From the NCBI GenBank assembly GCA_020852355.1, contig JADZBA010000097.1:1-43433 (forward strand): 43,433 nucleotides of DNA. Reading direction: 5' to 3'. This stretch comes from Alphaproteobacteria bacterium (lineage in GTDB: Bacteria; Pseudomonadota; Alphaproteobacteria; ATCC43930; Allostellaceae). The position numbers and the translations under genes are program-made. The number at the start of each line of letters is the position of its first letter. The first letter of the stretch is position 1. This document shows positions 1-43,433 of this stretch, one piece after another. The notes beneath the pieces were generated by a model. That model saw nothing but the letters and a program-made list of their open reading frames with translations, was not told the DNA's origin and searched no databases.

Positions 1-452
1 CCGCCATAGCCGCGCAGCGTGTCGTTGCCGATGCCCGACACGATGGTGTCGTTGCCGGTGAACAGGAAGGCGGCGCCGGCATCGATGTCGTCGTCGCCGA
101 CGTCGTCCGGGTCGCCGACGCCGCTCGAGTCCAGGAACGTCAGGATCTCCAGTCCGGTCAGGTCGATGCCTGCCATGTCGAGCCACGGCGTTCCGCCGAC
201 CGAGACGGACAGTCCGTCGATGCGAATCTGGTCGATCTGCGCGAGGAGGACGTCGAGGTTCTGCGTCTCGAGCGCGGTGACCAGCGGCTGGAACGCACCG
301 AATGCGCTGAACGAACGTCCGTCGGTGAGGTTCGCGCTGATCAGCGTCGCCGTGATCGTCGGCTCGCCGGACGCCTCGACGCCGTCGAAGTTGATCGCGC
401 TGGCGATGTCCGAGGCATCGACGGGGAAGTTCTGGATCGTGAGCTGGACCAT
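1..452 (-). CDS. RTX/hemolysin-type calcium-binding repeat protein (partial; N-terminal part in window)
   Basis: Reverse-strand translation from ATG at 452: MVQLTIQNFPVDASDIASAINFDGVEASGEP...GAAFLFTGNDTIVSGIGNDTLRGYGG, containing the GGxGxDxLxGyGG-like RTX nonapeptide; runs off the window edge. The + strand ORF 19..528 is its antisense shadow. Confidence 0.75.
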   Translation of the reverse strand, partial: MVQLTIQNFPVDASDIASAINFDGVEASGEPTITATLISANLTDGRSFSAFGAFQPLVTALETQNLDVLLAQIDQIRIDGLSVSVGGTPWLDMAGIDLTGLEILTFLDSSGVGDPDDVGDDDIDAGAAFLFTGNDTIVSGIGNDTLRGYG

Positions 453-549
453 TGCATCCTCCGCCTGGATCATCCGGACCACCGCCCGCAACGGCACGCG
501 AAGGCGTCGGTTGGAGCGATCACCCTAAGGGAACAGTGGACACCCGATG

Positions 550-563
550 TTGAGTTAAATCAA
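550..563. promoter_or_regulatory. FNR/FixK-type box TTGAGTTAAATCAA
   Basis: Perfect TTGA-N6-TCAA palindrome in the intergenic region, 97 nt from the RTX-protein start codon. Confidence 0.7.
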
Positions 564-613
564 TCGAGAGCCGAATACTTCGGGCGGCAAGCAATATCGA
601 ATGCGGGTCATTC

Positions 614-1642
614 TCACGGAGCAGGAATGCGCAGCGAGCGGACCCGCGCATCGGAACGCAACGAGGCGGGAGGATCGAGGATGACCTCCTCGCCGCCGGA
701 GAGGCCGTCGAGAATCTCCACGACGTCGCGCCCGCGCAGCCCCACGCTCACCCGGCGATGGGCCGCACGGCCGCCCTCGACGATCCAGAGCCCGGCACCG
801 GCGAGGGCGGCGCGCGGCACGAGCAGCGCCCGCTCGGCGGCGCGGACGACGATGTTCACCTCCACGGTCGTGCCGAGGGGCAGCGGCTCGCGGGCGGGCG
901 ACGGCTCGTCCAGGACGATCTTGATGCGATAGGCGCGCTGCCCGGCGTCCCCGAAGGGCGTCAGCTCGCTGATGCGGCCGGGGAAGGAAACGCCGGGAAA
1001 GGCATCGGCCGCCGCCAGCGCGCGCTGGTGGAGACGGACCCGGGGGAAGTACTCCTCGTCGATATCCGCGACGATCTGGCGCTGGGTCGGGCCGCCGATC
1101 CAGAAGAGGACCATACCGGCGTCGACGACCTCTCCGACCCGGCCCTCCCGTCGCAGGATGCGGCCGGAGATCGGCGCGGTCACCCGCGCCTCCCGCAGCG
1201 ACTCCATCGCCGCGCTCCGCAGCGCCCGCGCCTGGTCGAGGTCGCTGTCCACCAGCTCCAGCGCCTTGCGGCTGGCGATCCCGCCGCCGACCAGGACGCG
1301 CAGCCGGTCGCGTTCGGCTTCGAGATACCGGATGCGCGATTCGATCTCGACCAGCCGCGCCCGCCGCTTCTGGTCGTCGATCTGCGCCAACAGGTCGCCC
1401 GCGACGACGTCCTGCCCCTCCTCGCGCAGCAGCGACAGCAGCCGCCCCGTGGCTTCCGTGCGGACCTTGGCCCATTCGATCGGCTCGACGACGCCCGTGG
1501 CATAGACGCCCTCCGCCAGCGATCCCCAGCGCGGCGTCGTGGTACGCATCAGGGGCGGCGCGAGGACCCGCTCGTCGAGGAGCCAGCCCAGCGCGGCGGC
1601 GGCCGCGACGACCAGGAGGAACGTCAGGCCGTAGCGGCGCAT
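614..1642 (-). CDS. HlyD/MFP-family periplasmic adaptor subunit
   Basis: 342 aa; N-terminal TM, lipoyl-like halves (VRTEATGRLLSLLREEGQDVVAGDLLAQIDD...VTAPISGRILRREGRVGEVVDAG). Confidence 0.85.
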   Translation of the reverse strand: MRRYGLTFLLVVAAAAALGWLLDERVLAPPLMRTTTPRWGSLAEGVYATGVVEPIEWAKVRTEATGRLLSLLREEGQDVVAGDLLAQIDDQKRRARLVEIESRIRYLEAERDRLRVLVGGGIASRKALELVDSDLDQARALRSAAMESLREARVTAPISGRILRREGRVGEVVDAGMVLFWIGGPTQRQIVADIDEEYFPRVRLHQRALAAADAFPGVSFPGRISELTPFGDAGQRAYRIKIVLDEPSPAREPLPLGTTVEVNIVVRAAERALLVPRAALAGAGLWIVEGGRAAHRRVSVGLRGRDVVEILDGLSGGEEVILDPPASLRSDARVRSLRIPAP

Positions 1643-1712
1643 CGCCCGCAGACATCCATGCGTCGGCGGAAGCGGGATGCGATTCCGCCGGTGCAGCGAC
1701 CGCTGGCCACGG

Positions 1713-2423
1713 TCATGCCGTCCTCACCCGATCCTCGACGATCCGCCCGTCCCGCAGGTGAACCCGCCGCCGGGCGCGCTCGGCCAATACGATATCGTGA
1801 GTGACGGCGATCACCGTACGCTGCTCCTCCCGCACCAGACGATCGAGCATGTCGAAGACGAGCGCGGCGTTTCGCGTGTCGAGATTGCCGCTCGGCTCGT
1901 CGGCCAGAATGTAGTCCGGATCGTTGGCCAGCGCGCGCGCCAGGGCGGCACGCTGGCGCTGCCCGCCGGAGAGCTGGTCGGGCTTCTTGGCGGCTTCGCC
2001 GTCGAGATGGAGCGAAGCCAGGATCGCCATCGCCCTCTCGCGCATCTTCCTCACGGTGGTGCCCCCCTTGCGCCGCATCGGGATCAGCATGTTCTCGATC
2101 ACGGTGAACTCCGACAGCAGGAAGTGGAACTGGAAGAGGAACCCGATCTTGCGCAGGCGCAGCGTCGCCAGCGCCTCGCCGTCGACCGCGGAGGTGACGG
2201 TCCCGTCGATGTCCACAACCCCCGCGGTCGGCAGGTCGAGGGCGCCGAGAAGATAGAGCAACGAGGACTTGCCCGAGCCGGACGGCCCGGTGATGGCGAG
2301 GAACTCGCCGCGCCCGATCGTCAGGTCGATGTCCCGGACGAGCGTCACCGGCACGACGCCCGGCAGGACGCGCGACACCCCGGCCGCGACGATCCGCGAA
2401 GGCGGTTCAGGCCCTTCGGTCAT
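1713..2423 (-). CDS. ABC transporter ATP-binding protein, LolD/MacB/DevA type
   Basis: Start ATG at 2423 (MTEGPEPPSRIVAAGVS...); Walker A GPSGSGKSS, signature LSGGQRQR, Walker B YILADEPSGNLD. Confidence 0.88.
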   Translation of the reverse strand: MTEGPEPPSRIVAAGVSRVLPGVVPVTLVRDIDLTIGRGEFLAITGPSGSGKSSLLYLLGALDLPTAGVVDIDGTVTSAVDGEALATLRLRKIGFLFQFHFLLSEFTVIENMLIPMRRKGGTTVRKMRERAMAILASLHLDGEAAKKPDQLSGGQRQRAALARALANDPDYILADEPSGNLDTRNAALVFDMLDRLVREEQRTVIAVTHDIVLAERARRRVHLRDGRIVEDRVRTA

Positions 2424-2461
2424 GGCCCGAACCCGCGATCGGGCGACGGGACGGCCGCCTC

Positions 2462-4903
2462 TCAGCCTTCGCCGGACGAGGCACCCCGGTCCCGCTCGGC
2501 TGCCATGGCCTGCTCGGCCGCATGGACCGCGGTCATGGTGCGCAGGACGCTGCCGGGATTGACGCTGATCGAGTCGATCCCGAGGCGGGTCAGGAAGACG
2601 GCGATCTCCGGGTAGTTGGCCGGCGCCTCGCCGCAGATGCCGACGTGGCGGTGGTTGCGCCGGGCGCCGGCGACGGCGAGGCGGAACATCTCCAGCATGC
2701 CGGGATCGCGCTCGTCGAAATCGAAGGCGACGATCTCCGAATCGCGGTCGACCCCGAGGGTGAGCTGGGTGAGGTCGTTGGAGCCGATGGAGAACCCGTC
2801 GAACAGCGCGGCGAAGGCATCGATCTGGATGACGTTGTTCGGAATCTCGCACATCACGTAGATCTCCAGCCCGTCCGCGCCGCGCGCGAGGCCGTGTTCC
2901 GCCATCGCGGCCAGAACGCGCCGCGCCTCCTCGACCCGGCGGCAGAAGGGTACCATGATGCGCAGGTTGGTCAGGCCCATGTCCTCGCGGACGCGGCGCA
3001 GGGCGGCGCATTCCAGGGCGAAGCCCGCGGCGTAGGCGGGGTGCGCGTAGCGCGCGGCGCCGCGAAACCCGAGCATGGGATTCTCTTCGGCGGGCTCGAA
3101 GCACGCGCCGCCGAGCAGGCGGGCATACTCGTTGGTCTTGAAGTCGGACAGCCGGACGATGACGGGCTTGGGATGGAAGGCGGCGGCGATCGTGCCGATC
3201 CCTTCCGACAGGGTCCGGACGAAGAAGTCGCTCGGGCGGGCATGGCCCCTGGTACGATGCGCGATCGCCGCGCGATCCGCCGCCGCCGTCACCTTGTCGG
3301 GCTGCGCCAGGGCCATGGGATGAATGCCGATCTGCTCGCTGATGATGAACTCCATGCGGGCCAGCCCGACGCCCTCGTGCGGACGCATGGCGGTGCGAAA
3401 GGCGAGATCGGGGTTGCCCAGGTTGACCATGATGGGGGTGCGCGGCCGCGCCAGCGTCCCCAGATCGACGACCGACGTCTCGAAGGCGACCGCACCGGCG
3501 TAGACGTGCCCCGTCTCGCCCTCGGCACAGGACACCGTCACGGTCGCGCCGGGCGCCAGCCGGGTGGTCGCATCGTCCGCCCCGACGATCGCCGGCACGC
3601 CCAGCTCGCGCGCCACGATCGCGGCGTGGCAGGTACGGCCGCCGCGATCGGTGACGATGGCGGCCGCCCCCTTCATCACCGGCTCCCAGTCCGGGCTGGT
3701 CGTCTCGGCCACCAGCACCTCGCCGGGACGGAACGCGACCAGGTCCTGCGGGCCGGCGACCACGCGGACCCTGCCGGATGCGATCCTCTCGCCGATCGCG
3801 CGGCCCAGGGCGAGGACGGGGCCGGTTCCCGTGAGGGTCTGCGTCTCGAAGCTCTGCGGCGCCATCCGCGAGGCCACCGTCTCGGGCCGCGCCTGCACCA
3901 CGTAGAGCGCCCCGTCCGGCCCGTCCTTGGCCCATTCGATGTCCATCGGGACGGGATGGCCGGCGCGCCCGGAATAGTGATCCTCGATCCGCAGCGCGTA
4001 GTCGGCGAGGCGCATCACGTCGGCGTCGTCGATGCAGAAGCGCTCGCGATCGGCGGCCGGCGTCGGCTCGTTGGCCGTGCTGCCGGCGCCATGGCCGCCG
4101 GCGTAGATCATGCGCATCTGCTTGCCGCCCATCGCCCGGCGCAGCACGCAGCGGCGGCCCGCGCGGAAGGTCGGCTTGTGGACGTAGAACTCGTCCGGAT
4201 CGACCCGGCCCTGCACGACGTTCTCGCCCAGCCCGTAGGATCCGGTGACGAAGACGACGTCGCGAAATCCCGATTCCGTGTCGAGGGTGAAGATGACGCC
4301 GCTCGACGCCAGGTCCGAGCGCACCATCTTCATGACGCCGACGGAGAGCGCGACCTTGAGATGATCGAACCCGTTGTCGTTGCGGTACACGATGGCGCGA
4401 TCGGTGAAGATCGAGGCGCAGCAGCGGCGACAGGCCTCGACGAGGTCCTCGGCCCCGCGGACGTTGAGGAAGCTCTCGTGCTGGCCGGCGAAGCTCGCGG
4501 TCGGCAGGTCCTCGGCGGTGGCCGAGCTGCGCACGGCCAGCGCCACGTCGGCGCCGTAGTCGTGCCGCAGCCGATCCCAGGTCGCGAGGATCTGGTCGCG
4601 CAGGAAGCCGGCGCCGGCCGCCTCGTAGACGATGGCGCGCGCTTCGGCGGCGTGCCGCGCGAGGCGGCCCACGTCGTCCTTGCCGAGCCCCGCCAGCAAC
4701 GGCGCCAGGCGACGCCACGCATCGGCTGCCGTAAGAGCATCGCGATAGGCCTGGGCGGTGAGCGCGAAACCATTGGGTACCAGCACGCCGCTGCCCGAGA
4801 GGGCCGAGTACATCTCGCCGAGCGAGGCATTCTTGCCGCCGACCAGCGCCACGTCCTCGGAGCGGATCTCGCTGAACCAGCGGATGTAGTTCGGAGGATT
4901 CAT
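2462..4903 (-). CDS. ppsA: phosphoenolpyruvate synthase
   Basis: Starts MNPPNYIRWFSEIRSEDVALVGGKNASLGEMYSAL; phosphohistidine motif GGRTCHAAIVARELGVPAIVG; C-terminal VGICGEAPANYPE. Confidence 0.92.
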   Translation of the reverse strand: MNPPNYIRWFSEIRSEDVALVGGKNASLGEMYSALSGSGVLVPNGFALTAQAYRDALTAADAWRRLAPLLAGLGKDDVGRLARHAAEARAIVYEAAGAGFLRDQILATWDRLRHDYGADVALAVRSSATAEDLPTASFAGQHESFLNVRGAEDLVEACRRCCASIFTDRAIVYRNDNGFDHLKVALSVGVMKMVRSDLASSGVIFTLDTESGFRDVVFVTGSYGLGENVVQGRVDPDEFYVHKPTFRAGRRCVLRRAMGGKQMRMIYAGGHGAGSTANEPTPAADRERFCIDDADVMRLADYALRIEDHYSGRAGHPVPMDIEWAKDGPDGALYVVQARPETVASRMAPQSFETQTLTGTGPVLALGRAIGERIASGRVRVVAGPQDLVAFRPGEVLVAETTSPDWEPVMKGAAAIVTDRGGRTCHAAIVARELGVPAIVGADDATTRLAPGATVTVSCAEGETGHVYAGAVAFETSVVDLGTLARPRTPIMVNLGNPDLAFRTAMRPHEGVGLARMEFIISEQIGIHPMALAQPDKVTAAADRAAIAHRTRGHARPSDFFVRTLSEGIGTIAAAFHPKPVIVRLSDFKTNEYARLLGGACFEPAEENPMLGFRGAARYAHPAYAAGFALECAALRRVREDMGLTNLRIMVPFCRRVEEARRVLAAMAEHGLARGADGLEIYVMCEIPNNVIQIDAFAALFDGFSIGSNDLTQLTLGVDRDSEIVAFDFDERDPGMLEMFRLAVAGARRNHRHVGICGEAPANYPEIAVFLTRLGIDSISVNPGSVLRTMTAVHAAEQAMAAERDRGASSGEG

Positions 4904-5000
4904 CTGTCGTCCCGCTCCTGGCCCGTGCTCCGGGCGACTGTTCGCCCTCGTGAAACGGGGCCCGGCGCGCATCATCCTCGCTGGAACGTCGCGCGATCGA

Positions 5001-5014
5001 TTGAGGAAGATCAA
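5001..5014. promoter_or_regulatory. FNR/FixK-type box TTGAGGAAGATCAA
   Basis: Perfect TTGA-N6-TCAA palindrome between divergent ppsA (start 4903) and the 5063 ORF; 97 nt from the ppsA start codon. Confidence 0.75.
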
Positions 5015-5062
5015 CACGCGCGCCGACCGTGCGAGGATAGCCTGCAGCACAAGGAGCATCCC

Positions 5063-5335
5063 ATGCCGCAGCCGCACACCGATCAGAGTCCCAACCAGGT
5101 CGAGGCGACGCACGAGGACGTGATCCGCATCCTCGGCGATCGCGAGGACGCCACCGTCGTCGCGATCCTGGGCCTGCACCCCACGATCGGCGACCTCGAG
5201 GCCGTGTCGATGCGCATGGCGGGCATCGACGACGTCCTCGACGGAGAGCCGGCGCCGCGGTCGGGCATCGTCGCCGCGATCGCCGACATGCTGGCGCCGG
5301 ACGACGAGGACGAGCCGTCCCCGTCGCCGCGCTAA
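5063..5335 (+). CDS. small acidic hypothetical protein (90 aa)
   Basis: ATG at 5063 preceded by AAGGAG; MPQPHTDQSPNQVEATHEDVIRILGDREDATVVAILGLHPTIGDLEAVSMRMAGIDD...; the upstream extension of the ORF is antisense to ppsA. Confidence 0.7.
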   Translation: MPQPHTDQSPNQVEATHEDVIRILGDREDATVVAILGLHPTIGDLEAVSMRMAGIDDVLDGEPAPRSGIVAAIADMLAPDDEDEPSPSPR

Positions 5336-5352
5336 CCGCGCCCCGGAACCCG

Positions 5353-5937
5353 ATGGACCGGGAGCTGGAACGGCTGCGCAGCAGGCTTCGCGAGCTGGAA
5401 GGCCAGATCGAGCGGAAGGTGGAGAGCCGCGGCGCAGAGCTTCGCGAGCGGCTGGAGCGGGAGAAGGTCGTCTTCGAACGCAGCGTCCTGGAGCAGCACC
5501 GCCGGATCAAGGTCGGCTTGGTCCGGTTCCTCAGGGAATCGCCGTTCCTCACCCTCGTAACGGCACCGGTGATCTACGGACTGGTGGTTCCCCTTCTCCT
5601 CCTGGATGCCGCGCTCGCCGTCTATCAGGGCATCTGCTTCCGCGCCTGGGGCATCGCGCGCGTGCGCCGATCGGACTATATCGTGCTCGACCGCCATCGC
5701 CTCGCCTACCTGAACGCGATCCAGAAGCTGAATTGCGTCTATTGCGGCTACGCCAACGGGGTGGTCGCGCTGGCCCGCGAGCTGGCGAGCCGCACCGAGC
5801 AGTACTGGTGCCCGATCCGGCACGCGCAGCGTATCCGCGGCGCCCACGACCGCTATGGCCGCTTCCTCGCCTACGGCGATGCCGAAGGATTCCATGCGCG
5901 TCTCGACGAGTTGCGGGACGAGCTGAAGCGACTGTGA
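5353..5937 (+). CDS. conserved hypothetical membrane protein
   Basis: 194 aa; coiled-coil N-terminus, hydrophobic segment (FLTLVTAPVIYGLVVPLLLLDAALAVYQGICF), conserved-looking LNCVYCGYANGVVALARELASRTEQYWCPIRHA; 17 bp after the 5063 gene. Confidence 0.8.
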   Translation: MDRELERLRSRLRELEGQIERKVESRGAELRERLEREKVVFERSVLEQHRRIKVGLVRFLRESPFLTLVTAPVIYGLVVPLLLLDAALAVYQGICFRAWGIARVRRSDYIVLDRHRLAYLNAIQKLNCVYCGYANGVVALARELASRTEQYWCPIRHAQRIRGAHDRYGRFLAYGDAEGFHARLDELRDELKRL

Positions 5938-5946
5938 CGGCCGACG

Positions 5947-5972
5947 GCCGGGCCGCGGCGACGCGGCCCGGC
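5947..5972. terminator. bidirectional hairpin between convergent genes
   Basis: 11-bp perfect stem GCCGGGCCGCG / CGCGGCCCGGC with a GCGA loop, between stop codons of 5353..5937 (+) and hsp20 (-). Confidence 0.65.
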
Positions 5973-5983
5973 TCATGCGAGGA

Positions 5984-6517
5984 TCAGCCGGCCTTGACGG
6001 CGATCTTCTGCTCGTTCTTCGGCGCCTCGGCCGTCTTCGGCAGCTTCACGGTCAGCACGCCCTTGGCGAAGGTCGCCTCGATCTTCGCCGCGTCGACCCC
6101 GTCGGGCACCTGGAAGGCACGCATGAAGGAGCCGTACCGGCGCTCCGAGAGATAGTAGTCCTTCTTGCGCTCCTCCTTCTCTTCCTTCTTCTCGCCCTTG
6201 ATCGACAGCGTGCCGTTGGACAGCTTGATCTCGATGTCCTTCTCCTCCATCCCCGGCAGCTCGACGGTGATCTCGAATTCCTTCTCCCTCTCCGCGACGT
6301 CGACCGCGGGGGCCATGGCCCACGCGCCCTCGCGCGGCCACGTCAGCTCGAGCGCGGACGGGCCGAAGGGAAATCGCCACGCCCCCTGGTTGAATCCTTC
6401 GAATACGCGATCGATCTCGCGTCGCAGGCTCTCGAAGGGCCGCCAGGGCGCCGGCGGCGCGGCGGCAGACGTCGACTTCTTCTCGGTGTCGACGGGCACT
6501 TTCGTGGCTTCGGCCAT
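5984..6517 (-). CDS. Hsp20/alpha-crystallin family small heat shock protein
   Basis: MAEATKVPVDTEKKS...VDVAEREKEFEITVELPGMEEKDIEIKLSNGTLSIKGEKKEEKEE...GVLTVKLPKTAEA: alpha-crystallin domain. Confidence 0.92.
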   Translation of the reverse strand: MAEATKVPVDTEKKSTSAAAPPAPWRPFESLRREIDRVFEGFNQGAWRFPFGPSALELTWPREGAWAMAPAVDVAEREKEFEITVELPGMEEKDIEIKLSNGTLSIKGEKKEEKEERKKDYYLSERRYGSFMRAFQVPDGVDAAKIEATFAKGVLTVKLPKTAEAPKNEQKIAVKAG

Positions 6518-6657
6518 GTCGATGCTCCTCCAGGTTGCGATAGACGAACTCTTCGGAAGGACGCTGGGCCCGACGGCACGCCGGACGCGCGCGGCGGCGC
6601 CTCGGTTCGGGCGGGTCCAGCCGATCGTCATTTCATGCGAACGCCGCCGATCGTGCC

Positions 6658-6671
6658 TTGACCTGCATCAA
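6658..6671. promoter_or_regulatory. FNR/FixK-type box TTGACCTGCATCAA
   Basis: Perfect TTGA-N6-TCAA palindrome between divergent hsp20 (start 6517) and nadE (start 6746). Confidence 0.7.
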
Positions 6672-6745
6672 CGGCGGTCGTACCGGCGAGCGGCGCGCGT
6701 GCGAGAATGCGCAGTCTGCCCAATCGAGGATCGAGATTGTCGGCC

Positions 6746-8791
6746 ATGACGGAATTCGCCTCGCTGTACCGGCACGACTTCCTGCGGTTGTCCGCGTGCG
6801 TGCCGCGCGCCCGGGTCGGGGATCCGGACTTCGCCGTGGCCGAGACCCTGCGCCTCGCCGAAGAGGGGCATGCCGACGGCACGGCGATCATGCTGTTCCC
6901 GGAGCTGGGGATCTCGTCCTACGCCATCGACGACCTGCTGTTCCAGGACGCCCTGCTGGACGCGGTCGAACGGGCCGTCGGCCGGCTCGCCGAGGCGTCG
7001 CGCCGCCTCCACCCGGTGCTGGTCGTCGGCGCGCCGCTGCGCTGCGACGGGCGCCTGTTCAACGCGGCCGTGGTGCTGCATCGCGGCGCCGTCCTCGGCG
7101 TGGTGCCGAAGACCTACCTGCCGAACTACCGCGAATTCTACGAGCGCCGCCACTTCACGTCCGGCGCCGGCGTCATCGGCCGCCACCTCGCCCTCGCGGG
7201 TCGCGAGGTGCCCTTCGGGGTCGACCTGCTGTTCCGCTCGTCGGGATCGGTGCCCTTCACGTTCCATGTGGAGATCTGCGAGGACATCTGGGTCCCCCTG
7301 CCCCCGTCGACGCGGGCGGCGCTCGCCGGCGCGGAGGTGCTGCTGAACCTCTCGGCGTCCAACATCACGATCGGCAAGGCGGACACGCGGCGGCTGCTGT
7401 GCGCGAGCCATTCCGCCCGCGCCGCCGCGGTCTACGCCTACTCGGCGGCGGGCCCCGGCGAATCGACCAACGACCTCGCCTGGGACGGTCATGCGGCCAT
7501 CTTCGAGCTCGGCGACCCGCTCGGCGAGACCGAGCGCTTCCCCCGGGATTCGACGTCGGTCACCGCCGACGTCGACCTCGGCCGCCTGCGCCAGGAGCGC
7601 ATGCGCCTCAACAGCTTCGGCGACTGCGCGCACGAAGAGGCGGGCCGGGGGCCGACCTTCCGCACGCTGCGCTTCCCCTTCGACGCGCCGGACCGCCCGG
7701 TCGGTTTGCGCCGGACGATCGCGCGCTTTCCCTTCGTCCCGGCCGACCCCGGGCGGCTGCGCGAGGACTGCTACGAGGCGTACAACATCCAGATCCAGGG
7801 GCTGGCCAAGCGCCTCGCCGCGACCGGCCTGCAGCGCGCCGTGATCGGCGTGTCCGGCGGCCTCGATTCGACGCAGGCGCTGATCGTCGCCACGCGGGCC
7901 ATGGACCTGCTCGGCCGCAGCCGCAGCGACGTCCTCGCCTACACGCTTCCCGGCTTCGCCACATCGGCGGAGACCAAGGCCAACGCGTGGGCGCTGATCC
8001 GCGCGCTGGGCGTCACCGGCGCCGAGATCGACATCCGCCCGTCGGCGCGGCAGATGCTGGCCGACATCGGCCATCCCTACGCGAGCGGCGAGGCCGTCTA
8101 CGACGCCACGTTCGAGAACGTGCAGGCCGGCCTGCGTACCGACTACCTCTTCCGCCTCGCGAACCACAATCGCGGCCTGGTCGTCGGCACCGGCGATCTC
8201 TCCGAGCTGGCGCTCGGCTGGTGCACCTTCGGCGTCGGCGACCACATGTCCCACTACAACGTCAACGCGTCGGTTCCCAAAACGCTGATCCAGCATCTCA
8301 TCCGCTTCGTCGCCGCCTCCGGCGACGCGAGCGCGGAGACCGCACGCATCCTCCACGCCATCCTCGCGACCGAGATATCGCCGGAGCTGGTGCCGCCCTC
8401 CGCCGGCCGGGCGATCCAGTCGACGCAGCAGATCGTCGGTCCCTACGCGCTGCAGGACTTCAGCCTCTTTTACCTGACGCGCTACGGCTTCCGGCCCTCG
8501 AAGATCGCGTTCCTGGCGCATCACGCATGGAGCGACGCCGAACGCGGGGCGTGGCCGGCCGAGCTGCCGCGGGGCGAACGCGTCGCCTACTCCCTGGCCG
8601 AGATCCGGCATTGGCTGACCGTGTTCCTGACGCGGTTCTTCGCCAGCCAGTTCAAGCGCTCGACCCTGCCGAACGGCCCGAAGCTCTCGTCCGGCGGTTC
8701 GCTCTCACCACGGGGGGACTGGCGGGCGCCCTCGGACGGCGACGCCGCGATCTGGCTCGCCGAGCTCGCGGAGAACGTGCCGGCGGCCTGA
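6746..8791 (+). CDS. nadE: glutamine-dependent NAD(+) synthase (nitrilase domain plus synthetase domain)
   Basis: [59 protein letters not shown]...; nitrilase domain followed by [21 protein letters not shown] (PP-loop) and [29 protein letters not shown]. Confidence 0.93.
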
Positions 8792-8860
8792 GCCGGACAC
8801 GGCCGCGGTCGCCGGGAGAGCATGCTTCCAGGTGCCTCGCGGCTGCGATGGAGACGTGTG

Positions 8861-9889
8861 ATGGCGGAGTCCCGGATCTGGTCACCTTCCGATGTCCGGC
8901 CGGTCGCCGGCGACCGGCTGCGCCTGTTCGCGCTCGCCGGCAGCGACCGGCTCGGCCGCGAGATCGGCGATCTGCTCGGCCAGCCGCTGGCGCGGCACGA
9001 GGAACGCGACTTCGAGGACGGCGAGCACAAGGCAAGGCCGCTCGACGCCGTCTGCGGGGCCGACGTCCATGTCGTGCACAGCCTTCATGGCGGTCCGACG
9101 GGAAGTGCCAACGACCGGCTGTGCCGGCTGCTCTTCTTCATCGGCGCGCTGAAGGACGCGGGCGCGGCACGGGTGACGGCGGTGGTCCCCTATCTCTGCT
9201 ACGCGCGGAAGGACCGCCGTACCAAGCCGAACGACCCGGTGACGACGCGCTATGTCGCCGCCCTGTTCGAGGCGGTCGGCACCGATGCCGTCGTCGCGCT
9301 GGAGGTCCACAACGACGTCGCCTTCGAGAATGCGTTCCGCCGCCGCGCCGTGGCGCTGACGGCGGCCCCCCTGCTGATCGCCACTGTCGCCGCCGGGCTC
9401 GGCGACGAGCGGCTCTGCGTCGTCTCGCCGGACCTCGGCGGCGGCAAACGGGCCGAACGCTTCCGGGAGGGCCTGGAGGCGGCGACGGGACGCCCGATCG
9501 GCAAGGCGTTCGCAGAGAAGCACCGCAGCGCCGGGGTCGTCTCGGGCGACCTGTTCGCCGGCGACGTCGCCGGCGCCACCTGCATCCTCGTCGACGATCT
9601 CGTCAGCACGGGCGGCACGCTGGTGCGGGCCGCCCGCGCCGCGCGCGAGCGCGGCGCACGGCGGGTGATCGCCTGCGCCGCCCATGGGCTGTTCAGCAGC
9701 GGCGCCGCGGAGGCGCTCGCCGACCCGGCGATCGACCGGATCCTGGTGACCGACAGCGTGTCGCCGTTCCGGCTGCCGCCCGGCGGCGCGCGCGACAAGA
9801 TCGCGCACATCGCGGCCGCACCCCTCCTGGCCGAGGCCATCGGCCGTCTCCACGAGGGCCGGCCGCTCACGGACCTGATGGTCTTCTGA
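8861..9889 (+). CDS. ribose-phosphate pyrophosphokinase (PRPP synthetase-like)
   Basis: RKDRRTKPNDPVTTRYVAALFEAVGTDAVVALEVHN and PRPP-loop CILVDDLVSTGGTLVRAA; start taken at internal ATG (MAESRIWSP). Confidence 0.87.
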   Translation: MAESRIWSPSDVRPVAGDRLRLFALAGSDRLGREIGDLLGQPLARHEERDFEDGEHKARPLDAVCGADVHVVHSLHGGPTGSANDRLCRLLFFIGALKDAGAARVTAVVPYLCYARKDRRTKPNDPVTTRYVAALFEAVGTDAVVALEVHNDVAFENAFRRRAVALTAAPLLIATVAAGLGDERLCVVSPDLGGGKRAERFREGLEAATGRPIGKAFAEKHRSAGVVSGDLFAGDVAGATCILVDDLVSTGGTLVRAARAARERGARRVIACAAHGLFSSGAAEALADPAIDRILVTDSVSPFRLPPGGARDKIAHIAAAPLLAEAIGRLHEGRPLTDLMVF

Positions 9890-10934
9890 GGAGACGCTCC
9901 AGCCGCGCGGCGTCGGCCTCGGCCTGGCGGAGATAGAGGCGCGCGAGGCGCGGCCACTTCTCCGGGGTGCGTGGCGACGGATCGAGGAGGTGGGCGATCG
10001 AGAGGCGCGCGCGCAGCGTGGCGCGATGGCACCGGTAAAACAGGAACAGGCCCGTCGACGGGCGATCGTCCAGGAGCCCCGCCAGGCGTCGCCGCAGCCG
10101 CTCGCCCACCCAGGGCGCGCCCAGACGGGAGCACTCGAGATCCAGGAATGCGATCTCGTCCAGGGGATCGAGCGCCCGCAGGCGCGCATCGAACTCCAGG
10201 CAGTCGATGATCGTGACGGGCTCGCGGAGCCAGACATGCTCCGGGCGAAGATCGCCGTGCGCGTCGACGATGAAGCGCCGGCGCACCCGCCGCACGATCG
10301 CGTGGGCGCGCCGGGCGAGGAATCGCCGTTGGGCCCGGTCGATCCGCTCGACGGCTCCCCGCGGCAGGCCGAGGCGCGGATCGAGCAGCACGCGCCTGTT
10401 GCGGACGAGCGCCTTCCGCCACTCCGCGAGAGCGACTTCCGGGCGCGAGCTGACCCGACGGGCATGGCGATAGAAGGCCGCCAGGGCCACCGCGATGCGG
10501 TCCACGTCGACCGGCCGCAGCCGGCCCTCCAGCAGTGCCCGCTCCAGCGTCCCATCCTCGTCGAGCCGCCGCATCACCACCAACCAGTCCACGACGGTCC
10601 CCGCACCGCCCAGGGCGAGGCCGGCCGGCGACAGCGTGAGCGGCAGCACGCCGAGATACACGTCGGGCGCCAGCCGCCGGTTGAGCCGATCCTCGGCGCG
10701 GCAGGCCGCCGCCCGCCGCTCCAGGCTGGAGAAGTCGAGATAGGGGAAGCGGACGGGCTTCTTCAGCTTGAAGACGCGATCGCCGGCCAGGAACACCCAG
10801 GACATGTGGGTCTCCCGCGCGGCCACCTCGTCGACGCCCGGCGGATAGCTGCCGGACGCGCCGAGGAAGCGGACCTTCGCCTCCAGGGTCGCCTCATTCT
10901 CGTTCCCGAAGGCCGGCTGTGCCCGCGTCGACAT
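9867..10934 (-). CDS. aminoglycoside-phosphotransferase-like (APH/COG2187-type) protein
   Basis: MSTRAQPAFGNENEATLEAKVRFLGASGSYPPGVDEVAARETHMSWVFLAGDRVFKLKKPVRFPYLDFSSLERR...IVDAHGDLRPEHVWLREPVTIIDCLEFD (APH-like HGDLxxxHV...IxDxxEF). 3' end overlaps the PRPP synthetase gene by 23 bp (convergent). Confidence 0.8.
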   Translation of the reverse strand: MSTRAQPAFGNENEATLEAKVRFLGASGSYPPGVDEVAARETHMSWVFLAGDRVFKLKKPVRFPYLDFSSLERRAAACRAEDRLNRRLAPDVYLGVLPLTLSPAGLALGGAGTVVDWLVVMRRLDEDGTLERALLEGRLRPVDVDRIAVALAAFYRHARRVSSRPEVALAEWRKALVRNRRVLLDPRLGLPRGAVERIDRAQRRFLARRAHAIVRRVRRRFIVDAHGDLRPEHVWLREPVTIIDCLEFDARLRALDPLDEIAFLDLECSRLGAPWVGERLRRRLAGLLDDRPSTGLFLFYRCHRATLRARLSIAHLLDPSPRTPEKWPRLARLYLRQAEADAARLERLLRRPSGP

Positions 10935-10977
10935 ACCCCCCACCCGATGGACGCTATCGGGATTGTCGCAACCGCCG

Positions 10978-10991
10978 TTGATGCGGATCAA
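10978..10991. promoter_or_regulatory. FNR/FixK-type box TTGATGCGGATCAA
   Basis: Perfect TTGA-N6-TCAA palindrome between divergent genes starting at 10934 (-) and 11048 (+). Confidence 0.75.
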
Positions 10992-11047
10992 TGGACGATC
11001 GACGCGCCGGACGATGATGGCGGTTCGTTCGACGGGAGGGCGGAACC

Positions 11048-11782
11048 ATGCCGCTCGGCAATCACTCGGATATCCCTTCAGCGCGCGACGGCCCGATCGC
11101 CGTCGTCGAGCGGAAGGTCGCCATTCCGCCGCTCGGTCTGGCAGGCACCCTGCGCCGTCCGGCCGCGGCCAGCGCCCTGGTCGCGTTCGCGCACGGCAGC
11201 GGCTCCAGCCGACTCAGTCCGCGCAACGTCCAGGTCGCCGACGCGCTGAACCGCCGGCGCATCGCGACCCTGCTGTTCGACCTTCTGCTGCCGGAGGAGG
11301 GCGAGGACCGGCGTCACGTCTTCGCCGTCGACCTCCTCGCCGTCCGGCTGATCGAGACGGTCCGTTGGCTCGACCGCGATGCCGATGTCGGCGCGCTGCC
11401 GCTCGGCCTGTTCGGGGCCAGCACCGGCGCGGCCGCTGCCCTGATCGCGGCCGCCGCGCTCGGCGGACGCGTCGGCGCGGTGGTGTCCCGCGGCGGGCGT
11501 CCCGATCTCGCCGGCGAGGCGCTCGGCGGGGTCGCGGCGCCGACCCTGCTGATCGTGGGCGGCGCCGATGCCGGCGTCATCGAGCTCAACCGCTGGGCGT
11601 TCGAGCGCCTCGGCGGAGCGAAGGCTCTCGAGATCGTGCCCGGGGCGACCCACCTCTTCCCCGAGCCCGGCGCGCTCGAGGCGGTGATCGATCTCGCGGC
11701 GGCGTGGTTCGAGCGTCATCTGGGCAGGCGGCAGCATCCACGGCAGGGCCGTGCCGAGCGACGGGGGGATGGAGATTCATGA
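11048..11782 (+). CDS. dienelactone hydrolase-like / alpha-beta hydrolase family protein
   Basis: 244 aa; LVAFAHGSGSSRLSPRN, LGLFGASTGAAAALIAAA (GxSxG-like), VVSRGGRPDLAGEAL..APTLLIVGGADAGVIELN, GATHLFPEPGALE. Confidence 0.85.
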   Translation: MPLGNHSDIPSARDGPIAVVERKVAIPPLGLAGTLRRPAAASALVAFAHGSGSSRLSPRNVQVADALNRRRIATLLFDLLLPEEGEDRRHVFAVDLLAVRLIETVRWLDRDADVGALPLGLFGASTGAAAALIAAAALGGRVGAVVSRGGRPDLAGEALGGVAAPTLLIVGGADAGVIELNRWAFERLGGAKALEIVPGATHLFPEPGALEAVIDLAAAWFERHLGRRQHPRQGRAERRGDGDS

Positions 11783-13812
11783 GGCGTTTCGCAGACAGGT
11801 CGGACGCCGGCCGCCGGCTGGCGCATGCCCTGGAAGATTACCGTCGCCGCCGGCCGGTGATCCTCGCCCTGCCGCGGGGTGGCGTCCCGGTCGCCGCGGA
11901 GGTCGCCAAGGCCTTCGACGCTCCCCTCGACCTTCTCCTCGTCCGCAAGATCGGCGTCCCGATGCAGCCGGAACTCGCGATGGGTGCGGTGGTGGACGGC
12001 ACGGCGCCGATCGTCGTGCGCAACGACGACGTCATCGATCTCGTGGGAGTGTCCGACGACGAGTTCGATGCCGTGTGTCGCGAACAGCTCGTCGAGATCG
12101 AACGGCGCCGCGCGCGATACATCGGCAGCCGTCCGCGTGCGGAGGTGACCGGGCGGGTCGTGATCGTCATCGACGACGGAATTGCGACCGGGGCTACCAT
12201 GCGGGCGGCGTTGCGGGCGACGCGCCAGCGCGCACCGCAGGAGCTCGTGCTGGCCGTGCCGGTGGCGCCGGCCGAGACGATCGACGATCTCCGCCGGGAG
12301 GTCGACGCCGCGATCTGCCTGGAGACGCCCCGGCCGTTCGGTGCCATCGGCGCGTTCTACGAGGACTTCCGGCAGGTGAGCGACGACGAGGTCATCGCCG
12401 ATCTCGCCCGACTTCCCGCGACGCGGAGCGTCGCCGTGAATGAGGTCGCCCGAATGTATCCCGCTGCGAGCCCCCTGCTGACCGACCTCTACCAGCTCAA
12501 CATGCTCCAGGCCTATCTGGAGCATGGGCGGACCGGGACGGCCGTCTTCGAGTTCTTCGTGCGCCGGCTGCCCGCCCGACGTGGATTCCTGGTCGCCGCC
12601 GGGCTGGAGCAGGTGCTGGACCACCTCGCGGCGCTGCGTTTCGCTGCCGACGAGCTCGAATGGCTGCGGCGCAGCGGGCGCTTCGGATCGGCGCTCATCG
12701 ACTATCTCGCCGGCTTTCGCTTCACCGGCGATGTCGATGCCATGCCCGAGGGCACGGTCTTCTTCGCGGATGAGCCGATCCTGCGGGTGACGGCACCGCT
12801 CCCCGAGGCGCAGCTCGCCGAGACGCGCCTCGTCAACATCCTGCATTTCCAGTCGCTCGTCGCCGCCAAGGCGGCCCGCATGGTTCTCGCGGCCCCGGGC
12901 AAGCCGCTGATCGATTTCGGCCTGCGCCGCGCGCACGGGGCCGAGGCCGGGATCATGGCGGCCCGCGCGAGCTATCTCGCGGGCTTCGCCGGTACCGCGA
13001 CGGTGCTCGCCGGGAAAGAGTTCAGCATTCCGATCTTCGGCACGATGGCGCACTCCTTCGTCCAGGTGCACGACGACGAAACGGCCGCGTTCGAGGCCTT
13101 CGCCCGTTCGCGGCCCGACGATCTCGTGCTGCTGATCGACACCTACGACACGGAGGCGGCGGCGCGGAAGGTCGTGAGGCTGGCGTCGCGACTGAAGGCG
13201 CAGGGGATCTCGGTTCGCGGCGTGCGCCTCGACAGCGGCGACCTGATCGGCTTGTCCGGAAGCGTCCGGCGGATACTCGACGAGGGCGGCCTCGCGGACG
13301 TGACGATCTTCGCCAGTGGCGGTCTCGACGAGGACGCGCTGGCGAGAATCGTGGCGGCCGGCGCCCCCATCGACGGCTTCGGCATCGGGACGAGCCTGAC
13401 CACGTCCTCGGACGTGCCGGCCCTCGATTGCGCCTACAAGCTCCAGGAGTACGCAGGGATCGCCCGCCGCAAGCGATCGGCCGGCAAGGCCACCCTGCCC
13501 GGCCGCAAGCAGGTCTGGCGCCGCTTCGACGACAGGGACCGCATGACGGACGATGTCCTGTCGACGGCCGACGACCGGCAGCGGGGGACGCCCCTGCTGC
13601 AGCCGGTCATGCGCGACGGCCGGCGGCTCGCCCCGTCGCCGCCCCTTGCCGAGGTCCGCCGTCGGGCCGCGGCCGGGTTGGCGCAACTCCCGGGCGCGCT
13701 GCGACGGCTGGAGGGCACGCCGGCCTATCCCGTCGCCGTCGGGTCGAAGCTGGTCGCCCTGACGGAGCAGGTCGATCGCGACCATGCCGCGCGGGAGCGG
13801 GCGCTCGCCTGA
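11779..13812 (+). CDS. fusion protein: phosphoribosyltransferase (COG1926-like) - nicotinate phosphoribosyltransferase
   Basis: Single open frame of 677 aa from ATG 11779 (overlaps upstream stop as ATGA). N-terminal type I PRTase (VIDDGIATGATMRAAL; AFYEDFRQVSDDEVIADLAR) then NAPRTase (SPLLTDLYQLNMLQAYLEHGRTGTAVFEFFVRRLP...ETRLVNILHFQSLVAAKAARM...IDFGLRRAHGAEAG...GVRLDSGDL...DGFGIGTSLTTSSD..AYKLQEYAG). Confidence 0.87.
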   Translation: MRRFADRSDAGRRLAHALEDYRRRRPVILALPRGGVPVAAEVAKAFDAPLDLLLVRKIGVPMQPELAMGAVVDGTAPIVVRNDDVIDLVGVSDDEFDAVCREQLVEIERRRARYIGSRPRAEVTGRVVIVIDDGIATGATMRAALRATRQRAPQELVLAVPVAPAETIDDLRREVDAAICLETPRPFGAIGAFYEDFRQVSDDEVIADLARLPATRSVAVNEVARMYPAASPLLTDLYQLNMLQAYLEHGRTGTAVFEFFVRRLPARRGFLVAAGLEQVLDHLAALRFAADELEWLRRSGRFGSALIDYLAGFRFTGDVDAMPEGTVFFADEPILRVTAPLPEAQLAETRLVNILHFQSLVAAKAARMVLAAPGKPLIDFGLRRAHGAEAGIMAARASYLAGFAGTATVLAGKEFSIPIFGTMAHSFVQVHDDETAAFEAFARSRPDDLVLLIDTYDTEAAARKVVRLASRLKAQGISVRGVRLDSGDLIGLSGSVRRILDEGGLADVTIFASGGLDEDALARIVAAGAPIDGFGIGTSLTTSSDVPALDCAYKLQEYAGIARRKRSAGKATLPGRKQVWRRFDDRDRMTDDVLSTADDRQRGTPLLQPVMRDGRRLAPSPPLAEVRRRAAAGLAQLPGALRRLEGTPAYPVAVGSKLVALTEQVDRDHAARERALA

Positions 13813-13828
13813 CGGGAACGTACCCCGC

Positions 13829-14389
13829 CTACGGCATCCTGGACTTGAGCCGCAGGATCTCGCCGTCGACGACGAAGGTACCCCGGCCGCGGTGGTGCAG
13901 GGTCTTCGGCGGCTGGCGTCCCGGACGCTTCCACGCCTTCACCACCTCGAGCACGAAGAGGTTGTACTTCCGGACGAGGCGCGTGTCGGCGACCCGGCAT
14001 TCGAGGTTGGCGAAGCATTCCGCGATCAGCGGTGCCGCGACGCGTTCGGCCGGCAGCGACGTCAGCCCGAAGGCCGCGAACTTGTCGGTGTCCCGCCCCG
14101 AGCAGTTGCCGACGCCCACCACGACCGCGGCCAGGGTCGCCGGCGGGACGGCGATCACGCATTCCCGCGTCGCGCGCAGCGCGGCATGGCTGTAGTCGCC
14201 GCTGCTCACCACGCAGGCCACCAGCGGCGGCGTGAACTCGATCATCATGTGCCACGACATGGTCATGACGTTGGCGCAGCCGCGATGGCTGGTCGCGAGC
14301 AGCACCACCGGACCCGGCTCCAGCAGTTGGTAGACCTCGCCGAGAGGAAGCTCGCGAAGCCGCGGCGACGGTCGAGCGGGGAGCGTCAT
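13829..14389 (-). CDS. flavin reductase family (FMN-binding split-barrel) protein
   Basis: MTLPARPSPRLRELPLGEVYQLLEPGPVVLLATSHRGCANVMTMSWHMMIEFTPPLVACVVSSGDYSHAALRATRECVIAVPP...; start at CAT 14387-14389. Confidence 0.85.
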   Translation of the reverse strand: MTLPARPSPRLRELPLGEVYQLLEPGPVVLLATSHRGCANVMTMSWHMMIEFTPPLVACVVSSGDYSHAALRATRECVIAVPPATLAAVVVGVGNCSGRDTDKFAAFGLTSLPAERVAAPLIAECFANLECRVADTRLVRKYNLFVLEVVKAWKRPGRQPPKTLHHRGRGTFVVDGEILRLKSRMP

Positions 14390-14517
14390 CGACCGCGCGC
14401 TCCCCGGCCGCCGGCGACCATTGAAGGCGCCAACCGACCGCCGGGGACGAGGATCTGCCCGGACATGGTACCCTCCCACTGTCTGCCGGGAAGGTGCCTG
14501 CGCCTGGCCCGGCGACA

Positions 14518-14531
14518 TTGATCGAGATCAA
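14518..14531. promoter_or_regulatory. FNR/FixK-type box TTGATCGAGATCAA
   Basis: Perfect TTGA-N6-TCAA palindrome between the flavin reductase gene (start 14389, -) and the IclR gene (start 14697, +). Confidence 0.75.
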
Positions 14532-14696
14532 CGGCGATCGCCGACGCCGCACGGCAGGGTCGCAGGCGACGCCGGACAACTCGCCGCACCCGGCACGACA
14601 GCCTGGGCGCGCAGAAGCCGGAGCCTCTACATTCCCACGTTACATGGCGAGGCCCGGTGCCGGACGGCCCGGCGATCGGCCTCGGCCGGAGGGGAC

Positions 14697-15647
14697 ATGT
14701 CGCACTCGGTACGAAAGGGGTCGGCACGCAAGGCGACGCGGGCGCCGGCCGCCAAGGATCGCCCCGCCAGGGAGCGGCAGGGCATCCAGTCGATCGAGAC
14801 GGGCAGCCGCCTGCTCGACGCCCTGGCCGCGGCCGGCACCTGGACCACGCTCCGCGACCTCGCGGCCGACGCCGGGATGTCGGCCAGCAAGGCCCATCGC
14901 TATCTCGTGAGCCTGATGAAATGCGGGCTCGTCTCGCAGGACAAGGCGACGAGCCGCTACAATCTCGGTCCCGCGGCGCTGCGCCTCGGCCTCGCCGCGC
15001 TCAGCCACCGCAACGTCGTGCGCAGCGCCGCCGAGGCCGCCGTCGATCTCAACCAGCGCATCGACCAGACGGTGATCCTGTCGGTGTGGTCGGAGCGCGG
15101 GCCGGTCGTCGTCGCCTGGCACGACGCGACCGAGGTGGTGATGTGCAACGTCAGCGTCGGCTCGGTCTTTCCGCTGCTGCGCACCGCCACGGGCCGCGTC
15201 TTCCTCGCCTTCCTGCCGCGCGCGGCGACCGCGTCCTTCGTCGAGCGTGAGCTGGGCGGCGTCGTGTCGCTGATCCCGCAGTCGCGCCTGCGCACCATGG
15301 CCGACGTCGACCGGCTGATCACCGAGGTCCGCATCGCCCGCATCGGCATGACCCAGGAGGAGTTCCTGCCCGGCCTCAGCGCGATCGCGGCCCCGATCTT
15401 CGACCATCAGGGCCGCATCGAGGCGGCGATCGCCATGATCGGCGTGCGCGGCACGGTCGATCACACCGGGCCGGGGTCGATGGTCGAGGTGCTGCGCGCG
15501 ACCGCCGATGCGGTATCGCGCGAGCTCGGCTTCCCCGATCCGCGGCCCGGCGCCTCCTTCGTCGAGCGGCTGGAGGCGGGCGACCATCCGGGGGCCTTCG
15601 GCGCCGCCGCGCGACCGCGCGCAGCGCACCTCGTCGAGACGCGCTGA
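14697..15647 (+). CDS. IclR family transcriptional regulator
   Basis: IQSIETGSRLLDALAAAGTWTTLRDLAADAGMSASKAHRYLVSLMKCGLV (IclR wHTH) plus effector domain TVILSVWSERGPVVVAWHDA...GRVFLAF. Confidence 0.9.
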   Translation: MSHSVRKGSARKATRAPAAKDRPARERQGIQSIETGSRLLDALAAAGTWTTLRDLAADAGMSASKAHRYLVSLMKCGLVSQDKATSRYNLGPAALRLGLAALSHRNVVRSAAEAAVDLNQRIDQTVILSVWSERGPVVVAWHDATEVVMCNVSVGSVFPLLRTATGRVFLAFLPRAATASFVERELGGVVSLIPQSRLRTMADVDRLITEVRIARIGMTQEEFLPGLSAIAAPIFDHQGRIEAAIAMIGVRGTVDHTGPGSMVEVLRATADAVSRELGFPDPRPGASFVERLEAGDHPGAFGAAARPRAAHLVETR

Positions 15648-15661
15648 GCAGGCGGCCGATC

Positions 15662-15673
15662 TCCGATTTCGGA
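15662..15673. promoter_or_regulatory. inverted repeat TCCGA-TT-TCGGA, candidate operator upstream of the liv-type operon
   Basis: Perfect 5-bp inverted repeat in an A/T-richer intergenic stretch between iclR and the first permease gene; assignment to IclR is inference. Confidence 0.3.
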
Positions 15674-15735
15674 TTACGAGATGGATTGCACATTGAGGAA
15701 TTTGCTGACCTAATACGCCTCGGGTCGGGGCGCAT

Positions 15736-15754
15736 GCCGCCGCAGAGCGGCGGC
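15736..15754 (+). other. 8-bp perfect hairpin in the leader of the permease operon
   Basis: GCCGCCGC-AGA-GCGGCGGC, 66 nt upstream of the LivH start codon. Confidence 0.4.
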
Positions 15755-15820
15755 GCCCGGGGGACCTGATGGCCGGGGTGGCGCGGCACGGGAAGCGTCC
15801 GGGCAATCTGCGGGGAGAGC

Positions 15821-16693
15821 ATGCAGGTCGCCTTACAGATCCTCTTCGACTCGCTGATGCTGATCGGCCTCTACGGCATCGGCGCGCTCGGGTTCGCGCT
15901 CATCTGGGGCGTGCTCAACGTCCTCAACATCGCGCACGCCGCCTTCATCATGCTGGGCGGCTACACCAGCTTCTGGCTCTGGCGGCTCGGCATCGACCCG
16001 CTGGCGGCGCTGCCGCTGACCATGATCGCCATGTTCGCCGTGGGCTGGGGGGTGCAGCGCTGCCTCATCGACCATGTCGCGAACGGCCCGCACGCGCTCG
16101 GCATCGCGCTCACCTACGGCATCAACCTCGTGCTGATCGGGCTCGCGCTCTACTTCTTCAGCGCCGACTACCGCAGCATCCAGCTTCCGGGCTACCTGCG
16201 CGGCTTCATCGAGATCGGCGGCGCCAAGCTGACCTATGCGCGCCTGACCATCACCGCGATCGCCCTCTCGCTGACGGCCGCCGTCTGGTGGTTCATGGAC
16301 CGGACCGAGCTCGGCGCGGCGATCCGCGCCACCCGCTTCGACATGGAGGCGGCCCGCCTCGTCGGCATCAAGGTGCGCACGATCTACGACCTCACCACGG
16401 CGATCTCGGCGATGCTGGCCGGCGCCATGGGCGGCCTCGTCGTCATCCTGCAGAGCGCCTCGCCGGGGATGGGCGACCATTTCCTGCTGCAGATCCTGAT
16501 CGTGACGGTGCTGGGCGGCCTCGGTACCATGGTCGGGCCGCTGGTGGGCGCGGTCGTCCTCGGCATCTCCACCAGCTTCGTGGCGACCATCTGGGGTACC
16601 ACCTACGGCACGCTGGTGGGTGCCTTGCTGGTGCTGGCCGTCCTCGTCGTCCGCCCCTCGGGCCTGCTCGGCCGGCGCTACTATGAAGCCTGA
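15821..16693 (+). CDS. branched-chain amino acid-type ABC transporter permease (LivH-like)
   Basis: LQILFDSLMLIGLYGIGALGFALIWGVLNVLNIAHAAFIMLGGYTSFWLW; LivH family pattern. Confidence 0.92.
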   Translation: MQVALQILFDSLMLIGLYGIGALGFALIWGVLNVLNIAHAAFIMLGGYTSFWLWRLGIDPLAALPLTMIAMFAVGWGVQRCLIDHVANGPHALGIALTYGINLVLIGLALYFFSADYRSIQLPGYLRGFIEIGGAKLTYARLTITAIALSLTAAVWWFMDRTELGAAIRATRFDMEAARLVGIKVRTIYDLTTAISAMLAGAMGGLVVILQSASPGMGDHFLLQILIVTVLGGLGTMVGPLVGAVVLGISTSFVATIWGTTYGTLVGALLVLAVLVVRPSGLLGRRYYEA

Positions 16694-17693
16694 GGGCCGC
16701 TCCCTGTTCGCGCGCCATCGCGACCTGCTGCTGCTGGCCGCACTCGTCGTGCTGGCCGCCGCGCTTTCGACCCGGCTCGGTCCCTACGGGCTGCGGGTCG
16801 CGACCATGGTCTTCATGTACGTGGCGCTGGCCCAGTCCTGGAACCTGATCGGCGGCTATGCGGGGCTGATCTCGATCGCCCATCCCGCCTTCTTCGGCAC
16901 CGGCGCCATCGCCGCGGCGATCCTGCTGATCAACGGCGCCGGCATCCCGATCGCGATGCTCGGCGCGTTGCTCGTGTCGCTGGCGGTCGCGCTGTGCATC
17001 GGCCTGCCGACCCTGCGGCTCCAGGGCCACTATTTCGTGGTCGCGACGCTGCTGGTGTCGGAGGCGCTGCGCAACTTCGTGCTCAACCTCAACGCGTTCG
17101 GATTTTCCGGCGGAATCGCGGTCAACCTCGTCGGGCCGCTCGGGCTGACCCGCATGGGACCGGCCGAGTACAACCAGCTCTTCTACTTCGTCATGCTCGG
17201 CCTCGCGGCCGCCTCGGTACTGGTCGTGCTCGGCTTCGAGCGCTCGCGCTGGGGCCTCGCGCTGCGCGCGATCCGCGACAACCAGACCGCCGCCTCGGCC
17301 CTGGGCGTCGCCGCCGCACGCCTGAAGACGATGGTCTTCATGCTGAGCGCCGCCATCGCCTCGATCATCGGCACCGCCTGGGCCTTCTGGCTCGGCACGG
17401 TGGAGACCAACGAGGCCTACAACCTGCTGATCACCTTCGAGATCATCGTCATGGTCTTCCTCGGCGGCCGCGGCACGCTGTGGGGCCCGGTGATCGGCGT
17501 CGTGCTGATCCTGATGCTGAACGAGTCGATCGGCATCGAGCTGGCCGAGCTGACCCAGATCGTCTCCGGCCTGATCGTCGTGCTGATCGTGCTGTTCCAG
17601 CCCGACGGGCTGATCCGGATCACCACCGACGGGCTCGCCGCGTTCGCGCCGCGCCGGCTCGCCGCCAACTTCCGTCGCTACCGCGTGACATGA
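16683..17693 (+). CDS. branched-chain amino acid-type ABC transporter permease (LivM-like)
   Basis: MYVALAQSWNLIGGYAGLISIAHPAFFGTGAIAAAILL; overlaps the LivH-like 3' end. Confidence 0.92.
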   Translation: MKPEGRSLFARHRDLLLLAALVVLAAALSTRLGPYGLRVATMVFMYVALAQSWNLIGGYAGLISIAHPAFFGTGAIAAAILLINGAGIPIAMLGALLVSLAVALCIGLPTLRLQGHYFVVATLLVSEALRNFVLNLNAFGFSGGIAVNLVGPLGLTRMGPAEYNQLFYFVMLGLAAASVLVVLGFERSRWGLALRAIRDNQTAASALGVAAARLKTMVFMLSAAIASIIGTAWAFWLGTVETNEAYNLLITFEIIVMVFLGGRGTLWGPVIGVVLILMLNESIGIELAELTQIVSGLIVVLIVLFQPDGLIRITTDGLAAFAPRRLAANFRRYRVT

Positions 17694-18472
17694 GCGCACC
17701 GATCCTCGCAGCGACCGGCCTGACCAAGCGCTTCGGCGGCCTGCTCGCCGTCGACGGGGTCGACTTCGAGATCGCCCGCGGCGAGATCGTCGGCCTGATC
17801 GGCCCGAACGGCGCGGGCAAGACCACCTTCGTCGACCTGCTGACCGGCGTGCAGATGGCGACGTCCGGCAGCATACGGCTCGGCGAGCGCGACGCCACCC
17901 GCCTGTCGGCCCACGAGCGCAGCCGGCTCGGCCTCGCCCGCACCTTCCAGATTCCGCGACCCTTCCAGGACATGACGATCCTGGAGAACGTCATGGTCGG
18001 CGCGCTCTTCGGCGTCGGCGGCCGGGCGGTCGGCATGGAGGCGGCGCGCCGCCAGGCGACGGACGCCCTCGCGCGGGCCGGCCTCGGCGGGCTGGCCGAC
18101 CGGCGCACCGACATCCTCACCACCAGCGGGCGCAAGCGGCTGGAGATCGCCCGCTGCCTCGCCGCACAGCCCATGCTGCTGTTCCTCGACGAGCCCCTGG
18201 GCGGCCTCAACGCGACCGAGGTCAACGAGGCGCTCGACCTGATCCGCACGCTGCGCGACGGCGGCGTCACCATCGTCTTCATCGAGCACATCGTGCCCGC
18301 CGTGATGAGCGTCAGCGACCGCGTCTTCGTGCTCGCCGGCGGCCGCAAGCTGGCGGAGGGCAAGCCCGCCGAGATCCTCGCCGACGGCGCCGTCCGGCGC
18401 GCCTACCTGGGCGACGTCGGCGGCGCGGTCCGCCGCTATCGGCCGGCCGCGACGCCGGCGGGAGGCGCGTGA
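17690..18472 (+). CDS. ABC transporter ATP-binding protein (LivG-like)
   Basis: ILAATGLTKRFGGLLAVDGVDFEIARGEIVGLIGPNGAGKTTFVDLLTG; LivG pattern; ATGA overlap. Confidence 0.92.
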   Translation: MSAPILAATGLTKRFGGLLAVDGVDFEIARGEIVGLIGPNGAGKTTFVDLLTGVQMATSGSIRLGERDATRLSAHERSRLGLARTFQIPRPFQDMTILENVMVGALFGVGGRAVGMEAARRQATDALARAGLGGLADRRTDILTTSGRKRLEIARCLAAQPMLLFLDEPLGGLNATEVNEALDLIRTLRDGGVTIVFIEHIVPAVMSVSDRVFVLAGGRKLAEGKPAEILADGAVRRAYLGDVGGAVRRYRPAATPAGGA

Positions 18473-19242
18473 TGCACGGCACGCTGCCCCGGCCCGCCGG
18501 CCCGGCGGCGCCCGGCGCCACCGACGGCCCCGTGCTGGATGTCGCCGGCCTGTCGGGCGGCTACGGCCCGGTCGAGGTGCTGCGGGACGTCGCCTTCTCG
18601 GTCCGGGCGGGCGAGATGCTGGCGGTCGTCGGCGCCAACGGTGCCGGCAAGACGACGCTGCTGCGGACGATCTCCGGCCTGCTGGTGCCGCGCGCCGGCG
18701 CGATCCGCTTCGCCGGCCGCGACATCGCCGGGCACAGCCCGTCGGAGATCGTGCGCATGGGCGTCGCCCACGCGCCGGAGGGACGGCGGCTCTTTGCCGG
18801 CATGACGGTCGAAGAGAATCTCCGCCTCGGCGCCTACGCCCGCCGGGACAAGTCGCGCCCGTCGATCGCCGCGTCGATCGACCGCGTCTTCGCCCACTTC
18901 CCGCGCCTGCGCGAACGGCGCCGCCAGCTCGCGGGCACGCTCTCCGGCGGCGAGCAGCAGATGTGCGCGATCGGCCGCGCCCTGATGGCCGAGCCGCGCC
19001 TGCTGATGATCGACGAGCTCTCGCTCGGTCTCGCCCCGCTGATCGTCGAGGAGCTCGTCCACATCCTGCACGCGATCAACGCCGCCGGCACGACGGTCCT
19101 GCTGGTCGAGCAGGACGTCGCCGTGGCGCTCGGCGTCTGCAGCCGCGCCGTCGTGCTGCAGACCGGCCGCGTCGTCCTGACCGGCGACGCCGCCGCACTC
19201 CTCGACGACGCGGACATCATCAAGAGCTACCTAGGAGGGTGA
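18472..19242 (+). CDS. ABC transporter ATP-binding protein (LivF-like)
   Basis: VLDVAGLSGGYGPVEVLRDVAFSVRAGEMLAVVGANGAGKTTLLRTISGL...MGVAHAPEGRRLFAGMTVEENLRLGAY; LivF pattern. Confidence 0.92.
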   Translation: MHGTLPRPAGPAAPGATDGPVLDVAGLSGGYGPVEVLRDVAFSVRAGEMLAVVGANGAGKTTLLRTISGLLVPRAGAIRFAGRDIAGHSPSEIVRMGVAHAPEGRRLFAGMTVEENLRLGAYARRDKSRPSIAASIDRVFAHFPRLRERRRQLAGTLSGGEQQMCAIGRALMAEPRLLMIDELSLGLAPLIVEELVHILHAINAAGTTVLLVEQDVAVALGVCSRAVVLQTGRVVLTGDAAALLDDADIIKSYLGG

Positions 19243-19243
19243 C

Positions 19244-20494
19244 ATGGTGGGGAGCGTTAGCAGAAGGACGCTGGTCAAGCTCGCGGGGGCGGGGGCGGCC
19301 CTGTCGGCCGCGCGCGTCATCGGGGCGCCGGCGGTATGGGGCCAGGGTACCGCGGGCACCATCAAGCTCGCGTCGGTCACCAGCCTGAGCGGCGGCTTCG
19401 CGCGCTACGGCCAGGAGCTGGAGCGCGGCATCGACATCGCGCTCGACAAGATCAACGCCAAGGGCGTGAAGATCGGCGACCGCACCTACACGATCAAGAA
19501 GGAGACCTTCGACGACAAGACCGACGCCGGCACCTCGGCGCGGCTGGTCGAGAAGGCGGTGACCAGCGACAAGGCGAACATGGTGCTGGCCGGCCTCGGG
19601 AGCGTCATCGTCAAGGCCTCGATCCCCGTCGCCCAGCGCCTGCAGTTCCCGATGATGACCCATTGGGCGCAGATCGACGGCGTCTTCGCCGGCCAGAAGG
19701 GCAACCCGTACATGTACGGGGCGATGCCGCCCTTCAGCTACTACTACACGCGCATCTCCGAGATGGCCGCGAAGTTCGACGGCCCGAAGGTGACCAAGGC
19801 CGCGATGATCACCCCCAACGACGAGCTCGGCGTGTTCACCTCGCGCGACTACTTTCCCAAGGACCTCAAGGCGGCGGGCATCCAGCTCGCCGGCGTCGAG
19901 TTCTTCCCGCCGCGCACCCAGGAGTACGGCGCGGCGCTGGAACGGATCAGTCGGCTCAAGGCCGAGATGCTGGTGATCAACTGCTACACGCCGGAGATCA
20001 TCGGCGTCTTCAAGGAGATGCTGGCGATCGGCTACTTCCCGCCGGTGATCGTCGTCGAGGCGCCGACCAACCTGTTCGAGAGCCTGGGCGACGCCATCAA
20101 CGGCGTCTTCGTCCCGGCCTTCTGGGACCCGAGCCTCGACAAGACCAAGGACGAGTTCATCGGCACGAGCCGCGACTTCGCGGCGGCCTACAAGGCCAAG
20201 CACAATGCCGATCCGCCGGACTTCGTCGCCGCCTGCGGCGCCAACAACGTCGTGATCTACGCGCGCGCCATGATGGCGGCCGGCTCGATCGACGATCCCG
20301 TCGCGATCAACAAGGCGTTCAAGGCGATCGACGGCGAGACCTTCTTCTCGGGCATCAAGTTCGGCGACGACGGCCTGAACCAGAAGGGCGTCTGCTACCC
20401 GGCACAGTTCCAGAAGGGCAAGGCGACGCTGGTGTATCCGCCGGAGGTGCGGGTCGCGGCACCGATCCATCCCTATCCCGGCTTCAAGAAGTAG
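19244..20494 (+). CDS. ABC transporter substrate-binding protein (LivK-like), Tat-like signal
   Basis: SRRTLVKLAGAGAALSAARVIGAPAVWGQGTAGTIKLASVTSLSGGFARYGQELERGIDIALDKINAKG. Confidence 0.92.
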   Translation: MVGSVSRRTLVKLAGAGAALSAARVIGAPAVWGQGTAGTIKLASVTSLSGGFARYGQELERGIDIALDKINAKGVKIGDRTYTIKKETFDDKTDAGTSARLVEKAVTSDKANMVLAGLGSVIVKASIPVAQRLQFPMMTHWAQIDGVFAGQKGNPYMYGAMPPFSYYYTRISEMAAKFDGPKVTKAAMITPNDELGVFTSRDYFPKDLKAAGIQLAGVEFFPPRTQEYGAALERISRLKAEMLVINCYTPEIIGVFKEMLAIGYFPPVIVVEAPTNLFESLGDAINGVFVPAFWDPSLDKTKDEFIGTSRDFAAAYKAKHNADPPDFVAACGANNVVIYARAMMAAGSIDDPVAINKAFKAIDGETFFSGIKFGDDGLNQKGVCYPAQFQKGKATLVYPPEVRVAAPIHPYPGFKK

Positions 20495-20508
20495 CGAGGT
20501 GCGCCGCG

Positions 20509-20533
20509 CGCCCGCGCCGCGAGGGCGCGGGCG
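20509..20533 (+). terminator. intra-operon hairpin after the substrate-binding protein gene
   Basis: 10-bp perfect stem CGCCCGCGCC / GGCGCGGGCG with a 5-nt loop, between the binding-protein stop and the Rieske start. Confidence 0.5.
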
Positions 20534-20571
20534 AGCGGCCGCCTGACGATTGCCAACGACGGAGACGAGAG

Positions 20572-21738
20572 ATGCGGGCGACAGTTGCGGCGGCGGCGGA
20601 ATCGGTCGGCGACCTCTCGCGCGTGCGCCGCCCCATCGAGCATGCGTGGCATGCGCCGGGCACCATCTACCACTCGCCCGAGCTGTACCGGCTGGAGATC
20701 GAGCGGTACTTCCGCACCGACTGGCTCTTCGTCGGGCGCGTCGAGGAGCTGAGCCAGCCGGGCGACTTCCTCACCATGCGCATCGCCGGCGAGCCGATCG
20801 TCGTCGCCCACGACAAGGACGGCAACCTCAACGCCTTCTACAACATGTGCGTCCATCGCGGCGTCGAGGTCGCCTACGGCTGCGGCAACGCGAAGTCCTT
20901 CAAGTGCCCCTACCATGGCTGGGTCTACGACCTCGCCGGCAACCTCACCGGCGCCGCCTACATGAAGGAGAGTCCCGGGTTCGAGATCGGTGCGGAGCGG
21001 ATGCGGCCGCTGCGCCTCGGCGTCTGGCGCAAGAACATCTTCGTCACCTTCAACGACCAGGCGCCGCCGCTCGAGACGTTCATCGCGGAGTGGGAGAAGG
21101 ATTTCGGCTTCCTCGGCTGGGAACGCTGCCGGCTCGGCAACAAGATCGAGCTGGAGTTCGCCTGCAACTGGAAGTTCGTCCACGAGAATCTGATGGACTT
21201 CTACCATGTGGGCGTACTGCACGCGAAGACGTTCGGCTCCAAGTTCTCGTGGACCGACAACGGCATCCTGCTGAAGGAAGGTGGCGGCCTGTCGATCTTC
21301 TACAACGCGGCCCCGCCGACGCCGGGCGGCGAGCCGCTGCTCGGCAAGATGCCGTGGATGGAGGACCGGCCCCACAGCTTCGCCTGCACCGGCTACCTGC
21401 CACCCAACCTCACGATGTTCGGCCGCATCGACTGCGTCCGGCCGATGGTGACGTGGCCCCTGTCGGAGGGCCGCTCGCGCACCGTGATCTACCACCTCTT
21501 CCCCGAGGAGTTCTTCGCGCGTCCGGACTTCGAGGAGAAGCTCAAGATCTATCGCGAGTACCAGATCCTCGTCCTGGAGGAGGACCGCACGATGATCGAA
21601 TCCATGCAGCAGGCGATGGGCTCGCCCACCTACAAGCCCGGCCGCATGTCGGTGCTGGAGAAGCCGCTCCATCATTTCCTCAACGGCCATCTCGACCGGC
21701 TGTTCGGCCGGAACGATCGCCAGGAGGCCGCGGAATGA
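20572..21738 (+). CDS. Rieske [2Fe-2S] aromatic ring-hydroxylating oxygenase alpha subunit
   Basis: Rieske CVHRG...CPYHGW; mononuclear-iron ENLMDFYHVGVLH (D-x2-H-x4-H). Confidence 0.9.
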   Translation: MRATVAAAAESVGDLSRVRRPIEHAWHAPGTIYHSPELYRLEIERYFRTDWLFVGRVEELSQPGDFLTMRIAGEPIVVAHDKDGNLNAFYNMCVHRGVEVAYGCGNAKSFKCPYHGWVYDLAGNLTGAAYMKESPGFEIGAERMRPLRLGVWRKNIFVTFNDQAPPLETFIAEWEKDFGFLGWERCRLGNKIELEFACNWKFVHENLMDFYHVGVLHAKTFGSKFSWTDNGILLKEGGGLSIFYNAAPPTPGGEPLLGKMPWMEDRPHSFACTGYLPPNLTMFGRIDCVRPMVTWPLSEGRSRTVIYHLFPEEFFARPDFEEKLKIYREYQILVLEEDRTMIESMQQAMGSPTYKPGRMSVLEKPLHHFLNGHLDRLFGRNDRQEAAE

Positions 21739-22772
21739 CGATGACCATCACCCCCGAGATCGCGGTCGGCGCCGACGTGCTGACGCGCGACTTCATGGCG
21801 GTCCGGCGCGGCGAGTCCGTACTGATCACCGTGGACACCGCGACCGACCCCCTGGCCGGGCAGGCGGTGATGAACGCCGCCGCGGTGCTCGGCGCCAAGC
21901 CGATGCTGCTCGTCGTCCCGCAGCTGCCCTACCAGGGCGCGCTGGCCGATCCCTATGTCGGCGCGCCGCTCGCCGCGGCCGCCGTCAGCGCCGACGTCTG
22001 GATCGATCTGACGTTCCCCTACCTCGCGGGATCGCACGTCCACGACGAGGCGATGAAGACGAAGAAGGTGCGCTACCTGCTGGGCGGCGACATGGGTGCG
22101 GGCGGCATCGCCCGCCTTTTCGGCAAGGTCGACCTCGACCGCCACTACGCCGTGCAGAAGGCCTTCGACGAGATCGTGCACGGCGCGGTCGGCCGCACGG
22201 TGCGCATCACCAACGAGGCCGGCAGCGACGTCTCCTTCGCGCTGGCCAAGCCCGGCTTCATCAAGCCGCGGCGCGCCGACGGCCCGGGGATGTATCTCGT
22301 GCCCGGCGCCTGCACGATGTTCCCGGAGCTGGAGACGGTGCGCGGCACGATCAACGTGGCGGCCGCCTTCCACGAGTACTACACGCCGCTGCGCACCCCC
22401 CTCGCCTTCGACGTCGCCGGGCGCATCCGCACGGTCGACGGCGGCGGCGGCGAGCGGCCGATCATGGAGCGCGCCCTGCGCCGGGCGGCCGGCGGCGAGT
22501 ACGGCTACGTCATCCACTTCACCCACGGCATCCATCCCGCCGCGCGGGTGACCGGGAAGTCGTTCATCGAGGACATGCGCGCGACCGGCAACGACGCGGT
22601 CGGCTTCGGCATACCCTGGTGGCTGCCGGGCGGCGGCGAGAACCATCCCGACTGCGTCCTCACCATGCAGTCGGTCTGGATCGACGGGATCCAGGTCGCC
22701 GACCGCGGCCGCATCGTCGGCCCCGACCGGCTCGCCCGCCTGTCGGAGGAACTCGTGCCGCTCGCCGCCTGA
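21735..22772 (+). CDS. M29 aminopeptidase-like / 2,5-dihydroxypyridine 5,6-dioxygenase (NicX)-like metalloprotein
   Basis: 345 aa; LTRDFMAVRRGESVLITVDTATDPLAGQAVMNAAAVLGAKPMLLVVP...YVIHFTHGIHPAARVTGKSF...GGGENHPDCVLTMQSVWIDG: M29/NicX-like fold signature with His and H-x-D candidate ligands; ATGA overlap with the Rieske gene. Confidence 0.65.
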   Translation: MTMTITPEIAVGADVLTRDFMAVRRGESVLITVDTATDPLAGQAVMNAAAVLGAKPMLLVVPQLPYQGALADPYVGAPLAAAAVSADVWIDLTFPYLAGSHVHDEAMKTKKVRYLLGGDMGAGGIARLFGKVDLDRHYAVQKAFDEIVHGAVGRTVRITNEAGSDVSFALAKPGFIKPRRADGPGMYLVPGACTMFPELETVRGTINVAAAFHEYYTPLRTPLAFDVAGRIRTVDGGGGERPIMERALRRAAGGEYGYVIHFTHGIHPAARVTGKSFIEDMRATGNDAVGFGIPWWLPGGGENHPDCVLTMQSVWIDGIQVADRGRIVGPDRLARLSEELVPLAA

Positions 22773-22804
22773 GACGGCGCCTGGACCGGGAGGGAGAGGA
22801 ACGC

Positions 22805-23668
22805 ATGAAGCCGGCGCCGTTCAAGCTGGTCGCCCCGCGCAGCCGCGAGGAAGCGCTCGCCGCCCTTGCCGAGCACGACGGCGACGCCCGCGTGCTCGCC
22901 GGCGGGCAGAGCCTGGTGCCGTTGATGAACATGCGGGTCGTCCAGCCCGGCGTGCTCGTCAGCATCAACGGTTGCCGCGACCTCGACTACATCCGGCTGG
23001 AGGACGACCGCATCGTCTGCGGCGCGCTCGCCCGCCAGGCGGCGGCGGAGGAATCCGACCTCGTCCGCCGGCGCTGCCCCCTCCTCGCCGACGCCGCGCC
23101 GTGGATCGGCGGCATGGCGAACCGCAACCGCGGCACGGTGTGCGGCAGCCTCGCGCATTCCGACCCGCTGGCCGAGCTGCCCGCCGTGGCGGTGGCGACC
23201 GACGCCGAGATCGTGCTCGCCAGCCGCGACGGCAGGCGCACTCTGGCCGCGACGGACTTCTTCGTCGGCGAGCTGGCGACCGCGATCCGACCCGGCGAGA
23301 TGGTCGAGGCGGCGCGCTTCGCCACGGCCTGGTCGGGCGAGCGCACGGCGTTCCTGGAGGTCAGCAACCGGCAGCACGCGTTCGCCGTCGCCGGCGTCGC
23401 GGTCCGCCTCGACCTCGCGCCGGACGGTCGCTGCCGCGACGTGCGGATCGCCGTCATGGGCGGCGGTCCGACGGCGATGCGGATCGAAGCCGGCGAGCGG
23501 GCGGTCGTCGGCACCACGATCGGCGTCGAGGCGGCACGCGCCGCCGCCGACGCGGTGGAGCGGGCGGTCGACCCGCCGACCGATATCCACGCCGACGCGG
23601 CCTACCGGCGCCGCGTGCTGGGCGTGCTCACCATGCGGGCGCTGCAGCAGGCGGCGGGAAGGAGCTGA
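22805..23668 (+). CDS. xanthine dehydrogenase family FAD-binding subunit (CoxM-like)
   Basis: FKLVAPRSREEALAALAEHDGDARVLAGGQSLVPLMNMRVVQPGVLVSI; IGGMANRNRGTVCGSLAHSDPLAELPAV. Confidence 0.93.
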   Translation: MKPAPFKLVAPRSREEALAALAEHDGDARVLAGGQSLVPLMNMRVVQPGVLVSINGCRDLDYIRLEDDRIVCGALARQAAAEESDLVRRRCPLLADAAPWIGGMANRNRGTVCGSLAHSDPLAELPAVAVATDAEIVLASRDGRRTLAATDFFVGELATAIRPGEMVEAARFATAWSGERTAFLEVSNRQHAFAVAGVAVRLDLAPDGRCRDVRIAVMGGGPTAMRIEAGERAVVGTTIGVEAARAAADAVERAVDPPTDIHADAAYRRRVLGVLTMRALQQAAGRS

Positions 23669-23670
23669 CG

Positions 23671-24168
23671 ATGGCGCGCGAACGGGTCGAGGTCAGCCTC
23701 ACCATCAACGGCCGCACCTATCGCGACCGGGTCGAGTCGCGGCTGCTGCTCTGCGACTTCATCCGCCATGTGGCGGGCCTCAAGGGCACCCATGTCGGCT
23801 GCGAGCACGGCGTGTGCGGCGCCTGCACGGTCCTGATCGACGGCAGGACGGCGCGGAGCTGCCTGCATTTCGCCGCCGCGGTCGAGGGCAGCGCGATCAC
23901 CACGGTCGAATCGCTGGCGACCGAGGCGGCGCTGCATCCGATCCAGCAGGCGTTCCACGAGAGCCACGCGCTGCAATGCGGCTACTGCACGCCGGGATTC
24001 CTCCTCACCACCGTCGAGCTGCTCGGGCGCAACGCCGCACCGACGACCGAGGAGATCCGCCAGGCGCTGACCAACAACATGTGCCGCTGCACCGGCTACG
24101 CGAACATCGTGAAGGCGGTCGGCGTCGCCGCCGCGGCGATGCGCGGCGACGGCGCGGCGAAGGCGTGA
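23671..24168 (+). CDS. xanthine dehydrogenase family [2Fe-2S] subunit (CoxS-like)
   Basis: GTHVGCEHGVCGACTVLIDGRTARSCL and LQCGYCTPGFLL...NNMCRCTGYANIVKAV. Confidence 0.95.
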   Translation: MARERVEVSLTINGRTYRDRVESRLLLCDFIRHVAGLKGTHVGCEHGVCGACTVLIDGRTARSCLHFAAAVEGSAITTVESLATEAALHPIQQAFHESHALQCGYCTPGFLLTTVELLGRNAAPTTEEIRQALTNNMCRCTGYANIVKAVGVAAAAMRGDGAAKA

Positions 24169-24175
24169 GGGCGAC

Positions 24176-26551
24176 ATGACCGAGGCGCTGCACACCGGTT
24201 ACATCGGCAGGGACATCCTGCGGCGGGAGGATTCCTACCTGCTGCGCGGCCAGGGCAAATTCGTCGACGACCTGCCGGAGCCCCGGGACACGATCTATCT
24301 CGGCTTCGTCATGAGCCCGTACGCGCATGCGCGCATCCGCTCGATCGACGCGAGCCGCGCCCGGGCGTTGGACGGCGTCATCGACGTGCTGACCGGCGAG
24401 GACCTGGCCGAACTGACCGACCCGATCGTCACCGAGATCGACTTCCCCGGCTACATCCGCCACGGCCGGCCGGTGCTGGCGCTGGGGAAGGTCCGCTTCG
24501 TGGGCGAGCAGGTGGCGGTCGTGCTGGCCGAGGACCGCTACATCGCCCAGGACGCGGTCGACCTGGTCGAGGTCGAGTACGAGCCGCTGCCGGTCGCCGC
24601 CGACCTGGAGACAGCCCATCTCGACGGCGCGCCGCAGGTCCACGACCACATCCCGAACAACACCATCTTCAGCGCCAGGTTCGAGACCAAGGGCTTCGAT
24701 CCCGCGCCGGCGGCGGCGACGCACAGCATCCGCGAGCGCTTCCGCAGCGGTCGCGTCGCCGGCGTCCCGCTGGAGCCGCGCGGCTGCCTGGCGATGCCCG
24801 ACCACACGGCGGACGCGATCGTCTTCTATTCCTCGACCCAGGTGCCGCACATCCTGCGCACCGCGCTCGGCAAGCACATCAAGGGCGCCAGCGAATCGAA
24901 GATCCGCGTGATCGTGCCGGAGGTCGGCGGCGGCTTCGGCACCAAGGCGCAGATCTACACCGAGGAGGTCGTGGCCGCGGCACTGGCCCTCAAGCTGCGG
25001 CGCGCGGTCAAGTGGATCCAGGACCGCCGCGAGGAGCTGCTGACCAGCATCCACGCCCGCGACCATCTCTACGAGGTCGAGGCGGGCTTCGACGGGCAGG
25101 GCGTGATCCACATGCTGCGGGTGCGCCTGCACACCAACGCCGGCGCCTATTCGAGCCTGCCCTTCGGCTGCACGCTGGAGCCGACCGGCGGCGCCCGCAT
25201 GATCGTCGGCCCCTATCGCATCCGGAACTACGCCTACCAGGCCTACGCGATCGCGACCCACACCTGTCCGTCCGGCGCCTATCGCGGCGTGGCGCAGCCG
25301 ACCTGCTTCCTCACCATCGAAGGCGTCATGGACCGCATCGGGCGGCAGCTCGGGATCGACCCGGCCGAGGTGCGCCTGCGCAACATGATCCAGCCCGAGG
25401 AGATGCCCTGGGTGAACGCGGTCGGCGTGCGCTACGACACCGGCAGCTACGTCGCCTCGCTGAAGCGCGCGATGGAGATGATCGGCTACGCCGGCTTCCG
25501 CGCGCGCCAGCCGGCCGACCGCCTGGCGGACGGCAAGTACCGGGGCATCGGCATCTGCAGCTTCACCGAGATCTCCGGCACCGGCGCGCCGGGCTGGCGC
25601 GCCCGCGGCCTGATCCGCATGCCGGGCTTCGACAGCGCGCTGATCAAGATCGAGCCGACCGGCAAGGTCACCGCCTACATCAGCCACGCCAACGCCGGCC
25701 AGGCGCACTACACGACCTTCGCCCAGGTGGTGGCCGACGCCGTCGGCGCCGACATCGCCGACGTCACGATCGTCGAGGGCGACACCGGGGCCACCCCCTA
25801 CGGCACCAACACCTTCGCCAGCCGCAGCGCGGTGACCGGCGGCGGCGCCATCCTGCGCGCCGGCCGCAAGGTGCGCGAAAAGATGCGGCGCATCGCCGGG
25901 CAGATGCTGGAGGCGGCCGCCGACGACATCGAGATCCGCGAGGGCTGGGCCGAGGTGCGCGGCGTGCCCGGCATGCGGGTCAGCCTGACGCAGATCGCCG
26001 AGACCGCCTACTCGATGAACAATCTCGGCCTGCCGCCCGGCGAGGACTATGGGCTGGAGGCGAGCGACTTCTACGACCCGCCGCTGGCCACCATGGCGAA
26101 CGCCGTGCACATCTGCACGGTCGCCGTCGATCCCGAAGACGGCCGCGTCAAGGTCGAGAACCATGTCGTGGTCCATGACTGCGGCCGGGTGATCAACCCC
26201 GTCATCGTCGACGGGCAGGTGCAGGGCGGCGCCGCCCAGGGCCTCGGCGAGGCGCTGATGGAGGAACTGGTCTACGACCGCGAGGGCCAGCTGCAGAACG
26301 CCAACCTGCTGGACTACCTGCTGCCGACCGCGCTCGACATGCCGGACATCCGGATCGAGCACATCGAATCCCCGACGATCGACGGCGAGGGCGGCTTCAA
26401 GGGCGTCGGCGAGGGCGGCCTGATCGGCGCGGTGCCGGCGATCGCCAATGCCGTCGCAGACGCGCTGGCTCCGCTCGGCTGCAACGTCAACCGCATCCCG
26501 CTGCGGCCGAGCTACGTGCTGGGGCTGATCCGCGCGGCGACCGGACGCTGA
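24176..26551 (+). CDS. xanthine dehydrogenase family molybdopterin-binding subunit (CoxL-like)
   Basis: YIGRDILRREDSYLLRGQGKFVDDLPEP; EVGGGFGTKAQIY; catalytic-Glu region GEGGFKGVGEGGLIGAVPAIANAVADAL; SGAYRGVAQP in the active-site loop. Confidence 0.94.
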   Translation: MTEALHTGYIGRDILRREDSYLLRGQGKFVDDLPEPRDTIYLGFVMSPYAHARIRSIDASRARALDGVIDVLTGEDLAELTDPIVTEIDFPGYIRHGRPVLALGKVRFVGEQVAVVLAEDRYIAQDAVDLVEVEYEPLPVAADLETAHLDGAPQVHDHIPNNTIFSARFETKGFDPAPAAATHSIRERFRSGRVAGVPLEPRGCLAMPDHTADAIVFYSSTQVPHILRTALGKHIKGASESKIRVIVPEVGGGFGTKAQIYTEEVVAAALALKLRRAVKWIQDRREELLTSIHARDHLYEVEAGFDGQGVIHMLRVRLHTNAGAYSSLPFGCTLEPTGGARMIVGPYRIRNYAYQAYAIATHTCPSGAYRGVAQPTCFLTIEGVMDRIGRQLGIDPAEVRLRNMIQPEEMPWVNAVGVRYDTGSYVASLKRAMEMIGYAGFRARQPADRLADGKYRGIGICSFTEISGTGAPGWRARGLIRMPGFDSALIKIEPTGKVTAYISHANAGQAHYTTFAQVVADAVGADIADVTIVEGDTGATPYGTNTFASRSAVTGGGAILRAGRKVREKMRRIAGQMLEAAADDIEIREGWAEVRGVPGMRVSLTQIAETAYSMNNLGLPPGEDYGLEASDFYDPPLATMANAVHICTVAVDPEDGRVKVENHVVVHDCGRVINPVIVDGQVQGGAAQGLGEALMEELVYDREGQLQNANLLDYLLPTALDMPDIRIEHIESPTIDGEGGFKGVGEGGLIGAVPAIANAVADALAPLGCNVNRIPLRPSYVLGLIRAATGR

Positions 26552-26578
26552 GCGCGAAAGTCCTCGGCGAATCGCGCG

Positions 26579-26606
26579 TTGACAACGATCGGCACATCGA
26601 GACAAT
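26579..26606 (+). promoter_or_regulatory. possible sigma70-type promoter upstream of the aap-type operon
   Basis: TTGACA-N16-GACAAT (4/6 match to TATAAT), about 77 nt upstream of the aapJ-like ATG. Confidence 0.3.
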
Positions 26607-26682
26607 CGGATCCGTCGGTCTTTGCCTTCCACGCCGTGCGCCATGCCGCTGCGGCGTCCATCCAAGCCGGTAGGACCAAAAA

Positions 26683-27741
26683 ATGCCAGACATGCGCGGC
26701 GCGACGTGCTCGATGCGGGCACCCCTGATACGGGGCCTCGCGGCCCTGGCGGCCCTGGTCCTCGGCATGCTCGCCGGGGACGGCATGGCCGGGACCCTCG
26801 ATACGGTGAAGGCGCGCGGCAACCTCATTTGCGGCGTGAGCGACGGCCGCGCCGGATTCTCGTCGGTCGACAGCCAGGGCCGCTGGACCGGGCTCGACGT
26901 CGATTCCTGCCGGGCGATCGCGGCAGTGGTGCTCGGCGACGCGACGAAGATCACCTTCGTGCCGCTGACCGTGCAGAACCGCTTCGCCGCCCTGCAGTCG
27001 GGGGAGGTCGACGTGCTGGCGCGCACCGTCACCTGGACGCTGACGCGCGACACCGCCGGCGGCATCGACGTCACCGCGGTCACCTTCTACGACGCGCAGG
27101 GCTTCCTGGTGCCGAAGTCGCTCGGCGCGAAGACCGCGAAGGACCTGGACGGCGCGACCATCTGCGTGCTGCCGGGGTCGACCTCCGAGCGCGCCGTCGC
27201 CGCCTACTTCAAGCAGCACGGCCTGACCTACAAGCCGGTGGTGATCCAGGGGCAGAAGGAGCTGTACACCGCCTTCTTCTCCGGCCGCTGCGACGTCTAC
27301 ATGCAGTCGACCTCCGGCCTCAGCTCGGCGCGCGCCAACTTCGCGCGCAACCCCGACGACTTCGTCATCCTGCCCGAGCGCCTGGGCAAGGACCCCATGG
27401 GGCCGGCGGTCCGCCACGGCGACAACCAGTGGAAGGACCTCGTCACCTGGGTGATGTTCGCGCTGTTCGAGGCGGAGGAGCTGGGCGTCAATTCGAAGAA
27501 CGTCGATGCCATGCTGAAGTCCGAGGATCCGGACGTGCAGCGCCTGCTGGGCGTGGTCCCGGGGGTGGGCGCGGGCCTGACGCTCGACGACCGCTGGGCG
27601 TACCGGGCGATCAAGCTGGTCGGCAACTACGCCGAGCTCTTCGACCGCAACATGGGCGCGGGCTCGCCCCTCAAGCTCGATCGCGGCCAGAACGCCCTGT
27701 GGCGCGACGGCGGCCTGATCTTCTCGCCTTCGTTCCAGTGA
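26683..27741 (+). CDS. aapJ: general L-amino acid ABC transporter substrate-binding protein
   Basis: TLDTVKARGNLICGVSDGRAGFSSVDSQGRWTGLDVDSCRAIAAVVLGDATKITFVPLTVQNRFAALQSGEVDVLARTVTWTLTRDT: AapJ family. Confidence 0.9.
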   Translation: MPDMRGATCSMRAPLIRGLAALAALVLGMLAGDGMAGTLDTVKARGNLICGVSDGRAGFSSVDSQGRWTGLDVDSCRAIAAVVLGDATKITFVPLTVQNRFAALQSGEVDVLARTVTWTLTRDTAGGIDVTAVTFYDAQGFLVPKSLGAKTAKDLDGATICVLPGSTSERAVAAYFKQHGLTYKPVVIQGQKELYTAFFSGRCDVYMQSTSGLSSARANFARNPDDFVILPERLGKDPMGPAVRHGDNQWKDLVTWVMFALFEAEELGVNSKNVDAMLKSEDPDVQRLLGVVPGVGAGLTLDDRWAYRAIKLVGNYAELFDRNMGAGSPLKLDRGQNALWRDGGLIFSPSFQ

Positions 27742-27796
27742 GGCGCCGGCGCGGCACCCCGGGCGGCAGGGACGCGTCATAGGCCGCCGGCCGGCG

Positions 27797-28984
27797 ATGA
27801 CGCCGTCGCGACCGACGTCCGGCGGTCCGGGGTCGGACATTCCGCCGCGGAAAACGGCGTTCGGCTGGAACAGCCCGGCGGTCCGCGCCTTCGCCTGGCA
27901 GGCCGTCATCCTCGGCGCCGTCGTCGCGCTGGGCGCCTGGTTCGTGTGGAACGCCCTGTCGGCGCTGGCCGCACGCGGCATCGCCACCGGCTTCGGATTC
28001 CTCGAGACACCCGCCGGCTTCGACATCAGCGAGAGCCCGATCCCCTTCTCGCCCTCCGACAGCTATCTGCGCGCCTACGCCGTCGCCGTCCTCAACACCG
28101 TCAAGGTGTCGGTCCTCGCCATCGTCTTCGCGACGCTGCTCGGCACCTTCGTCGGCATCGCCAGGCTGTCGACGAACTGGCTGGTCGCCCGGTGCGCCCT
28201 CCTCTACGTCGAGCTCTTCCGCAATACGCCGCAGCTCCTGCAGATCGTCTTCTGGTACGTCGTCATCAGCCGTCTGCCGCGCCCGCGCCAGGCGCTCGCC
28301 CCGATCGACGGCGTCTTCTTCCACAATCGCGGCCTCAACGTCGCGGTGCCGGCGGCCGATCCCCTGCATCTCTGGATGTTCGCGGCATTCGTCGCCGGCT
28401 GCGCCGGCGCCTGGCTGCTGCGCCGGCATGCCCGGGCACGGGGCCGGCTGCCGCGGTCGCTGCGGACGAGCCTCGCCCTCGTCATCGGGCCGCCGCTGCT
28501 CGTCTGGCTCGCCGGCGGGGCGCCCCTCGCCTGGGACGTGCCGAGGCTCCAGGGCTTCAACTTCCGCGGCGGCTTCGTGGTGAATCCCGAGTTCCTGGCG
28601 CTCATGCTCGGGCTGTCGCTCTACATCGCCGCCTTCATCGCCGAGATCGTGCGCTCGGGCATCCAGTCGGTCGGCCGCGGCCAGACCGAGGCGGCTCGCT
28701 CGCTGGGGCTCGGGAGGGGCCAGATCTACCGCCTCGTTGTGCTGCCGCAGGCGCTGCGCGTCATGGTGCCGCCCGCCACCAACCAGTATGTCAGCCTGAC
28801 CAAGAACAGCACGCTCGGCGTGGCGATCGGCTATCCCGAGATCATCAACATCGGCAACACGACGATCAGCCAGACCGGCCACACGGTCGAAGGCATCGCG
28901 ATGATCATGGTCTTCTACCTCGCGCTCAGCTTCGCGATCTCCGGCCTGATGAACCTCTACAACCGCCGTCTCGGGACGGCCTGA
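27797..28984 (+). CDS. aapQ: general L-amino acid ABC transporter permease
   Basis: 395 aa; LLYVELFRNTPQLLQIVFWYVVISRLPRPRQA...AEIVRSGIQSVGRGQTEAARSLGLGRGQIYRLVVLPQALRVMVPPATNQYVSLTKNSTLGVAIGYPEI. Confidence 0.92.
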   Translation: MTPSRPTSGGPGSDIPPRKTAFGWNSPAVRAFAWQAVILGAVVALGAWFVWNALSALAARGIATGFGFLETPAGFDISESPIPFSPSDSYLRAYAVAVLNTVKVSVLAIVFATLLGTFVGIARLSTNWLVARCALLYVELFRNTPQLLQIVFWYVVISRLPRPRQALAPIDGVFFHNRGLNVAVPAADPLHLWMFAAFVAGCAGAWLLRRHARARGRLPRSLRTSLALVIGPPLLVWLAGGAPLAWDVPRLQGFNFRGGFVVNPEFLALMLGLSLYIAAFIAEIVRSGIQSVGRGQTEAARSLGLGRGQIYRLVVLPQALRVMVPPATNQYVSLTKNSTLGVAIGYPEIINIGNTTISQTGHTVEGIAMIMVFYLALSFAISGLMNLYNRRLGTA

Positions 28985-28991
28985 CCGGACG

Positions 28992-30095
28992 ATGCCGCCG
29001 GCCATCGCAGGCACCGCCGAAGCGGGCGAGGGACCGCCGCCGGGCGTGCGCGGTCCGGTCGCGTGGCTGCGCCGCAACCTGTTCTCCAACGTCTTCGACA
29101 CGACCCTGACCCTGCTGCTCGGCGCGGCCCTTCTCGCGGTGGTGCCGAAGCTCTTCGCCTGGGCCTTCCTCGACAGCGTCTGGACGGCGGGCGATCCGGC
29201 GCAATGCCGCGACATCGCCGGCGCCTGCTGGGCCGTGATCGCCGAGAAGCACCGGGTGATCCTCTTCGGCACCTACCGCTACGACCAGCAATGGCGCGGG
29301 GTCGCGGTGATCGCCCTCGTCGTCGTCCTCTCCGGCGCCTCGATGGTCCGGCGGCTGTGGCCGTGGCCGATGGCGGCAGCCTGGCTGGTCGCATTCCCGA
29401 CGGTCATCGTGCTGATGCGCGGCGGCGTGCTCGGCCTCGTGCCGGTGCCGACGACCGAGTGGGGCGGGCTGCCGCTGACCATCATCCTCTTCCTCGGCAG
29501 CGTCGTCGGCGGCCTGCCGCTCGCCGTCCTCCTCGCCCTCGGCCGGCGCTCGAAGATGCCGGTGATCCGCGCCCTGTGCGTCGGCTTCATCGAGATCACC
29601 CGCGGCGTGCCGCTGCTGACCGTCCTGTTCATGGCGTCGATGATGATGCCGCTGTTCCTGCCCGCGAGCTGGACCGTCGACCAGGTGCTGCGCGCGACGC
29701 TCGGCATGGCGCTGTTCTTCGCCGCCTATGCGGCGGAGATCGTGCGCGGCGGCCTGCAGGCGATCCCGCGCGGCCAGTTCGAGGCGGCGGGCTCGCTCGG
29801 CCTCGGCTACTGGCGGACGACGCTGCTGATCGTGCTGCCGCAGGCGCTGCGCATCGTCCTGCCGCCGCTGGTGAGCGACATCATCCGCGCCTTCAAGAAC
29901 ACCTCGGTGGTGCTGATCCTCGGCCTCTTCGACCTGCTCGGCGCCACCTCCGCGGCGCTGTCCGATCCGCTTTGGACGAACTACTATGCCGAGGCCTACC
30001 TCGTCGTCGCGGCGATCTACTTCGCCTTCTGCTACGCGATGTCCCGCTACGGCCAGTCGCTGGAGCGACGGCTGAACGCGCGCCGCAATTTCTGA
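28992..30095 (+). CDS. aapM: general L-amino acid ABC transporter permease
   Basis: FIEITRGVPLLTVLFMASMMMPLFLP...AEIVRGGLQAIPRGQFEAAGSLGLGYWRTTLLIVLPQALRIVLPPLVSDIIRAFKNTSVVLILGLFDLL. Confidence 0.92.
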   Translation: MPPAIAGTAEAGEGPPPGVRGPVAWLRRNLFSNVFDTTLTLLLGAALLAVVPKLFAWAFLDSVWTAGDPAQCRDIAGACWAVIAEKHRVILFGTYRYDQQWRGVAVIALVVVLSGASMVRRLWPWPMAAAWLVAFPTVIVLMRGGVLGLVPVPTTEWGGLPLTIILFLGSVVGGLPLAVLLALGRRSKMPVIRALCVGFIEITRGVPLLTVLFMASMMMPLFLPASWTVDQVLRATLGMALFFAAYAAEIVRGGLQAIPRGQFEAAGSLGLGYWRTTLLIVLPQALRIVLPPLVSDIIRAFKNTSVVLILGLFDLLGATSAALSDPLWTNYYAEAYLVVAAIYFAFCYAMSRYGQSLERRLNARRNF

Positions 30096-30126
30096 TTCCG
30101 CCAACGCCCCCAGAAGGAAGAGGACC

Positions 30127-31074
30127 ATGCAGGCCAGGAAGTACGAGTACCGCGACGTCTGGATGAACGGCGCGATCGTCCCGCAGGAGCAGGCGAACGT
30201 CCCGATCTTCACCCAGACGGCGCAGCGCGGCGCCAACGTCTACGAGGGCATCCGCGCCTACTGGAACGCCGAGAAGCAGAATCTCTACATCTGGAAGCTG
30301 GACGCCCACATCAAGCGGCTGTTCCAGAGCATGAAGATCATGCGCATGACGACGCCCTACACCTTCGACGAATACAAGCAGGCCTGCATCGACTGGTGCC
30401 GCGCCAACGCGTTCCGCGAGGACGTCCATTTCCGCCTCGTCGTCTATCTCGGAGACGGCGGGCCCAACGGCGTGAAGATGTTCAAGCCGGGCGAGATCGA
30501 GTTCGGCGCCTTCATCACAGGCGGGCCGCGCCCGCACAAGGAGGCGCTGGAGAACGGCAAGCATTTCTGCGTGTCGAGCTGGCGGCGCATCTCCGACGAC
30601 GTGATGCCGCCACGCGTCAAGGCCGGCGCCAACTACCAGAACAGCCGGCTCGCCAGCATCGAGGCGCGTACCAACGGCTACGACGACGCCATCATCCTCG
30701 GCCGCGACGGCACCGTCGCCGAGGCCACGGGATCGACGATCATGATCGTGCGCGACGGCGACCTGATCACCTCGCCGGTGACCGGCGGCATCCTCGAGAG
30801 CATCACCCGCAAGGCGGTGCTGAAGATGTTCGAGCGCAGCCACAACCGCGAGCCGCAGGAGCGCCCGGTCGACCGCACCGAGATCTACATCGCCGACGAG
30901 GTCTTCTGCTGCGGCTCGGCGGAAGAGGTGACGCCGATCATCTCGGTCGACCGTATCGAGATCGGCGACGGCAAGCCCGGCCCGATCACCCGCAGGCTGC
31001 AGGGCATCTATTTCGAGGCCGCCCGCGGCATGAGCCCCGACTACGTCCCCGAGCTGACGCCCGTCTACGCCTGA
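30127..31074 (+). CDS. class IV (branched-chain-type) aminotransferase
   Basis: VWMNGAIVPQEQANVPIFTQTAQRGANVYEGIRAYWN...RVKAGANYQNSRLASIEARTNGYDDAIILGRDGTVAEATGSTIMIVRDG..ITSPVTGGILESITR. Confidence 0.88.
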   Translation: MQARKYEYRDVWMNGAIVPQEQANVPIFTQTAQRGANVYEGIRAYWNAEKQNLYIWKLDAHIKRLFQSMKIMRMTTPYTFDEYKQACIDWCRANAFREDVHFRLVVYLGDGGPNGVKMFKPGEIEFGAFITGGPRPHKEALENGKHFCVSSWRRISDDVMPPRVKAGANYQNSRLASIEARTNGYDDAIILGRDGTVAEATGSTIMIVRDGDLITSPVTGGILESITRKAVLKMFERSHNREPQERPVDRTEIYIADEVFCCGSAEEVTPIISVDRIEIGDGKPGPITRRLQGIYFEAARGMSPDYVPELTPVYA

Positions 31075-31083
31075 CGGCGGGAA

Positions 31084-31117
31084 GCGGCGCCCGCCTCCCC
31101 CCGGAGGCGGGCGCCGC
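31084..31117. terminator. bidirectional hairpin between convergent genes
   Basis: 15-bp perfect stem GCGGCGCCCGCCTCC / GGAGGCGGGCGCCGC with a CCCC loop. Confidence 0.7.
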
Positions 31118-31144
31118 CATGTTCCGAAGCCGTCGTCGCGGCAT

Positions 31145-32623
31145 CTACGGGACCCAGGTCGTCTCCGGCGCCGTCTCCGCCCCGGCCGGGACCAGCACGA
31201 TGCGCCCGGGCGGCCGCTTGTAGAGCGGGCTGACCTCGAGCAGCCGTGTCACCTGGGCGATGTCGGTCACGCTCTCCAGCGTCTCCAGCCGCTCGAACAG
31301 CGGCGCCACCTGCTCGCGCGGCAGGATGCGCTCGGCGCAATCGGAGAACTTGTCCCAGAGCTCGTCGGACGACATCGGGTAGGGTCCGCCGCGGCCGACC
31401 AGGTTCTCGATGCGGCGGCGGACGGTGCGGCCGTCCTTCAGCGCGACGATGACCTCGGCCCCCCACTGCTCCGCCGCGTCGTCGCGCATGTCGGGGTGGG
31501 GCCGCGCCTCGGTCACGTCGAGGAGGCGGGCGATCACCGGATCGAAATGCGCGTCGCCCTCGAAGTCGCGCAGCCGCACCGCCCCGTCCTTCAGCGCCCG
31601 CGCGCAGACGTACTGCACGCTGAACTTGGCCTCGAGCGAGGTCCGCGGCCGCGGGTTGTCGGTGTGCTTCAGCCGGCGGCCGTGCGGCAGGAGCGTGATG
31701 CCCGCGACGTTCTCCGGGCGGAGGCCGTGCTCGCGCCGCAGCTCCAGCATCATGAAGATCGCCGCATGCGTGCTGCCGCAGCACGGGTACTGCTTGAGGC
31801 CGATCGAGTCCGCGGAAATCTCCAGCGGCTCGGCCCAGTCCGCGAAGATCTTCGCGACGTCGTAGGTGCCGGGGCCGTTGAAGACGTCGAGGAAGCCCTG
31901 GCGATGCTCCATCGCCTGCAGCGAGGCGTCGAAGCCGCGCTCGGCGAGCAGCGCCGCCAGCAGGCCGCTGCGCCCGCACTGGCCGATATGCAGCGGCTTC
32001 GTCATGGTCCCGAAGTTCGCCTTCAGCCCGCCCGCGAGCGAGGCGGCGATCGCCAGCGCCGTCGCGGTGCGCCGCGGGCCGAGGCCGACGAGGTGCGAGG
32101 CGGCGGCGACCGCGCCGAAGACGCCCAGCGTCGCGGTCGGGTGCCAGCCCTTGTCGTAGTGGTGAAAGTTGACCGCGCGGGCGATGCGGATCTCGGTCTC
32201 GACGCCGACGGCGTAGGCGGTGATCAGCGCCCGCCCGGTCGCCCCGCGCTCCTCGCCGAGGGCGAAGAGCAGCGGCACGAGGGGCACCGACTGGTGGCCG
32301 CCCAGCACGCCGCTGAAATCGTCGAAGTCGAGCGCGTGGGAGGCGGTGCCGTTCACCAGCGTCGCATCGAGCGCGCTGGTGCGCCGGCCGGTACCCATGA
32401 GAAGCGACTTGCCCGGGGCGTCGGCGACCCCGGGCGTCTCCAGGAGGATGCGCGTGCAGGGTTCCTCGACGCCCGCCAGCGTGACGCCGATGGTGTCGAG
32501 GATGCAGGTCCGCGCCTGCGCCAGCGCCTTGCCCGTGACCTGCCCCGCATCGAAGGCCGCGATGCGCTCGGCGAGGCGCGTCAGGATGGAAGGCGCGGTT
32601 CCGACGGCGGCGGCATCGTCCAT
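31145..32623 (-). CDS. MmgE/PrpD family protein (copy 1)
   Basis: 492 aa; VNGTASHALDFDDFSGVLGGHQSVPLVPLLFALGEE...KANFGTMTKPLHIGQCGRSGLLAALLAERGFDA. Confidence 0.9.
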   Translation of the reverse strand: MDDAAAVGTAPSILTRLAERIAAFDAGQVTGKALAQARTCILDTIGVTLAGVEEPCTRILLETPGVADAPGKSLLMGTGRRTSALDATLVNGTASHALDFDDFSGVLGGHQSVPLVPLLFALGEERGATGRALITAYAVGVETEIRIARAVNFHHYDKGWHPTATLGVFGAVAAASHLVGLGPRRTATALAIAASLAGGLKANFGTMTKPLHIGQCGRSGLLAALLAERGFDASLQAMEHRQGFLDVFNGPGTYDVAKIFADWAEPLEISADSIGLKQYPCCGSTHAAIFMMLELRREHGLRPENVAGITLLPHGRRLKHTDNPRPRTSLEAKFSVQYVCARALKDGAVRLRDFEGDAHFDPVIARLLDVTEARPHPDMRDDAAEQWGAEVIVALKDGRTVRRRIENLVGRGGPYPMSSDELWDKFSDCAERILPREQVAPLFERLETLESVTDIAQVTRLLEVSPLYKRPPGRIVLVPAGAETAPETTWVP

Positions 32624-32630
32624 GGCGGCC

Positions 32631-34115
32631 TCACATCGTCGCGGCGTTGCGGCCGGCGATGCGGCCGAAGGTGGCGCCCGACACCAGGCCGGTGCCGGCG
32701 GGATAGTTGTCGTAGAACAGGCCGCCCACCATCTCGCCGCAGCAGAACAGCCCCTTCATGGGCCGCCAGTCCGTGCCGATGATCTGCGCGTTCTCGTTCA
32801 CCCGCAAGCCGCCGAAGGTGAAGGTGATGCCGCCGGTCGCGCTATAGGCGACGTAGGGCGGCTGGTCCAGCCTGACCGCCCAGTTGGACTTCGGCGGTAC
32901 CAGCCCGTCGGTCGCGACGCCGTCCTTGCGCGCCGGGTCGTAGCTGCCGTTGGCCGCCTGCGCCGCCGCGTTGTAGGCGTGGATCGTCCGCAGCGCCTGC
33001 GGCTTGTCCTCGATGTCGAGCTGGGCGACCAGCTCCTCGAAGGTGTCCGCGGCGATCGGCGTGCTGGTCTGGTAGCGCGGCTCCAGCAGATGGACGACGC
33101 GCTGGTCGAAGATCTGCCAGGCCTTGGCCCCCGGCTCGGCCAGGATCGCGCGGCCGAACTTCGCGTAGGTGAAGAGCGCGCCGTCCTCGCCCTCGTCGAC
33201 GAAGCGATGGCCCTTGCGGTTCAGCATGATGCCGTAGACGTAGCTCAGCCGGTTGCTGCGGTCGGTCAGCTCGCGCGGCGCGAAGTCGCCCCAGTCGGCG
33301 CTGATCGGGGTGGCGTGGCAACCGCTCCACTGGCCCCAGGGCATGGCGCCGATCGCCATCGCCATGCGCAGGCCGTCGCCCTGGTTGTGCGGCGTCCCGC
33401 GGACCTTGGCCGCGCCGACCAGCGGGCCGATATGCTGTGTGCGCATCTGCACGTTGGCCTCGAAGCCGCCGCAGCCGAGGACGACCGACCTCGCATGGTA
33501 GGTCCTGATGCCGTCGTCGTCGCGCACCTTGACGCCGCAGACGCGGCCCGAGCCATCGACCAGCAGCTCGGTGACGGCACTGCCGTAGCGGACGTCGATG
33601 CCCATGGATTCGGCGGTGCGGAACCAGCTCCGCGACAGGCCGACGCCCTCGTGGGCGGCGCGCACCACCAGCCCGCGCGCCCAGACCATCATGTTGCCCT
33701 TGCGGACGGCCGAGAGCGAAACCGCCGGCTCCATCTCGATGCGGCCGACCTGGTTCATCCAGAAGACCGTATCCTTGGAGTTGTCGACCAGCACGCGCGA
33801 CAGCACCGGGTCGGTGCGCCCGCTCGTCACCCGCATGAGGTCGCCGTGGAAGTCGCCGCGCGTGTAGGGCTGGATGCCGTCGTAGAAGTTCTCGAACTGC
33901 GCCTCGGCGCCGGGCACCAGCGGGCCGATCTCGCGCGGGTCGTCGAAGGCGAAGCGCAGGACGCCCCCGCTCCAGTGGGTGTTGCCGCCGCGCATCTCGC
34001 GCGGGGCCTTCTCCAGCACGAGGACGCGCGCCGCCCCGTTCTCCTTGGCCGATACCGACGCGGCGAGGGCGGCGTTGCCGGCCCCGACGACGATCACGTC
34101 GAACTCTTCCTGCAT
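32631..34115 (-). CDS. FAD-dependent oxidoreductase, tricarballylate dehydrogenase (TcuA)-like
   Basis: MQEEFDVIVVGAGNAALAASVSAKENGAARVLVLEKAPREMRGGNTHWSGGVLRFAFDD...GGFEANVQMRTQHIGP...GLFCCGEMVGGLFYDNYPAGTGLVSGATFGRIAG; 7 bp upstream of PrpD copy 1. Confidence 0.85.
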   Translation of the reverse strand: MQEEFDVIVVGAGNAALAASVSAKENGAARVLVLEKAPREMRGGNTHWSGGVLRFAFDDPREIGPLVPGAEAQFENFYDGIQPYTRGDFHGDLMRVTSGRTDPVLSRVLVDNSKDTVFWMNQVGRIEMEPAVSLSAVRKGNMMVWARGLVVRAAHEGVGLSRSWFRTAESMGIDVRYGSAVTELLVDGSGRVCGVKVRDDDGIRTYHARSVVLGCGGFEANVQMRTQHIGPLVGAAKVRGTPHNQGDGLRMAMAIGAMPWGQWSGCHATPISADWGDFAPRELTDRSNRLSYVYGIMLNRKGHRFVDEGEDGALFTYAKFGRAILAEPGAKAWQIFDQRVVHLLEPRYQTSTPIAADTFEELVAQLDIEDKPQALRTIHAYNAAAQAANGSYDPARKDGVATDGLVPPKSNWAVRLDQPPYVAYSATGGITFTFGGLRVNENAQIIGTDWRPMKGLFCCGEMVGGLFYDNYPAGTGLVSGATFGRIAGRNAATM

Positions 34116-34193
34116 CACCACTCGCTCCCCGACATCCGCAGGCATCCGCCGGAGGCCGCCCTGACGCGTCTCGCGAGCACGATGCATTCGGAT

Positions 34194-34210
34194 GTGTACT
34201 CCTGTATACA
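34194..34210. promoter_or_regulatory. candidate GntR operator GTGTAC-N4-GTATACA
   Basis: TGTATACA palindrome (34203-34210) with a degenerate copy GTGTAC 10 bp upstream, between divergent tcuA-like and PrpD copy 2; matches the site at 40674-40689. Confidence 0.6.
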
Positions 34211-34289
34211 ATAAATGCAAGCATGGATCCGCGACGGGCAGGACCGGCCGGTCTGCCCGTCGCGAATGCCCCCGGGGAAGGAGATCGCC

Positions 34290-35705
34290 ATGGAAGCCGC
34301 CACGTCCATCGTCATGCCCGAGACCGCCGCCCCGCCCGCGGCAGCGCTCGCGGAGATGGCGGCCGCCCTCGCCACGGACGCCGTGCCCGAGGCGGTCCGC
34401 CTGCGTGCCCGGCTGTCGATCCTGGACGCGCTCGGCGTCGGCCTCGCCTCGAACGCCTATCCCTTCGCCGCGCGCGCACTCCAGGGGATCGCGGCGCTGG
34501 CCGACCAGCCCGGGCGCTGCAGCGTCATCGGCCGCCGCGAACGATTGCCGGTGCGCGACGCCGCGCTCGCCAACGGCATCCTCATTCATGGGCTCGACTA
34601 CGACGACACCCACCTCGGCAGCATCGTCCACCCCACCGCCGCCTCCCTGCCCTGCGCCCTGTCGCTCGGCGAATCCCTGGGCGTCGACGGGCGGACCTTG
34701 CTCGCGGCCTACATGGTCGGGATGGAGACCGCGGTCCGGGTCGGCGCCGCGGTGAAGGGCGGCTTCCACCATGTCGGGTTCCACGCGACCGGCATCGTCG
34801 CGCATTTCGCCTCGGCGCTGGTCGCGGGCAAGCTGCTCGGCCTCGACGCGCGGCAGATGGTCGCGGCCCAGGGCATCGCCGCCAGCACGGCGTCCGGCAT
34901 CCAGGTCTTCCTCGAGGAGGGCGCGTGGACCAAGCGGCTGCATCCCGGCTGGGCGGCGGTCGCCGGCATCACCGCCGCACGGCTCGCCGGCGCGGGCTTC
35001 GTCGGGCCGACCCGTCCCTATGAGGGCAAGTTCGGCCTCTTCCAGACCCATCTCCAGGGCCATGCCGCCCATCTCGACATGGACGTGATGGTCGACGGCC
35101 TGGGCACGCGCTGGCACTTCGCCGACAGCGCGATCAAGCCCTACCCGGTCTGTCATTTCATCCATGGCTGCGCCGATGCGGCCGTCGATCTCGGCGCGTC
35201 GGTCGACTGGCGCGACATCGCCGCGGTCGAGGCGTTCCTGCCGCGCGACACCATGCCGATCGTCGCCGAGCCGGCATCGGCGAAGGAGAATCCGACCACC
35301 GACTACGAGGCGAAGTTCAGCGCGCAGTTCGTCGTCGCCACCTGCCTCGCCAAGGGCGGGTTCGGCCTGGCGGAGCTGCAGGATGCGGCGCTCGCCGATC
35401 CCGACGTGCGCGACCTGACGCGTCGGGTCACGTGCTCGGTCGACGGCGCGTCGGCGTTCCCGAAATACTTCTCCGGCGGGGTCAAGGTGACGCTGAAGGA
35501 CGGGCGCGAGCTGTTCCGCCACGTCCGCGTCAACAGCGGCGCCGGCGAGCGGGCGCTCGACGCCGCGGGCGTCACCGCGAAGTTCATGAACTCGGCCTCC
35601 CTCGCGGTCGACGCGGCGCGTGCGGCGGCCGTCCGCGACATCGTCCTCGACATCGAGAACCACACCGCGGGCGAGCTCGCCGCCGCCCTGCGCCTCGCTC
35701 CCTGA
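34290..35705 (+). CDS. MmgE/PrpD family protein (copy 2)
   Basis: Start MEAATSIVMPE with a GGGAAGGAG RBS; IHGLDYDDTHLGSIVHPTAASLPCALSLGE...VFLEEGAWTKRLHPGWAAVAGITAARLA. Confidence 0.9.
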   Translation: MEAATSIVMPETAAPPAAALAEMAAALATDAVPEAVRLRARLSILDALGVGLASNAYPFAARALQGIAALADQPGRCSVIGRRERLPVRDAALANGILIHGLDYDDTHLGSIVHPTAASLPCALSLGESLGVDGRTLLAAYMVGMETAVRVGAAVKGGFHHVGFHATGIVAHFASALVAGKLLGLDARQMVAAQGIAASTASGIQVFLEEGAWTKRLHPGWAAVAGITAARLAGAGFVGPTRPYEGKFGLFQTHLQGHAAHLDMDVMVDGLGTRWHFADSAIKPYPVCHFIHGCADAAVDLGASVDWRDIAAVEAFLPRDTMPIVAEPASAKENPTTDYEAKFSAQFVVATCLAKGGFGLAELQDAALADPDVRDLTRRVTCSVDGASAFPKYFSGGVKVTLKDGRELFRHVRVNSGAGERALDAAGVTAKFMNSASLAVDAARAAAVRDIVLDIENHTAGELAAALRLAP

Positions 35706-35725
35706 GGCCCGGCGATCACCGGGCC
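35706..35725. terminator. hairpin between convergent genes
   Basis: GGCCCGG-CGATCA-CCGGGCC between PrpD copy 2 (+) and ABC ATPase (-) stop codons. Confidence 0.5.
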
Positions 35726-35730
35726 GGGGG

Positions 35731-36816
35731 TCAGGCCGGCGCGTCGCTCAGCGCGACGAGCCGGCAGACCTCGGCGGGGAATCGCAGGGTGACCTCGGTG
35801 CCGAGGTCGAAGTCCTCGCGCGAGTGGACCTTCACGCGCGCGCCGGACACGTCGACGAGATACTCGGTGTGGGCGCCCAGGTACTGGCTCTCGACGACGC
35901 GACCGTGCAGCGTGTTGGCCGTGTCGCCGGCGGCAGCCGACGCCGTGCCGCGGACCATGGCGACGCTCTCGGGACGCAGCATCGCCTGGTAGCGGGCAGC
36001 GGCGGGCGCGCCGGCATCGTCGATGCGCAGCACGACGCCGCCCGGCGTCGTCCAGCCCGAGCCGTTCACGCGGGCGACGTCGATGAAGCTCGCCCGGCCG
36101 ACGAAGTCCGCGACGAAGCGGTTTGCCGGCCGGCGGTACAGCTCCTTGGGCGTGCCGGTCTGGGTGATCCGGCCGCTGTCCATGACGATGACCCGGTCGG
36201 ACATCGACAGGGCCTCCTCCTGGTCGTGCGTGACATAGACCGCGGCCACGTCCAGCTCGCGCTGGAGCTGCCGGATCTCGGCGCGGGTGCCCTCGCGCAG
36301 CTTGGCGTCGAGGTTGGAGAGCGGCTCGTCGAACAGCAGCACCCGCGGCCGCCCGACGATCGCACGGGCCAGCGCCACGCGCTGCTGCTGCCCGCCGGAG
36401 AGCTGCGAGGGCTGCCGCTCGCGCAGGTGCCGCATGCCGACGATCTCCAGCGCGTCGTCGACCTGCTTCTCCACCTCGCGCGCCGCGACCTTGCGGATGG
36501 CGAGCGGGAAGCCGACGTTGGCCGCCACCGTCATGTGCGGCCAGATGGCGTAGGACTGGAAGACCATGCCGATCTGGCGCTCGTGGGCGGGCACGCCGAT
36601 GCCCTTGTCGGGCGCCGAGACGACGCGGTCCGCGATGCGGATCTCGCCGCCGTCGGCGTCGTCCAGCCCGGCGATGCAGCGCAGCGTCGTCGTCTTGCCG
36701 CAGCCTGACGGGCCGAGGAGCGAGATGAACTCGCCCTTGGCGACGGTGAACGAGATGCCGTGGACGACGGTGAGGCCGCCGAAGCGCTTGGTCAGGTTGT
36801 CGACGCTGATGCTCAT
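35731..36816 (-). CDS. ABC transporter ATP-binding protein (PotA/FbpC-like)
   Basis: MSISVDNLTKRFGGLTVVHGISFTVAKGEFISLLGPSGCGKTTTLRCIAGL...QLSGGQQQRVALARAIVGRPRVLLFDEPLSNLDAKLRE; C-terminal TOBE-like domain. Confidence 0.92.
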   Translation of the reverse strand: MSISVDNLTKRFGGLTVVHGISFTVAKGEFISLLGPSGCGKTTTLRCIAGLDDADGGEIRIADRVVSAPDKGIGVPAHERQIGMVFQSYAIWPHMTVAANVGFPLAIRKVAAREVEKQVDDALEIVGMRHLRERQPSQLSGGQQQRVALARAIVGRPRVLLFDEPLSNLDAKLREGTRAEIRQLQRELDVAAVYVTHDQEEALSMSDRVIVMDSGRITQTGTPKELYRRPANRFVADFVGRASFIDVARVNGSGWTTPGGVVLRIDDAGAPAAARYQAMLRPESVAMVRGTASAAAGDTANTLHGRVVESQYLGAHTEYLVDVSGARVKVHSREDFDLGTEVTLRFPAEVCRLVALSDAPA

Positions 36817-36828
36817 TTCGGACCTTCG

Positions 36829-38556
36829 TCACCTGCGCCGCGTCGCCGGGACGAGGCGGATGATCACAGTCATGGCAATGAAGATGATGAGCGTGGCGAC
36901 GACGGCCAGCGCGCTCGCCAGCCCCCAGTTCGCCTGCTCGAAGAACGACCAGATCGAGATCGAGATCACGGCGGTGTTCACGGAATAGATCAGGATCGCC
37001 GAGGAGATCTCCCGGAAGAACGCCATGAACAGGAGGAAGTAGGCGCCCTGGAGCGACGGGCTCACGAGCGGCAGCAGGATCCTGCGGATGCCGCCGATGC
37101 GCGTCGCGCCGTTCACCCAGGCCGCCTCTTCCAGGCTCTTGTCGATCTGCACCATCTGCCCGCCGATGGTCTCGGTCGCGTACGGGAGGAAGCGGGTGAC
37201 GAAGGCGATGACCATGAGCGCCAGCGTGCCGTAGAGCGGCAGCGGCAGGTATGCGTAGGCCCACAGCAGCCCGAGCCCCAGCACCACGCCCGGCACGCCG
37301 AAGGGCAGGCTGGCGAGGAAGTCCAGCGAGCGATGACCGCGCGGGCGCAGGCGCAGCGTGAAGTAGCAGCACAGCAGCCCGAGGACGACGCCGACCGCCG
37401 CGCCGACGCCCGACACCACCAGCGTGTTGGTGAAGCTGCGGACGGTGGAGCCGCTCTCCCAGATGAAGACGTAGTTGCGCAGCGTGTACATGCCCTCCAG
37501 CGGGTTCACGGTGAACCACTTCAGGACCGACGTGTAGAGCAGGATCATCATCGGCATGACGAGGCCGAGAAAGACGAAGCCGAAGCACAGGAGGTTGGCG
37601 GCCCAGCGCCAGCGGCCGAGCGGGACGAGCTTGAGCCGCCCCGCCTTGCCGGTGACCGTCGTCAGCCGGCCGGCCCGCGTCACCCGCCGCTGCGCCCAGA
37701 TGGCCGCGCCGGTGACGAGGCTGAGGGCGATGCCGATGGCGGCGGCCAGCCCGTAGTCCGCCGGAGAGAAGCGCACCAGCAGGTAGAGCTGCGTCGCCAG
37801 CACGGTGACCTGGCCCGGGATGCCCAGGAGCGCCGGTATGGCGAACTGCTCGATCGTCAGGACAAAGGTCAGGATGAAGCTCGAGATCAGGGAGTAGCTC
37901 AGCAGCGGCAGGGTGATGCGAACCAGCACCGTGCGCGGCTTCGCCCCCGCGGCGCTCGCCGCCTCCTCGAAGATCGGATCCATGCCGATGATCGGGCCGC
38001 GTATCGTCAGATAGACGAAGGGCACCTGGTGCAGGACCATCACGAACACGATCCCGGCGACGGTGTAGATGTCGGCGCGCAGCCAGGGCATCCCGAGGAC
38101 GTCGTCGATGACGGTGTTGTAGATGCCGCCGGGGGCGCCGACGATGATCCACGCCATGGCGAGGATGAAGGACGGGAAATAGAAGGTCAGGCCGATCAGC
38201 GGCATCACGATGCCACCGTGGCGGAAGTCGGTCCGGTGCAGGATGAGGGCGATCGCGGTGCCGAGGGCGATCGAGATCACCGAGGTCAGCAGCCCGATGA
38301 GCATGGTCGTCAGCATCGAGGCGAGGACGCCGCCCGAGGCGAGGCCGATGTAGTTCCGGAGCGTCCACTCTCCCGGCAGGCCCGGCGCGCTCGTGCGGAA
38401 GCTGCCGTAGACGAGGGCGACCACCGGGATCAGGACCATCGCGGCGACCACCGCGAACGTGATCCAGTAGATCCCGGTCAGGACGCCATCGGCGTTCCCG
38501 CGTCGCGTCCTCGCCTCCGCGGGGAGGACCTGGACGGGCATCGTCTGGTCGGACAT
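36829..38556 (-). CDS. ABC transporter permease, duplicated-domain FbpB/AfuB-like
   Basis: About 575 aa with two permease halves (EEAASAAGAKPRTVLVRITLPLL and EEAAWVNGATRIGGIRRILLPLV EAA loops). Confidence 0.9.
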   Translation of the reverse strand: MSDQTMPVQVLPAEARTRRGNADGVLTGIYWITFAVVAAMVLIPVVALVYGSFRTSAPGLPGEWTLRNYIGLASGGVLASMLTTMLIGLLTSVISIALGTAIALILHRTDFRHGGIVMPLIGLTFYFPSFILAMAWIIVGAPGGIYNTVIDDVLGMPWLRADIYTVAGIVFVMVLHQVPFVYLTIRGPIIGMDPIFEEAASAAGAKPRTVLVRITLPLLSYSLISSFILTFVLTIEQFAIPALLGIPGQVTVLATQLYLLVRFSPADYGLAAAIGIALSLVTGAAIWAQRRVTRAGRLTTVTGKAGRLKLVPLGRWRWAANLLCFGFVFLGLVMPMMILLYTSVLKWFTVNPLEGMYTLRNYVFIWESGSTVRSFTNTLVVSGVGAAVGVVLGLLCCYFTLRLRPRGHRSLDFLASLPFGVPGVVLGLGLLWAYAYLPLPLYGTLALMVIAFVTRFLPYATETIGGQMVQIDKSLEEAAWVNGATRIGGIRRILLPLVSPSLQGAYFLLFMAFFREISSAILIYSVNTAVISISIWSFFEQANWGLASALAVVATLIIFIAMTVIIRLVPATRRR

Positions 38557-38593
38557 GGGACCGGCTCTCCAGTGCCGCATCGCGGGGCCGTGC

Positions 38594-38623
38594 CGCCCGC
38601 GGAGCGGGAGCGCTCCGCGGGCG
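38594..38623 (-). terminator. intra-operon hairpin between binding-protein and permease genes
   Basis: 13-bp perfect stem CGCCCGCGGAGCG / CGCTCCGCGGGCG with a GGAG loop. Confidence 0.6.
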
Positions 38624-38638
38624 CGACGCGACCGTGTC

Positions 38639-39694
38639 TCAGCGGATGCCGTAGACCGACCGCCACTTGTCGACGATCGCCTTCTGACGGGCCGGCGTCA
38701 GGATCTTCTCGCCGTCGACGACCTTGGCGAGCTGCGCAGTGCCCGGCAGCTTGCTCAGCGGCGGCGCGCCCTTGCGGGTGACCGACAGGCCGCAATAGTT
38801 CTGCAGATGCACCTGCCCCTCGGCCGTCATGAGCCAGTTCATGAACACCTTGGCTGCGTTGGGATGGGGCGCCTTCGCGGCGACGAACGCGCGGTTCGCG
38901 GAGAGCGTCGTGCCCGATTTCGGATAGATGAAGCCGATCGGCGCCCCGTCCTCGAGCAGCGGGTTGAGCGGCAGGTCCGTCAGCTCCGCCACGCGGACGT
39001 CGCCGCGCACGACGGCCTGGATGATGCCGCCCGAGCCCTCGAAGAACCGCACCTCGTTGGCCTTCAGCTTCTCGGCGGAATCGGGAATGCCGAGATCCTC
39101 CCAGTAGGCGACGATCTGCTGGATGGAGACCGATCGCCACGGCGGGTTCATGCCGACGCGGCCCTTCCACTTCGGATCGAACAGGTCGACCCACTCCTTC
39201 GGCGCGTCCGCCGGCCGCACGAGATTGCGGTTCCAGATGATGCACTCGCGCGCATGCTGGAGCGTGAACAGCATGTCCTTGTCGTTGATCTCCGAGGGAA
39301 AGTTGCCGAGCTCCGGCGGCTGCCATTGCGTCATCCAGCCCTGCTCCATCCCCTCGTAAACCCGCTTGTCGGGGAACGTGATGAGCATGTCGCAGAGATG
39401 GCGACCGGCCGTGAACTCCGTCTGGAAGCGCTCGATCAGCGGATTGCTGCCGAGCCGGATCTGCTCGGTCTGGATGCCCGGCACCGCTTCGCGGAAGCGC
39501 TGGAGCAGCGGCTCGATGCCGTTGGGCTGCCAGTTGTTGTAGACGACGACCTTGCCTTCGCGGCGCGCCGCCTCGAGGTCGAGGGCGGCCGCCCGCGCGC
39601 GCCCGGTGGCGGTGAGGGCGAGCCCGAGGGCGGCGCCGCCGGCGAGGACGTCGCGACGCGTCAGCCCGCTCGGCGAATCATGTCGGATGGCCAT
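38639..39694 (-). CDS. ABC transporter extracellular solute-binding protein (FbpA-like family), Tat-like signal
   Basis: LTRRDVLAGGAALGLALTATGRARAAALDLEAARREGKVVVYNNWQPNGIEPLLQRFREAVPGIQTEQIRLGSNPLIERFQTEFTAGRHLCDMLIT. Confidence 0.9.
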   Translation of the reverse strand: MAIRHDSPSGLTRRDVLAGGAALGLALTATGRARAAALDLEAARREGKVVVYNNWQPNGIEPLLQRFREAVPGIQTEQIRLGSNPLIERFQTEFTAGRHLCDMLITFPDKRVYEGMEQGWMTQWQPPELGNFPSEINDKDMLFTLQHARECIIWNRNLVRPADAPKEWVDLFDPKWKGRVGMNPPWRSVSIQQIVAYWEDLGIPDSAEKLKANEVRFFEGSGGIIQAVVRGDVRVAELTDLPLNPLLEDGAPIGFIYPKSGTTLSANRAFVAAKAPHPNAAKVFMNWLMTAEGQVHLQNYCGLSVTRKGAPPLSKLPGTAQLAKVVDGEKILTPARQKAIVDKWRSVYGIR

Positions 39695-39898
39695 TCTGTC
39701 TTCTCCCTATCTTGCATCTCTCGCGGACGCTTATCCGCAGCTTGAACCGTGCCCAGGTAAACTGTCAACGGTTACGCGAACATGAAAGAGGAACGTCATC
39801 AAGCGATCCGCTTAGATCATCGAATTCCATGTCGGACCAACAAGAGTCACATGGTTGTCGACACGCCTACATTTGCGAATACTGTCCGGTCATAAGAT

Positions 39899-40582
39899 CT
39901 AGGTCGTCCCCGCGCGGCCGAGGATCGCGCGGCGGACGTCGAGCGCGCCCAGGACATGGGCCCGGGTGAGCCGGTCGGCCTCCTTGTCGTCGCGTTCCCG
40001 GATCGCCTTCACGATCGCGGTGTGCTCCCGATGGGCGAGCGCGGGGCGGCCTTCCGCGGCCAGCGTGGTGGGACCGAGCAGCGCGATCGCATCGTTGAGC
40101 GCATGCAGGCTCTTCACGAGATAGCGGTTGTGGGCCGCCGCGTGAATGGCCTCGTGGAGCGCGCGGTTGTGGCGGTAGAGGCGCGTGGCGTCGCGGCCCA
40201 GGCGCGCTTCCTCGTCGAGCAGCTTGTCGAGGGTCGCGAGATCGCGCGCGCTGGCGTGCCGTGCAGCCATCCCCGCGGCGGCCCCTTCCAGCGCCGCCCG
40301 CATCTCATAGAGCTCGTCGACGGCGTCGGGATCCAGCGTCGACACCACGAGTCCGGCGCGCGGCCGCAGGTCGAGAAGGCCTTCGAGCTCGAGCCGGGAG
40401 AGCGCCTGGCGGGTCGGGGTGCGGCTGATGCCCAGCCGCTGGGCGAGCTCGATCTCGCGCATCCGGCGCCCGGGCTCGAAGCGTCCCTCGACGATCTCCC
40501 GGCGCAGCGCCGCATAGGCGTAGTCGGCCGCGGAGGCGAACTTCTCGCGCCCGGGCAATAGCGTCTCGTCGTTCATCCCCAT
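39899..40582 (-). CDS. GntR family transcriptional regulator (FadR/FCD subfamily)
   Basis: ADYAYAALRREIVEGRFEPGRRMREIELAQRLGISRTPTRQALSRLELEGLLDLRPRAGLVV; FCD-type C-terminal domain. Confidence 0.92.
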   Translation of the reverse strand: MGMNDETLLPGREKFASAADYAYAALRREIVEGRFEPGRRMREIELAQRLGISRTPTRQALSRLELEGLLDLRPRAGLVVSTLDPDAVDELYEMRAALEGAAAGMAARHASARDLATLDKLLDEEARLGRDATRLYRHNRALHEAIHAAAHNRYLVKSLHALNDAIALLGPTTLAAEGRPALAHREHTAIVKAIRERDDKEADRLTRAHVLGALDVRRAILGRAGTT

Positions 40583-40672
40583 TCCCTCGGATCGCCGGCC
40601 ATCGGGCGGCGTCGCGCAGCGGCCGTTTCGTCGCCGGCGCGTCGACACTGCGATAGCATTCCTGCACGTAGC

Positions 40673-40690
40673 TGTATACATAGGTATACT
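40673..40690. promoter_or_regulatory. candidate GntR operator TGTATACATAGGTATACT
   Basis: Two GTATAC hexamers at 10-bp spacing between divergent gntR (start 40582) and prpF-like (start 40715); same architecture as 34194-34210. Confidence 0.65.
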
Positions 40691-40714
40691 CGAACTTTGC
40701 ATGGCGGGCTTGCG

Positions 40715-41902
40715 ATGCCTCAGAGCCGTTTGAGGGCGACCTTCATGCGCGGCGGCACCTCCAAGGCCGTCGTGCTCAACCGCCGGGACCTGCCGGCCGA
40801 CCCGGCTCTGTGGGACCCGATCTTCCTCGCCGTGATGGGGTCGCCCGACGCCAACGGCCGCCAGCTCGACGGCATGGGAGGCGGCCTGTCCTCGGTCTCG
40901 AAGGTCTGCGTCGTCGGGCCGCCGACGCGGCCCGACGCCGACATCGACTACACGTTCGCCCAGGTGTCGGTGAAGGACGCCTCGGTCGACTACAGCGGCA
41001 ACTGCGGGAACATGTCCTCGGCGATGGGGCCGTTCGCGGTCGAGGAAGGGCTGGCAGCCGCCCCGGCCGACGGCGAGGCGGTGGTGCGCATCCACAACAC
41101 CAACACCGGCAAGATCATCGTCGCCCGCTTCCCCATGCAGGACGGCGAGGCGGCGGTCGACGGCACTCTCGCGATCGACGGCGTCTCCGGCACGGGTGCG
41201 CCGGTGCGCCTCGAGTTCCAGGATCCCGGCGGCACCAAGACCGGACGCCTGCTGCCGACCGGACGGGCCCGCGACATGCTGGAGGTTCCCGGGCTCGGCA
41301 CGATCGAGGCGACGCTGATCGACGCCGCCAACCCGTGCGTCTTCGTCGCGGCGGCCGCCCTCGGCAAGGAGGGGGGCGAGCTGCCCGACGCGCTGGAGCG
41401 TGATCCGCTGTTCCTGGCGCGCATGGAGGCGATCCGTTGCGCGGCGTCCGTCGCCATGGGGATCGCGCCGGACGCCGCCGCGGCGGCGCGCATCCCGAGC
41501 GTCCCGAAGGTGGCGATGATCGCCGCACCGCGCGAGACCTCGACCCTGTCGGGACGTGTCCTCGGCGCCCCGGACATGTCGCTGGTCGTGCGCATGCTGT
41601 CGATGGGCCAGCCGCACCGAGCGGTGCCGATCACCGGCGCCACCTGCCTGGCGATCGCCGTGCGCGTGTCGGGATCGCTGCCCCATGCGCTGGCACGAGC
41701 CGGCGACGGGCCGATCGTCGTCGCCCATCCCTCGGGCACCACGGTGGTCGATGCGGCGGTCGACGACGCCGGCGACCCGGCGCGGGCACGGGCCGTCCAT
41801 GGCGCGGTCTACCGCACTGCGCGGCGGCTCTTCGAGGGACGGGTGCTCTACCGCGCGCCGGCGGCCGCGGCGCAGGATCGGCGGGCGGCGGCGGCCGAAT
41901 GA
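40715..41902 (+). CDS. PrpF family protein (isomerase/tautomerase-type, diaminopimelate epimerase-like fold)
   Basis: MPQSRLRATFMRGGTSKAVVLNRRDLPADPALWDPIFLAVMGSPDANGRQLDGMGGGLSSVSKVCVVGPP...VDYSGNCGNMSSAMGPFAVEEGL: PrpF signature. Confidence 0.92.
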   Translation: MPQSRLRATFMRGGTSKAVVLNRRDLPADPALWDPIFLAVMGSPDANGRQLDGMGGGLSSVSKVCVVGPPTRPDADIDYTFAQVSVKDASVDYSGNCGNMSSAMGPFAVEEGLAAAPADGEAVVRIHNTNTGKIIVARFPMQDGEAAVDGTLAIDGVSGTGAPVRLEFQDPGGTKTGRLLPTGRARDMLEVPGLGTIEATLIDAANPCVFVAAAALGKEGGELPDALERDPLFLARMEAIRCAASVAMGIAPDAAAAARIPSVPKVAMIAAPRETSTLSGRVLGAPDMSLVVRMLSMGQPHRAVPITGATCLAIAVRVSGSLPHALARAGDGPIVVAHPSGTTVVDAAVDDAGDPARARAVHGAVYRTARRLFEGRVLYRAPAAAAQDRRAAAAE

Positions 41903-43284
41903 GCCTGACCGCCGATTTCGCCGGCCATCTCGCCGACCTCGCGGCGGGCGGCCTCGACGACGCCGCACGCGCCGGCGCCGCCTCCCTGGTGCTCGACGGC
42001 TTGGCGGTCGCAGCGCTGGGATCGGGCGAGCGCGGACCGTCGATCCTGGCCGACGCCGCCGTCGTGCCGGCGGACGGGCCGTCGGCCACGCTGATCGGCC
42101 GGGCGCGGCGGGCGAGCGCCGCCGACGCGGCGCGGGTCAACGGCGCCGCCATGCATGTCCTCGACTTCGAGCCGATGTGGAACCCCGCCAACCATTCGCT
42201 GTCGACCACCCTGCCCGCACTCCTGGCCCTGGCGGAGACCGCGCCGGACGAGGTCGGGATCCCGCTCGGGGAGCGCCTGCTGTGCGCGCTCGCGATCGGC
42301 ATCGAGGCGCAGGAGCGGTTGCGCCTCTCCTCGGGGCAGTTCGAGCCGGCGAGCCTCGTCTTCCACCCGCCCGGCACGGTCGGGCCGATCGGCAGTGCCG
42401 TCGCCAGCGGCCTGTTCATGGGGCTCGACACGGCACGGCTGACCCACGCCATCGCCATCGCCGCGTCGCGCGCCGGCGGCATCCAGGCGAACATCGGCAG
42501 CATGACGAAGGCGCTGCATTGCGGCCAGGCCGCCGCGTCGGGCCTCGACAGCGCGCTGCTGGCGGCCCGTGGCTTCACCGGGGACGCGGACGCGCTGGGC
42601 GACCCCCGCGGCTTCGGCAGGGCGTTCTTCGGCGACGGCTTCGCGCCGGCCGAGCTGACGCGTCGCCACGACGCGTTGCAGATCGTCCGTCCCGGCCCCG
42701 CCTACAAGCTCTACCCCAGCCAGTACGGGACCCATTTCGTGATCACCGCGGCGCTGGCCGCGCGCGCGGCGCTGCCGCCGGGCTGCGCGGTGGCGCGGGT
42801 GATCATCCACGGCCCGTCGATGCCCTATGTCGACCGGCCGAACCCGGCCACCGGCCTCGCCGGCAAGTTCAGCTTCCAGTATACGGCGGCGGTGGCGCTG
42901 CTCGACGGCGCGGTGACCGTCGCCAGCTTCACCGATGCGCGACGCTTCGCCCCCGATATCGTCGACCTGCTGCCGCGGATCGAGATCCGGCCCGATGCCG
43001 CGCGCCAGGGCCGCTTCGACGCGATGACGCTGGCGATCGACGTCGAGTGGGACGGCGGCCGCGCGCGCGGCGCATGCGACGGCCCGCCCGGCATCTGGGG
43101 CAGGCCGGTGCCGACGGAACGGCTGCGCGCCAAGGCGCTGGACTGCCTGACGACCGCGCTCGGCGCGGAGGCCGCTTCGGAGATCGCCGCCCTCGCGGGC
43201 CGCTTCGCGACGCTGGACCGGACGGGCCTCGCCCGCCTGATGCGTCACCTCGCCCGGCCGTCGCGCGACCCGAAGGCGGCGTGA
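41899..43284 (+). CDS. MmgE/PrpD family protein (copy 3)
   Basis: ATGA overlap with prpF; VNGAAMHVLDFEPMWNPANHSLSTTLPALLALAE...GGIQANIGSMTKALHCGQAAASGLDSALLAARGFTGDADALGDPRGF. Confidence 0.9.
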   Translation: MSLTADFAGHLADLAAGGLDDAARAGAASLVLDGLAVAALGSGERGPSILADAAVVPADGPSATLIGRARRASAADAARVNGAAMHVLDFEPMWNPANHSLSTTLPALLALAETAPDEVGIPLGERLLCALAIGIEAQERLRLSSGQFEPASLVFHPPGTVGPIGSAVASGLFMGLDTARLTHAIAIAASRAGGIQANIGSMTKALHCGQAAASGLDSALLAARGFTGDADALGDPRGFGRAFFGDGFAPAELTRRHDALQIVRPGPAYKLYPSQYGTHFVITAALAARAALPPGCAVARVIIHGPSMPYVDRPNPATGLAGKFSFQYTAAVALLDGAVTVASFTDARRFAPDIVDLLPRIEIRPDAARQGRFDAMTLAIDVEWDGGRARGACDGPPGIWGRPVPTERLRAKALDCLTTALGAEAASEIAALAGRFATLDRTGLARLMRHLARPSRDPKAA

Positions 43285-43321
43285 CGACCCACGTCCGCCG
43301 GCTCCGGGTCCCGCGAGCGCG

Positions 43322-43433
43322 CTACTTCTTGCGAGGGTCGTCCTTGGGGTCGATGTAGACGACGTCGAAGGGTCCGACGCCGTTGATCTGGACGACGGTG
43401 TCGCCGTCGGCGGTGGCGTAGTGGGCCATGCCG
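43322..43433 (-). CDS. cupin-domain protein, C-terminal fragment (partial)
   Basis: Reverse-strand reading at the edge: ...GMAHYATADGDTVVQINGVGPFDVVYIDPKDDPRKK*, resembling the C-terminus of cupin_2 proteins. Confidence 0.55.
   Translation of the reverse strand, partial: GMAHYATADGDTVVQINGVGPFDVVYIDPKDDPRKK

Follow-up and report, generated by a model that had tools for sequence, protein, structure and literature searches.

A nicotinate phosphoribosyltransferase in one frame with a COG1926-type phosphoribosyltransferase in a relative of Stella vacuolata: a probable deletion-born fusion

The window analysed here, a stretch of 43,433 nucleotides from an uncultured alphaproteobacterium akin to the star-shaped bacterium Stella, carries at positions 11779-13812 of the plus strand a single open frame of 677 aa (73.3 kDa), in which a phosphoribosyltransferase (PRT) forms the N-terminal part and a complete nicotinate phosphoribosyltransferase (NAPRTase) the C-terminal part. 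Most probably this is a genuine fusion, which arose when the loss of some 900-925 bp joined the neighbouring PRT and NAPRTase genes in one lineage. Gene order is conserved with a congeneric genome on both sides of the junction, a block is missing from the window between them, the frame is open throughout, and no other fusion of this kind occurs in what was searched. The protein is thus best explained as a singleton of two ordinary enzymes, probably still allowing separate synthesis of the NAPRTase. The architecture is new and of modest biological interest, its weight being limited because it is a singleton in an unverified assembly; it would nevertheless offer a clear snapshot of the birth of a fusion, a stop codon and a promoter being lost together when the DNA between two adjacent genes is deleted.

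The fused frame and its domains

One uninterrupted frame for a PRT and a full NAPRTase had been described in an earlier note on this DNA, and the 677-aa frame with its Pfam and NCBIfam matches confirms that description: PF00156 aligns with residues 14-170, and PF17767, PF04095 and PF17956 with residues 233-661. The PRT comprises codons M1-S217 (11779-12429, plus strand), as delimited by PF00156, PDB 1wd5 and homology to S. vacuolata. Its membership of the COG1926/TT1426 family is indicated by the match to PF00156 (1.7e-16), by similarity to 1wd5 over residues 3-209 (E 6.3e-39) and by the PRPP loop VIVIDDGIATGATM. While whole-length similarity and the PRPP-binding loop are common to both, the PRT of the window differs from 1wd5 in being fused at its C-terminus, with the natural short tail and stop lost.

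The NAPRTase part (12454-13812, plus strand; 452 aa, 48.7 kDa) scores 643.5 bits against the NCBIfam profile NF006696, for which the cut-off is 503, covers positions 9-449 of the 451 in that profile, and aligns with PDB 2f7f (E 7.5e-80), conserved motifs included. On this score it belongs to the nicotinate phosphoribosyltransferases, with a predicted activity on nicotinate and PRPP. It resembles the other members of NF006696 (the PRK09243 group) and the structurally solved relative 2f7f in its full-length match, three Pfam domains and motifs, but carries an additional N-terminal PRT, attached through eight residues, VAVNEVAR, encoded at 12430-12453 (plus strand). This linker corresponds to the untranslated leader of the NAPRTase gene in S. 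vacuolata, with which the alignment begins at 12430. A mixed alignment of PRT and NAPRTase sequences was rejected as input for structure prediction, the PRT rows being misplaced and merely 10-29% identical to the fusion.

Origin of the fusion

The main comparison genome was that of Stella vacuolata ATCC 43931, which belongs to the same genus as the assembly containing the window. Nucleotide alignment establishes synteny on both sides of the junction (window 8877-12416 at 71.6% and 12430-13778 at 77.5% identity), and in S. vacuolata the PRT and NAPRTase genes are separate, with 925 bp extra exactly at the position of the junction. This block contains the last PRT codons with the stop, genes for ChaB (PF06150) and DUF3775 (PF12616), both on the minus strand, and the region preceding NAPRTase, in which a FixK/FNR-like box lies. 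The same order (PRT+/chaB-/DUF3775-/NAPRTase+) recurs in a Bradyrhizobium MAG, L045, which the NAPRTase tree places in one supported clade (99/88) together with S. vacuolata, L044 and the window. The most plausible reading is accordingly that the ancestor of this clade had the block, its loss in the window being the likelier derived state. More widely, its presence between the two genes varies among Bradyrhizobium and MAGs (L056, L082, L092, L041, L042, L120), which suggests repeated loss or gain, and in L041, L042, L082 and L092 PRT and NAPRTase are direct neighbours with intact stops and short spacers.

The most probable course of events is that a deletion of about 925 bp took out the PRT stop codon, chaB, the DUF3775 gene and the NAPRTase upstream region, so that the 24-bp NAPRTase leader now continues the PRT frame from about codon 217. 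The breakpoint probably lies at about 12429/12430, its placement being uncertain within about 12417-12441: the nucleotide alignment of the PRT ends at 12416, a resemblance at the level of residues (LPATRS in the window, FPMGKS in S. vacuolata) reaches to about 12429, and from 12430 the sequence follows the NAPRTase leader of that species. The former leader, 12430-12453, happens to be open in the NAPRTase frame, as does its counterpart in S. vacuolata. Such a deletion is enough to eliminate the PRT stop and to bring both genes into one frame, without any one-base indel. The overall reading of the earlier note thus stands in part: that two formerly separate genes have been fused is supported, the genes being separate in every relative examined, but the single-base indel at a GTGA-coupled pair to which their fusion was ascribed finds no support, the missing block being sufficient. 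Once the deletion is accepted, an in-frame join would be a roughly one-in-three outcome that requires nothing further, and given the adjacent but separate pairs in the four relatives named above, one in-frame join among such events calls for no special cause.

The features named in the earlier note, GTG at 12436-12438 overlapped by TGA at 12437-12439 and an in-frame ATG at 12454, are all present. As judged from conservation in sequence, NAPRTase natively begins at ATG 12454 and not at GTG 12436. A start codon stands at the position aligned with this ATG in 65 of 110 rows (a few duplicates among them), and it is preceded by a Shine-Dalgarno sequence, GAGGT at 12443-12447, matched by GGAGGT at equal distance in S. 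vacuolata. GTG 12436 does not coincide with an aligned start in that species, where the in-frame GTG sits nine codons upstream of the ATG, as against six in the window. Because the conserved start has its own Shine-Dalgarno sequence, we judge the GTGA motif (12436-12439, plus strand) to be incidental; with eight in-frame GTG codons within 11779-13812 that have A as the next base, the motif alone is in any case weak evidence. The adjacent pairs in L041, L042, L082 and L092 show no GTGA overlap and keep a stop and a short spacer, so that the locus does not belong with GTGA-coupled gene pairs, and the conserved ATG together with the lack of GTGA in these pairs led us to reject such coupling as the ancestral state. 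The GTGA gene junction proposed in the earlier note is thus not supported, while its suggestion that NAPRTase could still be translated separately from ATG 12454 gains support from the conserved start and its Shine-Dalgarno sequence.

More unusual is that, around the junction, the two other reading frames both end within 27 nt (TGA 12437 and TGA 12441), a configuration seen at only 1.65% of positions in the frame. This closure marks the stretch as a former non-coding leader and is, we think, what the author of the earlier note picked up on. It could also speak for the best-surviving alternative, to which we give a small but not negligible chance, namely that the block deletion is real but that the living organism has two genes in one operon, with the end of the PRT inside the ribosome-binding site of NAPRTase or immediately ahead of it, and that a one-base sequencing or assembly error mimics the fusion. 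The four relatives in which the genes are adjacent yet separate would fit such an arrangement, as would the alignment of the leader, which is one base shorter in the window than in S. vacuolata and so leaves room for a later indel. This alternative, however, requires that another event struck the same stretch of some 25 bp, and explains closed frames that the former non-coding leader explains already. Moreover, 18 kb of comparable coding sequence from the same assembly, aligned against Stella proteins, showed no frameshift, which bounds the probability of an error here below 1%, a loose upper bound given that these selected stretches form a small sample.

That a misassembly of the contig hides a chaB/DUF3775 block which in reality lies at the junction is highly improbable. 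The source is a single genome in 566 contigs, which counts against the fusion, with 4.57% contamination, and a DUF3775 homologue is present on another contig, C103. The stretch of C103, however, matches S. vacuolata over DUF3775 only, its flanks being unrelated and without chaB, PRT or NAPRTase, so that it was also rejected as a relocated copy of the deleted block; chaB was not found elsewhere in the genome, although with a query of 70 aa this empty result is weak. Least probable of all, if by little, is a genuine recent one-base mutation fusing two GTGA-coupled genes, as the earlier note had proposed from the GTG in the NAPRTase frame and its overlapping TGA, for against it stand the conserved ATG, the lack of such an overlap in relatives with adjacent genes, and the distance of ~900 bp between the genes in the sister species, which means that the two genes may never have been coupled at all.

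Distribution of the architecture

A profile search of the open frames upstream of NAPRTase in 113 locus rows brought up no second PRT-NAPRTase fusion, nor was one seen in a sample of 61 relatives or among the strong matches listed from samples at class level (386 genomes) and phylum level (399 genomes), these genome samples being partly overlapping. Likewise, no place in 72,556 plasmids covered 80% of the query, and literature searches for a described PRT-NAPRTase fusion gave nothing relevant. Conservation of the fused frame in many species, which the earlier note had proposed as the mark of a genuine fusion, is thus not seen: the window is the sole case among the sequences searched, and PRT-NAPRTase is not an established multidomain architecture.

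Long open frames upstream of NAPRTase in L049 (617 aa), L116, L126, L125, L115 and L004 were rejected as further cases, the profile search detecting no PRT in them. The 617-codon frame of L049, a MAG labelled Candidatus Odyssella, lies upstream of position 3001 in frame with the NAPRTase and may be meaningless. The genome of the window holds a second PRT gene, 62% identical, on contig C33 (365-994 of locus L160).

The PRT has a different fusion partner elsewhere. A locus from the same order, L019, encodes PRT and hydrolase at 823-2118 as a single stop-free frame, and Rv0571c of Mycobacterium tuberculosis has the domain make-up of a PRT-hydrolase fusion as well. These proteins resemble that of the window in that the same PRT is joined to the product of another gene of this neighbourhood module; they differ in that the partner is the hydrolase and not NAPRTase, the hydrolase of the window being a separate upstream gene.

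Neighbourhood and low-oxygen NAD salvage

The gene preceding the fused frame encodes an alpha/beta hydrolase of the dienelactone-hydrolase type (11048-11782, plus strand; weak Pfam matches, Hydrolase_4 0.0011 and DLH 0.08), whose end overlaps the PRT start by ATGA at 11779-11782, and the hydrolase-PRT order is found also in S. vacuolata and others. Further upstream lie genes for a glutamine-dependent NAD(+) synthase (6707-8791, plus strand; NF002730, 1042.8 bits against a cut-off of 473) and a ribose-phosphate diphosphokinase, the PRPP synthase (8822-9889, plus strand; TIGR01251, 224 bits against 113), and a kinase-like gene (9867-10991, minus strand) without Pfam or NCBIfam match, presumably COG2187-like, which adjoins the operon in S. 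vacuolata too. Downstream, a flavin reductase-like gene (13829-14518, minus strand; PF01613, 9.9e-29) converges on the fusion.

When the consensus TTGAT-N4-ATCAA was scanned with at most one mismatch, two perfect FNR/FixK boxes were found, one (TTGATGCGGATCAA, 10978-10991) separating the hydrolase-PRT-NAPRTase operon from the kinase-like gene, which is divergent to it, and the other (14518-14531) at the flavin reductase-like gene. Three more boxes, each with one mismatch, lie at 550, 5001 and 6658. Five boxes in 14.6 kb represent a clear enrichment over the ~0.13 expected from sampled Stella DNA (P ~3e-7). The listed TTG start of the kinase-like gene falls inside the box at 10978, and its true start is therefore probably internal. 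Scans of 10900-13950 for consensus sigma-70 promoters and terminators found nothing. A FixK/FNR-like box stands directly upstream of NAPRTase in S. vacuolata, L045 and L120; since the window lost this box with the block, the deletion probably also shifted NAPRTase under the box of the operon at 10978.

Taken together, the hydrolase-PRT-NAPRTase genes beside PRPP synthase and NAD synthase, with their FNR/FixK boxes, look like a low-oxygen NAD-salvage set, a function suggested by the families, the neighbourhood and the boxes. A low-oxygen regulator of the FNR/FixK type would bind the box at 10978 and drive the three genes as one message; ribosomes starting at the PRT would continue to yield the 73-kDa two-domain protein, while the retained GAGGT...ATG 12454 would probably give a free 49-kDa NAPRTase as well, and NAPRTase would convert nicotinate and PRPP to NaMN, supplying the NAD synthase encoded nearby.

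Comparable sets are known. The DosR regulon of M. tuberculosis includes the PRT Rv0571c, the NAPRTase Rv0573c/pncB2 and Rv2004c (PMC5309233, PMC9031469), a nicotinate phosphoribosyltransferase gene is among the determinants of anoxic survival in Burkholderia cenocepacia H111 (PMC9104464), and an expression table for B. contaminans includes another (PMC4981469). The likeness to the mycobacterial set lies in a NAPRTase and the same type of PRT within an oxygen-responsive set; in the window, by contrast, boxes of the FNR/FixK type take the place of DosR, and a single frame encodes both PRT and NAPRTase. The neighbourhood, the boxes and the fusion would tie to NAD salvage an uncharacterised COG1926 PRT that appears in hypoxia sets from mycobacteria to alphaproteobacteria. 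We regard as rather unlikely the stronger reading that the protein is a stable enzyme with two functions, whose PRT is physically tied to NAPRTase so that both act jointly in low-oxygen NAD salvage, the same deletion having fused the genes and exchanged the FixK-type promoter of NAPRTase for that of the hydrolase-PRT operon. Were it true, the PRT would be pointed to the same pathway as NAPRTase.

On a larger scale, the part of the window from 550 to 14531 holds the box cluster and genes of somewhat lower GC3 than those in the right part, among them PEP synthase, Hsp20, NAD synthase, PRPP synthase, hydrolase-PRT-NAPRTase and flavin reductase, and looks, by its gene content and boxes, like a low-oxygen island. 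Of the three other Stella genomes searched, two lack PRT and NAPRTase. The NAD synthase gene had no S. vacuolata match at the threshold used, and has a 75% match in a Stella genome (G001) that is without PRT and NAPRTase.
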